A DNA stretch of 64,000 nucleotides from Brachyspira murdochii DSM 12563 (GTDB lineage Bacteria > Spirochaetota > Brachyspiria > Brachyspirales > Brachyspiraceae): positions 1,698,919 to 1,762,918 of the forward strand of contig NC_014150.1 of NCBI RefSeq assembly GCF_000092845.1, written 5' to 3'. The notes beneath the pieces are model-generated. The model did not search any database. It had not been told where the DNA came from and saw only the letters and a list, made by a program, of their open reading frames with translations. Below are positions 1 to 64,000 of the stretch, piece after piece. The stretch's first letter is position 1. Every line of letters starts with the position of its first letter. Position numbers and translations under genes: made by a program.

Positions 1-551
1 CTGCTTCAGAAATACTTTCAGGAGCTTTGCAAGACAGCGGAAGAGCTAAACTTTTGGGTGAGACTACATTCGGAAAGTTCAGCGTTCAGTATGTACTTCC
101 TTTAGATACCAGAGATAATACTTCTTTCAAATTTACAGTAGCCCATTACTACACTCCAAACGGAAGAAGACTTCATGGTAAAGGATTAACTCCGGACTTT
201 GTAGTGGTAGAACCAAAATTAAGCAGTACAGATATAACAGCATTAACCGAACTTAGAAAAGGCGGACAAATATCTGCTTATGCTAAAAAATACCCTAATG
301 AAAGTTCTGATGCTGCTGCTTTGCCTGCTTTTAAAGAAGAGCTTAGAAATCAAAACATTATGGCTAGTGATTATTTACTTGAGCGTTTAATATACAATGA
401 ACGTAATTTGGATAATTATAAAGAGATATATGATCTTCGCTATGACAAACAGTTAAAGGCGGCTATTGAATATCTTGAAACAGGAAAAGAACCTCCGCAA
501 GATAAAGAAGAGCCTAGAGAAAATTGGTCAAATGAAAAAGAAGAAAATTAA
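1..551 (+). CDS. C-terminal part of an S41 carboxy-terminal processing protease (CtpA/Prc family), truncated by the window edge
   Basis: The reading frame is open from base 3, so this is the tail of a larger gene. Its first in-window residues ASEILSGALQDSG match the block that holds the nucleophile of S41 peptidases; the serine codon is at 6-8, and the general-base lysine lies in the following TTFGKFSVQ. The YYTPNGRRLHGKGLTPD block that closes the catalytic fold follows. The last 100 or so residues are a charged, helical extension rich in Glu, Lys and Asn. Family members cleave periplasmic or secreted proteins near their C-termini, usually with a PDZ domain N-terminal to the part seen here; that part is outside the window. 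A rho-independent terminator follows, so this ends its transcription unit. The family assignment is firm; the particular substrate cannot be read. Confidence 0.9.
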   Translation, partial: ASEILSGALQDSGRAKLLGETTFGKFSVQYVLPLDTRDNTSFKFTVAHYYTPNGRRLHGKGLTPDFVVVEPKLSSTDITALTELRKGGQISAYAKKYPNESSDAAALPAFKEELRNQNIMASDYLLERLIYNERNLDNYKEIYDLRYDKQLKAAIEYLETGKEPPQDKEEPRENWSNEKEEN

Positions 552-567
552 TAATATTTAATTATAT

Positions 568-607
568 AAAAGGGTGATAGTATTATTTATATTATCACCT
601 TTTTTAT
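568..607 (+). terminator. Rho-independent terminator after the S41 protease gene
   Basis: GGGTGATA pairs with TATCACC (one G-U), extended by A/T pairs and followed by a run of T. It sits about 20 bases after the stop codon. Confidence 0.8.
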
Positions 608-808
608 ATTATAATTAAATTAGCAGCAGGTATATTTTTGCGTCATTTTATAGGTAAAATAATTGACATATAAATATTTAGAAAATTTATTTTTAGGGAT
701 ATATAAATTTTTTTTATAGCTAAAAATATAGTACAAAAAATTTATTACAAAACTTAATATAAGTCAATAAAATTATTTTGTTATAAGCTAAATAGTAAAA
801 TATATTCA

Positions 809-836
809 TTGACAAATAAATAAAAATGTATATACT
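809..836 (+). promoter_or_regulatory. Sigma-70-type promoter for the DUF4132 gene
   Basis: TTGACA at 809-814 and TATACT at 831-836 are 16 bases apart. An in-frame ATG at 826 lies between the two boxes and so cannot be on the transcript; this supports the start at 868. The rest of the 552-867 spacer holds only the terminator above and A/T-rich sequence. Confidence 0.75.
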
Positions 837-867
837 ATATATTAATATAGATTTCGGAGGTAAAATT

Positions 868-3800
868 ATGGACTTAGAAAAAAAACTTGAAGCATACTAT
901 AAGGGCTCTCCTATAGAAGATGATATGAAGAAATGCGAATCTACAAATGATTTCAGCAAAATAAGGAAGAATTCTTATGATTATTTTTATTATAGAGATG
1001 AGTTTTTGAAAGATTATTTTACTATAGAAGATGAAGCATTAAAGAAAAGATATGAACATTTCGTTAAGATACTTCTCTACGGAAATGACAAGGAAGGAGA
1101 AGGCGGAACTAGATACGTTATTCTTGATTATATAGTCAATAAAGATTTTGAAAAGTCACTCAGATATATGGCTTACGGATATGAGAAAAGACATAAAGAG
1201 AATGTAAGAACTCTAAATGGTGAAGAATTAATATATACAGTTTTTGAAGATTTTAATAAATACTTCAGTAAAGAGTTTGAAGAATACACAGATAAATATA
1301 TTGATATTATTAATAACAATGACAATAAAAAAATACTGCATAAAATGGGAAGAGATGCTGTAATACCATTGATTGCAATATGTTCTGTTATAAAAAATAA
1401 TAAAGAATGCGATGAAAAATACATAAATGCGGCTATAAAATCATTTGATGTTTTTCCAAATCTTTATGACACTTTAAATGTGATTGCTTCTCTTTTAGAT
1501 AAAAACGAAGCTGTAAAAAATAAATTTGTAGAAGTATTAAATAATAATGAAGAATATATTATTGATATGAATATTGAAATTGGACACTATTTAAGATTAT
1601 TAGATTACAGCAATCCTTATAAAGCTAAAGATAAATTCCTAAGAGCAATAAATTATCCAAACTCTTTTATATTTATAGCAAAACATTTTGAAGATTATTT
1701 TCATTATGAGTTTATTTATGGAGCAAGAGATTTATATTTAAACTATAGAGAAGATTTTTATAAAATTTATAATTTAGTAGGAAATGATTTAAAAAATGAT
1801 AGAAACAAAAGAATATTTATAGTGCTTAGCGGTATTTTATTAGAGCATAATGATAATAAAATAGACACAAATAATTTAAAAAAGTCAATACCTGTATTTC
1901 AAACTATAGTTAATAAATTTACAGAAGATAATTCGGATAGATATAATAAAAGACCAGCATTTACCACTACAGTAAAAATAGAAGAAATATTTGATAAAGA
2001 TAAAAATAAACTCTTTAATGAACTTATAAATTATTATACAGACAAAAAAAATATATACGATTTATACAGCAGATACAGATGGGCAAATACTCTGCCTGAA
2101 TATAGTCTTGATACAGAACTTTATTATTTATACTCTCTATTTAATTATGATAGTGCAGAAATGAAAAACTATAAAAAATTTGCTATTGATATTTTTAAAT
2201 ATCTGCCTGTTCAATTAGCAGTGAGAAAATATATAGAAGTGCAGGCATCTATAGGAAGTAAAACTCTAAAAGAAGTTATTGATAGTTTATTAAATAATAA
2301 AGAATTGAATATTACATTAAAAGAAATTCTCACTTCATACTATTTTGATTATGCAGGAGATCTTTCAAATTATTATTATGACTATGGCGGCAAATGCCTT
2401 CCTACATTATACAAAGAGCTTAGATGCGTAGATGAAAATAATAATGTTATTATAAACAGCGTAAAAGATGAATTGTTTAAAAGCTATTTTGATGAAGTGG
2501 TAAATATATTAAATGATGATAAGTTTATAAAAGATAATATAGCATCAAATAAAAATACAGCATTAGATATATTAAAGACTTTGTATAATAAATATAATTA
2601 TGAAAATTATCATTTGATTTATACAGTTCTTGAAAATACAAAGAGAGCCGAAGTAAAAAGACATTGTATCAAAGTTATTTCTGATAATGAAAAGATTACA
2701 AGAGAATATGTCGAAAAGATGTCAGAGAAGGTAAGATCATCAGAACTTAAAGGGGCATTAAAAAATATTATTAAGAATTGGAATCTTAAAAAATACGGCA
2801 ATAATTTCAAAAGTATTGATGAGGTTTTGGAGTTTATAGATACCTACTACAATACAAATTATGAAAAAAATATAAAATTCTTAGATGATGTTCATTTGAC
2901 AAAAGTTTTATACAATAATGGAAAATTGGCTGATGAGAGAATATTTAAATATATTATTATGGAATATATGAACTTAATTGAGCCTGCCAGATTAAAAGAC
3001 TGCGATATGCTTACTGAGATTCTTGATACCTCTTCATTTACTAATGCTTTAGAAATGTTGTATATTTATTGGAAAGATTCTAATTACGAAGCTAACAAAA
3101 AAAATATTTTAATACCTTATCTTTTATATTCTGATAATTCAAAGATAGATAAAGTTTATCCTCTTATAAAAGAGTTTGCTAAAGGTTCACGCACTGTTAT
3201 GGGTGCATTTATTGTAAAATGTATCGCATTAAACGGAAAAAGCTATGCATTAATATTAGTAGACAGCCTCACAAGAAAAGCACCTACTGCTAAAATAAAA
3301 GAAGTGGCAATAGAAACTATGGAAAATGTTGCCTACTTACTTGATATGACAGCCGATGAGCTTTCAGACAGAATAATACCTAATTTCGGATTTGACAGAA
3401 AAGGCGAAAAAGTTTTAAGCTATGGAGGAGAGGCAAAAAGAACATTTACATTATCAATAAACAATGATCTTGAACTCACAATAACAGATAATGACAAACA
3501 AAAAATAATAAAATCGCTCCCAGCTCCTAACAGCAAAGATGACAAAACAGAAGCAGATAATGCCAAAAAAGAATGCTCTGCTCTCAAAAAAGAGATAAAA
3601 ACTTTAATACAGAGTCAGAAAATAAGACTTCAGAAAGTATTATTAAACGGTAGAAAATGGACTTATGATAATTTCAAAACTGTATTTGTTGAAAACCCTA
3701 TAATGAATTTATTTGCATTAAAACTTATATGGGGCATTTATGATGAGAATAACAATTTAATAGAAAGTTTCAGATATATGGAAGACGGCACTTTTAATAC

Positions 3801-4308
3801 TGTTGATGAAGAAGAATACACTCTCAAAGAAAATGCTTTAATAACTTTAGTACACCCTTCAGAATTAGATTCTGACACTATAGCAAAATGGAAAACCCAA
3901 TTATCCGATTATGAGATATCGCAGCCTATAGAACAGCTTGATTTCAAATATTCTGATATTACAGAAAAAGATATAAGCGAAGATAAAATTACTTCTCTTA
4001 ATTCCAAAAAAATAAAAGCAGGCGTATTAATGTCATTAGCAAATAAATATGACATGGCTAGAGGCGAGACTATGGACGGCGGAAGTTTCTCTGAGTACAT
4101 ATTAAAAGATACTTACCTCAATATTGCTGTTCATATCTCATTTGATTATATGTATTTTGGAATGGACGCTAATGAAGATGTTGAGTTTGGCGATATAGAG
4201 TTTTGCGAGATAAATGAATGTATTGAAACTATAATTAATCCTCTAAAAGTAGAAAAAAGATTTGCTTCTTCAATTTACAGCATAGTAAAAAGCATTTTTG
4301 GAGACTAA
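868..4308 (+). CDS. Large DUF4132 (MolR-like) protein
   Basis: A 1146-residue protein with no signal peptide or membrane segment, so cytoplasmic. The start at 868 follows a perfect GGAGG at 856-860. The C-terminal third (about residue 830 on) carries the DUF4132 pattern: an arginine-rich helix (QKIRLQKVLLNGRKWT), then FVENPIMNLFALKLIWGIYD and FRYMEDGTF. The N-terminal two thirds are helical, rich in Tyr, Asn and Lys, and look like alpha-solenoid repeats. DUF4132 proteins such as E. coli MolR/YehI have no settled biochemical role. From about residue 665 it aligns with the whole of the protein at 8315-9712, which starts cleanly at that domain boundary. It stands alone behind its own promoter and before a hairpin. 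The family call is fairly firm; the function is unknown. Confidence 0.75.
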   Translation: MDLEKKLEAYYKGSPIEDDMKKCESTNDFSKIRKNSYDYFYYRDEFLKDYFTIEDEALKKRYEHFVKILLYGNDKEGEGGTRYVILDYIVNKDFEKSLRYMAYGYEKRHKENVRTLNGEELIYTVFEDFNKYFSKEFEEYTDKYIDIINNNDNKKILHKMGRDAVIPLIAICSVIKNNKECDEKYINAAIKSFDVFPNLYDTLNVIASLLDKNEAVKNKFVEVLNNNEEYIIDMNIEIGHYLRLLDYSNPYKAKDKFLRAINYPNSFIFIAKHFEDYFHYEFIYGARDLYLNYREDFYKIYNLVGNDLKNDRNKRIFIVLSGILLEHNDNKIDTNNLKKSIPVFQTIVNKFTEDNSDRYNKRPAFTTTVKIEEIFDKDKNKLFNELINYYTDKKNIYDLYSRYRWANTLPEYSLDTELYYLYSLFNYDSAEMKNYKKFAIDIFKYLPVQLAVRKYIEVQASIGSKTLKEVIDSLLNNKELNITLKEILTSYYFDYAGDLSNYYYDYGGKCLPTLYKELRCVDENNNVIINSVKDELFKSYFDEVVNILNDDKFIKDNIASNKNTALDILKTLYNKYNYENYHLIYTVLENTKRAEVKRHCIKVISDNEKITREYVEKMSEKVRSSELKGALKNIIKNWNLKKYGNNFKSIDEVLEFIDTYYNTNYEKNIKFLDDVHLTKVLYNNGKLADERIFKYIIMEYMNLIEPARLKDCDMLTEILDTSSFTNALEMLYIYWKDSNYEANKKNILIPYLLYSDNSKIDKVYPLIKEFAKGSRTVMGAFIVKCIALNGKSYALILVDSLTRKAPTAKIKEVAIETMENVAYLLDMTADELSDRIIPNFGFDRKGEKVLSYGGEAKRTFTLSINNDLELTITDNDKQKIIKSLPAPNSKDDKTEADNAKKECSALKKEIKTLIQSQKIRLQKVLLNGRKWTYDNFKTVFVENPIMNLFALKLIWGIYDENNNLIESFRYMEDGTFNTVDEEEYTLKENALITLVHPSELDSDTIAKWKTQLSDYEISQPIEQLDFKYSDITEKDISEDKITSLNSKKIKAGVLMSLANKYDMARGETMDGGSFSEYILKDTYLNIAVHISFDYMYFGMDANEDVEFGDIEFCEINECIETIINPLKVEKRFASSIYSIVKSIFGD

Positions 4309-4348
4309 TTTTATTTGATTGAAGTAAAATAAATTTATATTTTGATAT

Positions 4349-4382
4349 GTGGGGCTTTCCTATATGGTGAGCCCCATTTCTT
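4349..4382 (+). terminator. Probable terminator after the DUF4132 gene
   Basis: TGGGGCT (4350-4356) pairs perfectly with AGCCCCA (4370-4376) across a 13-base loop. The T run after it is short and interrupted. It lies in the 4309-4504 spacer between convergent genes. Confidence 0.55.
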
Positions 4383-4504
4383 TGATTATGATATTATGTT
4401 TATTTAAATATTTTATATTTGAACTCCTTTTTATTTAACGGCTATTTATTAATTTAACCATCATAAGATCATGATCTATATAAATATTTTCAATTATATC
4501 CTTT

Positions 4505-4903
4505 TTAACGTTTACCCATCCAACCTAGTTGTAAAATAAGTTTATAAGGGTCATAATAGATTTCATATATTACATAAGAATTATTGTAAGGCTCATACAA
4601 CTCTTCTAATTTTGATATAGTGTATAATATAAGGTTTTTAGTTATATCTGTAATATCTTTTTTTGTAATAGAAGGTAGACCATTATCTTCTGTGATAGTC
4701 ATACTCATTAATTCTATTTTTATACAGAAATCTGAAATATTTTTTTGTTTTGCTATTGATATACCATTAACTATATCTTTTTTTATTCTTTCTATTGAGG
4801 TATCATATTTTATAGTATATACAGGGTAACTAGAAGTATACACAGCTAGAGCAACGTTACTTATAACAATTACTCCTAATAAAATAATTAATAATTTTTT
4901 CAT
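4505..4903 (-). CDS. Small exported or membrane-anchored protein, unknown function
   Basis: A 132-residue protein that I do not recognise. It begins with a typical signal or anchor (MKKLLIILLGVIVISNVALA); the rest is a soluble domain of mixed strand and helix with several Tyr-rich stretches near the end. An AAAGGTGG ribosome site stands just before the ATG. It is the last of a set of minus-strand genes for small secreted proteins (4505-6092), 13 bases after its upstream neighbour and probably co-transcribed with it. No cysteine pairs, lipobox or catalytic motif is visible. It is likely to act in the periplasm or cell envelope. Confidence 0.6.
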   Translation of the reverse strand: MKKLLIILLGVIVISNVALAVYTSSYPVYTIKYDTSIERIKKDIVNGISIAKQKNISDFCIKIELMSMTITEDNGLPSITKKDITDITKNLILYTISKLEELYEPYNNSYVIYEIYYDPYKLILQLGWMGKR

Positions 4904-4916
4904 TTTTTATCCACCT

Positions 4917-5270
4917 TTAATATAAGTGTGAAAAATCAATTAAGAAAACCGTAGTATTTTTAGTTTCTTTAACTTTTTTACATTTTACATTTGATCCTGC
5001 TACTGTTTTTACAAATCTTTTTTCTATATCAGATCTAATATAATCGGTATTCCATTCGCTGTCTGTGAAATTAAATGTCATATAGAATGTGAAAATTCCG
5101 CTTCTTGTTAGGTCATCCATCCTTAAAACAGCCATATAAAACATCATTCTCCCATTATCAGCTTCATAAGGTTTATCACTAAAATCTTTAACATCTATCC
5201 TCTCATTATAGAGATTTTGTGAATAAACCATACCCGCTAAAACAAATAATAAGATTAATATTTTTCTCAT
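4917..5270 (-). CDS. Small secreted protein, unknown function
   Basis: A 117-residue protein with a clear cleavable signal peptide (MRKILILLFVLAGMVYSQ, cleavage likely near Ser17-Gln18). The mature part of about 100 residues is rich in aromatic and charged residues, and its strand pattern (FYMTFNFTDSEW, TTVFLIDFSH) suggests a small beta-rich fold. It has two half-cysteines in the last third only if the single VKCKK cysteine is counted with the signal region, so no disulphide is evident. It has a good ribosome site (GGAG before the ATG) and is followed closely by the 132-residue gene. I see no similarity to a named family. Confidence 0.6.
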   Translation of the reverse strand: MRKILILLFVLAGMVYSQNLYNERIDVKDFSDKPYEADNGRMMFYMAVLRMDDLTRSGIFTFYMTFNFTDSEWNTDYIRSDIEKRFVKTVAGSNVKCKKVKETKNTTVFLIDFSHLY

Positions 5271-5298
5271 TTTTTTACTCCTAAATATAGTTATTATT

Positions 5299-5475
5299 TT
5301 AATATGGTATTATATATTGACCATTTTTATCTTTAAATTTTCCTATTAGCAAGAAAAATATATCTACAAAATAAAAAAATCCAAATACATAATAATTTGG
5401 TGTACTAAATGAAACTATTAAAATTATTAAATCTATTATGCCCGTGAATATTTTACCAGCATAAAATCTTATAAT
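5299..5475 (-). pseudogene. Remnant of a TM2-domain membrane protein (N-terminal half missing)
   Basis: Minus-strand reading of this spacer gives 58 codons ending in TAA at 5299-5301. The peptide starts IIRFYAGKIFTGIIDLIIL, which matches the RFYxGK-x-x-TGI-x-x-L core of TM2-domain proteins, and ends with a second hydrophobic stretch and a short polar tail. An in-frame TAG at 5476-5478 closes the frame upstream and no ATG, GTG or TTG start is available, so the first transmembrane segment and the start are gone. It overlaps the stop of the 207-residue gene by a few bases. It could be a decayed copy, or the tail of a frameshifted gene. Translation from the ATT codon at its head is possible but unlikely. 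Confidence 0.5.
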
Positions 5476-6092
5476 CTATCTATTGTCATATCTCTATATA
5501 AATCTAACATTGTTAAAAAATCTTTATAAAATGATTTATAATTGGCTCTTACCGTTTTTGAATTATCAAGAACAGAATTTCCTTCAGAATAATATAATAA
5601 CTTATAAAATACCACATCTAAATCATTTCCATAATCATTTATCATTTTTTTTAATTTTTTATGCAAATCTGATAGCTTTGAATATTCATCATAACCTGAT
5701 GGCGAAAATGCTTGACATCTATATGAATTATCTGTAATATCAAATTCTGAAAGATAAAAACCGCCTATATTAGAAGAAAGATTTATTTTATCAGTACCTG
5801 TTTTATTTTCTAAGTAAACAATATTATGACCAAAAAGTTTTGTATAATTTAAATTTAGGTCTATTTTTGGGGTTTTAATAGAATAAGAAAATCTAATACC
5901 TCTTTCAGTATCCATTATAGTAAAATAATAATCATCTGTAACTAATACATAATATATTTCCTTATCTTTCCTCTCATCTGAATATGAAGATTCATCTTTA
6001 CTTAAATCTATAACCGTAACATTATCAGGTATTTCAAAAGAAAATAACATTGAATTTATAATAAAAATAAAAAATACCAATAATTTATTCAT
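5469..6092 (-). CDS. Secreted protein of 207 residues, unknown function
   Basis: The protein starts with a signal peptide (MNKLLVFFIFIINSMLFSF) and continues as a soluble domain, with a beta-rich first two thirds and a helical last third (from about residue 140) that has regularly spaced Leu, Lys and Tyr. One cysteine only. A GGAG ribosome site precedes the ATG. It is the largest of the small secreted proteins in this minus-strand group. The downstream end runs into the TM2 remnant. I do not recognise a family. The signal peptide suggests it acts outside the inner membrane. Confidence 0.6.
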   Translation of the reverse strand: MNKLLVFFIFIINSMLFSFEIPDNVTVIDLSKDESSYSDERKDKEIYYVLVTDDYYFTIMDTERGIRFSYSIKTPKIDLNLNYTKLFGHNIVYLENKTGTDKINLSSNIGGFYLSEFDITDNSYRCQAFSPSGYDEYSKLSDLHKKLKKMINDYGNDLDVVFYKLLYYSEGNSVLDNSKTVRANYKSFYKDFLTMLDLYRDMTIDRL

Positions 6093-6178
6093 TATTTACT
6101 CTCCTTAATAAATATAAAAAATATGTAGTGGATAATATTCATCTAATATTATCCACTAATTTAAGAAATTAACTTTTA

Positions 6179-6370
6179 TTACTTTTTACCAAATCCGCTA
6201 AGTATATTAGTGATAATAGCTATCTTATTTTCAAACTCATTAAGATCTCTTTTAGCATTAATATCATTAGGATTTTTCTGCACTCTTGCTTCAGCATTTG
6301 CTTTTCTAGAATAAGTTCCTCTTAGTGTAGCTTCTAATGTAGATTTTGGCATTTTTGTGTAATCTGGCAT
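6179..6370 (-). CDS. Small conserved-looking helical protein (63 residues)
   Basis: The start is strongly supported by AAGGAGG eight bases before the ATG. The product is short, basic and predicted to be mostly helical, with no signal peptide or membrane segment, so it is cytoplasmic. No family is recognised. It lies upstream of the secreted-protein group on the same strand, 86 bases away. About 200 bases upstream of its start is the GCGAT pentanucleotide tract; whether the tract affects its transcription is not shown. Confidence 0.65.
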   Translation of the reverse strand: MPDYTKMPKSTLEATLRGTYSRKANAEARVQKNPNDINAKRDLNEFENKIAIITNILSGFGKK

Positions 6371-6430
6371 AATAATAGCCTCCTTAAATTAAATTTAATA
6401 TAAATAAAAAATTGCAATAAATTACAATTT

Positions 6431-6496
6431 AATACTTGCTGTTTTAAATAATTCTTTGCAATGCCGAAAGAGATGGCATTAATATATTTAAGTATT
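6431..6496. other. Nested inverted repeats upstream of the 63-residue gene
   Basis: An inner stem AATGCC (6460-6465)/GGCATT (6475-6480) sits inside an outer AATACTT (6431-6437)/AAGTATT (6490-6496). It may be a structured leader or operator, or chance in AT-rich DNA. Confidence 0.3.
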
Positions 6497-6567
6497 TCCA
6501 AAGATTGAAATAAATTTTTGATAGTGATTTGATAGAATGAGTTTATAAAGTTTAGTAAGATATTATA

Positions 6568-6624
6568 ATGCGATGCGATGCGATGCGATGCGATGCGATG
6601 CGATGCGATGCGATGCGATGCGAT
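6568..6624. repeat. Pentanucleotide tandem repeat, (CGATG) about 11 copies
   Basis: The tract is perfect: ten full CGATG units at 6571-6620 plus partial units at both ends, 57 bases in all. It is GC-rich against its surroundings and lies in the 6371-6910 gene-free stretch. Read from the ATG at 6568 it gives a repetitive 19-codon frame with no ribosome site, so it is not coding. A perfect short-unit repeat of this length is prone to change in copy number. Confidence 0.95.
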
Positions 6625-6746
6625 TAAACAACATAATTAAATAAACCTTATATTAGTATTTTCATTAATTAAGTATATAATATAATTAACATTTGTCAAT
6701 ATTTTACAGCAATTATTATTGGTTTTTATTGTTTGTGTATAGCATT

Positions 6747-6850
6747 TTAAATTTAAATAACGCTTGGGCGGGTGCACTTTAGAAGATTTAATCAAAGTTT
6801 ATATAAAAAATAAAGCTTTTAAATCTAAAAGGGGGGGATTAGAATAAGTT
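6747..6850 (+). repeat. Dispersed repeat, copy A (AACGCTTGGGCGGG element)
   Basis: About 100 bases starting TTAAATTTAAATAACGCTTG and ending near GGGGGGGATT match, base for base over long stretches, the reverse complement of 53098-53217; shared blocks include ATATAAAAAATAAAGC and TTTAAATCTAAAAGGG. It lies just beyond the vsp terminator. Confidence 0.85.
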
Positions 6851-6851
6851 A

Positions 6852-6890
6852 AAAAAATATGGCAGGGATTAAAATTAAGCCCTGCCTTTA
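6852..6890 (-). terminator. Rho-independent terminator of vsp
   Basis: On the minus strand GGCAGGG and CCCTGCC (6861-6867 and 6880-6886) form a perfect 7-bp stem followed by ATATTTTTTT. Confidence 0.85.
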
Positions 6891-6910
6891 TATTTTATGA
6901 CAACGATGTT

Positions 6911-8023
6911 TTATTGAGCATTAGGATTTAAAGAAGGTAAATACCAATGTATTCCGCTGTTTGCTCCGAATGCTATAGGCAATCCGCTTACTTCAGACTG
7001 AAGTTTAGGCACTCCATTATTTACATCCATTTCAAAGTACCATTCCAAAGCAGGTGTAGGTCTTACATAAACTTCTCCGTATGCAGACCAGTATACACTA
7101 TGTTCAAGTTTGCTTCCTTTTCTTCCGTCATCTTCAACTCTGTATCCCAAGCCGGGTTCAAATACAAAGTTTACCATATCAGTATTAACGCTTAAAGATA
7201 TACTAGGAATTATTCTCAAGTCATAAGGGTTTCTGTCATATGTTTCTTGACCAGCAGTTGCTTTAGTGGCACCTACTACTGACCATGCTTTAATATCAGT
7301 AGTATAACTGCCATTAAGAGTTCCAACTATAGCAGCTTTTCCTTTAGCGTCTAAAGCAGAAGCGAAATCTATTCTTAAGAAAGGATTAACCACTACATTG
7401 TCTATTATAGTATTTAAGAAATGAAGTCTCAATTGGAAGCTTAAATTTTTAGCAGAATATTCTGCTCCGCTTAATTTGTATGAGTTTTGACCATAGTTAA
7501 ATTCAAATCTTATGTAGTTGAAAGCATCTATTCCAGTGTAGTATCTTACTTGTGCAGGTATGCTCAAACCAAAATAATCAGTTTTTCCATTATTAAGATT
7601 ATCTTTTTTACTTATGCTTACAGGTATTGCCACTCTTAAATTATTATTAACAGCATTAAATACTACTACAGGTGTATGAGCATCTACTATTCCTGCACTA
7701 GCATTATTGTAAGTATAATTATAACCCACACCAACTCCGAAACCATCGCCAGTATATCCTATACCGCCTGATATAGTAGCCTCTAAATTTTTATTACCCT
7801 TTGTTGTAAATATCTGACCATTTAATCCAGTATTAGCCTTAAATCCGAAAGTACCTTTAATAGTGCCGTTTCCTAATGTAAAGCCCAGCTGATTCATTCT
7901 CGCTCTTAGCTGATTTCCATGAATAAGAAAGAAAATCCAGCTATTATCAGCACCGTACATACCAAAAACTGAACTGCATGCTAATACAAAAACAGCAGTT
8001 ACCGTTAATAAAAATTTTCTCAT
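6911..8023 (-). CDS. Variable surface protein, Brachyspira Vsp family
   Basis: A 370-residue protein with a signal peptide (MRKFLLTVTAVFVLACSSVFG) followed at once by MYGADNSWIFFLIHGNQLRA and MNQLGFTLGNGTIKGTFGF, a leader and N-terminal block that I associate with the Vsp proteins of Brachyspira hyodysenteriae. The rest is alternating Gly- and aromatic-rich strands and ends in an aromatic segment, as expected for an outer-membrane beta-barrel. The signal peptide contains a cysteine but lacks a proper lipobox. The gene is monocistronic: it has its own promoter and a strong terminator. In characterised species vsp genes are multicopy and differentially expressed; only one copy is in this window. 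It may be a porin or adhesin; the exact role is unknown. Confidence 0.85.
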   Translation of the reverse strand: MRKFLLTVTAVFVLACSSVFGMYGADNSWIFFLIHGNQLRARMNQLGFTLGNGTIKGTFGFKANTGLNGQIFTTKGNKNLEATISGGIGYTGDGFGVGVGYNYTYNNASAGIVDAHTPVVVFNAVNNNLRVAIPVSISKKDNLNNGKTDYFGLSIPAQVRYYTGIDAFNYIRFEFNYGQNSYKLSGAEYSAKNLSFQLRLHFLNTIIDNVVVNPFLRIDFASALDAKGKAAIVGTLNGSYTTDIKAWSVVGATKATAGQETYDRNPYDLRIIPSISLSVNTDMVNFVFEPGLGYRVEDDGRKGSKLEHSVYWSAYGEVYVRPTPALEWYFEMDVNNGVPKLQSEVSGLPIAFGANSGIHWYLPSLNPNAQ

Positions 8024-8060
8024 TTTGCTTACTCCTAAAGATTTTTTATTTTATAGGTTT

Positions 8061-8089
8061 AGTCTAGGAAAATTATTTATGGAATTCAA
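8061..8089 (-). promoter_or_regulatory. Promoter of vsp
   Basis: On the minus strand TTGAAT (8084-8089) and TAGACT (8061-8066) are 17 bases apart. A TTTAGGAGT ribosome site follows before the ATG at 8023. Confidence 0.6.
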
Positions 8090-8090
8090 A

Positions 8091-8140
8091 TTTTTTTTTA
8101 AAAATTTTTTTAGATTTTTAAAAAAAATCTAATTTTTTTT
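8091..8140. other. Cluster of homopolymeric A/T tracts upstream of the vsp promoter
   Basis: Runs of T9 (8091-8099), A5, T7, T5, A8 and T8 lie directly behind the -35 box of vsp. They could act as UP-element-like DNA or vary in length. Overlapping hairpin potential (TAGATTTTT and AAAAATCTA) is also present. Confidence 0.5.
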
Positions 8141-8314
8141 AATATGGTTTTATTATATGAAATGAGATTTTTTCATGTTTTTGTAATATATATGAACAAT
8201 TATATCTTGTTAATGAGAATAAATTAAATAATATTTGTAATTTATTTTTATATATTGATTTTTTATTTAAATGAATATAATTTATAAATAAAAAATAAAA
8301 AAGGTTTTATTATT

Positions 8315-9712
8315 ATGAATAATATACTTTCATTAGATGAAATTAATGATATAACAGATAAAAATTATAACAAGAAATTTGATAACCTTACTTCATTTAT
8401 AGATGATTCTCTTATATCAAATGTTCTTACTAAAGATAAGAAATCATATGTTTCAAGTAAGGTAATAAGATATATATTAGGGGAATATATTGAAATAAAA
8501 GAGCCTTACAGATTAAGAAATCCAGACTTGATATGTTTTTCTTTAGATATAGAAAGTTTAAGCGAAGCTTTTGAAAATGTATATAATATTTGGGAAGAAG
8601 ATAATAAAACCAAAGGAATACTTTATCCATACTGTATATTTGCAAATAATATTCAGCTTGATAGGCTTTATCAAAGAGCTAAAGATATAGCAAGCAGCAG
8701 ATTTAAACTAGCATGTTTTATTTTGGAGGCAATAGCTTTAAGCGGAAGTAAAAGAGGTTTAGGTTTAGTTTATGAAGCTTCAAGGAAGTTTAAACAAGCT
8801 AGTGTGAGAAATACATGTTCTAGTATATTGGACTATATTACAAAAAAATTGGGTATAAGTAAAGAGGCTTTTGCTGATAAAATTATACCGGATTTTGATT
8901 TTGATAAAAATGGAATTAGAATTATAGAAAGCGAAGATAAAAGATTTAGAGTAACTTTAAATTATGATTTTACTATATCAATATTTGATGAAATAAAAAA
9001 TAAAGAGTACAAAACTCTGCCCAAAGATTTTCCAGAAGTACCAAAAAAGGAATTATCAAAATTAAAAAGCGAAATAAATAAAGTATTAAAACTTCAGACA
9101 GAGCGTTTACAGTTAGTTTTTATGGACGCTAGGAAATGGACATTAGACGAATGGAAAGAAATATTTTTTGAAAATCCTATTATGAAAGTATTTGCTGTAA
9201 AACTTATTTGGGGCATTTATGATAATAACAATAAACTTTTAAATACTTTCAGATACATGGAAGACGGTTCTTTTAATAATGCCTATGATGAGGAGATAAG
9301 TATAGAAGGAGATGTTTTTATAACTTTAATAAGCCCTATAGAATTAGAAAAAAGTTTAATAGAAAAATGGAAAAATCAGCTTGCAGATTATGATATAATT
9401 CAGCCTTTCAAGCAATTATCCTTAGAAAATAAAGATGATCTTATAGAAAAAATACCTAAAACTATAACTGTTGGTGCTATGAAATCTTTAGCTTCAAAGT
9501 TTAGTATGGAAAAAAATGATGGGGACGGAGGCTTTATTTATAATTATTTTATTCATGATACATATAAGGATGCTTATATTATAATTGAGCCTTCAAATGT
9601 TTATTATGGCTCTTCAAATAATGATGAAACTGATATAAAAATAAAATTTGAAAATGCTGATGAAAGATTTGAATACGGTGCTTATTTAATGCTTTCAGAA
9701 AATATTAAATAA
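8315..9712 (+). CDS. Short DUF4132 protein, paralogue of the C-terminal third of the 868-4308 product
   Basis: This 465-residue protein aligns along its whole length with residues from about 665 to the end of the large DUF4132 protein. Shared blocks include ENPIM, LIWGIYD and FRYMEDG, with the RKWT motif 9-10 residues before ENPIM. It starts with the helical domain that precedes DUF4132, so it looks like a complete minimal version rather than a broken gene. The ATG at 8315 has a weak AAGGT ribosome site. No signal or membrane segment. The two copies flank the small secreted protein genes and vsp. The function is unknown. Confidence 0.75.
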   Translation: MNNILSLDEINDITDKNYNKKFDNLTSFIDDSLISNVLTKDKKSYVSSKVIRYILGEYIEIKEPYRLRNPDLICFSLDIESLSEAFENVYNIWEEDNKTKGILYPYCIFANNIQLDRLYQRAKDIASSRFKLACFILEAIALSGSKRGLGLVYEASRKFKQASVRNTCSSILDYITKKLGISKEAFADKIIPDFDFDKNGIRIIESEDKRFRVTLNYDFTISIFDEIKNKEYKTLPKDFPEVPKKELSKLKSEINKVLKLQTERLQLVFMDARKWTLDEWKEIFFENPIMKVFAVKLIWGIYDNNNKLLNTFRYMEDGSFNNAYDEEISIEGDVFITLISPIELEKSLIEKWKNQLADYDIIQPFKQLSLENKDDLIEKIPKTITVGAMKSLASKFSMEKNDGDGGFIYNYFIHDTYKDAYIIIEPSNVYYGSSNNDETDIKIKFENADERFEYGAYLMLSENIK

Positions 9713-9869
9713 TAAATATTTTTATAACTTAGTTTTATATTAATAATTACCTATTTTATGATACAAAATTGCTGTGTGAGGCGTTGGTATTTTACTTTAG
9801 AAAATAACTAAAATTTAATTGTTTCATTGTACTAGTATAAATGTATTTCTATAATTATTTTTAACCTGA

Positions 9870-9906
9870 TAAAAAAGTGCATACCTTATTTAAGATATGC
9901 ACTTTA
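9870..9906 (-). terminator. Rho-independent terminator of serS
   Basis: AAAGTGCATA (9874-9883) pairs with TATGCACTTT (9896-9905). Read on the minus strand the stem ends in a run of six T. Convergent with the 8315 gene, so possibly used from both sides. Confidence 0.8.
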
Positions 9907-9932
9907 ATAAACTAATTATTTATATTATGTAT

Positions 9933-11213
9933 TTAATTAGGCTTTTCTATTTTGTCAAAACCAGTAAATGGTCTTAAAGCCTCTGGTATAATGACACTTC
10001 CATCTGCCTGCTGATAATTTTCAAGTATAGCAATCCAAGTTCTTCCAACAGCAATACCAGAACCATTTAAAGTATGTACTAATTCTGTTTTACCATTTCT
10101 TCTAGTTCTCATCTGCATACGTCTTGACTGATAATCCCAGCAGTTGCTCACACTTGATATTTCTCTGTAAGTATTCTGAGAAGGAAGCCAAACTTCTATA
10201 TCAAAAGTTTTGTAAGCAGCATTACCTATATCCCCAGAAGAAAGTACAACAACTCTGTATGGAAGCTCTAAAGCCTGCAAAATACTTTCTGCATCTTTAA
10301 GCATTTTTTCATGTTCTTCTTTAGATTTATCAGCAGCACATACTTTTACAAGCTCAACTTTATCAAATTGATGCTGTCTTATAAGACCTCTCATATCGCG
10401 TCCGTAAGAACCAGCCTCAGAACGAAAACATGGAGTGTAGGCTGTCGCATATATAGGAAGCATATTCTCTGGTATTATCTCTTCTCTGTAAATATTGGTA
10501 AGAGGAACTTCTGCTGTAGGTATGAGGTATAAAGCAGGGTCATCAGTAGTTTTAAATAAATCCTCTTCAAACTTTGGCAGCTGACCAGTACCGGTCATAG
10601 TTCTGCTATTAACAAGCATAGGAGGAACATACTCTGTATAGCCATGTTCTGAAGTGTGTTTTTTAAGCATAAAATTAATCAATGCTCTTTCTAATGCTGC
10701 TCCTTTACCCTTCATAAGAGAAAAACGAGTTCTAGCCATTCTTACAGCTCTTTCAATATCAAGTATATCAAGTCCCAAAGCTACATCAACATGATCTTTT
10801 ACTTCAAAATCAAATTTACGAGGCTCCCCCCATCTGATAATCTCTTTATTGGCATTCTCATCATCACCCTCTGGTACATCTTCTGAAAGCATATTAGGTA
10901 AGTAAAGTATTTCATTATTAACCGATTCTTCAAGTTCTGTTAATTTCTCTTCTTTTTTATTTAAGGATTCTGTAAAGTTTTTCATCTCTTCTTTTATCTT
11001 TTCAGCTTCTTCTTTATTGCCTGCTTTCATATATTCGCCGATTTTTTTAGAAGCTTCATTTTTTTTTGCTCTGTCCTGTTCTACTTCTTTTAATAAATTA
11101 AGTCTTTCATGCTCTAAGGCTTTTAATTTATCCAAAGATACTTTGCTTCTTCTCTTTCTTAAATTTTCTTCTACTAATTCTATATTTTCTCTTATTAATT
11201 TTACATCTATCAT
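9933..11213 (-). CDS. serS: Seryl-tRNA synthetase
   Basis: The enzyme charges tRNA-Ser (and tRNA-Sec where present) in the cytoplasm. At 426 residues it is of normal bacterial length. The first 110 or so residues form the long antiparallel coiled-coil arm that binds the tRNA long variable arm (Lys/Glu-rich heptads). The class II core follows: TGTGQLPKFEEDLF, motif 2 in CFRSEAGSYGRDMRGLIRQHQ and motif 3 in LNGSGIAVGRTWIAILENYQ. The ATG at 11213 has an AAGGA ribosome site, and the terminator at 9870-9906 closes the gene. No T-box leader was seen in the 200 bases upstream. Confidence 0.97.
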   Translation of the reverse strand: MIDVKLIRENIELVEENLRKRRSKVSLDKLKALEHERLNLLKEVEQDRAKKNEASKKIGEYMKAGNKEEAEKIKEEMKNFTESLNKKEEKLTELEESVNNEILYLPNMLSEDVPEGDDENANKEIIRWGEPRKFDFEVKDHVDVALGLDILDIERAVRMARTRFSLMKGKGAALERALINFMLKKHTSEHGYTEYVPPMLVNSRTMTGTGQLPKFEEDLFKTTDDPALYLIPTAEVPLTNIYREEIIPENMLPIYATAYTPCFRSEAGSYGRDMRGLIRQHQFDKVELVKVCAADKSKEEHEKMLKDAESILQALELPYRVVVLSSGDIGNAAYKTFDIEVWLPSQNTYREISSVSNCWDYQSRRMQMRTRRNGKTELVHTLNGSGIAVGRTWIAILENYQQADGSVIIPEALRPFTGFDKIEKPN

Positions 11214-11420
11214 AATAAAAATCCTTAAATAAAAATTTGTATCATTATACTACTTATTTAAAAATAGTAAATTGTATTTTGATAAAATTTATAATATAGC
11301 TAAATAATTATAATATGTAGAAAATAGAGTTATATTTTATTTTTAATATCTTTGTATATTTTTGATGAAAGTTAAATAAAAATTGACAAACTTAATACTA
11401 ACAAAATTAATCAGAAGAAA

Positions 11421-12716
11421 TTATATATGCTTTATAATCCATTCATAACGTTTTTTAAGCTCGCGTTCTTCTCCTATATCAACAGGCTCATAATATTCTT
11501 TTTTTATGCCATGCTCTAAATAATCCTGCTTTACTATATGATAAGGAAATTCATGCGGGTATTTATATTCTTCATTACTTTTTTTATCAAATGACGCTGA
11601 ATGATTATCTTTTAAATAATTAGGTATAGAATAAAGCTCTCCGTTTCTTATGTCTCTAATAGCCTTATTAATAGCATTATAAGCAGAGTTTGATTTAGGA
11701 CATAAAGCCAAATATATAGTAACTTCTGCTAAAGGAATGCGTCCTTCCGGCATACCTATAAAATCAATAATACTTACAAGAGAAGAGGCAATATTCATAG
11801 CATTAGGCTCGGCAAGCCCAATATCTTCAGAAGCTAATATACATAAACGCCTTGCTATATATCTAGGGTCTTCTCCAGCTTCAAGCATTCTAGCTAAATA
11901 GTAAACAGCAGCATTAGGATCGCTTCCTCTTACACTTTTTATAAAGGCACTTATTGTATTATAATGCTCATCTTCATCAAATGTCATAGACTGCTTGCTT
12001 GTAACATCTTTTACTATTTCTTCTGTAATTGTGAGTTTTTCTTTAGTTTCATCTATTTGAGTAGCTAAATACGAGGCTTCAAGATATGTAAAAGCCTTTC
12101 TTACATCTCCATGTGAATAGCGTACTATTAAACTAACAGCTCCGTCTTCTACAGCAACATCATCTTCGCCTAGTCCTCTTTTATCGGTAATAGCTTTTAA
12201 TAGAGCTTCTCTTATATCATTATCATCAAGATTTCTAAACTCAAAAAGCATTATACGTGAAAGAAGGGCGTTATTAAGATAAAAATACGGATTTTGAGTG
12301 GTGCTTCCTATAAGTATTACAGAGCCGTTTTCTACAGCTGGAAGAAGGGCGTCCTGCTGACTTTTATTAAATCTATGTATTTCATCTATAAAAAGAATAG
12401 TTTTTTTTCTGTTTTCTAAATTTTTCTCTGCTTTTTTAATAGCCTCTCTTATTTCAGAAACATTTGAAAGCACAGCATTAAGCTTTATATATTCGCTTTT
12501 AGTTTTTTTTGCGATAATTGATGCAACTGTAGATTTACCTACACCCGGAGGACCAAAGAAAACCATAGAAGTAATTTTATCATTATCTATCATTTTTCTT
12601 AAAGTCTTATCTTTGCCGAGTATATGCTTCTGCCCGAAAACTTCTTCTATTGAAAGAGGACGCATTCTCTCAGCCATAGGCTTGAAAGAATTAATATCTT
12701 CTTCAAAATCAAACAT
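11421..12716 (-). CDS. rarA: Replication-associated recombination protein A (AAA+ ATPase)
   Basis: A homologue of E. coli RarA/MgsA and yeast Mgs1/WRNIP1, clamp-loader-like ATPases that act at stalled replication forks. Walker A is GPPGVGKST, Walker B is ILFIDEIHRF, and sensor 1 lies in GSTTQNPYFYLNNALLSR; the C-terminal tetramerisation part contains SVRGSDPNAAVYYLARML and ARRLCILASEDIGLA, typical of RarA. At about 430 residues it is full length. The start is uncertain: ATG at 12716, which overlaps the stop of the upstream gene by 8 bases, or an in-frame TTG at 12728 that has a better-placed GAGGA. Overlap with the upstream gene implies translational coupling. Confidence 0.93.
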   Translation of the reverse strand: MFDFEEDINSFKPMAERMRPLSIEEVFGQKHILGKDKTLRKMIDNDKITSMVFFGPPGVGKSTVASIIAKKTKSEYIKLNAVLSNVSEIREAIKKAEKNLENRKKTILFIDEIHRFNKSQQDALLPAVENGSVILIGSTTQNPYFYLNNALLSRIMLFEFRNLDDNDIREALLKAITDKRGLGEDDVAVEDGAVSLIVRYSHGDVRKAFTYLEASYLATQIDETKEKLTITEEIVKDVTSKQSMTFDEDEHYNTISAFIKSVRGSDPNAAVYYLARMLEAGEDPRYIARRLCILASEDIGLAEPNAMNIASSLVSIIDFIGMPEGRIPLAEVTIYLALCPKSNSAYNAINKAIRDIRNGELYSIPNYLKDNHSASFDKKSNEEYKYPHEFPYHIVKQDYLEHGIKKEYYEPVDIGEERELKKRYEWIIKHI

Positions 12717-13701
12717 TGAGTTTTTCAATATATTCCTCTACTAATGGTATATAATTCATAATATTTTCTATTCTATCTTTTATTTCATACTCAAGCAAAT
12801 CGGCTATAGATATATAATCCTCATTTGCAAAAGCATCAAGCACATTATTCATCATTTCATTAAAATCACTGATAGCATCAGAAAGAGATACTGAGTTTAT
12901 ATAAATTTGAGAATAGTCTATAGAATAAAGCGAAGCGGCATTTGAAAGTATGCTGAATGAAAAACTCACTATTCTTGAAAATTTTTCAGCATATATAAAA
13001 GCCTCTTTATCATTTCCAGACTGAAGTTTATTAACTATAGAATCTAATATATCTAAAATTAGAGGTAAGAATTTAGGCAGACTTCCAACTTTGTATAAAA
13101 CATTGCTTTCTGTTATATTATTTGCAAATAATGCAATAGTGTTTATTTTTGCCTCTTCTACGACAAGCTCCATAGCAGGAATCATCTTATCATTTAAAAA
13201 AGGCTTTAAATCATCATTAAAAAACTCATTAACTTTATCTAAACTCTCTGATATACTGTTTAATCTTTCTAATTTTACCTCAAGCATTTTTAATATATGT
13301 ATTATATTATATGATTCCAAACTCATATTAAATAAGAATATAGTTCTAGGCACGGAATCAAGTACCCAAAGCATTCCGTCTTTTAATGCTTCTATATCTT
13401 TTTCAGTTATTTTCTCAGTATTTGAAACATTCTGCAAATATTCTATAATCGACATAATAGAATAAAGAGAATATTCGGCATGACTTAATGCCTCTACCTC
13501 TATTTTCTGAACATTATCTATAGGTATAGTTTCATATTCTTCGTCTATATATGGCTGTAATTCTCTTCCGTCTATATTAACTTTATTTATTAAGAAATCA
13601 TTAGAATTGCACCAACTTTCTATTGGCTTTAATATTTCATAAGCATTTTTTTCATTTTCAAGCATTACTGATAATTCTTTGCCGTTTATAAATATATTCA
13701 T
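12709..13701 (-). CDS. Cytoplasmic protein of unknown function, coupled to rarA
   Basis: A 330-residue acidic protein. The first 75 residues look like a small beta-rich domain with a ubiquitin-like feel (MNIFINGKELSVML), and the remainder is helical with spaced Leu/Ile. No signal peptide, membrane segment or catalytic motif is apparent. The ribosome site is weak. Its stop overlaps the start of rarA, so the two are probably made from one message, but this alone does not place it in replication. I do not recognise a named family. Confidence 0.6.
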   Translation of the reverse strand: MNIFINGKELSVMLENEKNAYEILKPIESWCNSNDFLINKVNIDGRELQPYIDEEYETIPIDNVQKIEVEALSHAEYSLYSIMSIIEYLQNVSNTEKITEKDIEALKDGMLWVLDSVPRTIFLFNMSLESYNIIHILKMLEVKLERLNSISESLDKVNEFFNDDLKPFLNDKMIPAMELVVEEAKINTIALFANNITESNVLYKVGSLPKFLPLILDILDSIVNKLQSGNDKEAFIYAEKFSRIVSFSFSILSNAASLYSIDYSQIYINSVSLSDAISDFNEMMNNVLDAFANEDYISIADLLEYEIKDRIENIMNYIPLVEEYIEKLNV

Positions 13702-13833
13702 ATTTTTGCACCGTAAAATAAAAATTATTTTAAAAAAATCTATATTATTTTAGATTTTCGGATTTAATAATTTTTTAATAACGACTTTTTAAATATAAAA
13801 ACTAATATAAGAAAAGACAAATACAAAAAATTA

Positions 13834-13861
13834 TTGACGATATGAAAATAATTATTATATT
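13834..13861 (+). promoter_or_regulatory. Possible promoter of the chemotaxis receptor gene
   Basis: TTGACG at 13834-13839 and TATATT at 13856-13861 are 16 bases apart, 46 bases before the ATG. No sigma-28-type sequence was seen. Confidence 0.5.
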
Positions 13862-13907
13862 ACATTCTGTATAATATTTATTGATTGTATATGGAGTGAA
13901 AGTAAAA

Positions 13908-15758
13908 ATGAGAAGATTCAACAGTCTGGCATTTAAAGTGCCTGTAATTCTTTGTATTGTTACTACTATACTTATAACAGTACTTCTGATAATTTCCCTT
14001 ACAATAGCTGGAAAAGGAATATCTAAAAGCAGGTTTGAAGGTTTTGAAACAACGGTAAGGGGTTATTCATCAGTATTTGATGCTTGGTTTAGAACGCAGT
14101 CCTATTTATTAGAAACTTATGCCTCTGTGCCGATAGTAGGAGAATATCTTGAGTACAAAGATTATACTACAACAGACAGATTAAATGCTACATTAAAAAC
14201 ATTTAGAGAAAAAAATGCCTGTGCTATACATGTTGGAATAGTCGATAACAACGGTATTGTAATAGCTGACAGTGATTATCCAAAATGGATAGGAAGTAAA
14301 TTTACAGACAGTAATATTGATATATGGAATAAATTAAAAAATAGACAATACGGATACGGCAGTGTAAGCTATGGTAATGAACTTACAGCCTCTGAGGTTA
14401 ATGGAGAATTATCTTTTATTTTTGCCGCTCCTGTAAAAAATGGAAATAAAGATGTAGGATATTTATATACTGTCTTTAATTGGAGGGAATTTTATAATAA
14501 TTATATAGAAGGTATACAATTAGGAAAAACTGGCGGTTTGGATGTAATAACGCCTAGTTTGAAAGTAGTAATGAATACCGACTATAATAAAGTTAATACA
14601 GATGCTCCTTCAGTTTATAAAAGTGTATTTGATAATAATTTGTCTAAAGGCGTAGTTACATATACTGCTAATGAGCATAAAATGATGGGCTCTTACACTA
14701 AAATGAAATATGTTCCGTGGATTACTTCTATGACTATGACTTCAGAAGAAATATTTGCAGAAAATAAAAATGCTGTGATAAGCGGTATTATATTCGGTAT
14801 AATAACTATAGCTTCTATAGCCGTTTTTATTAATATATTTATACGTTCTATAACTAAGCCGCTTTCTATAGTAGTAAATGAAGCACAAAAAATAGAAAGA
14901 GGCGATTTAAGTACTTCAAAAAGAAAAATTAAGCCTAGGAAAGATGAAATAGGACTTCTTGCTGAAAGTTTTAATAATATGAGAAACAAATTAGTAGAAA
15001 CTATTAAAGAAGTTAATAATGCATCTGTATGTATAATGAATGCTTCTGAAAAATTGGCTGCTGGCAATATGGAGCTTTCTAAAAGAACTGAATCGCAGGC
15101 AGCAAGTCTTCAAGAGACAGCAGCTTCTATGGAACAAATGGCTTCTACTATAAAATCTTCTACTGAATATTCTTTAACTGGAAATGACATGATGATGTCT
15201 TCAAAATCTTCTATAGATGAAGCAGGAGATATTATTATACAAACTACTTCCAATATAGAAGAAGTTTATGAGGCAAGTACAAAAATAAGAAATATTACTA
15301 AGATAATAGAAGACATTGCCTTTCAGACTAATATATTAGCACTTAATGCTTCAGTGGAGGCAGCAAGGGCTGGAGATCAGGGAAGAGGTTTTGCTGTGGT
15401 AGCAAGCGAGGTAAGAAACTTAGCTCAAACTACTCAGTCATCAGTAAAAGATATTACTGATTTGGTAGACAATGCCTATGATAAAATCAATAAAGCCACA
15501 GAAACAGCAAGACAATCACAGGAAATATTTAAAGATTTAAAAACTAAAATAGATGAAACAGCTAATATAATGCGTGGAATAAGTTCAGCAGCTGTAGAAC
15601 AGCAGTCTGGAGTAGAGCAGGTTAATAGGGCTGTTTCAGAGATGGACGGGGCTACTCAGCTTAATAATACATTAGTAAGTGAAGCTGAGGCTGCTTCAAA
15701 AGATTTGGTTGCACAGGCTAATTCATTACAAGATGCTATGAATTTCTTTAAACTGTAA
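13908..15758 (+). CDS. Methyl-accepting chemotaxis protein
   Basis: A 616-residue receptor in the usual order: membrane segment 1 (about 11-34), a periplasmic Cache-type sensor (about 40-280), membrane segment 2 (about 287-308), a HAMP domain (SITKPLSIVVNEAQKIERGD and on) and a long cytoplasmic coiled coil. The conserved hairpin tip, which binds CheA and CheW, is at about 468-490 (EDIAFQTNILALNASVEAAR). Residues around AASMEQMAST are likely methylation sites. There is no C-terminal NWETF-type tether for CheR. The start is placed at ATG 13908 with GGAG at 13893-13896; a TTG at 13881 in frame has no ribosome site. The ligand is unknown. A strong terminator follows, so it is transcribed alone. 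Confidence 0.93.
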   Translation: MRRFNSLAFKVPVILCIVTTILITVLLIISLTIAGKGISKSRFEGFETTVRGYSSVFDAWFRTQSYLLETYASVPIVGEYLEYKDYTTTDRLNATLKTFREKNACAIHVGIVDNNGIVIADSDYPKWIGSKFTDSNIDIWNKLKNRQYGYGSVSYGNELTASEVNGELSFIFAAPVKNGNKDVGYLYTVFNWREFYNNYIEGIQLGKTGGLDVITPSLKVVMNTDYNKVNTDAPSVYKSVFDNNLSKGVVTYTANEHKMMGSYTKMKYVPWITSMTMTSEEIFAENKNAVISGIIFGIITIASIAVFINIFIRSITKPLSIVVNEAQKIERGDLSTSKRKIKPRKDEIGLLAESFNNMRNKLVETIKEVNNASVCIMNASEKLAAGNMELSKRTESQAASLQETAASMEQMASTIKSSTEYSLTGNDMMMSSKSSIDEAGDIIIQTTSNIEEVYEASTKIRNITKIIEDIAFQTNILALNASVEAARAGDQGRGFAVVASEVRNLAQTTQSSVKDITDLVDNAYDKINKATETARQSQEIFKDLKTKIDETANIMRGISSAAVEQQSGVEQVNRAVSEMDGATQLNNTLVSEAEAASKDLVAQANSLQDAMNFFKL

Positions 15759-15780
15759 AATATCTTAAAATATCTTCATA

Positions 15781-15821
15781 AATAAGGCATATGTTTTAAT
15801 GATATATGCCTTATTTTTTTA
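15781..15821 (+). terminator. Rho-independent terminator after the chemotaxis receptor
   Basis: AATAAGGCATAT (15781-15792) pairs perfectly with ATATGCCTTATT (15804-15815), then TTTTTT. Confidence 0.9.
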
Positions 15822-16055
15822 TTTTATAGTTTATTGAATAGTAAAAATATTTTTATTATCATAATGTAAATTGAGGTATTTACCTTAAACAAACTATATT
15901 TGTTTAGATATATATAAAAAATAGTAAAAGCATAAAAATAATTATTCTATGTTATAACAGTTTTTTATAAACATAATATATATTTTTGTAAAGTAAATTT
16001 TTATACTTCCGAATATTAATATGATAGTAATAAACTAATAATTAGGAAGTAAGTT

Positions 16056-17657
16056 ATGATAAACGGATTAGGAAATTTATTATCTTTTGTTGATACTAAT
16101 GTTTCATCTAATAATAATACATATAGTGTAAACAATTACAGCTATAATGACTCTTTTGCTGATATGCTTAATAAAACACAAACTGAAGATATTTATTTAT
16201 CCCCATCAAATGTTTCAAATAAAGTAGTAGAAAGAAATAATACAGAAGATTACAGCCCAAAAAGTTATAATGATTATGAAGAATATAATAATGACTATAA
16301 CAATTATTACAGTGATGATGCGGCAAACTCTTCAGCAGCAGAAGAAAAAATATCATCTAAAGAGAATCATTCAGAAAACAATATAAATAAAAGCTCAGAA
16401 GATTCTAATAGTAATGAAGAAAATAAAGTTTCTGATAATTCAGAAGATAAAACTGTAAAAGAAGATAAAGATGAAATAAAAGCTGATAATAATGCTTATG
16501 AAAAAGCTGACAAAACTAATTCTGAAAATATATCATTAAAAGAAAAATTGGCACTAACAAAAGAAAAAGCTAAATTAATAATTCAAAATGCTTCCAACAA
16601 TGATGATAAGAAAGTTTTACTAAGCAGCAAAGAAAATGCATCTGATAAAGCAGATAAAAAAGAAAATACTAAAAATGCACAGGATATAGAAAGTATAAAA
16701 AAACAAATAGAATCATTAAATTTAGAAGATTTAGATGAAGAAGATAAAAAAGAATTAGAAGATTTAATAGCATCATTAGAAAACATTAAAGCTATGATAG
16801 ATAGTGATAATAAAGAAGATAAAAAAGAAGTTCTAACTGATGATGTTAAAGACAGTATTGAAGTAAAAGATGCTGATATAAATAAAGAAATAAAAATTGC
16901 ATCTAATAAAGATGATGATAAAAAAATAGAAACAAAAGACATTAATACTGAAGATGCCGCTATAGACTTTGACAGCAGTATTTCAGATGTTAATATCGCT
17001 AATAATATAGATAATAATATTGCAGAAAGTAAATATGCTGATAAATATGATAAAGATAATTCTGAAATAAAAAATAATAGCAGCACTGTAAATAATACTA
17101 TTTCAGATGATAAAGGAGCAGAACTTACAATAATAAACATGAAAGATTCTGCAGAAGGCAGTAATTTAAAAGGATACAATCATTATAATAATAATGTATC
17201 AAAAACACATAATAGTACCAACCTTACAGACAGCATGATAAAATTCCAAGACTTAATGGGGAAACTTGTAGAAAAAGCTCAGGTTGCCGTTAATAACGGA
17301 AAAAGCGAAGTGTTAATGAGCCTTAATCCGGAATATTTAGGAAAAGTAAGATTAAAAATAAGTATGGACGGAGACAATTTAATAGGAAAGATATTCGTTG
17401 ATAATGCTGATGTTAAAGATATATTCACTAAAAACTTGGATACGGTTATAACTTCATTAAATGAAATAGGAATTAACATAGAAGGTTTTGATGTAATGCT
17501 AAGACAGGATATGCCTAATAATGAAGGCGGCTTCGGTGAAGAATTAGAGAATATTGGAAACAGGTTTGCTTCAGAAAATATTGATAATGTAGAAGAAGTA
17601 AAAGCCGATATAAAAGCATATATAGTTCCAGAAAGAAAATTGAATTTACTTATATAA
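16056..17657 (+). CDS. fliK: Flagellar hook-length control protein
   Basis: The C-terminal part (about residues 400-490) has the hook-length-control fold: VLMSLNPEYLGKVRLKISMD and the run to GFDVMLRQ match the substrate-specificity switch domain of FliK. The first 370 residues are low-complexity, dominated by Asn, Asp, Lys, Glu and Ser, as expected for the extended ruler region. It controls the length of the hook by signalling to FlhB in the flagellar export apparatus; in a spirochaete the flagella are periplasmic. Length 533. AGGAAG precedes the ATG. flgD follows after 72 bases, and both are likely in one unit. Confidence 0.9.
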   Translation: MINGLGNLLSFVDTNVSSNNNTYSVNNYSYNDSFADMLNKTQTEDIYLSPSNVSNKVVERNNTEDYSPKSYNDYEEYNNDYNNYYSDDAANSSAAEEKISSKENHSENNINKSSEDSNSNEENKVSDNSEDKTVKEDKDEIKADNNAYEKADKTNSENISLKEKLALTKEKAKLIIQNASNNDDKKVLLSSKENASDKADKKENTKNAQDIESIKKQIESLNLEDLDEEDKKELEDLIASLENIKAMIDSDNKEDKKEVLTDDVKDSIEVKDADINKEIKIASNKDDDKKIETKDINTEDAAIDFDSSISDVNIANNIDNNIAESKYADKYDKDNSEIKNNSSTVNNTISDDKGAELTIINMKDSAEGSNLKGYNHYNNNVSKTHNSTNLTDSMIKFQDLMGKLVEKAQVAVNNGKSEVLMSLNPEYLGKVRLKISMDGDNLIGKIFVDNADVKDIFTKNLDTVITSLNEIGINIEGFDVMLRQDMPNNEGGFGEELENIGNRFASENIDNVEEVKADIKAYIVPERKLNLLI

Positions 17658-17729
17658 GTATTATTCAAAAAATAATCTATATTTAATAGATAAGTATAAT
17701 CAGAGATAATTTTTTAAGGAGATGAATAG

Positions 17730-18521
17730 ATGATATCAGCAGATGCTTTAAAAATGTCAGAGAGAGAAATAAAAATCTTAAAACAAGAGGTAGGAGCCTA
17801 TAACTTACAGAATAATTTTCAAAGAGACCCTACTCAAAACTCTTTGGGTAAAGATGCATTTTTAAAACTCCTTACAGTACAAATGAGCCATCAGGATCCT
17901 CTTTCTCCTATGGACAACAGAGATATGATAGCTCAGTTAGCACAATTCTCATCTGTTGAACAAATGACTGAAGTTAATAAAAATCTTGACTCTATGAAAA
18001 CATTCTATTCAAGTCAGACCGGATATTCTATGCTTGGAAAGAGTGTTGAAGTTATGGACGAGGCTGGAAACAGATTTTTAGGACCTGTTGAAATGGTTAT
18101 GGAAAATGATACCGGAGTAGCCCTTGCTGTAAGAACAGAAAGCGGACTTATTACTGTACGTCCTGAAGATGTTATGATAGTACATTCAAACGGTAATTTA
18201 ATGGCTTCTGAAGCTGCTGCTGTTTCACAAGTAAGAGAAGCTCAAAGCGAAGATGAAGCTGCAAAAGTGTTTCAATCTTCTTTAGCTGATAAAGCTCAAA
18301 TTATTACAAGACCTTCTGATGATGAAAATGGTAATGTAAATAATGAGTTCGGAGAGTTAAAAGCTGCAAACGAATCTCAAATAAATACAGCTGTACAAAG
18401 TGAGGTTTCTAAAACAGATAATGCTAACTTAAATAAAACAGAAAAAACTGCTGGTATGATGAAAGCAGAAGAAGCATTGATGAATGCTAAAGAAAGCGGA
18501 AATAAAGCAATCAAAAAATAA
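17730..18521 (+). CDS. flgD: Flagellar hook assembly scaffold protein FlgD
   Basis: The N-terminal signature LGKDAFLKLLTVQMSHQDPL followed by NRDMIAQLAQFSSVEQM is that of FlgD, the cap under which FlgE hook subunits polymerise. The middle has the short beta domain (SMLGKSVEVMDEAGN and on). The last 90 residues are a polar, Glu/Lys/Ala-rich tail beyond the usual end, so this copy (263 residues) is longer than many. AAGGAG stands before the ATG at the usual distance. It follows fliK, and the strong terminator at 18561 ends the unit; flgE, which often comes next, is not here. Confidence 0.93.
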   Translation: MISADALKMSEREIKILKQEVGAYNLQNNFQRDPTQNSLGKDAFLKLLTVQMSHQDPLSPMDNRDMIAQLAQFSSVEQMTEVNKNLDSMKTFYSSQTGYSMLGKSVEVMDEAGNRFLGPVEMVMENDTGVALAVRTESGLITVRPEDVMIVHSNGNLMASEAAAVSQVREAQSEDEAAKVFQSSLADKAQIITRPSDDENGNVNNEFGELKAANESQINTAVQSEVSKTDNANLNKTEKTAGMMKAEEALMNAKESGNKAIKK

Positions 18522-18560
18522 TTGAGTGATATTAAATAGAAATATAATTTATGATAAAGT

Positions 18561-18606
18561 AACAAATCCCTATAATACTATATTTATAGGGATTTGTTAA
18601 TATTTT
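18561..18606 (+). terminator. Rho-independent terminator after flgD
   Basis: A perfect 14-bp stem, AACAAATCCCTATA (18561-18574) with TATAGGGATTTGTT (18585-18598), then A/T-rich sequence with a T run. The remaining spacer to 18995 holds the metN promoter and nothing else I can name. Confidence 0.85.
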
Positions 18607-18890
18607 TATATACTTTAGATAACTTTATATCTATTATTTCTAATTTTGACGCTTGTATCATTTATAATATACTTATACCATAATGTTAAAAAAACATATA
18701 TACTTTTATCCATACATTTATGCCAGCTGTATTTTTGAATATTACAATCTAACTATATAAAACTATATAAAAAAATCTATTGTATTATAAATTTTTATAA
18801 TAGCTATATTATATAATGCTTATATACTTTATAAATATATAGCTTTTTTATTAAAAATCATATAGTGATAGTTTTCATTGATAATTACTA

Positions 18891-18919
18891 TTGACAGATA
18901 TATTTTAAAATTATATAAT
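18891..18919 (+). promoter_or_regulatory. Consensus promoter of the methionine-uptake operon
   Basis: TTGACA (18891-18896), 17 bases, TATAAT (18914-18919): a perfect sigma-70 match. The leader to the metN ATG is only about 70 bases and I see no S-box or other SAM riboswitch in it. Confidence 0.85.
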
Positions 18920-18995
18920 ACTTCAAAGTTTTATATATAATAATTTTTTTAAGTATATATAAACTTAATTATTATAACTTAATATTAGGAACTAT

Positions 18996-20048
18996 ATGAT
19001 AGTTTTAGAAAATGTCAGTAAAATATTCAAAACTGAAAAAAATAAGCAGCTTAATGCAGTAAATAATGTTTCTCTCAAAATAGAAAAAGGCGAAATATAC
19101 GGCATAATAGGCTTCTCAGGTGCTGGAAAGTCTACATTAGTTAGATGTATAAACTTACTTGAAAGGCCTACATCTGGAAAAGTATATATTGACGGCGAAG
19201 ATATTACAGCATTAAACCCTAGAGAATTGAGACAGAAAAGAAAAAAAATTGGAATGATATTTCAGCAGTTTAATTTATTTGCTTCAAGAACGGTATTTAA
19301 AAATGTAGCCTATCCTTTAAGATACAGAGGGCTTTCAAAAGAAGAGATAGAAAAAAAAGTAATGTCCTTGCTTGAACTTGTAGATATAAAAGAAAAGGCA
19401 TATGTTTATCCTTCTCAGCTAAGCGGCGGACAAAAACAAAGAGTAGCTATTGCAAGAGCTTTAGCCAATGATCCGAATATACTTTTATGTGATGAAGCCA
19501 CTAGTGCATTAGACCCGCAGACTACTTCTTCTATTTTAAAATTGTTAAAAAAATTAAATGAGAATTTGGGTATTACTATAGTTGTAATAACTCATGAGAT
19601 GAATGTAGTTAAAGAATTATGCCACAGAGTAGCAGTTATGAATAAGGGGAATTTAATAGAAGAAGGCGATATATTTGAAGTATTTTCGCACCCTAAAAAT
19701 AAAATTACTCAGGATTTTATAGATACTACTTCTAATCTTTCAAAAATATATACGCTTGTAGAAGAGAAGGATAATATTACAAAAATTAAAGCAGGCGAAT
19801 GTATAGTAAGATTAAAATACAAAAAAGAAAGTGTAGGTGAGGCTTTGGTTTCTCATGTTTCAAGGAAGTTCAATGTAGATCTTAATATAATATTCGGTAA
19901 TGTTGAGCTTATAGATGACAGTCTTTTAGGAGGGCTTGTTGTTATAATGCATGAAAAAGAAAAAGGCGGCATAACAAATACGCTAAACTTTCTTCAAGAA
20001 CAAAAAATAGACGTAGAGGTGATTACTGATGCTAGATATGATGAATAA
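18996..20048 (+). CDS. metN: Methionine ABC transporter ATP-binding protein
   Basis: Cytoplasmic ATPase of the MetNIQ importer for methionine. Walker A is GFSGAGKST (residues 39-47), the signature LSGGQ is near residue 141, and Walker B is LLCDEATSALDP. The last 80 or so residues form the NIL/ACT-like regulatory domain that in E. coli MetN binds methionine and shuts the pump (trans-inhibition). Length 350, as in the family. AGGA precedes the ATG. It overlaps metI by 20 bases, and the cognate lipoproteins follow downstream. Confidence 0.95.
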   Translation: MIVLENVSKIFKTEKNKQLNAVNNVSLKIEKGEIYGIIGFSGAGKSTLVRCINLLERPTSGKVYIDGEDITALNPRELRQKRKKIGMIFQQFNLFASRTVFKNVAYPLRYRGLSKEEIEKKVMSLLELVDIKEKAYVYPSQLSGGQKQRVAIARALANDPNILLCDEATSALDPQTTSSILKLLKKLNENLGITIVVITHEMNVVKELCHRVAVMNKGNLIEEGDIFEVFSHPKNKITQDFIDTTSNLSKIYTLVEEKDNITKIKAGECIVRLKYKKESVGEALVSHVSRKFNVDLNIIFGNVELIDDSLLGGLVVIMHEKEKGGITNTLNFLQEQKIDVEVITDARYDE

Positions 20049-20709
20049 TTTAATGCCTAATGTTATGGCTGATTTGCCGAGACTTTATCAAAGCATAATA
20101 CAGACATTTGTTATGCTTATTTATTCGGGTGTAATATCTTTTTTTATAGGCGGTTTTTTGGGCGTATTATTAATAGTTACAAAAAAATTCGGTATTATGG
20201 AAAATATATTGGTGTATGAAGTATTAAGTAAGGTTATAAATTTCTTTAGAGCAATACCATTTATAATACTACTTGCCATGCTTGTACCTCTTACAAGATT
20301 TATAATGGGTACTGCTATTGGTGTAAAGGGAGCTATAATACCTTTAATATTCGGAACAGTGCCTTTCTTCGCAAGACAAATAGAGAGTGCATTATCAGAA
20401 GTTAATCCCGGTCTTGTAGAGGCTGCTCAGTCTATGGGATCATCTCCTATAGCGATAATATTCAGAGTATATTTAAAAGAAAGTATTGCTCCGATAGCTA
20501 GAGGAACTACTATAACTGCTATCAGTTTAATAGGGCTTACTGCTATGGCTGGTGCTGTAGGTGCGGGCGGACTTGGTACTTATGCTATACAGTCTGGATA
20601 TTATAGAAATAAACTTGATATTATATATGTATCTGTAATACTTTTAGTTATATTAGTAGGTATTATACAGGCTATAGGAAACTTTGTGGTAAAAAAAGCA
20701 ACACATTAA
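20029..20709 (+). CDS. metI: Methionine ABC transporter permease
   Basis: Inner-membrane permease partner of MetN, with five or six membrane segments. The EAA loop that docks onto the ATPase is visible as VNPGLVEAAQSMGSSP, and the MetI block ISLIGLTAMAGAVGAGGLG follows. Length 226. The ATG at 20029 lies inside the end of metN with GAGG at 20013-20016, so translation is coupled. Confidence 0.95.
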   Translation: MLDMMNNLMPNVMADLPRLYQSIIQTFVMLIYSGVISFFIGGFLGVLLIVTKKFGIMENILVYEVLSKVINFFRAIPFIILLAMLVPLTRFIMGTAIGVKGAIIPLIFGTVPFFARQIESALSEVNPGLVEAAQSMGSSPIAIIFRVYLKESIAPIARGTTITAISLIGLTAMAGAVGAGGLGTYAIQSGYYRNKLDIIYVSVILLVILVGIIQAIGNFVVKKATH

Positions 20710-20764
20710 ATTTTATCAATAAAATAATTAAAAAAATAATTTAATTTATAAAGGAAATTTATTT

Positions 20765-21733
20765 ATGAATAATACTATAAGCAATTCTATAAAAAGAAGA
20801 AAATTTGTTTTAATCGGAGCAGGTCATGTAGGCTCGCATGCAGGATATGCATTAGCAGCACAGGGGCTTGCCGAAGAGATAGTTTTTATCGATATAGACG
20901 AAAAGAAAGCATTTTCTCAGGCTTTGGATATATTTGATTCTACAGTATATCTTCCTCATAGGGTGGAAGTTAAAGCAGGAAATTACAGCGATATTGACGA
21001 TGCAGATATAATGGTAGTATGTGCTGGTCCATTGCCTAATATGAATCAAACTAGAATGGATACTTTAGGTGCCACTATAGAAGTGATGAAAGATATAATA
21101 GAGAAAATAAAAAAGACTAAGTTTAACGGCATAATAATAAATATATCAAACCCTGCCGATGTTATCACTCACTATCTTCAAAACAAATTAAACTACGACC
21201 CAAAAAGAATTATATCTACAAGCACAACATTAGACTCAGCAAGATTGAGAAGAGCAATATCTGAAGCTATCAATATAGATCAAAAATCAATATATGCCTA
21301 TGCTTTGGGAGAGCATGGAGAAAGTCAAATGGTAGCTTGGTCAGCTGTAACTATAGCTGGAAAACCTTTATTTGAACTAATGAAAGAAAAAGAAAAATAT
21401 TCAAAATTAGATTTAAATGAACTTGCAAGTAAAGGCAGAAGAGGAGGCTGGGAAGTTTTGGGAGGCAAAGGATCTACTGAGTTTGGAATAGGTACTTCCT
21501 TAGCTGAAGTTGCACGTGCTGTACTTTCTGATGAACATAGAGTGCTTCCAGTATCAGTTTATTTAAATGGCGAATATGGACAAACTGATGTTTATGCCTC
21601 TGTACCTGCTGTACTTGGAAAAGACGGGGTTGAAGAGATAATAGAGCTTAATATGGACGATGAAGAGAAAAAATTATTTAATGCTTCATGTGAAGTGATG
21701 AAAAAAAATTATGAATTAGCTTTAAGTATGTAA
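20765..21733 (+). CDS. NAD-dependent lactate/malate dehydrogenase family protein, substrate uncertain
   Basis: A 322-residue 2-hydroxyacid dehydrogenase. The Rossmann motif is GAGHVGS (18-24), the NAD-binding aspartate follows in FIDIDE, and the catalytic residues are present: the Asp/Arg pair in STTLDSARLR and the histidine in GEHGES. The residue that selects substrate (Gln in lactate, Arg in malate dehydrogenases, in AGxxQKPGETR) aligns with Pro91 in AGPLPNMNQTR, so neither activity can be assumed. A role on larger 2-hydroxy or 2-oxo acids, such as those from methionine or branched amino acids, would fit its place between metI and the metQ-like genes, but that is inference. AAAGGA precedes the ATG. 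Confidence 0.85.
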   Translation: MNNTISNSIKRRKFVLIGAGHVGSHAGYALAAQGLAEEIVFIDIDEKKAFSQALDIFDSTVYLPHRVEVKAGNYSDIDDADIMVVCAGPLPNMNQTRMDTLGATIEVMKDIIEKIKKTKFNGIIINISNPADVITHYLQNKLNYDPKRIISTSTTLDSARLRRAISEAINIDQKSIYAYALGEHGESQMVAWSAVTIAGKPLFELMKEKEKYSKLDLNELASKGRRGGWEVLGGKGSTEFGIGTSLAEVARAVLSDEHRVLPVSVYLNGEYGQTDVYASVPAVLGKDGVEEIIELNMDDEEKKLFNASCEVMKKNYELALSM

Positions 21734-21824
21734 TAAATACTTGATATAAAATATCATAAAATAATAAATAAAAAACAACACTATAAAATTAATAAATGAA
21801 TTTATTTCTTGGAGAATCAAATAT

Positions 21825-22625
21825 ATGAAAAGGATCATTTTATTTTTGAGCATGACTTTATTTTTAGCTTCATGTTCATCTGGCAATAAGAATGAAAATG
21901 TTGTAAAGGTTGGGTATATAGGAGAGTCTGACAGAGTTATTTGGCAGGAGGTTATGAGACAGGTTTCTAATGATAATATAAAAATAGAGCTTGTATCATT
22001 CGGAGATTATCTTCTTCCAAATCAGGCTTTAAATGACGGTGATATAGATATGAATAATTTTCAGCATTATGCTTTCTTTAACAATGAAGTAGAAACTAAA
22101 GGATATAAATTAACTGCTATAGCTGATACTTGTCTTGCTGCTATGAATATCTATTCTGACAATATAACAAATGTTGATGAAGTAAAAGAGAATGATAAAA
22201 TAGCCATACCTAATGATCCATCAAACGGAGGAAGAGCTTTAAAAGTTTTGGAAGCTGCTGGTCTTATAAAATTAAGAGATAAGAATATAGCAAATCCAGT
22301 ATTAAACGATATATCAGAAAATAAACTTAATTTGGATATAATAGAAGTTGATGCTGGAAGTATATACAGCCTTCTTCCAGATGTGGCTTGTGCTGTAATT
22401 AACTGTAATTTTGCTCTGAACTTCGGTCTTAATCCAGATAAAGATTCTATATATAAAGATAATCCTACAAACTATGCAGATAAAAATTATATAAACCTTA
22501 TAGCTGTACGAGAAGAAGATAAAGACAATGAAATATACAAAAAAATAGTGAATGCTTATCAGTCAGACGAGGTTAAAGAAATTTATAGTAATGACTTTAA
22601 GGGGGCTTATATAGCGGTTTGGTAA
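21825..22625 (+). CDS. MetQ/NlpA-type lipoprotein 1 of 5 (Blp/BmpB family)
   Basis: A substrate-binding lipoprotein of the MetNIQ system with a lipobox ending at Cys17 (FLASC). It has the family landmarks: VGYIGESDR near the N-terminus, NQALNDGDIDMNNFQHYA, and the ligand loop IPNDPSNGGRALKVLEAAGL. Family members bind L-methionine or related amino acids and hand them to MetI. In B. hyodysenteriae proteins of this type (BmpB, BlpA/E/F/G) are immunodominant lipoproteins. It differs from copies 4 and 5 by NNFQHYA and AVINCNFALNFG. A GGAG site precedes the ATG. Confidence 0.92.
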   Translation: MKRIILFLSMTLFLASCSSGNKNENVVKVGYIGESDRVIWQEVMRQVSNDNIKIELVSFGDYLLPNQALNDGDIDMNNFQHYAFFNNEVETKGYKLTAIADTCLAAMNIYSDNITNVDEVKENDKIAIPNDPSNGGRALKVLEAAGLIKLRDKNIANPVLNDISENKLNLDIIEVDAGSIYSLLPDVACAVINCNFALNFGLNPDKDSIYKDNPTNYADKNYINLIAVREEDKDNEIYKKIVNAYQSDEVKEIYSNDFKGAYIAVW

Positions 22626-22650
22626 TATTTGTAATGAATATAGGTTTTTT

Positions 22651-23448
22651 ATGACGAAGAAATTTTATATATTTTTTTTATTAATAATAATATCATATTC
22701 ATGCAGCTGCAGCAATAATGCAGAAATTATAAAGATAGGGCATATAGGCGAGTTTGATTCGGATATATGGAATCAGATAAATAAAGAGATCGAACAGGAT
22801 AATTGTAAATTAGATATTGTTTATTTTAATGATTATGAACTTCTAAACAAGGCATTAAATGACGGTGATATTGATTTGAATGCTTTTCAGAATTATATTT
22901 ATTTTGTAAATGAAACGAATGAGCATAATTATAAACTTTCTATTTTGGAGAGAACTTTTGTAGCACCTATGCATATATATTCAAAGAATTTTACAAATAT
23001 AAATCAAATACATTCAAATTCTAAAATAGCTATTCCCATTGATAAAGTAAACTTATCTAGGTCTTTGCAGATATTAGAAGAGGCAGGTTTGATTAAATTA
23101 GAAAGACATAATAATAACTTTTATTCTTTAAGCAATATTTCTGAAAATAATTTAAACTTGGAAATTATACCTATGGAAGCAAGTATAATATATTATAATC
23201 TCGATAAAATAGATGCAGCAATAGTTAATTATAGATTTATCACCGATTATCATAATTATAATATTATATATTATGATGATGTAACAAAATATTCACCTCA
23301 GGGACAAAAGGCATATGTTAATTTAATTGTATGCCGTGAAAAAGATAAATCGTATAATATTTATAATTTTATAGCCGTAAGCTATAAACAAAAAATTAAA
23401 TCTAAAATAGAAGAAAATAAATTAAAAGGGCTTATCGTTATTGATTAA
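22651..23448 (+). CDS. Divergent MetQ-like lipoprotein 2 of 5
   Basis: It has a lipobox (the cysteine is at 18 or 20; ISYSCSCS) and keeps the family frame (IGHIGEFDSDIW, NKALNDGDIDLNAFQNYI). The ligand loop is changed: where copies 1, 4 and 5 read NDPxNGGRALKVL, it reads IDKVNLSRSLQIL, so the Asn-Asp-Pro and Gly-Gly are lost. Overall it is richer in Asn, Tyr and Ile. The start has only a minimal AGG site and lies 25 bases after copy 1. It may bind a different ligand or serve as a surface antigen rather than a methionine receptor; this is inference. Confidence 0.85.
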   Translation: MTKKFYIFFLLIIISYSCSCSNNAEIIKIGHIGEFDSDIWNQINKEIEQDNCKLDIVYFNDYELLNKALNDGDIDLNAFQNYIYFVNETNEHNYKLSILERTFVAPMHIYSKNFTNINQIHSNSKIAIPIDKVNLSRSLQILEEAGLIKLERHNNNFYSLSNISENNLNLEIIPMEASIIYYNLDKIDAAIVNYRFITDYHNYNIIYYDDVTKYSPQGQKAYVNLIVCREKDKSYNIYNFIAVSYKQKIKSKIEENKLKGLIVID

Positions 23449-23465
23449 TAATTGAGGAGCAAAAA

Positions 23466-24263
23466 ATGAATAATAAAATATTAAAAATAATGATATTATT
23501 ATTTCTGATTATTTCATGCAGTAAAGAAAATAAAAAAGATATTACTGTAAAGCTAGGATGCATAGGAGAGCTTGATACTTATGTATTAGAATCTTTAAAA
23601 GGAAAATTAGAAAAAGAAAATATAATTTTAGATTTGATAACTTTTTCGGATTACAGCGTATTAAATAAGGCTTTAGTAAGCAAGGCAATAGACTTAAATC
23701 ATTTTCAGCATTATGCTTATTTTGTAAATGAAACCAATAAAAACGATTACTACTTATCTATTATAGCAAAAACATTTATAGCTGATATGAATATGTATTC
23801 GGATAATCTTACCAATATAGGACAAATAGGATTAAAATCTAAAATAGCAGTTCCTGAAGATGATATAAATTTATCAAGGGCACTTAAAATATTAGATTCT
23901 ATAGGTTTTATACGATTAAAAGAAAATAATAATAAAAATCATAATTTTACATTTGATGATGTAAGAGAGAACTATTTGCTTCTTGAGTTTGTACCGATAA
24001 AATCAAGCGATATGCATTCTATTATCTCAAAAGTTGATGCGGCTATTGTAAATTACCATTTCAATTTTGATTTTAGAAACAGTAATATTATATACAAAGA
24101 TGATCCAAGTAAATATCAGTCAGACATGTATGTTAATGTAGTGGCAGCAAGGCTTGAAGATGAAAATAATATAACTTATAAAACTATAGCAAATCTTTAT
24201 AAGGAAAAAGTATCAGAGCTTATAAATTCAGGTAAAATAGAAAGCATTACGATGATTGATTAA
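23466..24263 (+). CDS. Divergent MetQ-like lipoprotein 3 of 5
   Basis: It has a lipobox ending at Cys18 (LFLIISC) and the NlpA/MetQ frame (LGCIGELDTYV, NKALVSKAIDLNHFQHYA). Like copy 2 it has a diverged ligand loop (PEDDINLSRALKIL) and an acidic, Asn-rich middle. Copies 2 and 3 share NLSR at the loop, which points to a common ancestor after they split from the others. GAGGAG lies eight bases before the ATG, and it follows copy 2 by only 17 bases. Confidence 0.85.
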   Translation: MNNKILKIMILLFLIISCSKENKKDITVKLGCIGELDTYVLESLKGKLEKENIILDLITFSDYSVLNKALVSKAIDLNHFQHYAYFVNETNKNDYYLSIIAKTFIADMNMYSDNLTNIGQIGLKSKIAVPEDDINLSRALKILDSIGFIRLKENNNKNHNFTFDDVRENYLLLEFVPIKSSDMHSIISKVDAAIVNYHFNFDFRNSNIIYKDDPSKYQSDMYVNVVAARLEDENNITYKTIANLYKEKVSELINSGKIESITMID

Positions 24264-24366
24264 TATGAATTAAAAGTATATACTGAAGCTATTTTGCAGA
24301 TTTAATTAATTTAAATATATTAATTATTTCAATTATAAACTATAAATTTATTTTAAGGAGAAAAAA

Positions 24367-25167
24367 ATGAAAAAGATTTTATTATTGTTTATGACAATTA
24401 TAATATTATCATGCGGCTCTAATAATCAAAAAGGCACTGTAGTAAAAATAGGGCATGTGGGAGAATCTGACAGAATCACATGGAAACCTGTTATTGAAAA
24501 GTTAGCTAAAGAGGGTATAACTGTAGAGTTAGTATCTTTTTCTGATTATACTTTGCCTAATCAGGCTTTAAATGACGGAGAAATAGATTTAAACGCCTTT
24601 CAGCACTTTGCTTATTTTAATAATGAATTAGCATCAAGAAATTATGATCTTACAGCAATAGGAACTACATTTATATCATCTATGAATATATATTCAAAAA
24701 ATATTACAAATGTAAGCGAGCTTAAAAATAATGATAAAATAGCAATACCTAATGATCCTGCAAACGGCGGAAGGGCTTTAAAAGTTTTGGAGGCTGCTGG
24801 AGTTATTAAAGTAAATCCAGAAGCAGGAGATTCTCCAAGTATTGATGATATAACAGAAAATCCTCTTAATATAGAATTAGTAGAAGTGGATGCAGGAAGT
24901 TTATACAGTCTTCTTCCAGATGTTGCCTGTGCTGTTATAAATGGAAATTATGCTATTGACTTCGGACTTAATCCGGGTTCTGATTATATATTTAAAGATG
25001 ATCCTTCTATATACACTGGAAACTCTTTTTATAATTTGATAGCTGCTAGAACTGAAGATAAAGATAATGAAATATACAAAAAAATAGTAGAAGCATATCA
25101 GTCTCCAGAAGTAGAAAAAGTATATGCAGAAGATTTCAAAGGGGCATACTTACCTACTTGGAAATAA
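24367..25167 (+). CDS. MetQ/NlpA-type lipoprotein 4 of 5
   Basis: A lipoprotein with Cys16 (IIILSC), 266 residues, of the canonical type: VGESDRITWKPVIEKL, NQALNDGEIDLNAFQHFA and NDPANGGRALKVLEAAGV are all intact. It is very close to copy 5 (shared EEGITVELVSFSDYT-like and NGNYAIDFGLNPG blocks). A strong AAGGAG precedes the ATG. The hairpin at 25201 lies after it and may reduce read-through to copy 5. Likely a methionine-binding partner of MetNI. Confidence 0.92.
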   Translation: MKKILLLFMTIIILSCGSNNQKGTVVKIGHVGESDRITWKPVIEKLAKEGITVELVSFSDYTLPNQALNDGEIDLNAFQHFAYFNNELASRNYDLTAIGTTFISSMNIYSKNITNVSELKNNDKIAIPNDPANGGRALKVLEAAGVIKVNPEAGDSPSIDDITENPLNIELVEVDAGSLYSLLPDVACAVINGNYAIDFGLNPGSDYIFKDDPSIYTGNSFYNLIAARTEDKDNEIYKKIVEAYQSPEVEKVYAEDFKGAYLPTWK

Positions 25168-25200
25168 TTTTATTTTAATGATAATTTATTATAGTATTTT

Positions 25201-25250
25201 TAGACTTACTGCAAAAATAAATTGTAGTTTTGCAGCAAGTCTATTTATTT
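25201..25250 (+). terminator. Hairpin between lipoprotein genes 4 and 5
   Basis: AGACTTACTGCAAAA pairs with TTTTGCAGCAAGTCT (one mismatch) and is followed by ATTTATTTATT. A partial terminator or mRNA-stabilising hairpin. Confidence 0.65.
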
Positions 25251-25254
25251 ATTA

Positions 25255-25281
25255 TTGAAATTATTATAAAAATAATATAAT
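25255..25281 (+). promoter_or_regulatory. Possible own promoter of lipoprotein gene 5
   Basis: TTGAAA (25255-25260) and TATAAT (25276-25281) are 15 bases apart, shorter than ideal, directly after the hairpin. Confidence 0.4.
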
Positions 25282-25321
25282 CTAATATGAAATTATTACC
25301 TAATAAAAGGAGAAAATAAAT

Positions 25322-26131
25322 ATGAAAAAGATTTTATTATTGATATTGTCTATGACATTTATAATATTATCATGTCAAGGTTCAAAAACAGATGCAAACA
25401 AAACTGTAAAGGTTGGATTTGCAGGAGAGTCTGATTATCAGATTTGGGATCCTATAGTAGAAAAATTAGCTGAAGAGGGTATCACTGTAGAATTAGTATC
25501 ATTCTCTGACTACACTATACCTAATCAGGCTTTAAATGACGGTGAAATAGACTTGAACGCTTTTCAGCATTATGCATACTTTAATGATGAAGTATCAAAT
25601 AAAAAATATAATATCACTGCTATAGCTGATACTTATATATCTGCTATGAATATTTATTCTACTAATATTACAGATGTAAGTCAGGTAAAAAATGGCGATA
25701 AAATAGCTATACCTAATGATCCTTCTAATGGCGGAAGAGCTTTAAAAGTGCTTCAGGCTGCAGGACTTATTAAAGTAAAACCAGAGGCAGGAGATACTCC
25801 TTCTGTAAGCGATATAACAGAAAATCCTCTTAATCTTCAAATAATAGAAATGGATGCTGGTGCTATTTACGGAGTGCTTCCAGATGTTGCTTGTGCTGTT
25901 ATAAATGGAAACTATGCAATTGACTTCGGGCTTAATCCGGGAAAAGACTATATATTTAAAGATGATCCTTCTATTTACAGCGGAAAATCTTTTGTAAACT
26001 TAATTGCTGCTAGAACTAAAGATAAAGACAATGAACTATACAAAAAAGTTGTAGAAACTTATCAGTCTGATATAGTAGAAAAAGTTTATAATGAAAACTT
26101 TTTAGGTTCTTATCTTCCTACTTGGAAATAA
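25322..26131 (+). CDS. MetQ/NlpA-type lipoprotein 5 of 5
   Basis: A lipoprotein with Cys18 (TFIILSC), 269 residues and canonical landmarks: VGFAGESDYQIWDPI, NQALNDGEIDLNAFQHYA, NDPSNGGRALKVLQAAGL and CAVINGNYAIDFGLNPG. It is closest to copy 4, with which it shares more than half its residues by eye; these two look like the most recent duplication in the cluster. AAAAGGAG stands before the ATG. It closes the cluster, with a strong terminator beyond. The role inferred is methionine capture and delivery to MetNI, and surface antigenicity is known for the family in this genus. Confidence 0.92.
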   Translation: MKKILLLILSMTFIILSCQGSKTDANKTVKVGFAGESDYQIWDPIVEKLAEEGITVELVSFSDYTIPNQALNDGEIDLNAFQHYAYFNDEVSNKKYNITAIADTYISAMNIYSTNITDVSQVKNGDKIAIPNDPSNGGRALKVLQAAGLIKVKPEAGDTPSVSDITENPLNLQIIEMDAGAIYGVLPDVACAVINGNYAIDFGLNPGKDYIFKDDPSIYSGKSFVNLIAARTKDKDNELYKKVVETYQSDIVEKVYNENFLGSYLPTWK

Positions 26132-26149
26132 ATTAATTGTAAATAAAAA

Positions 26150-26188
26150 TTAAGCCCTATATACTTTTTATATATAGGGCTTTTTTAA
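26150..26188 (+). terminator. Rho-independent terminator of the methionine/lipoprotein cluster
   Basis: AAGCCCTATATA (26152-26163) pairs perfectly with TATATAGGGCTT (26171-26182), then a run of T. Confidence 0.9.
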
Positions 26189-26231
26189 TTGTTTGTATAA
26201 TTATTTAATTAATTTTTTAACTAATTAATAA

Positions 26232-27857
26232 TTACTCCCATAAATTTATATTATTATAGTATTTATCCAAACTATCGCTGAACCATCTGCCATTCATTAC
26301 ATTTTTTATCATCTTATCTTTTAATTCTTCAGATAATTCAGTATCATTATTCATTTCATTTATAATATCTTCGTATGTTGTACTAACACTCTTTGATTCA
26401 TATACTGCTTTATCATCTTTGGCATCTAATACCATAGAAAGATGAGTTTCATTATTCCATCTCTCCCAAGTGTTTAAATTATCAGAATTAGGATCTCCTG
26501 TATAGAGGAAGTTTTTTAAATATTGATTGAATACATCAGAAACATCTTTATATGAAGCAGATGAAAATAGATTATTATCTATATTTTTATAATTATGTTC
26601 TTTAGCAAGCATAGGTATAAATATACCATGAAAAGCACCGAATGTCGGTATTTTATAGTCTGAAGTATAATCTCCGTAGTTTATAGAACATAGATATATA
26701 GGAGCATTATAATTATATTCGCTCATTTTTTCTGCTGAGGCTTCTGCATTAAAGTATGCATACATTTTGCTTCCGTATTTTATTGCGAAAGTTTTTGCTT
26801 TTTCTATATCTTCTGCACTGTAATTAGTCATATCTTCTGAAGAGAAATATGAATCTCCATTTGCAAACATGCTGAACTCTGTATTTCCAGTAAGCATTAT
26901 AATAGGTACGGCATTATAATCTTCTGTATCAAAACCGGCTTTAGGTAATACTTCATCATCTCCATAAAGATGAGGGAATACACTCATTCTTATGCCTGCA
27001 TTTCCCATAAGAGGTATTAATCTTTCTGAAGATATGCTGTATAAATAGTCAGAAACATCAGCTCCTGAAGTTAAAAGCCAGTTTACAGCTTCTTCTTCGC
27101 TTGCTGCTTTGCCGTCTTCTACTGCAAGAGGTGCTATTGCTTTTGCTATTTGTCTTCTGCTTAATGTTTCATCAGCTATAGTCATACCGCCGCTGAATGC
27201 TATAGCTTTTTGGAATTTACCTTTGAATATAGGGCTTACCAATAATGCCATTACATCTCTTCCGCCTGCACTAAATCCTGATATTGTAACATTTTCAGGG
27301 TCTCCTCCAAAAGATGCTATATTATTTTTTACCCAGTCTAAAGCTAATGCTATATCCAAAAGAGTATAATTTCCTGTTGTATTAGTTTCATTAATAAGAG
27401 CAGGTAAATTATTAAAACCTAATAATCCCAAACGGTAATTAACAGAAACAAATACTATATCATCTTTTAAAACCATATCTGTACCTATAAGTTCTTTTGT
27501 ATTTCCAGTCTGATTGTTTCCTCCATGCAAAAATACCAACACTGGTAAATCTTTGGCACCTTCTTTACTATATATATCCAAATTCAAACAGTCTTCACTT
27601 CCAACTACTTCATTTCCGCTTAACTGCAAAGCTAGTCCCTTCCACACTGAAGCATCATATTCATTACTCCAACTATCTGGATTTTGAGGAGCCTGCCAGC
27701 GTGAAGCCTTACCATAAGGAACACTGTACCATACTAAAGCTCCGTTTTCTTTTGTGCCTTTTACTTTTCCGAATTGTGTGTCTCTTATAGTTTCGCTATT
27801 ATTACTGCAGCTTAAAATTAAAAAAAGAGAAAAAAATAATAAAACATTCTTTTTCAT
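26232..27857 (-). CDS. Type B carboxylesterase, predicted lipoprotein
   Basis: An alpha/beta hydrolase of the carboxylesterase type B family (p-nitrobenzyl esterase-like), 541 residues. A lipobox ends at Cys17 (LILSC), so it is anchored in an envelope membrane. The oxyanion hole is FLHGGNN, the family block SEDCLNLDIY is present, and the nucleophile elbow reads GFSAGG; the usual residue before the serine is Glu (GESAGG), here Phe. The acid and histidine of the triad are probably in the DEVLPKAG and FHGIF regions. It would split carboxylic esters outside the cytoplasm; the substrate is unknown. It is transcribed alone towards the lipoprotein cluster. Confidence 0.88.
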   Translation of the reverse strand: MKKNVLLFFSLFLILSCSNNSETIRDTQFGKVKGTKENGALVWYSVPYGKASRWQAPQNPDSWSNEYDASVWKGLALQLSGNEVVGSEDCLNLDIYSKEGAKDLPVLVFLHGGNNQTGNTKELIGTDMVLKDDIVFVSVNYRLGLLGFNNLPALINETNTTGNYTLLDIALALDWVKNNIASFGGDPENVTISGFSAGGRDVMALLVSPIFKGKFQKAIAFSGGMTIADETLSRRQIAKAIAPLAVEDGKAASEEEAVNWLLTSGADVSDYLYSISSERLIPLMGNAGIRMSVFPHLYGDDEVLPKAGFDTEDYNAVPIIMLTGNTEFSMFANGDSYFSSEDMTNYSAEDIEKAKTFAIKYGSKMYAYFNAEASAEKMSEYNYNAPIYLCSINYGDYTSDYKIPTFGAFHGIFIPMLAKEHNYKNIDNNLFSSASYKDVSDVFNQYLKNFLYTGDPNSDNLNTWERWNNETHLSMVLDAKDDKAVYESKSVSTTYEDIINEMNNDTELSEELKDKMIKNVMNGRWFSDSLDKYYNNINLWE

Positions 27858-28155
27858 TTTTGTTATCCTTAAAATAAATTATTCTTTTGAACGAATTATA
27901 TTATAATACTTTTATCTATTCTTTTGTTAAGAAATAGTGAGTAATTTATATAAAATTTATATTTTGCTATATAAAAATGCCGTACATTAAAACATATAAT
28001 ACATATAAATTGATACATGTATTATTTTATATATTAAAAGATACACTGTAGTCATGCTGTATACATTTCTATATCTAAAATAAAATACTAATTTAATACT
28101 TGAAAAAACAGAAAATATTTATATCTTTAATATGATAATAAACTGGAGAAAGATT

Positions 28156-28797
28156 ATGAAGAAAGCTGTATTAACTTTGTTTTTATTTGTATCTGTTATG
28201 ACTTCAAGTCTTATTGCTAAAGAAGGATTTGGTGTTGATTTAAGCGTACCTTTAGGAGCAGGTATAGGTTTTTATCTTGAAGATGGAAAACAAAGTGAAA
28301 CTGTAAAACCATATGGCGGGTTTGAGTTTGGTGTTTATTTAAAGCCTAATTATTATTTTGACTTAACTATTTTATCTTTAGGTATATCATTAGATTTCGG
28401 ATATCAAAGAGATGTATTTGCATATAAATCGGATTTGTCTAAAGGCAATGTTACCTTTGACAGCTTATCTATAGGTTTAATGCCTAAAATAGATGTATTA
28501 TTTATGTCTATAGGAGTTGGTGCAGGAGTGAAATTCCCTCTTGGCGGAAGCAGTTATTCTAAAGAAAACAGCGGCGGGGAGACAATAGAAAAATATACTC
28601 TTAAACAATTGCAAAATAGATTTTATAATTTGTATATACCGTATCTTAAAGCAAGTTTGGATTTTTTGCTTCTTTATAATGTAACTTTGGGAGTTTATGT
28701 TTCTTATGATTTTCCTCTTTTGGAGTATAAAGATATATCTCCGAAGACAAAAATAGGAGCACTTGATATAGGCGGGCAGATAGGTATAAGATTTTAA
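28156..28797 (+). CDS. Small outer-membrane beta-barrel protein
   Basis: A 213-residue protein with a signal peptide (KKAVLTLFLFVSVMTSSLIA) and a mature part of alternating strands, ending in a phenylalanine (GGQIGIRF) as for BAM-inserted outer-membrane proteins. It is a paralogue of the protein at 45849-46562: both have LMPKI or ILPKI, GAGVK with P-L or P-I, IPYLKA or IPYIKA, and DIGxQ(I/L)G(I/L)RF at the end. The start is ATG 28156, with GGAGAAAG in front; an upstream in-frame ATG at 28132 has no ribosome site. It is followed within 10 bases by the PotD-like gene, so both are probably on one message. Confidence 0.75.
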   Translation: MKKAVLTLFLFVSVMTSSLIAKEGFGVDLSVPLGAGIGFYLEDGKQSETVKPYGGFEFGVYLKPNYYFDLTILSLGISLDFGYQRDVFAYKSDLSKGNVTFDSLSIGLMPKIDVLFMSIGVGAGVKFPLGGSSYSKENSGGETIEKYTLKQLQNRFYNLYIPYLKASLDFLLLYNVTLGVYVSYDFPLLEYKDISPKTKIGALDIGGQIGIRF

Positions 28798-28807
28798 GGA
28801 AAAAATA

Positions 28808-30037
28808 ATGTACAATCGTCTGTATTATGCAGTATATATTATTCTTTTATATAGCAGTATAATATTTGCTCAAAACACTTCTTTTGTAAGTAAGCTTGAT
28901 AAAAGTCAGTTAGATTTAAATTATTATGAAAAGTTAAAAGATAAAAATATTATATTGAATGTGTGCAATTGGGGGGAGTATATAGCTGACGGCTCTAAAG
29001 GCTCTATGGACATTATAAAAGAATTTGAAAATCTTACCGGAATAGAAGTAAATTATATAATACATAATTCTAATGAAGAAGTATATGCCAAATTAAAATT
29101 ACAAACTGAAAATTATGATGTAATAACTCCTACTGATTATATAATAGTAAGAATGATAAAAAATAATATGATACAGAAACTAAACTTTGATTTACTTCCG
29201 GCTGTGAAAAATAATATAGACCCTTTCTTTTTTTCATTAGCCTATGATCCGGAAGGCGAATACAGTGTTCCTTATACTTGGGGAATGAGCGGTATTATAT
29301 ATAATAAAAAAAATATAGATATTAAAGAAGAAGATATTGACTGGTCTATACTTTTTAATGAAGATTATAAAGATATGATATTAATGTCAATAGCTCCAAG
29401 AGATGCTTTTGCAGCTGCTAATGGTTATTTAGGCTTTGATTTGCATACTACAAATGAAAAAGAAATATTAGAATCGTTTGATGCTTTAAAAAAGCAAAGA
29501 TATGTAGTTCAGGATTATGTTATGGACGAAATACTATATAAAATAAGAGATGAAAAAGCATATATAGGAGTTACATACGGAGGCGATGCTTTAACTGTTA
29601 TAAAGCAAAATACAAATATAAATTTTGTTATACCAAAATCAGGGGGGAATCCTTTTGTTGAGTGTTTGGCAATTCCTAAAAATGCAGAAAATATAGAAGC
29701 AGCTCATATGTATATAAATTTTTTATGTGAGAGACAAGTAGCATATGAGAATACAAAATATATAGGATATGCCACACCCAATACAGCAGCTTTAGAATTG
29801 CTTCCAGATGAAATAAAAAATGATAAAAGAATATATCCAGATAAAAAGAATATTGTATATATGTCAAAACGAATATCTGAACTTGATGACAGATCCGGTA
29901 TTTTAATGGAAAACCTTTGGAATAATTTTCTTAATAATAAAAGTGTTAAATTGCCTTTTAATAAAATACTTGTATTTGCTGTTATTATTACTTCTATAGT
30001 TTTAATAATTTTAGAGCTTAAAAAGAAAAAAAATTAA
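28808..30037 (+). CDS. PotD-like extracellular solute-binding protein with a C-terminal membrane anchor
   Basis: A polyamine-type binding protein (SBP family 1, PotD/PotF). Landmarks are LNVCNWGEYIADGS, YDVITPTDYIIVRM, PYTWGMSGIIYNK and the VTYGGDA segment. A signal peptide is present at the N-terminus. Unusually, the last 28 residues are one membrane segment (about 383-402) plus a lysine-rich tail (LELKKKKN), so the protein would be tethered in the inner membrane with the tail in the cytoplasm. No potA, potB or potC is next to it. Length 409 against about 350 for PotD. It is co-located with the small outer-membrane barrel. It may bind spermidine or putrescine; the ligand is inferred from the family only. 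Confidence 0.85.
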   Translation: MYNRLYYAVYIILLYSSIIFAQNTSFVSKLDKSQLDLNYYEKLKDKNIILNVCNWGEYIADGSKGSMDIIKEFENLTGIEVNYIIHNSNEEVYAKLKLQTENYDVITPTDYIIVRMIKNNMIQKLNFDLLPAVKNNIDPFFFSLAYDPEGEYSVPYTWGMSGIIYNKKNIDIKEEDIDWSILFNEDYKDMILMSIAPRDAFAAANGYLGFDLHTTNEKEILESFDALKKQRYVVQDYVMDEILYKIRDEKAYIGVTYGGDALTVIKQNTNINFVIPKSGGNPFVECLAIPKNAENIEAAHMYINFLCERQVAYENTKYIGYATPNTAALELLPDEIKNDKRIYPDKKNIVYMSKRISELDDRSGILMENLWNNFLNNKSVKLPFNKILVFAVIITSIVLIILELKKKKN

Positions 30038-30058
30038 TTCTTTATTATTATTGCTAAT

Positions 30059-30104
30059 AAAAATTGTTCGCTAAAAATCTATAGCAAATGGATTTGCAAT
30101 TTTT
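30059..30104. terminator. Symmetric hairpin between convergent genes
   Basis: AAAAATTG (30059-30066) pairs with CAATTTTT (30097-30104), with an inner GCAAA/TTTGC stem. It can act for both strands. Confidence 0.55.
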
Positions 30105-30143
30105 ATATTTAGCTTTCTAGTATTTAAAAATTATTATTTTTTG

Positions 30144-30761
30144 TTATTCAATTACAGCATATGCTCTTACAGGCGAGCCTTCAGAGCCTCTTATTTTTAA
30201 AGGTGCAGCACTAAAGAAAAATTCTTTATTTGATACTTTATCTAAATTGGCAAGTCCTTCTATAATGCATATGTCATGTGAAAATAAAATATTATGTATC
30301 AAATTATTATTAATATTATCGACAGAAGGACTGTCTATGCCTATTGTTTTGATTTTTAAATTAACTAATTGATTTGCAAAACTTTCGCTTAAATATGGAA
30401 AATATTTATAATAATAATCTGTATTAATATTCTTATGCCAAGAAGTATTAATAAGAAGTATATCGTATCCTTTTATAGTACCAAAATCAAAATTGTGAGG
30501 AAAGTTTATTTTGTTTTCTTTATCTGCTTTAATATCGATGCAGTAAGCACTGCCTATAAAATAATTTAAATCTATATTTTCGGTAGAAGGTTTATTGTTT
30601 ATGCCATGAAGAGGTGTATCAATATGAGTGCCGCTATGGACACACATATTGATATTTGTTATATTAAAATATTCATAATTGAAACTTTCAACTTTTACAT
30701 CAATATCATCAGGGTAATGAGGCATATTGCTGTAAATTGGAGAAGAAAGATCTATTATCAT
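30144..30761 (-). CDS. Cyclase-family metal-dependent hydrolase (kynurenine formamidase-like)
   Basis: A 205-residue member of the cyclase family (PF04199). The metal-binding motif HSGTHIDTPLH matches HxGTHxDxPxH, and the GIDSPSVDN and EGLANL segments are also typical. Family members include arylformamidase (KynB), isatin hydrolase and other amidohydrolases of cyclic or N-acyl compounds; I cannot tell which here. No signal peptide, so cytoplasmic. Its ATG overlaps the stop of the PIN-TRAM gene (ATGA), so the two are translationally coupled. Confidence 0.88.
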   Translation of the reverse strand: MIIDLSSPIYSNMPHYPDDIDVKVESFNYEYFNITNINMCVHSGTHIDTPLHGINNKPSTENIDLNYFIGSAYCIDIKADKENKINFPHNFDFGTIKGYDILLINTSWHKNINTDYYYKYFPYLSESFANQLVNLKIKTIGIDSPSVDNINNNLIHNILFSHDICIIEGLANLDKVSNKEFFFSAAPLKIRGSEGSPVRAYAVIE

Positions 30762-31753
30762 TTATCATGTCTTTTTTTATTATTATTTGATTGTTTGGCC
30801 CCTACAAGAGAAGCAAATATTACTCTTCCAGCTTCTTTAGGGAGTACATTGTCTATTTCTATTTCAACATTTTTTCCTATTAAGTGTTTAGCATTATCAA
30901 CAACTATCATAGTACCGTCTTCCAAATATCCAAGTGCCTGCTTATCTTTTCCTTCTCTTATCAAATCAATTTTGATAGTTTCACCGGGAAGAACTACAAC
31001 ATGAAGCGAATTAGCCAAATCATTTATATTTAATATTTCAACCTCATGAATAGAAGCTACTTTCATCAAATTAAAATCATTAGTAATAACTTTAGCGTCC
31101 ATTTTTTTGGCAAGCTCTATAAGTTTTAAATCTACTTCTTTGATATTAGGAAAATCTATATCCGTAATAGAAAGAAGTATATTTTTAGAAGATTTCATTT
31201 TATTTAATATCTCTAATGCCCTTCTTCCTCTTATTCTTTTTTGCGGATCTCTAGCATCGCTTAAGAACTGTATTTCTTTTATTACAAATTCCGGAAGTAC
31301 AAGAAGTCCGTCAAAAAATTTTTTTTCAGCAATATCATATATCCTTCCGTCTACTATCACAGAAGTATCAAGTATTTTTGCTGTTTTATTTTTATCTGGT
31401 TTTGTGAGATTAAGCATATTTGATATATTTGGTATAAATGCTGCTATAATACCAAAAGTCAGATATCCTTCTATAAAAAGAATGATTAATTTTTCATTTG
31501 TAGATAGTTTAATTCCTATCATATTAACAGTACTTATAGTGAGAAGAACTGTAAGTATAGTTAGAAAAAATGAAATAAAAAAGGCGAGAGTAATTTTAGA
31601 AGATTTCTTTCTTATAAGTAAAAATTCAAATAAAAATATCAAAACAGCACTCAGTAAAAATATCGATACAGTTTTATAATTAAAAGTTTTTGTAAAATAA
31701 TAATCCATTAATGCTATTAAAAAAGATATAACAAAATATACTATTCTCCACAT
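30758..31753 (-). CDS. Membrane-anchored PIN-TRAM domain protein (YacL-like)
   Basis: Four membrane segments fill the first 110 residues. Then comes a PIN domain: AKILDTSVIVDGRI holds the first acidic residue, and LLVLPEFVIKEI, KVITNDFNL and the rest follow. A C-terminal TRAM-like domain (about 250-312, VVVLPGETIKIDLIREGKD) is followed by a basic tail. B. subtilis YacL has the same order; PIN domains are usually RNases, and TRAM binds RNA, so a membrane-bound RNase is inferred. AGGGGGA precedes the ATG. Coupled to the cyclase-family gene downstream. Confidence 0.88.
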   Translation of the reverse strand: MWRIVYFVISFLIALMDYYFTKTFNYKTVSIFLLSAVLIFLFEFLLIRKKSSKITLAFFISFFLTILTVLLTISTVNMIGIKLSTNEKLIILFIEGYLTFGIIAAFIPNISNMLNLTKPDKNKTAKILDTSVIVDGRIYDIAEKKFFDGLLVLPEFVIKEIQFLSDARDPQKRIRGRRALEILNKMKSSKNILLSITDIDFPNIKEVDLKLIELAKKMDAKVITNDFNLMKVASIHEVEILNINDLANSLHVVVLPGETIKIDLIREGKDKQALGYLEDGTMIVVDNAKHLIGKNVEIEIDNVLPKEAGRVIFASLVGAKQSNNNKKRHDK

Positions 31754-31842
31754 AATAGTTCCCCCTATAAACTATAATATATTTAGATATATTTATTTTT
31801 TTTATTTGAATAAATTTTTAGAAATATTGAAGATAAGAATTA

Positions 31843-32418
31843 TCATTCTTTAGTATCTTTCTTCTTTTTTTTGGCATTGTCTTTATTTTCTTTTACCAAT
31901 TTTTCTTTTTCTAAAGGTTTGGTTTTGAATTTTTTGGCAGATTTTTCTAAAGCATTAGATACTATATCTTCTATTTCATCTTTGTCTTTTTTTAAAGCTA
32001 TGCTGATTTCATTAACTATAAACATATAAGCCTTTTCGTATAAACGTTTTTCGCTTGCAGATAGTTCTTTTAATTTGTTTCTAGTAAATAAACTTCTAGC
32101 CACTTCTATGGTATCTTTGATATTACCGCTTCTTAATTTTTCTTCATTTTCCTGATATCTTATTTTCCAGTTATTTTCTATATCCTGCGGTTTGGTTTGA
32201 AGTACATTAATCAGTTCATCGGCTTCTGCTTTTGAAATTATTTTACGTATACGATATTCTTTAACTCTATTTATAGGGACTTTTAATGTAATATTTTCGC
32301 TTTCGCATTCTAATACATAACATTCTACAAGATTAGAATTTACTTTACTATCAGATATACCTATAACTTTACATATACCGTACATAGGATATACAACATA
32401 AGTATTTAATTTATACAT
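31843..32418 (-). CDS. CarD/CdnL-family transcriptional regulator
   Basis: The N-terminal 60 residues are the CarD RNA-polymerase-interacting (Tudor-like) domain: YVVYPMYGICKVIGISDS, then LKVPINRVKEYRIRKII. A helical DNA-binding part (about 65-150) follows with the KLKELSASEKRLYEKA-like stretch usual in CdnL. CarD proteins bind the beta subunit of RNA polymerase and stabilise open complexes, notably at rRNA promoters. The last 35 residues are a lysine-rich tail that is longer than in most family members. AAAGG stands before the ATG. Transcribed alone, as spacing suggests. Confidence 0.85.
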   Translation of the reverse strand: MYKLNTYVVYPMYGICKVIGISDSKVNSNLVECYVLECESENITLKVPINRVKEYRIRKIISKAEADELINVLQTKPQDIENNWKIRYQENEEKLRSGNIKDTIEVARSLFTRNKLKELSASEKRLYEKAYMFIVNEISIALKKDKDEIEDIVSNALEKSAKKFKTKPLEKEKLVKENKDNAKKKKKDTKE

Positions 32419-32526
32419 TACAAGCCTTTAAGTTAATTATTTATTCTCAAAATTTAATAATATACCTCTATCTATTATATATCAAGATTTTAAAAAATCA
32501 AGTGTTAGAAAATATTAATATATACT

Positions 32527-32570
32527 GAAAAAAGGCACAGACTTTTTATAATAAGTCTATGCCTTTATCA
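32527..32570 (-). terminator. Rho-independent terminator of the NSS transporter operon
   Basis: AAAGGCACAGACTT (32531-32544) pairs with AAGTCTATGCCTTT (32553-32566) with one G-U in the RNA; read on the minus strand it ends in a T run. Confidence 0.85.
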
Positions 32571-32592
32571 AATATTAATTTTATGTGTATTA

Positions 32593-32688
32593 TTACATTT
32601 TTCTTAAAGCTATACTAAGAAAGAAAGCAAAACCTCCCCATATAGCTAGTAAACTAAGTCCCATAAATATAGCAGAATCTATTCCCAT
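32593..32688 (-). CDS. MetS-type small subunit of an NSS transporter (31 residues)
   Basis: A tiny gene, easily missed. The ATG at 32686-32688 has AAAGGAGAT just upstream, and the frame closes at TAA 32593-32595. The peptide has a short polar head, one membrane segment (GLSLLAIWGGFAFFLSIAL) and a basic end (RKM). The LLxIWGG-F pattern and position directly after the NSS transporter gene match the MetS subunit of MetPS (methionine and alanine importer, small subunit family). In Corynebacterium glutamicum MetS is needed with MetP for uptake. It follows the transporter stop by 26 bases and precedes the terminator. Confidence 0.85.
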   Translation of the reverse strand: MGIDSAIFMGLSLLAIWGGFAFFLSIALRKM

Positions 32689-32714
32689 GATTTATCTCCT
32701 TTTTATAAAGATTA

Positions 32715-34208
32715 TTAATTATTTATTTTAGGCTGTCTGTCTTTAAACTTAGCAAATAATATACCTACTATAAATGCTATAACAGGCATAGACCAGCCTA
32801 AAGCAATTAAAGCCCAAGTAGGATAGCCGCTGTAAGGGGTTTTAAAATCATTTATCAATTTTAATGAAAGCATTACAGCTAGGAATATAGGAGTTAAGAA
32901 TTTCAAACAGAAATCCCACCAAACGCCTATTTTAAACTCACTTACAGCATTAATAGTCTCTTTAAATGAGCCAAGTTTATATACCCAAGCAACCAATATA
33001 ATTTCTATAAGTCCGCTTACTACAATATTGTAATTGTTTACAAAAGCATCTACTATATCAAGTATAGAAAGTCCGCTTCCAGTAGCATATATCATAGATA
33101 TGGCACCTTGTATTACAATGATGATAATACTTACTTTTTTTCTGTTAAAATGGAATTTATCTATGAATGAAGATATAACTACCTCAGCAAGCGAAATAGC
33201 AGAAGTAAGACCGGCAAACGAAAGAACTAAGAAAAATACTAGTCCGAATATTCCATTTAAACCCGGAAGAGAATTAATAGCTTCTGGAAATACTATAAAT
33301 GCCAAACCTATACCGCCGCTTCCAGCTACATCAGCAACAGCTTTTCCTTGTGAATGAGCCATATAACCTATTATACTAAATACTGTTATACCAGCAAATA
33401 AACTAAAGCTAGTATCAGCAAAACCTGTCATAAATGCATTGTTTGCTATATCAGAATCATCTGGAAGATAGCTTGAATATGTTATCATTATACCAAAAGC
33501 AACAGACATACTATAAAACACTTGTCCGTAAGCATCTATCCAAATTTTAGGGTTAGTAAGTTTAGAGAAATCGGGCTTAAACATATAATCAAGTCCGGAT
33601 AAAGCACCAGGTAAAGTTATGCCTCTGATAAGAATAATTACTACTAAAACAGCTAATAAAGGCATAAATATTTTATTCGCTTTTTCTATACCATCTTTAA
33701 CACCGCCGATAACAGAAATAAGTATTATAACCCAAACAATAATTAGAGGTATTGCAACACCAATATTAAAATTACCAAGTGAGAAACCGCTTTGAAGTTT
33801 TAAATATTCATTAGTAAAAAATCCGGCTGTATCAGTTCCCCATTTTAATCCTTGAATAGAAAATAAACCGTAGGATAATGACCAAGCAATAATAACAGAA
33901 TAATAAATAACTATTGCAAAACAGGTAAATACTTGCAGCCAGCCTAACCATTCCCAAGACGGATTTAATGCTTTTAAAGCACCAGGTGCACTTTTATGAG
34001 TTTTATGACCTATAGAAAACTCTAATATCATTATAGGTATGCCTGCTGTAAGCATAGCTATAAGAAAAACTATCATAAAAGCTCCGCCGCCATTAGATGC
34101 AACCATATACGGGAAACGCCATATATTACCCAAACCAACAGCGGAACCTATTGCAGCAAGGATAAAACCTGCTCTTGTTCCCCATTGTCCTCTATGATGA
34201 TGACTCAT
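32715..34208 (-). CDS. NSS-family sodium-dependent amino-acid transporter (MetP-like)
   Basis: An integral membrane symporter of the neurotransmitter:sodium symporter family with about 12 membrane segments in 497 residues. The segment 1 signature is GSAVGLGNIWRFPYMVASNG with the sodium-site residues AAIGSAVG and GNIWRFP; GGGAFMIVF follows, and the DAYGQVFYSMSVAFG block fits segment 6. The small MetS-type subunit encoded next to it suggests the methionine/alanine branch, though tryptophan or other transporters (TnaT) share the fold. The gene has a GGAGAGGAAAAAAG-like site before the ATG. With MetNIQ, it would be a second methionine route in this window, if the substrate call holds. Confidence 0.9.
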   Translation of the reverse strand: MSHHHRGQWGTRAGFILAAIGSAVGLGNIWRFPYMVASNGGGAFMIVFLIAMLTAGIPIMILEFSIGHKTHKSAPGALKALNPSWEWLGWLQVFTCFAIVIYYSVIIAWSLSYGLFSIQGLKWGTDTAGFFTNEYLKLQSGFSLGNFNIGVAIPLIIVWVIILISVIGGVKDGIEKANKIFMPLLAVLVVIILIRGITLPGALSGLDYMFKPDFSKLTNPKIWIDAYGQVFYSMSVAFGIMITYSSYLPDDSDIANNAFMTGFADTSFSLFAGITVFSIIGYMAHSQGKAVADVAGSGGIGLAFIVFPEAINSLPGLNGIFGLVFFLVLSFAGLTSAISLAEVVISSFIDKFHFNRKKVSIIIIVIQGAISMIYATGSGLSILDIVDAFVNNYNIVVSGLIEIILVAWVYKLGSFKETINAVSEFKIGVWWDFCLKFLTPIFLAVMLSLKLINDFKTPYSGYPTWALIALGWSMPVIAFIVGILFAKFKDRQPKINN

Positions 34209-34734
34209 CTTTTTTCCTCTCCTTTATTTTTATTTATTTCCATATTATATATTAAATTTATATAATATATGAAAATGATTTAAATATCAATACTTTGTAT
34301 AGAATTTTTTTATTTTATTTTTCACATAAAAAGATATAATATGAATATCACAGTTATAATATTGTTCTTTATATTTTTTGTTTAAAATTATTATTAATCT
34401 TTTTTTAAGTGATTTATAATAATAAAAAATTTAGAAATATAATTTTATACTTATTCTTCAATAAATTAAATATTTTACTTATATAACTATTTTAGGATTT
34501 AATTATAAATATTTTTTTCTTTAGTAAAAATGCTATAAGTTATTAAATATAGTAATTGGGTTTGCCGAAAGTGATTAAATCAGCAGATAATTAATCATAA
34601 TGCTTACAAAAAATACTAAATCTTTTATTTGAAGTATTTTTCAAATGCCAGTAAAAAATCAATTAATAGAGATACTAAGGTATGTATATTTTTATATTGC
34701 CGAACTTAGTAGGCAGCAGATACATTTTTCATTG
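34209..34734. other. Gene-free AT-rich spacer of about 525 bases
   Basis: I see no reading frame with a ribosome site. Short stems occur: AAATACT (34611-34617)/AGTATTT (34633-34639), and ATGTAT...TGCC/GGCA...ATACAT near 34682-34725, the latter just past the stop of the minus-strand SH3-like gene and a possible weak terminator. The first part must hold the NSS operon promoter. Confidence 0.4.
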
Positions 34735-35544
34735 CTATTCAAGTTTTATCTGTGAACTATGAACAAAGCCAAGAATCGTACCTTTGCCGTCACTATCATC
34801 AGGAGGTAAGTAATACACTTCAATCCAGTTTTTTTTCCAATCACTTAAATTACAGTTACTATCAACTAATAATAAAAGCCCCACATTATTAATCATATCG
34901 TTTTTCAAAATTTTTCCTATTATTTTTCCATTTGCTTTATCTCTTATATTCACATAATCATCTTTAGAATTATATTTAAGAATACTATAAATGGCTTCTC
35001 CTTTAAATTCATAATTATCCTTAGTAAAATACTCTGTTTTAATATCTCCTAATAGTTTGAAATTTACAAGCTCTCCATAAGCCTCTCTTCCTGCTTCGCC
35101 TTCGCCATAAAAAGAATAGTTTCTTATTGTTACCTCCGCTCTTACAGCTGATACTCCTAAAAATGCTTTATTCAAAGGAGATGGTAAATTTACATTTTTA
35201 TCATCTAATAAAATACCGAAGTCTAATCTTTCAAATTCTTTATAATCATCTATATTATGGGAAGATGTACTAAATAGAAAAGGCAAATCAATATTATTAT
35301 CAGGATAAAATCTTAAAGCATTATTAGTCTCAAAATCATCAGCTCTTTCAAGTACCCCTGTCAATGTAACCTCACCATCAAAATAAATTTGAGCAGCAGA
35401 ATAAGTGCCGTCAAGTTTTTTTACTTTAAGTGTATTTTTTGCCATTTTACCATTATCACTTAAAAGTTCATTGAAGTATGCCGCATCAGGCGGAAATGCC
35501 CATAAAAAATTAATGCTTAAAAGAAATAAAATAATTTTCTTCAT
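34735..35544 (-). CDS. Secreted SH3-like domain protein, copy 1 of a tandem pair
   Basis: A 269-residue protein with a signal peptide (MKKIILFLLSINFLWAF). A family-specific first two thirds is followed by a bacterial SH3-like segment at about residues 195-265: DDYVNIRDKANGKIIGKI, then a WxEVYYLP strand and GFVHSSQIKLE, the classic end of such domains. It shares most of this with the copy at 35798. SH3b domains often bind cell-wall or protein ligands in the periplasm; the function is unknown. The GGAGG before the ATG is clear. It is downstream of its paralogue on the same strand. Confidence 0.75.
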   Translation of the reverse strand: MKKIILFLLSINFLWAFPPDAAYFNELLSDNGKMAKNTLKVKKLDGTYSAAQIYFDGEVTLTGVLERADDFETNNALRFYPDNNIDLPFLFSTSSHNIDDYKEFERLDFGILLDDKNVNLPSPLNKAFLGVSAVRAEVTIRNYSFYGEGEAGREAYGELVNFKLLGDIKTEYFTKDNYEFKGEAIYSILKYNSKDDYVNIRDKANGKIIGKILKNDMINNVGLLLLVDSNCNLSDWKKNWIEVYYLPPDDSDGKGTILGFVHSSQIKLE

Positions 35545-35564
35545 TTAATCCTCCCGTTCGCCTA

Positions 35565-35786
35565 CGCTAATATAAGCCAGCAACTAAAGTTACTGGCTGC
35601 TACGGCTCACTTTTTTGTTATATATAGTTTTCAAAATCTTGTAATTTTTTATTTTGTTGTTATGTCACCCGTAATGGTGTCTTGCCTACGCCTTTTTATT
35701 ATATATAAAAAACTTGTTCGTTACTACACTCACAAGTTTTTTATTTAGTTTACATAGTCTTCAAAGGCTAATAATTTTTTATTATT
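35565..35786. repeat. Spacer repeats R1-R3-R2, first set
   Basis: R1 (35565-35616, with hairpin AGCCAGCAACT/AGTTACTGGCT), R3 (35641-35692, with CACCC/GGTG) and R2 (35704-35786, with AAAAAACTTGT/ACAAGTTTTTT) each recur at 36840-37087 with few changes, though in the order R3-R1-R2. R2 is immediately downstream of the minus-strand gene in both places and looks like its terminator. Confidence 0.85.
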
Positions 35787-35797
35787 GCTATGCTCTT

Positions 35798-36667
35798 TTA
35801 ATAGCCTCCGTTTTCAAGTTTTACCTGAGAACCATGCACAAAGCCATGAATTGCATTTTTTCCGTTTCCAACCACTGGAGGAAGATAAAATACCTCATAC
35901 CAATTTTTTTCAAAATTTTCATAATTCATATAATCAATACCTGCTCCATTGATAGATAATAAAACTCCCCCATTATTAATCATATCATTTTTCAAAATCT
36001 TACCTATTATTTTTCCATTTGCTTTATCTCTTATATTCACATAATCATCTTTAGAATTATATTGAAGTTCGTTGTAATAAACATTTCCGTCATTATAATT
36101 ATCTTTACTAAAATACTCTGTTTCTACATCACCTAAAGCCTTAAAACCTACAATATCACCGTAAGCCTCTCTAGATGCTTCACCTTCTCCATAAAAACGA
36201 TAATTTCTAATTGTAACTTCAGCTCTTACCGCAGCAACGCCTAAAAATCTTTTATTTAAAGGTTCTGGTAATTTTACTTCAATATTTTCTAATAAAACAC
36301 CGAATTCCAATCTGTCAAATTCAACGCCGCTAAAATCCCAAGAATCACCATATTTAGAAGCACCTTGATTTTTCAAATTCATTTCAGATGAAGCATATAA
36401 AAAAGGAAGATTTACATTATTATCAGGATAAAATCTTAAAGCAGTATAATTATCTCCCATATCTTCATTATCAGCTCTTTCAAGAACTCCTGTTAATGTA
36501 ATCTCTCCATCAAAATAAACCATACCACCACTTTCTACATTATAGGCTTTAAGTGTATTTTTTGTTACTTTACCATCATAGCTTAAAAGTTCAGAAAAAT
36601 ACGCTTCACTAGGTGGAAATGCCCATAATAAATTAATGCTTAAAAGAAATAAAATAATTTTTTTCAT
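35798..36667 (-). CDS. Secreted SH3-like domain protein, copy 2 of a tandem pair
   Basis: A 289-residue paralogue of the 34735-35544 product, with the same signal peptide start (MKKIILFLLSINLLWAF) and SH3-like end (DDYVNIRDKANGKIIGKI, GFVHGSQVKLEN). The start is placed at 36667, where AAGGAG lies in front; an in-frame ATG at 36736 has none and would add a non-signal segment. Copy 2 has small insertions in the middle (about residues 75-105) relative to copy 1. R2 lies directly after its stop. The near-identity of the C-terminal block and of the spacers indicates recent duplication of gene plus spacer. Confidence 0.75.
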   Translation of the reverse strand: MKKIILFLLSINLLWAFPPSEAYFSELLSYDGKVTKNTLKAYNVESGGMVYFDGEITLTGVLERADNEDMGDNYTALRFYPDNNVNLPFLYASSEMNLKNQGASKYGDSWDFSGVEFDRLEFGVLLENIEVKLPEPLNKRFLGVAAVRAEVTIRNYRFYGEGEASREAYGDIVGFKALGDVETEYFSKDNYNDGNVYYNELQYNSKDDYVNIRDKANGKIIGKILKNDMINNGGVLLSINGAGIDYMNYENFEKNWYEVFYLPPVVGNGKNAIHGFVHGSQVKLENGGY

Positions 36668-36754
36668 TGCAATAGCTCCTTGTTTATAAATAACAATTAT
36701 TCGATTCTTACTACTGATTAAAATTATAAGAATCAATAAATTTTATATTCTTTA

Positions 36755-36780
36755 CAACTTTTTCCCGCCGCAAAAAGTTG
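36755..36780. repeat. GC-centred palindrome
   Basis: CAACTTTTT (36755-36763) and AAAAAGTTG (36772-36780) flank CCCGCCGC. It lies in the 36668-37112 gene-free stretch between copy 2 and ribBA. Such GC islands are unusual here. Confidence 0.7.
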
Positions 36781-36839
36781 CAAAAAGTGCATATTAAAAA
36801 CCTATTTATTAAATGTAAAAACTTGTTAGTCTAAAGCTA

Positions 36840-37087
36840 GTAATTTTTTATTCTGTTGCTATGCCACCCGAAAGGTGCCTTGCCTACACCATAGGTGGAC
36901 TTCGTCCGGTACGCAGAGTGTTGGTCGCCCACCGAAGTGACTACTTGGTCGCTAATATAAGCCAGCAACTAAAGTTACTGGCTGCTTCGGCTCACTTTTT
37001 CATTATATAAAAAACTTGTTCGTTACTACACCCACAAGTTTTTTATTTAGTTTATATAGTCTTCAAAGGCTCGTAATTTTTTATTAT
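36840..37087. repeat. Spacer repeats R3-R1-R2, second set, with GC-rich insert
   Basis: R3 (36840-36890), R1 (36950-37000) and R2 (37006-37087) match the set at 35565-35786. Between R3 and R1 is a GC-rich insert (36891-36949) that resembles the element at 39118-39195 (AGGTGGACTTCGTCC against AGGCGGGCTTCGCCT). R2 sits just past the ribBA stop and is its likely terminator. Confidence 0.8.
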
Positions 37088-37112
37088 TAATTACTATTCT
37101 CGTATATATTTT

Positions 37113-38312
37113 TTAATCTAATATATGTCCCATACGCTCTTTTTTAGTCTTTAAATAAAATGCATCATACTCTGAAGCCTCTATTTGTATAGGCACTCTG
37201 TCTTTTATTTCAAGTCCGTAATTATTCAAATACTTTATCTTATCTGGGTTATTAGTCATTATTTTTATGCTCTTAATTCCCAAATTTTTAAGCATTTGAT
37301 AAGCCTCATAATATTCACGCATATCATCTCTAAAACCCAAAGCTATATTCGCATCTACTGTATCAAGTCCGCTGTCTTGAAGCTCATAAGCTCTTAATTT
37401 ATTAACAAGTCCTATTCCTCTGCCTTCCTGACGCATATATACCATTATACCTCTGCCTTCAGAAGCAATTTTTCTCATAGCATAATCATACTGCTCTCCG
37501 CAATCACATCTTTTAGAACCTAATGCATCGCCTGTCAAACATTCAGAATGCACCCTGCAAAGCACATCTTCTCCGCTTGAAATGTCTCCCATAGTTAAAA
37601 CTACATGATGTTCTTTTGTTATTTTATTTACGAAAGTAAGTATTTCAAACTCTCCGTATTTAGTAGGCATTTTAGCCTTAGCATAAAGCTCCATCAAGTC
37701 TTCATTCTTTTTTCTGTAGTCTATCAAATCAGAAACAGTTATCATTTTAAGATTATGTTTTTTAGCGAAATCAATCAAATCATCTCTTCTCATCATATCG
37801 CCGTCATCTCTCATAATCTCGCAGCATAAACCGCATTCTTTAAGTCCTGCAAGTCTCATCAAATCGACAGTAGCCTCAGTATGCCCCATTCTTACAAGTA
37901 CTCCTCCGTCTTTTGCAAGTAATGGAAACATATGTCCCGGGCGTCTGAAATCTTCTGGTCTTGCATTTTCATCAACTACTTTTAAAGCTGTGATTGATCT
38001 TTCTACTGCTGAAATACCAGTAGTAGTTTCAACATGGTCAATAGATACTGTAAAAGCTGTTTCATGATTATCAGTATTTTTTGTAACCATTTGATTTAAA
38101 TTAAGTTTGTTTGTAAGCTCTTTACTCATAGGCATGCATATTAAACCTTTAGCATAAGTAGCCATGAAGTTTATATTTTCTGTAGTAGCAAACTCAGCCG
38201 CACAGATTAAATCGCCCTCATTTTCTCTATCTTCGTCATCGGAAACAACTATTATTTTTCCGTTTCTTAAATCTTCTAAAGCCTCATCAATAGTGCTGTA
38301 AATATTTTCCAT
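37113..38312 (-). CDS. ribBA: Bifunctional DHBP synthase / GTP cyclohydrolase II
   Basis: Makes both precursors of riboflavin: 3,4-dihydroxy-2-butanone 4-phosphate from ribulose 5-phosphate (N-terminal half) and the pyrimidine from GTP (C-terminal half). The first domain has [19 protein letters not shown] and [24 protein letters not shown] in separate blocks; the second has the zinc cysteines in [20 protein letters not shown] and [11 protein letters not shown]. The start is ATG 38312, preceded by AAGGAG; an in-frame ATG at 38330 overlaps that site and is rejected. Length 399, as usual. Third gene of the rib operon, 73 bases after ribE. Confidence 0.97.
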
Positions 38313-38385
38313 TTGAATGCTCCTTTTCATTCATTTTTTAATTTTGTGCTTTTCCTAAATATTTTAAGCAAAAACACTAAAAGTA

Positions 38386-39039
38386 TTAAAATCCGTTCTT
38401 AAGCAAAAACTCCATTGTGATATTGGATTTTTTACTGTCATTACTATTTTCTTTATCATCTTCTTTAAATGTTAAAAGCCTTTCAACATACTTGCCTATA
38501 ACATCATTTTCTATATTAACCTTATCACCCTCTTTTTTATAATAAAGTACAGTTTCCTTTAATGTATGAGGAATAACAGCTATAGAAAAAGTATTATCAG
38601 TTAAACTTGCCACCGTCAAACTTATTCCATCAACAGCAACAGAGCCTTTCTCTACTATATATTTCATTAATTGTCTAGGTACTTCAATAGTAAGTATAAT
38701 AGCATTATCATCTTTTTTCATAGACTTAATGCTTCCTACTCCGTCAATATGCCCGCTTACTATATGACCGCCGAATCTTCCGCTTAAAGTCATTGCTCTT
38801 TCAAGATTAACTCTGCTTCCGTTTTTTAAACTTCCCAAATTAGTACGGTTCAAAGTCTCCTGAGTAACATCAGCATTGAATATCTTATTATCAAAACTAG
38901 ACACAGTTAAACAAGTACCATTAACAGCAACACTATCACCCAAATGCAAATCATCAAATATTTTGCTTGCTTCTATTGTAATAACTTTGCTTTGTACCGA
39001 TTTAACAATTCCTATTTCTTCAACTATACCAGTAAACAT
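38386..39039 (-). CDS. ribE: Riboflavin synthase alpha subunit
   Basis: Catalyses the last step, dismutation of two lumazines to riboflavin. Two lumazine-binding repeats are visible: the first from MFTGIVEEIG to about residue 95, the second from about 96 to 185, with parallel ends (VTQETLNRTNLGSLKNGSRV and VIPHTLKETVLYYKKEGDKV). The GHIVSGHIDG motif lies between. The last 20 or so residues (from KEDDKENSNDSK) are an extra polar tail. Length 217. It follows ribD after a spacer with a GC-rich palindromic element. Confidence 0.95.
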   Translation of the reverse strand: MFTGIVEEIGIVKSVQSKVITIEASKIFDDLHLGDSVAVNGTCLTVSSFDNKIFNADVTQETLNRTNLGSLKNGSRVNLERAMTLSGRFGGHIVSGHIDGVGSIKSMKKDDNAIILTIEVPRQLMKYIVEKGSVAVDGISLTVASLTDNTFSIAVIPHTLKETVLYYKKEGDKVNIENDVIGKYVERLLTFKEDDKENSNDSKKSNITMEFLLKNGF

Positions 39040-39117
39040 TATTTTAATATAATCCTATAAAAAATTTATAAATTATAATCTTTTTGATGTCATTGAATAC
39101 AAAATGGTCAAATGCAG

Positions 39118-39195
39118 TCCTTTTGCTTCTCGCCACAGGCGGGCTTCGCCTGGGTCACCAAAAGAAGTAGGGGTCTGGGGACTAGTCCCCAGTAA
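39118..39195. repeat. GC-rich palindromic element inside the rib operon
   Basis: Two strong stems: CAGGCG/CGCCTG around GGCTT, nested in CTTTTG/CAAAAG, and the perfect palindrome CTGGGGACTAGTCCCCAG at 39175-39192. The base composition is unlike the surroundings. It lies between ribD and ribE. Confidence 0.85.
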
Positions 39196-39215
39196 TCAAA
39201 TATTATATAAATTTA

Positions 39216-40322
39216 TTAATTTATATAATACTCCAAAAATAAATCCTCATCTATTTTTGTTATATCTCCGCCTATAAGTTTAAAAGCATTATTAGGGTCA
39301 TCTATACCTTCTCCGCCTATAGGGCTTTTTGCTTTAATGCCTCCAAATATCTTTGGTGCTATATAAACTAAAACCTTATTTACCAATCTTTCTTCTATCA
39401 AACTAGCATGCAAAGAAGCACCTCCCTCTACATACACACTATCAATATTTTTATCTTCACCTAATATTTTCATTAATTCTTTTAAGTTTACTCTTCCATT
39501 ATCACTTTCTGTTTTTATTATTTCAATTCCTAAACTTTCAATCTCTTTTATTTTTTTTTCATCATTACTAATAGTAGCTATAAAAGTTTTTATTTCTTTT
39601 GCAGTTTTACAAATATTAGAGTTCAAATCTATTTTTAGAGAACTATCTAAAATTATCCTTATAGGGTTTCTAGTATTTGGAAGTCTGCAATTAAGAGTAG
39701 GATTATCTTCTATTACAGTATTTATTCCAACCATTATGGCAGAGTACTTATTTCTAAATCTATGAGAATGCTCTCTTGCTTTTTCTGAAGTTATCCATTT
39801 TGACTTTCCGCTTGACGATGCAATTTTACCGTCTATAGTCATAGCATATTTCATCACAACAAAAGGTCTTTTATTTGCTATATAATAAAAAAACACTTCA
39901 TTTAATTTTCTGCACTCTTCTTCAAGTACATTAACTACCACCTCAATTCCAGCATCTTTTAATTTTTTTATACCGTTACCAGCAACTTTAGGATTAGAAT
40001 CCACGCAGCCTATAATAACTTTTTTTATTTTATTTTTTATAATAGCATCAGCACAAGGAGGAGTTTTACCGTAATGCGAACAAGGCTCTAAAGTTACATA
40101 TATAGCAGCCCCTTCAACATCTTCTCCTTTTTTTTGGGCATCAAGAAAAGCGTTAATTTCAGCATGATTTTCACCGTATTTTTGATGATAACCTATACCT
40201 ATAATTTTATCATCTTTCACTATTACAGCACCAACCAAAGGATTAGGACTGGTAAAACCTTCTCCTTTTTTTGCCTCTTCAATAGCCATTCTCATATATT
40301 TTTCATGCGTATTTTGCTGCAT
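39216..40322 (-). CDS. ribD: Bifunctional riboflavin deaminase/reductase
   Basis: The deaminase half has the zinc site H53-A-E55 (NHAEINAF) and the PCSHYGKTPPC motif (C81, C90); E55 is the proton shuttle. The reductase half (from about residue 150) has the RPFVVMKYAMTIDGKIAS start, KWITSEKAREHSHRFR, and the GGASLHASLIE block. It carries out the second and third steps on the GTP side of riboflavin synthesis. Length 368. First gene of ribD-ribE-ribBA, behind the FMN riboswitch. ribH (lumazine synthase) is not in this cluster. Confidence 0.97.
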   Translation of the reverse strand: MQQNTHEKYMRMAIEEAKKGEGFTSPNPLVGAVIVKDDKIIGIGYHQKYGENHAEINAFLDAQKKGEDVEGAAIYVTLEPCSHYGKTPPCADAIIKNKIKKVIIGCVDSNPKVAGNGIKKLKDAGIEVVVNVLEEECRKLNEVFFYYIANKRPFVVMKYAMTIDGKIASSSGKSKWITSEKAREHSHRFRNKYSAIMVGINTVIEDNPTLNCRLPNTRNPIRIILDSSLKIDLNSNICKTAKEIKTFIATISNDEKKIKEIESLGIEIIKTESDNGRVNLKELMKILGEDKNIDSVYVEGGASLHASLIEERLVNKVLVYIAPKIFGGIKAKSPIGGEGIDDPNNAFKLIGGDITKIDEDLFLEYYIN

Positions 40323-40395
40323 AATACTTTTATACTCTTAAAAAAATAATTTTTTGTAATCTTTGGACTTTATTTTGGCGTATTTTTGACTATAA

Positions 40396-40436
40396 ACAAA
40401 AAAACTCTAAATGTTAAAACATAACAAATAGAGCCT
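40396..40436 (-). terminator. Riboswitch-controlled terminator before ribD
   Basis: Read on the minus strand, CTCTA...TAGAG with an inner TGTT/AACA forms a stem followed by TTTTTTTG. It lies between the FMN aptamer and the ribD start, as needed for transcription attenuation. Confidence 0.8.
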
Positions 40437-40468
40437 TAATTTTTGATATGTAGTAAGTTTACATTAAC

Positions 40469-40600
40469 ATCTTCTACCATCCAGACTTTAACTGTCGGTT
40501 TTGGAGTTTCACCAAATCAGCTGTTTCTGAAAAAAGAATAATTTTCAAAAAAGCTCGCGGACTTTACCGCCGGTATGGAATTTCACCTAGCCCCGAAGAT
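40469..40600 (-). promoter_or_regulatory. FMN riboswitch (RFN element)
   Basis: On the minus strand the conserved RFN blocks occur in order: ATCTTCGGGGC, GGTGAAATTCC, ACCGGCGGTAAAGTCCGCGA, then after a variable stem GGTGAAACTCC, CCGACAGTTAAAGTCTGGAT and the closing GAAGAT that pairs with the start. The aptamer binds FMN and, with the terminator downstream, would switch the rib operon off when FMN is plentiful. Confidence 0.97.
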
Positions 40601-40613
40601 TTATTATACTAAT

Positions 40614-40642
40614 ATTATAATACAAAAAAAATTCATTGTCAA
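40614..40642 (-). promoter_or_regulatory. Consensus promoter of the rib operon
   Basis: On the minus strand TTGACA (40637-40642), 17 bases, TATAAT (40614-40619). The riboswitch begins about 14 bases after the -10 box. The vsr stop is only 18 bases upstream. Confidence 0.9.
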
Positions 40643-40659
40643 GTATCAGTAATTTATTA

Positions 40660-41085
40660 TTAATTATTATAATTTATTCTTATTTCTTCACATAATTTTT
40701 TAAGTCTTTCTTCTGCAATTTTATTTTTTAATTCACATTCCCAAACCACAATAACCTTCCATCCCATTGATTCAAGGTTCGCTATATTATTTTTATCTCT
40801 TTCTATATTACGTTTAATTTTAGGTATCCAGTAGTTTTGATTAGAAAGAGGCATTCTTCCTCTTGAGCAGTTATGCATATGCCAAAAACAGCCGTTTACA
40901 AAAATAATTGTATGATATTTTGGAAGTACTATATCAGGTTTTCCTGGGTATCTTTTATCATTCTTTCTATATCTGAACCCATTCTTAAAAAGATATTTTC
41001 TTACAATATTTTCGGGCCTTGTATTTTCACTTTTTATATTAGACATATTTTTGCTTCTTTCTTCATGAGTTTTATTATCAGCCAT
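40660..41085 (-). CDS. vsr: Very short patch repair endonuclease
   Basis: Vsr nicks next to T:G mismatches that arise when 5-methylcytosine made by the neighbouring methyltransferase deaminates. The family blocks are all present: RSKNMSNIKSENTRPE at the N-terminus, the catalytic core YPGKPDIVLPKYHTIIFVNG, and CFWHMHNC, the zinc-binding segment. Length 141, as usual. It is the last gene of a three-gene methyltransferase-endonuclease-vsr operon, 18 bases after the endonuclease gene. A GAGG site stands before the ATG. Confidence 0.95.
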   Translation of the reverse strand: MADNKTHEERSKNMSNIKSENTRPENIVRKYLFKNGFRYRKNDKRYPGKPDIVLPKYHTIIFVNGCFWHMHNCSRGRMPLSNQNYWIPKIKRNIERDKNNIANLESMGWKVIVVWECELKNKIAEERLKKLCEEIRINYNN

Positions 41086-41103
41086 TTCATCCTCTATACA
41101 ATA

Positions 41104-42267
41104 TTAAATTTCATCTGCATTTAATTTTTCTGCAAATTTTTCATAGCTTCCCCAGCTTTGTACATCTATGGAATACTCGCCTTCTTTTTCTTTAGTAACT
41201 ATTACAGAATCAATACCTAAAAATTCTAGTTTACTAATTGAAGCAAGCTCAAATTCTTTTAATTTTAACACATCTCTAAGAAGCCAATTGCTTAATGCTT
41301 TATTAGGATTTGTCATAAGAGCCTTGTTATTATCCTGACATACTTTAGCATTTAAGACTTCGCCAAGAGGAGTTTTAAGAATAAAAGGAATATCTCTTTC
41401 TGGAAAAAAATTTGGAAAATGATTTCTTACCAATGCAGGTATAGCTATATATACTTCATTAGGATCCCTTTTCCTTCCGCATGCATTCCATTGATTAAGT
41501 GCAGATCTTTCCTGAACTATTTTTATCTTATTTTTTACCGTATATAAAGGAAGAATAACATATTCTAGTTTTTGTTCTGACTCAATTGAAATTTTATCAT
41601 AGTCAATTTCATCTATGGAAAGAAGAAGTTTAGCAGGATTTTCAAATATTACAGCTTCTGCTGTATGACAGTTTTGCGGTATATCAAATTTTCTAAACAA
41701 TGTACTTTTTGAAAAATTAAATTTATACAAATGATTTCCATCTGTAAAATCTAAAGATTTTTCATTTTTACTGCCTTTTTCTTTTTCAATTCTTAAATTT
41801 GATATATCAATTTCATCATAATCTGTTTCAAAAAACAGCAGTAAATTTTTTCTTCTAGCTATAATATGATACTGAGACTGAGATATACCGTAAATATCTT
41901 TAGCAAGTTTAATTCTTTCATTTCTAAGATTTGCTAAAAACTCAGCAAGATCTTTATCATCTGTTTTCTCTCTAATCATACTTGAATTTTTATTAAATTC
42001 TGCTATTTTTTCAAAACTGTAATTCTTGTTTTCTCCTAGAAAAGTTTTTAATCCTATACCTGTATCATATATTTTGGCATCAAATGCAGTATCAGAACGG
42101 CTTAAATTTTTAGCATTGAAACAAAAGCAGAATAAATTTTCCATAGCTCTGTAATATATATAGGGACTGCTGCTGTCGCTGTATAGTCTTGAAAGTTTAG
42201 ATACTGACTGTATTAATTTTACATAATTTTTATTTTCTTTCTTATCCAGTTCAAAAAAATTAATCAT
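41104..42267 (-). CDS. Probable type II restriction endonuclease, cognate to the adjacent C5 methyltransferase
   Basis: Function is inferred from position between a C5-cytosine methyltransferase and vsr, on the same strand with 18-base gaps on both sides. The 387-residue protein has RAMENLFCFCFNAKNLSRSD followed by AFDAKIYDTGIGLKTFLG; the D-x-K/GxGxK arrangement could be a PD-(D/E)xK-type active site. The C-terminal 140 residues (PALVRNHFPNFFPERDIPF, then LSNWLLRDVLKL) look like a separate DNA-recognition domain. No HKD (PLD-type) motif was seen. The start is ATG 42267 with GAGG in front; ATG 42279 overlaps that site. The recognition sequence is unknown. Confidence 0.7.
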   Translation of the reverse strand: MINFFELDKKENKNYVKLIQSVSKLSRLYSDSSSPYIYYRAMENLFCFCFNAKNLSRSDTAFDAKIYDTGIGLKTFLGENKNYSFEKIAEFNKNSSMIREKTDDKDLAEFLANLRNERIKLAKDIYGISQSQYHIIARRKNLLLFFETDYDEIDISNLRIEKEKGSKNEKSLDFTDGNHLYKFNFSKSTLFRKFDIPQNCHTAEAVIFENPAKLLLSIDEIDYDKISIESEQKLEYVILPLYTVKNKIKIVQERSALNQWNACGRKRDPNEVYIAIPALVRNHFPNFFPERDIPFILKTPLGEVLNAKVCQDNNKALMTNPNKALSNWLLRDVLKLKEFELASISKLEFLGIDSVIVTKEKEGEYSIDVQSWGSYEKFAEKLNADEI

Positions 42268-42285
42268 TTTATACCTCATTTTTGA

Positions 42286-43221
42286 TTAACAGTCTATAAC
42301 CTTAAGAATATTATCTGCTATTTTTTTTACTAAAGGATAAACTATTGAATTTCCCGCCTGCTTATATAATTTAGAATTTGATTGTTTAGGAAGTTTAAAA
42401 TCTTTAGGGTATCCCTGAAAATTGAAGCATTCTCTAGGGGTTAATTTTCTTATACCATAATTGTCACGTATTATTGGAACATTATGTCCTCCTTCTCCCA
42501 TATTGGCAGTTAAAGTAGGACAAAGATTTGATTTGTTTTCTCTTACATAATGTCTTCTCCATTGGTATACTGTATCTTTATTTATAATATTTTCATTAAA
42601 AATTTTATAATATTTTGTGCTGTTATAATAATATATATCATCCTGTTTTTCATGGTCTATAAAATCATGAATAGTTTTAGTAAGTTCTACAGGTTCAGGA
42701 AATTTAAAATTAGAATAACTGCATACTTTTTCTTTGCTGAAAGCTGCAATAAATATTCTTTCTCTATTCTGCGGTATGTTTGAATATTCTGCTGAATTTA
42801 ATACTTTATATGAAACATAGTAGTTTAAATTTCTTAAAGTATTTATTATTGTTTTTAATGTATTTCCGTTATCATGGTTTTCTAAATTTTTTACGTTTTC
42901 AAGAAGTATAGCTTTAGGTTTATGATATTTTATTATTCTTGCTATATCAAAAAATAATGTACCTCTTGTATCATCAAAACCTTTTCTATATCCTGCTACA
43001 GAAAAAGGCTGGCATGGGAATCCTGCACAAAGTATATCATGTTCCGGAATATTTTTTTCATCTATCTCTGTAATATCTCCTTCAAGTACAGTATCAGGAA
43101 AATTTAATTTATATGTCTCTCTTGCATTAATATCTATTTCGCTTGCAAAAACACAATTTTCGGAATTAAAAGCTAAATGAAATCCTCCGACTCCTGCAAA
43201 TAAATCAATAAATCTGTACAT
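42286..43221 (-). CDS. dcm: DNA (cytosine-5-)-methyltransferase
   Basis: The C5-methyltransferase motifs appear in order: I (FIDLFAGVGGFHLAF), IV with the catalytic cysteine (AGFPCQPFSVAG), VI (ILLENVKNL), VIII (NIPQNRERIF), then a target-recognition region of ordinary size with TLTANMGEGGHNVP, IX (IRKLTPRECFNFQGYP) and X (QAGNSIVYPLVKKIA). Length 311. The start is ATG 43221; a TTG one codon upstream is less likely. AGGAAA is the ribosome site. First gene of the R-M-vsr operon; a 46-base gap-free frame then leads to the endonuclease. The name dcm is used in the general sense; target unknown. Confidence 0.95.
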   Translation of the reverse strand: MYRFIDLFAGVGGFHLAFNSENCVFASEIDINARETYKLNFPDTVLEGDITEIDEKNIPEHDILCAGFPCQPFSVAGYRKGFDDTRGTLFFDIARIIKYHKPKAILLENVKNLENHDNGNTLKTIINTLRNLNYYVSYKVLNSAEYSNIPQNRERIFIAAFSKEKVCSYSNFKFPEPVELTKTIHDFIDHEKQDDIYYYNSTKYYKIFNENIINKDTVYQWRRHYVRENKSNLCPTLTANMGEGGHNVPIIRDNYGIRKLTPRECFNFQGYPKDFKLPKQSNSKLYKQAGNSIVYPLVKKIADNILKVIDC

Positions 43222-43287
43222 CAAAATATTTCCTACAATAAGTAATTTTTAACTATTCTCGGCTAATTATATTAAATTTGACACTTT

Positions 43288-43315
43288 ATTATATAATCAT
43301 AAATATTTTTGTCAA
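43288..43315 (-). promoter_or_regulatory. Promoter of the R-M operon, overlapped by an inverted repeat
   Basis: On the minus strand TTGACA (43310-43315), 16 bases, TATAAT (43288-43293). The inverted repeat TTTGACA (43277-43283)/TGTCAAA (43310-43316) spans the -35 box and the start-site region. Confidence 0.8.
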
Positions 43316-43369
43316 AAATTAATCATAAATATAATTATTTTTTATTTATGCAGCAAATATATAATGTTA

Positions 43370-45310
43370 TTACATTTTTTCTTTTACTATACCGCTTCTG
43401 TATGCCGATAAAAGCTCATGCAAATCATCAATACGTTTTGAAAGCTCTTTGCCTATATCAGTTTCTCCAACTGTAATACGTCTTATAAAACGCTCTACAA
43501 TTATAGATTTCGGAGTTAATTTAAATCCAGACTCTACAACCTCATTAAAAGGTCTATGCTCAGCTATCATCATCATATTTGAATTTGATATTAGAGTGTA
43601 TCCACCTATTCCAGTGCTTTTATGATATGCCTTTGAAAGCCCGCCGTCTATAACTAAAAGATGCCCTCCTCCTTTTATAGGGCTTTCTCCTTTATGAGTT
43701 TTTACTGGAACATGCCCATTAACTATATGAGACATTTCTATATCAAGGTCAAATTCTTTTAATATATTTTCGCAGTATTCTTTTTTATCTATATAATAAT
43801 AGTACGGATTGTAACTTTCTTTATGTATTTCTTTATCATCTATAAAATACCTTTCAAAAGTAGTCATTTTATTTTTACCAAAAAGAGGCGATTTAGGACC
43901 GCACCATAAATACCAGCAGTAATCAAGTGCATTTAACTGCTCCTCACTTCCTGCTTCACAGTAGAATGCTTTTCTTACTTTGTCTTCTACCTGTTTTAAA
44001 TATTTTCTTCCAGATAAATACTGAGCGTCTATATAAACCTCATCAAAAGAGCCGTCATCTTTTGTAGGTATGCATCCATGGTAAAGAAGATTTCCATTAA
44101 ATATTTTGTATATGCTTCCTTTAGCATACATATAATTAATATGTCTTTGTAAAGTATGGCTGTTCGCAAAAGAAAAAGCAAGAGTTTGTATCAATGTATT
44201 TTCGCCTTCACTAAGCTCAAATGGATTATTTTTATCTATAGTAGGGAAATTTTTATCTTTTAGCTCATAAGTTTTTGAGTTTATTGTAATTGTACCTTTA
44301 TCATAATCAATTTTATCAAGGAGTATTCTGTCATCCATTCCATAATTAGGGTGTCTTTTAATAAGCTGACATTCAAGTTTAAATTGTATTATAGATATAG
44401 CCTTATGCATTTTGGCGGCTAAATCTTTATCAACTTCATCATAAATATTTTTGTCTAATGTATTAGGCTTAAATACTTCGCATGGATCATCTTTATAAAC
44501 ATCATTTGCAAAAGAAGATAGAGATCTTAAATTAATTCCATAACTGTATTCAAGCAAATCAAAATTATTATACCTTATAGCCAAACGCACAGCATTAGCA
44601 ACGCAAATCAAACTTCCTTTAGCAGCCCCCATCCAATGTATATCATGATTACCCCAAGCAATATCCACTTCATTAAAAGTCATTATGCTTTCCATTACCT
44701 TATCTGGGTGAGGTCCCCTGTCATAAATATCCCCTACTATATGAAGCCTATCTACACTGCATTGCCTTATAAGCTGACAAAGTGCGGATATAAATTTATC
44801 AGCTGCTGAAACTTCTATAATAGAGTTTATTATTGAGAAGTAGTAATTTTCTTTATTTTCTTCAGAATCTGTCTGAAGCAGTTCATCTAATATGTACGCG
44901 AAGTTTGAAGGCATTTTCTTACGTATTTTGGATCTTGTATATTTGCTTGTAACAAGTTTGCATATTCTAATAAGTCTGTATATAGTAATTCTGCACCAAT
45001 CAGCAAATTCTTTTTCAGATGATTTATTATTAACAACATTTTTTGTGTCTACAATTAATATTTGAAGCTCCACTCTGTCATGTTCAGGTAAAGTATTTCT
45101 AAAAAGAAGCTCTATTTTCTCGCGTATAACCCCAGAAGAAGTTCCAAGCAGATATTCAAATCCGTCAGATTCTCCATGAATATCACTTAAAAAATATTCT
45201 GTTCCTTTAGGAAGTTTTGAAATAGCTTCTAAGTTTATAATTTCAACAGAAGCGTCATCTATAGTAGGATATTTTTGCGATAATAATTCTAAATAGTCTC
45301 TATCCCTCAT
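43370..45310 (-). CDS. fbp: Fructose-1,6-bisphosphatase class III
   Basis: The class III enzyme, found mainly in Firmicutes and some spirochaetes, turns fructose 1,6-bisphosphate into fructose 6-phosphate in gluconeogenesis. It has the metallophosphatase motifs FLSDIHGESDGFEYLL (N-terminal), HIVGDIYDRGPHPDKVM, and AWGNHDIHWMG, and later GHVPVKTHKGESPIKGG. Length 646, as usual for this class and unlike class I or II enzymes. A GGAGG precedes the ATG at 45310. It is transcribed away from the tRNA cluster. Confidence 0.97.
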   Translation of the reverse strand: MRDRDYLELLSQKYPTIDDASVEIINLEAISKLPKGTEYFLSDIHGESDGFEYLLGTSSGVIREKIELLFRNTLPEHDRVELQILIVDTKNVVNNKSSEKEFADWCRITIYRLIRICKLVTSKYTRSKIRKKMPSNFAYILDELLQTDSEENKENYYFSIINSIIEVSAADKFISALCQLIRQCSVDRLHIVGDIYDRGPHPDKVMESIMTFNEVDIAWGNHDIHWMGAAKGSLICVANAVRLAIRYNNFDLLEYSYGINLRSLSSFANDVYKDDPCEVFKPNTLDKNIYDEVDKDLAAKMHKAISIIQFKLECQLIKRHPNYGMDDRILLDKIDYDKGTITINSKTYELKDKNFPTIDKNNPFELSEGENTLIQTLAFSFANSHTLQRHINYMYAKGSIYKIFNGNLLYHGCIPTKDDGSFDEVYIDAQYLSGRKYLKQVEDKVRKAFYCEAGSEEQLNALDYCWYLWCGPKSPLFGKNKMTTFERYFIDDKEIHKESYNPYYYYIDKKEYCENILKEFDLDIEMSHIVNGHVPVKTHKGESPIKGGGHLLVIDGGLSKAYHKSTGIGGYTLISNSNMMMIAEHRPFNEVVESGFKLTPKSIIVERFIRRITVGETDIGKELSKRIDDLHELLSAYRSGIVKEKM

Positions 45311-45411
45311 AAAATACCTCCAAGAAATGTTCTTACTATATAGTAGTATATATCAAAAAATATATAAAATCTATAATTAAGGTTAAAATAAATTAAAATG
45401 TATAAAATATG

Positions 45412-45439
45412 TTGACAAAAAATTATATTGATATATAAT
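45412..45439 (+). promoter_or_regulatory. Promoter of the tRNA-Pro/tRNA-Arg unit
   Basis: TTGACA (45412-45417), 16 bases, TATAAT (45434-45439), 20 bases before tRNA-Pro. Confidence 0.85.
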
Positions 45440-45458
45440 AGCGAAACATAAAAGTTCA

Positions 45459-45532
45459 CGGGATGTAGCGCAATTGGTTAGCGTACCTGCTTTGGGAGCA
45501 GGGGGTTGTGAGTTCGAGTCTCACCATCCCGA
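45459..45532 (+). tRNA. tRNA-Pro (anticodon TGG)
   Basis: A full cloverleaf of 74 bases: acceptor CGGGATG/CATCCCG, anticodon stem CCTGC/GCAGG with loop TTTGGGA, T loop GTTCGAGTC. No CCA is encoded. Confidence 0.97.
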
Positions 45533-45534
45533 AT

Positions 45535-45608
45535 GCGCTAGTAGCTCAATTGGATAGAGCAACTGCCTTCTAAGCAGTAGGTTACAGGTTCGATTCCTGT
45601 CTGGCGCG
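45535..45608 (+). tRNA. tRNA-Arg (anticodon TCT)
   Basis: A full cloverleaf of 74 bases: acceptor GCGCTAG/CTGGCGC (one G-U), anticodon loop CTTCTAA reading AGA/AGG codons. It starts two bases after tRNA-Pro. No CCA is encoded. Confidence 0.97.
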
Positions 45609-45690
45609 TATATAAACGTCTTTATTACTTTTGTCAGCGTTTATAGTTTTTATATGATAAAAAAATAATAACTCTTTTTAATGTTTAAAT

Positions 45691-45765
45691 GGCGAATGTA
45701 GCTCAGTTGGTTAGAGCGCCAGATTGTGGATCTGGATGTCGCGGGTTCAAGTCCCGTCTTTCGCC
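45691..45765 (+). tRNA. tRNA-His (anticodon GTG)
   Basis: The anticodon loop is TTGTGGA on a CCAGA/TCTGG stem. The extra G at -1, the identity element of tRNA-His, is encoded (45691) and faces C73 (45765). Acceptor GCGAATG/CTTTCGC has one T-T opposition at pair 6-67. No CCA is encoded. Confidence 0.95.
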
Positions 45766-45848
45766 CTTATCTTTTTCATAATATATATACTTGATATTTT
45801 TCTATATTAATGTACCATATATGTAATTATTTTACAGAGGTATTATAT

Positions 45849-64000: not shown

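What the first reader, a model, noticed from the sequence alone, without database searches (positions are those of the whole stretch)
40660..43315. Compact C5 methyltransferase-endonuclease-Vsr operon with an unassigned endonuclease
Three tight minus-strand genes form an R-M unit with its own mismatch-repair nuclease. The methyltransferase and Vsr are clear from motifs, but the endonuclease has no HKD motif and only a tentative DxK/GxGxK site (FDAKIYDTGIGLKTF). Its C-terminal domain may be the recognition part. The operon is wedged between fbp and the rib promoter, which begins 18 bases from the vsr stop, as in an inserted accessory block.
Basis: partly seen in the sequence, partly recalled or inferred. 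Interest (0 to 1): 0.55.

Follow-up and report, generated by a model that had tools for sequence, protein, structure and literature searches.

The report
Restriction-modification operon with mismatch-repair nuclease
Three neighbouring genes in a Brachyspira chromosome form an ordinary bacterial DNA-cutting defence unit (a DNA methylase, its matching DNA cutter and a mutation-repair enzyme) that some relatives have and others lack; the cutter, which looked unassignable, belongs to a widespread family joining two known building blocks, probably aimed at the site GCNGC.

Summary
In detail: three tight minus-strand genes encode a C5-cytosine methyltransferase (42286-43221), a 391-aa endonuclease (41104-42279) and Vsr (40660-41085), behind a perfect -35/-10 promoter and ending 17 bases before the rib promoter. 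The endonuclease can be assigned: a PADLOC type II model covers it (E 9e-124), and 369 of 404 candidate stretches in one genome scan encode relatives. Its C-terminal half is a B3-like DNA-binding domain of the NgoFVII/NgoAVII kind (Z 15.6). Its N-terminal half is not PLD, as relatives are named, but resembles PD-(D/E)XK nucleases (44 of the first 45 structural rows), with invariant E47, D67, G76-x-K78 and E94. Target most likely GCNGC, from the methyltransferase's recognition segment and a fragment match to Cac824I. The unit is accessory: the trio is in 4 of 26 genus genomes; empty junctions exist between a phosphatase-like gene and rib, not fbp and rib. Inferred mechanism: type II restriction, possibly two-site, with Vsr repairing deaminated methylcytosine. 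A new member of a known kind; the domain pairing is the interesting part.

The parts
42286..43221 (-). C5-cytosine DNA methyltransferase, 311 aa, with target-recognition segment YQWRRHYVRENKSNLCPTLTANMGEGGHNVP; predicted GCNGC
   Evidence: PF00145 E 1.4e-93; TIGR00675; same segment type in plasmid methylases beside annotated Bsp6I-family REases
41104..42279 (-). Type II restriction endonuclease, 391 aa: PD-(D/E)XK-like N-terminal domain plus B3-like C-terminal domain
   Evidence: PDLC03479 E 9.4e-124; AlphaFold model pLDDT 92.1, pTM 0.88; structural matches
41590..42279 (-). N-terminal nuclease domain (about residues 1-230)
   Evidence: 44 of first 45 rows PD-(D/E)XK nucleases, several proteins recurring; PDLC03446 hits residues 8-207, E 7.4e-29
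42046..42081 (-). Core of the proposed active site, D67 to K78 (D-x8-G-x-K); E47 (42139-42141) and E94 (41998-42000) also invariant
   Evidence: invariant in 51 of 51 sequences; D67 just before strand 68-70, K78 inside strand 73-81 of the model
41149..41577 (-). C-terminal B3-like DNA-binding domain (residues 235-377)
   Evidence: PF20731 E 2.7e-9, in 51 of 51 aligned sequences; R.NgoAVII B3 with cognate DNA, Z 15.6
40660..41085 (-). Vsr mismatch endonuclease, 141 aa
   Evidence: PF03852 E 1.8e-32; Vsr structure 1cw0 E 3.1e-32, with the PGxPD and GCFWHxHxC stretches aligned
43288..43315 (-). Promoter of the operon, TTGACA-16-TATAAT, 12 of 12; by eye a TTGACA...TATAAT pair also precedes the methylase in the two relatives at the phosphatase-rib site
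   Evidence: sequence
40614..40642 (-). Promoter of the downstream rib operon (neighbour, not part of the unit)
40465..40604 (-). FMN riboswitch of ribD (neighbour)
   Evidence: RF00050, 115 bits

Best explanation
A self-contained type II R-M unit. The methyltransferase puts m5C in GCNGC; the endonuclease cuts unmethylated GCNGC in incoming DNA with its N-terminal PD-(D/E)XK-like domain (variant site E47/D67/G-x-K78/E94), while its C-terminal B3 domain binds the same or a closely related site and acts as primary anchor or effector (type IIE-like); Vsr nicks at T:G mismatches that arise when m5C in the site deaminates (G5mCNGC to GTNGC) and so protects the host from the mutagenic cost. The block carries its own promoter and is gained or lost as a unit between lineages. 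Shown by computation: gene identities, domain folds, conservation, neighbours, presence/absence, occupied and empty junctions. Inferred: GCNGC, which residues are catalytic, two-site behaviour, the Vsr substrate, and activity in the cell.
For: Families. Fold: R.NgoAVII B3 Z 15.6; N-domain rows almost all PD-(D/E)XK nucleases. Conserved site in 51 of 51. Of 91 relative loci, 77 hold a related C5 methylase, 8 an N4/N6-type methylase (a ninth, L146, shows only a 26% hit and has a C5 methylase), 6 neither in the held flank, 14 a Vsr. GCNGC: recognition segment shared with methylases on plasmids beside annotated Bsp6I-family REases, 4 of 5 such plasmids read (Bsp6I = GCNGC is recalled; a methylase labelled Bsp6IM, MAGa4250, is given GCNGC in PMC9465063, passages, where the mark is m5C in one table and m4C by SMRT). 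Cac824I (CA_C1502) is a GCNGC enzyme tied to its gene by knock-out (PMC2817722 and PMC4736252, passages); a primer inside it encodes QKVAEFNK, identical to the family motif around K91-N96 (0 of 40 shuffled primers scored as high), another GSLSGLFK (2 of 39); relative L236 has QKVAEFNK and GALSGLFK. CglI/NgoAVII R-proteins and their B3 domains bind GCCGC (PMC4267653, passages). Accessory nature.
Against: No activity, methylome or cleavage data. Foldseek alone gave no N-domain hit at E 0.001 or better; the best Z (8.2) is moderate, and the VIA-align list is preselected by Foldseek with EcoRV, HincII and Holliday resolvases recurring. The canonical D/E of (D/E)-x-K is a glycine. Two of the four Cac824I primers gave no significant match (20 of 40 and 17 of 40 shuffles as good), and the CA_C1502 sequence itself was not obtained (0 of 393 genomes). 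GCNGC occurs 122 times in the 64-kb window (no expectation computed), so there is no sign of site avoidance, which a methylated host need not show. The type IIE idea rests on architecture alone.
Confidence: 0.75

Rival explanations
1. BfiI/NgoAVII-like logic: the B3 domain alone sets specificity and the N-terminal domain is a nonspecific cutter placed by it, possibly cleaving beside the site.
For: The B3 domain is the best-supported part (Z 15.6), and in CglI and NgoAVII the B3 domains carry recognition (PMC4267653 passages).
Against: If Cac824I really is 237 aa (CA_C1502 is given as a 714-bp gene, PMC4700727 passages) and belongs to this family, the N-domain recognises GCNGC by itself. No ATPase gene lies beside the unit, unlike NgoAVII. 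The N-domain has no PLD hit and no H-x-K.
Confidence: 0.25
2. The unit is a silent or decaying remnant: only the methylase and perhaps Vsr act, the nuclease is inactive here.
For: A related methylase without this nuclease exists in a near relative (G017, L133), and N-terminally shortened nucleases exist elsewhere (L187, L194).
Against: All three frames are intact, the residues invariant in 51 of 51 sequences are present, and the promoter is a perfect consensus.
Confidence: 0.12
3. A narrower or different target, such as GCSGC or GCWGC only, rather than all GCNGC.
For: C5 methylases for GCSGC, GCWGC and GCDGC are known (PMC10734518 and PMC8936443 passages); NgoFVII-type B3 enzymes see GCSGC or GCCGC (PMC4081073 and PMC4267653 passages).
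Against: The recognition segment is near-identical to that of Bsp6I-paired methylases, and extracts with Cac824I cut like Fnu4HI at GCNGC (PMC2817722 passages).
Confidence: 0.2
4. The block is old in the genus and lost in most lineages, rather than inserted.
For: It lies upstream of rib in three genomes whose rib leader sequences fall in two allele groups (G000, G008, G013).
Against: The five nearest genomes by intact ribD (G017, G023, G003, G022, G019; 93-97%) lack the nuclease; in G002 the trio sits elsewhere; relatives sit on plasmids and phages. The two cannot be separated firmly here, and no tree was built.
Confidence: 0.25

Closest known systems
Cac824I (CA_C1502, Clostridium acetobutylicum, GCNGC)
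   Same: Primer-encoded peptides match N-domain motifs; the PADLOC model PDLC03446 (237 positions) hits the N-domain at E 7.4e-29.
   Different: Reported gene is 714 bp (237 aa), so it may lack the B3 domain; that PDLC03446 represents Cac824I is inferred from the equal length only. Full sequence not seen.
NgoFVII / R.NgoAVII / R.CglI family (GCSGC, GCCGC)
   Same: Same B3-like C-terminal domain by profile (PF20731) and fold (Z 14.4-15.6); C5 methylase partner.
   Different: Theirs is a PLD (H-x-K) nuclease half; here PD-(D/E)XK-like without H-x-K. NgoAVII and CglI need an ATPase partner, absent here.
UbaLAI and EcoRII (CCWGG, type IIE; recalled except for the 5o63 row)
   Same: PD-(D/E)XK nuclease joined to a B3-like domain; 5o63 (UbaLAI B3) appears at Z 5.7.
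   Different: Different nuclease subfamily, target and domain order (their B3 is N-terminal, recalled).
Bsp6I-type R-M systems (GCNGC)
   Same: Methylase 52-54% identical with the same recognition segment.
   Different: Their annotated nucleases are only 171-190 aa (coordinates), too small to hold both domains.

Membership tests
Type II restriction-modification system | Methylase and cognate endonuclease encoded together | tested here: met
   85 of 91 relative loci hold a C5 (77) or N4/N6-type (8) methylase in the held flank
Type II restriction-modification system | Same specificity of methylase and nuclease, cleavage of unmodified DNA | not testable with these tools
   needs enzymes or methylome
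PD-(D/E)XK nucleases | Core fold | tested here: met
   N-domain model: 44 of first 45 VIA-align rows are PD-(D/E)XK nucleases (class by recall), best 3ndh Z 8.2, 179 aligned, rmsd 5.5; Foldseek alone gave none at E 0.001
PD-(D/E)XK nucleases | D...(D/E)-x-K catalytic motif | tested here: inconclusive
   D67...G76-x-K78 with invariant E47 and E94; D/E replaced by G, as in known variants that move the carboxylate (recalled)
NgoFVII/NgoAVII PLD endonucleases | B3-like C-terminal domain | tested here: met
   PF20731 in 51 of 51; Z 15.6 to 4rd5
NgoFVII/NgoAVII PLD endonucleases | N-terminal PLD domain with H-x-K motif | tested here: not met
   no PF09565 hit at E up to 10 for the window protein nor at E 0.01 in the family counts for 51 members, no H-x-K; true PLD members L007 and L008 hit PF09565 at 1.1e-25 and 3.9e-39
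NgoAVII/CglI ATP-dependent systems | Adjacent DEAD-type ATPase subunit | tested here: not met
   neighbours are fbp and ribD
Cac824I-like GCNGC endonucleases | Sequence relation to CA_C1502 | tested here: inconclusive
   one of four primer peptides clearly matches, one marginally, two do not; gene not fetched
Vsr mismatch endonucleases | Vsr family sequence, alignment to the solved Vsr | tested here: met
Dcm/EcoRII (CCWGG) partner of classical Vsr | Dcm-type recognition segment in the methylase | tested here: not met
   a plasmid protein annotated dcm (L232) has a different segment; that it is CCWGG-type is recalled
Type IIE endonucleases | Stimulation by a second copy of the site | not testable with these tools
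   architecture only

The most novel reading that the evidence does not exclude
A large, undescribed architecture of restriction enzymes: a Cac824I-like PD-(D/E)XK domain (which may act alone at GCNGC) fused to an NgoAVII-like B3 domain that reads a near-identical site, an independent parallel to UbaLAI/EcoRII in which a second reader of the same word was shared with an unrelated nuclease family, giving a two-site (type IIE) enzyme with a G-x-K active site; plasmid annotation names most of its members PLD nucleases.
Probability: 0.4. Interest if true: 0.45.

Novelty: new member of a known kind. Interest (0 to 1): 0.3.

Why it matters
It assigns an 'unassigned' endonuclease and indicates that relatives named 'restriction endonuclease PLD domain-containing protein' (5 of the 6 plasmid records found) carry a different nuclease fold, so their predicted chemistry (metal-dependent rather than covalent) changes. 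It also gives a testable target for transforming this Brachyspira (protect GCNGC), and a natural set in which one nuclease family is paired with C5 or N4/N6-type methylases, and with Vsr, a HhH-GPD glycosylase or neither, to study the mutational cost of m5C.

Tried and rejected
HKD/PLD assignment: rejected. CCWGG or CCNGG specificity, my first guess from memory: rejected on the recognition segment. Sequence search of the PDB with the nuclease or its profile: no useful hit. Promoter inverted repeat TTTGACA/TGTCAAA as an operator: seen by eye in the window, not in the two phosphatase-rib relatives, dropped. Terminal repeats or target duplication: none convincing; an imperfect AT-rich 24-nt pair near the ends in L107 has no counterpart at the ends in L127 or the window. 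Composition: the block is at most slightly AT-richer (G+C 0.24-0.30) than its flanks, no clear anomaly. Vsr beside C5 (13 of 77) against N4/N6-type methylase (0 of 8): Fisher p 0.35, no claim. Eleven of 85 nuclease loci lacked a full ATG-started frame in my script; of the nine read, L187 and L194 are shortened at the N-terminus and the other seven look intact with another start; all eleven were left out of the 51-row alignment, as were near-duplicates at 85% identity or more (74 usable, 50 kept, plus the window), and the partial viral locus L225. L158 was also left out of the N-domain alignment (50 rows). The 80 genome loci are the best-scoring ones of 369, so the neighbour counts lean to close relatives. 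Cac824I gene: 0 of 393 genomes, drawn from the order of another Clostridium-named genome. VIA-align: a family not listed there is not excluded. In print: the paper searches listed, by title and start of abstract, none that describes this PD-(D/E)XK plus B3 enzyme or this Brachyspira unit; several lists were cut (15 of 42, 20 of 75), most subscription journals are not held, and REBASE was not available.
Full report
What is there. The window lies in a single-contig genome of 3,241,804 bases; its nearest named relatives are Brachyspira, and the size fits B. murdochii (recalled). The scan found no terminator-like site on the minus strand between vsr and rib, so read-through into rib is possible.

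The methylase. It is a standard C5 enzyme. Its recognition segment, YQWRRHYVRENKSNLCPTLTANMGEGGHNVP, is near-identical to that of methylases on plasmids of Lactococcus, Enterococcus, Streptococcus and Clostridioides that sit next to genes annotated as Bsp6I-family endonucleases (4 of the 5 plasmids read that lack this nuclease; the fifth, in Bacillus subtilis, has a hypothetical gene there), and unlike that of a plasmid protein annotated dcm, L232. The five were picked from ten listed hits (H14-H22, H25). Bsp6I as GCNGC is recalled; PMC9465063 (passages) gives GCNGC for a methylase labelled Bsp6IM, though it gives the mark as m5C in one table and as m4C by SMRT.

The nuclease. PADLOC's type II model PDLC03479 covers residues 5-383 at 9.4e-124, and PDLC03446 (237 positions) residues 8-207 at 7.4e-29. 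Above Pfam's cut-off only the B3-like NgoFVII C-terminal domain is found, and it is matched in 51 of 51 aligned sequences. The AlphaFold model (51 sequences; pLDDT 92.1, pTM 0.88) shows two domains. Residues 235-376 match the R.NgoAVII B3 domain at Z 15.6, 15.4 and 14.4, far above the next B3 rows at about 7. The N-domain predicted alone (residues 1-232, pLDDT 93.3) gave 3ndh (ThaI, name recalled) at Z 8.2, SwaI 7.2, Eco15I and HinP1I 6.2, then NhoI, EcoRV, DpnI, HincII, MutH, HhaI and Holliday resolvases; of the first 45 rows all but one (8a4b) are PD-(D/E)XK nucleases, with EcoRV, HincII and the resolvases recurring (class membership by recall). Each single Z is moderate, the rows are Foldseek's own preselection, and Foldseek alone found nothing at E 0.001; the consistency of the list carries the argument. 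E47, D67, G76, K78 and E94 are invariant in 51 of 51; D67 lies just before one strand and K78 inside the next. There is no H-x-K, while PLD-type relatives in other genomes have it. Annotation names 5 of 6 plasmid relatives 'restriction endonuclease PLD domain-containing protein' and the sixth 'NgoFVII family', which the N-domain does not support.

Link to a tested enzyme. Cac824I of Clostridium acetobutylicum (CA_C1502) cuts GCNGC and its loss removes that activity (PMC2817722, PMC4736252; passages). Its sequence was not obtained, but primers printed in PMC2817722 encode QKVAEFNK (identical to relative L212; 0 of 40 shuffled primers reach the score) and GSLSGLFK (2 of 39); the two other primers give nothing (20 of 40 and 17 of 40). 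The gene is given as 714 bp, that is 237 aa (PMC4700727 passages), the length of PDLC03446. L236, which scores 447.7 bits against PDLC03446, has GALSGLFK and QKVAEFNK and does continue into a B3-like half. So Cac824I is probably a relative, perhaps without the B3 half; this is a lead, not a proof.

Relatives. In one genome-contig scan 404 stretches matched the patterns, 369 encode a relative and the best 80 were returned; 6 loci came from viral contigs, 6 plasmid and 3 phage records from tblastn. Of 91 loci tabulated (80 genome, 6 viral, 5 plasmid or phage), 77 hold a related C5 methylase, 8 an N4/N6-type methylase (PF01555 checked in one), 6 neither within the held flank, 14 a Vsr. A Caldicellulosiruptor plasmid has a HhH-GPD glycosylase beside the pair and no Vsr hit.

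Accessory block. In the genus, a full-length nuclease occurs in 5 of 26 genomes (G000, G002, G006, G008, G013), a sixth (G014) matching only in its C-terminal part with a PLD-type protein; methylase, nuclease and Vsr together in 4. The five nearest genomes by intact ribD (G017, G023, G003, G022, G019; 93-97%) lack the nuclease, as does G024, 98% by fbp. Of 23 other rib junctions read, in eight (G003, G004, G005, G009, G014, G019, G020, G023) a small phosphatase-like gene (DSPc, just under Pfam's cut-off) ends 53-56 bases before the riboswitch with nothing between; in two (G013, G008) the trio sits there, right of the phosphatase stop and left of the rib -35, apparently in place of about 14 intergenic bases; in thirteen something else, or too little sequence, lies upstream. 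In G000 the left neighbour is fbp, and the phosphatase gene lies at 1475944, about 263 kb away, beside the same two genes as in G022, so this lineage need not ever have had the phosphatase-rib arrangement. In G002 the trio lies elsewhere with no rib beside it. fbp and rib are apart in relatives where both are on one contig (for example 27 kb in G017, 153 kb in G023, 199 kb in G013, 230 kb in G024). Gain by transfer and ancient presence with loss are not separated.

Mechanism. Best reading: type II protection and cutting at GCNGC, B3 as second reader or anchor, Vsr repairing deaminated sites. The CglI and NgoAVII proteins and their B3 domains bind GCCGC (PMC4267653 passages), a sub-case of GCNGC, so both halves plausibly read the same word, as recalled for UbaLAI and EcoRII with CCWGG. 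Activity, target and two-site behaviour are untested.

Verdict. A real, intact, accessory but ordinary R-M unit. The endonuclease is assignable; its two-domain make-up is the only point of wider interest.

Noticed in passing
L213 (Brachyspira catarrhinii) 3196-5125; same gene pair in L005 and L130: In another Brachyspira the same nuclease family is paired with an N4/N6-type methylase (PF01555) instead of a C5 one, with no Vsr hit.
   Followed up: partly
L136 6237-6905: A thermophile plasmid carries a HhH-GPD glycosylase beside the same nuclease-methylase pair, possibly a functional stand-in for Vsr.
   Followed up: partly
L133 2455-3474 (G017) and L134 3774-4748 (G000 second methylase): C5 methylases without this nuclease: one 54% identical in a near relative of the window genome, one 50% identical elsewhere in the window genome.
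   Followed up: no
L070/L073 (G024) and L071/L074 (G007): ribD in G024 and G007 is hit in two pieces with stops inside, so the gene may be broken there.
   Followed up: no
L131 (G014) and L008: PLD-type NgoFVII relatives with the same B3 domain occur in the same genus and phylum, so the B3 half is seen on two nuclease folds in related hosts.
   Followed up: partly
control: The PDLC03479 model also matched one of 14 control genomes, Escherichia coli; not examined.
   Followed up: no
L187, L194 near 4001: Nuclease genes shortened at the N-terminus with the methylase displaced upstream, likely decaying units.
   Followed up: partly
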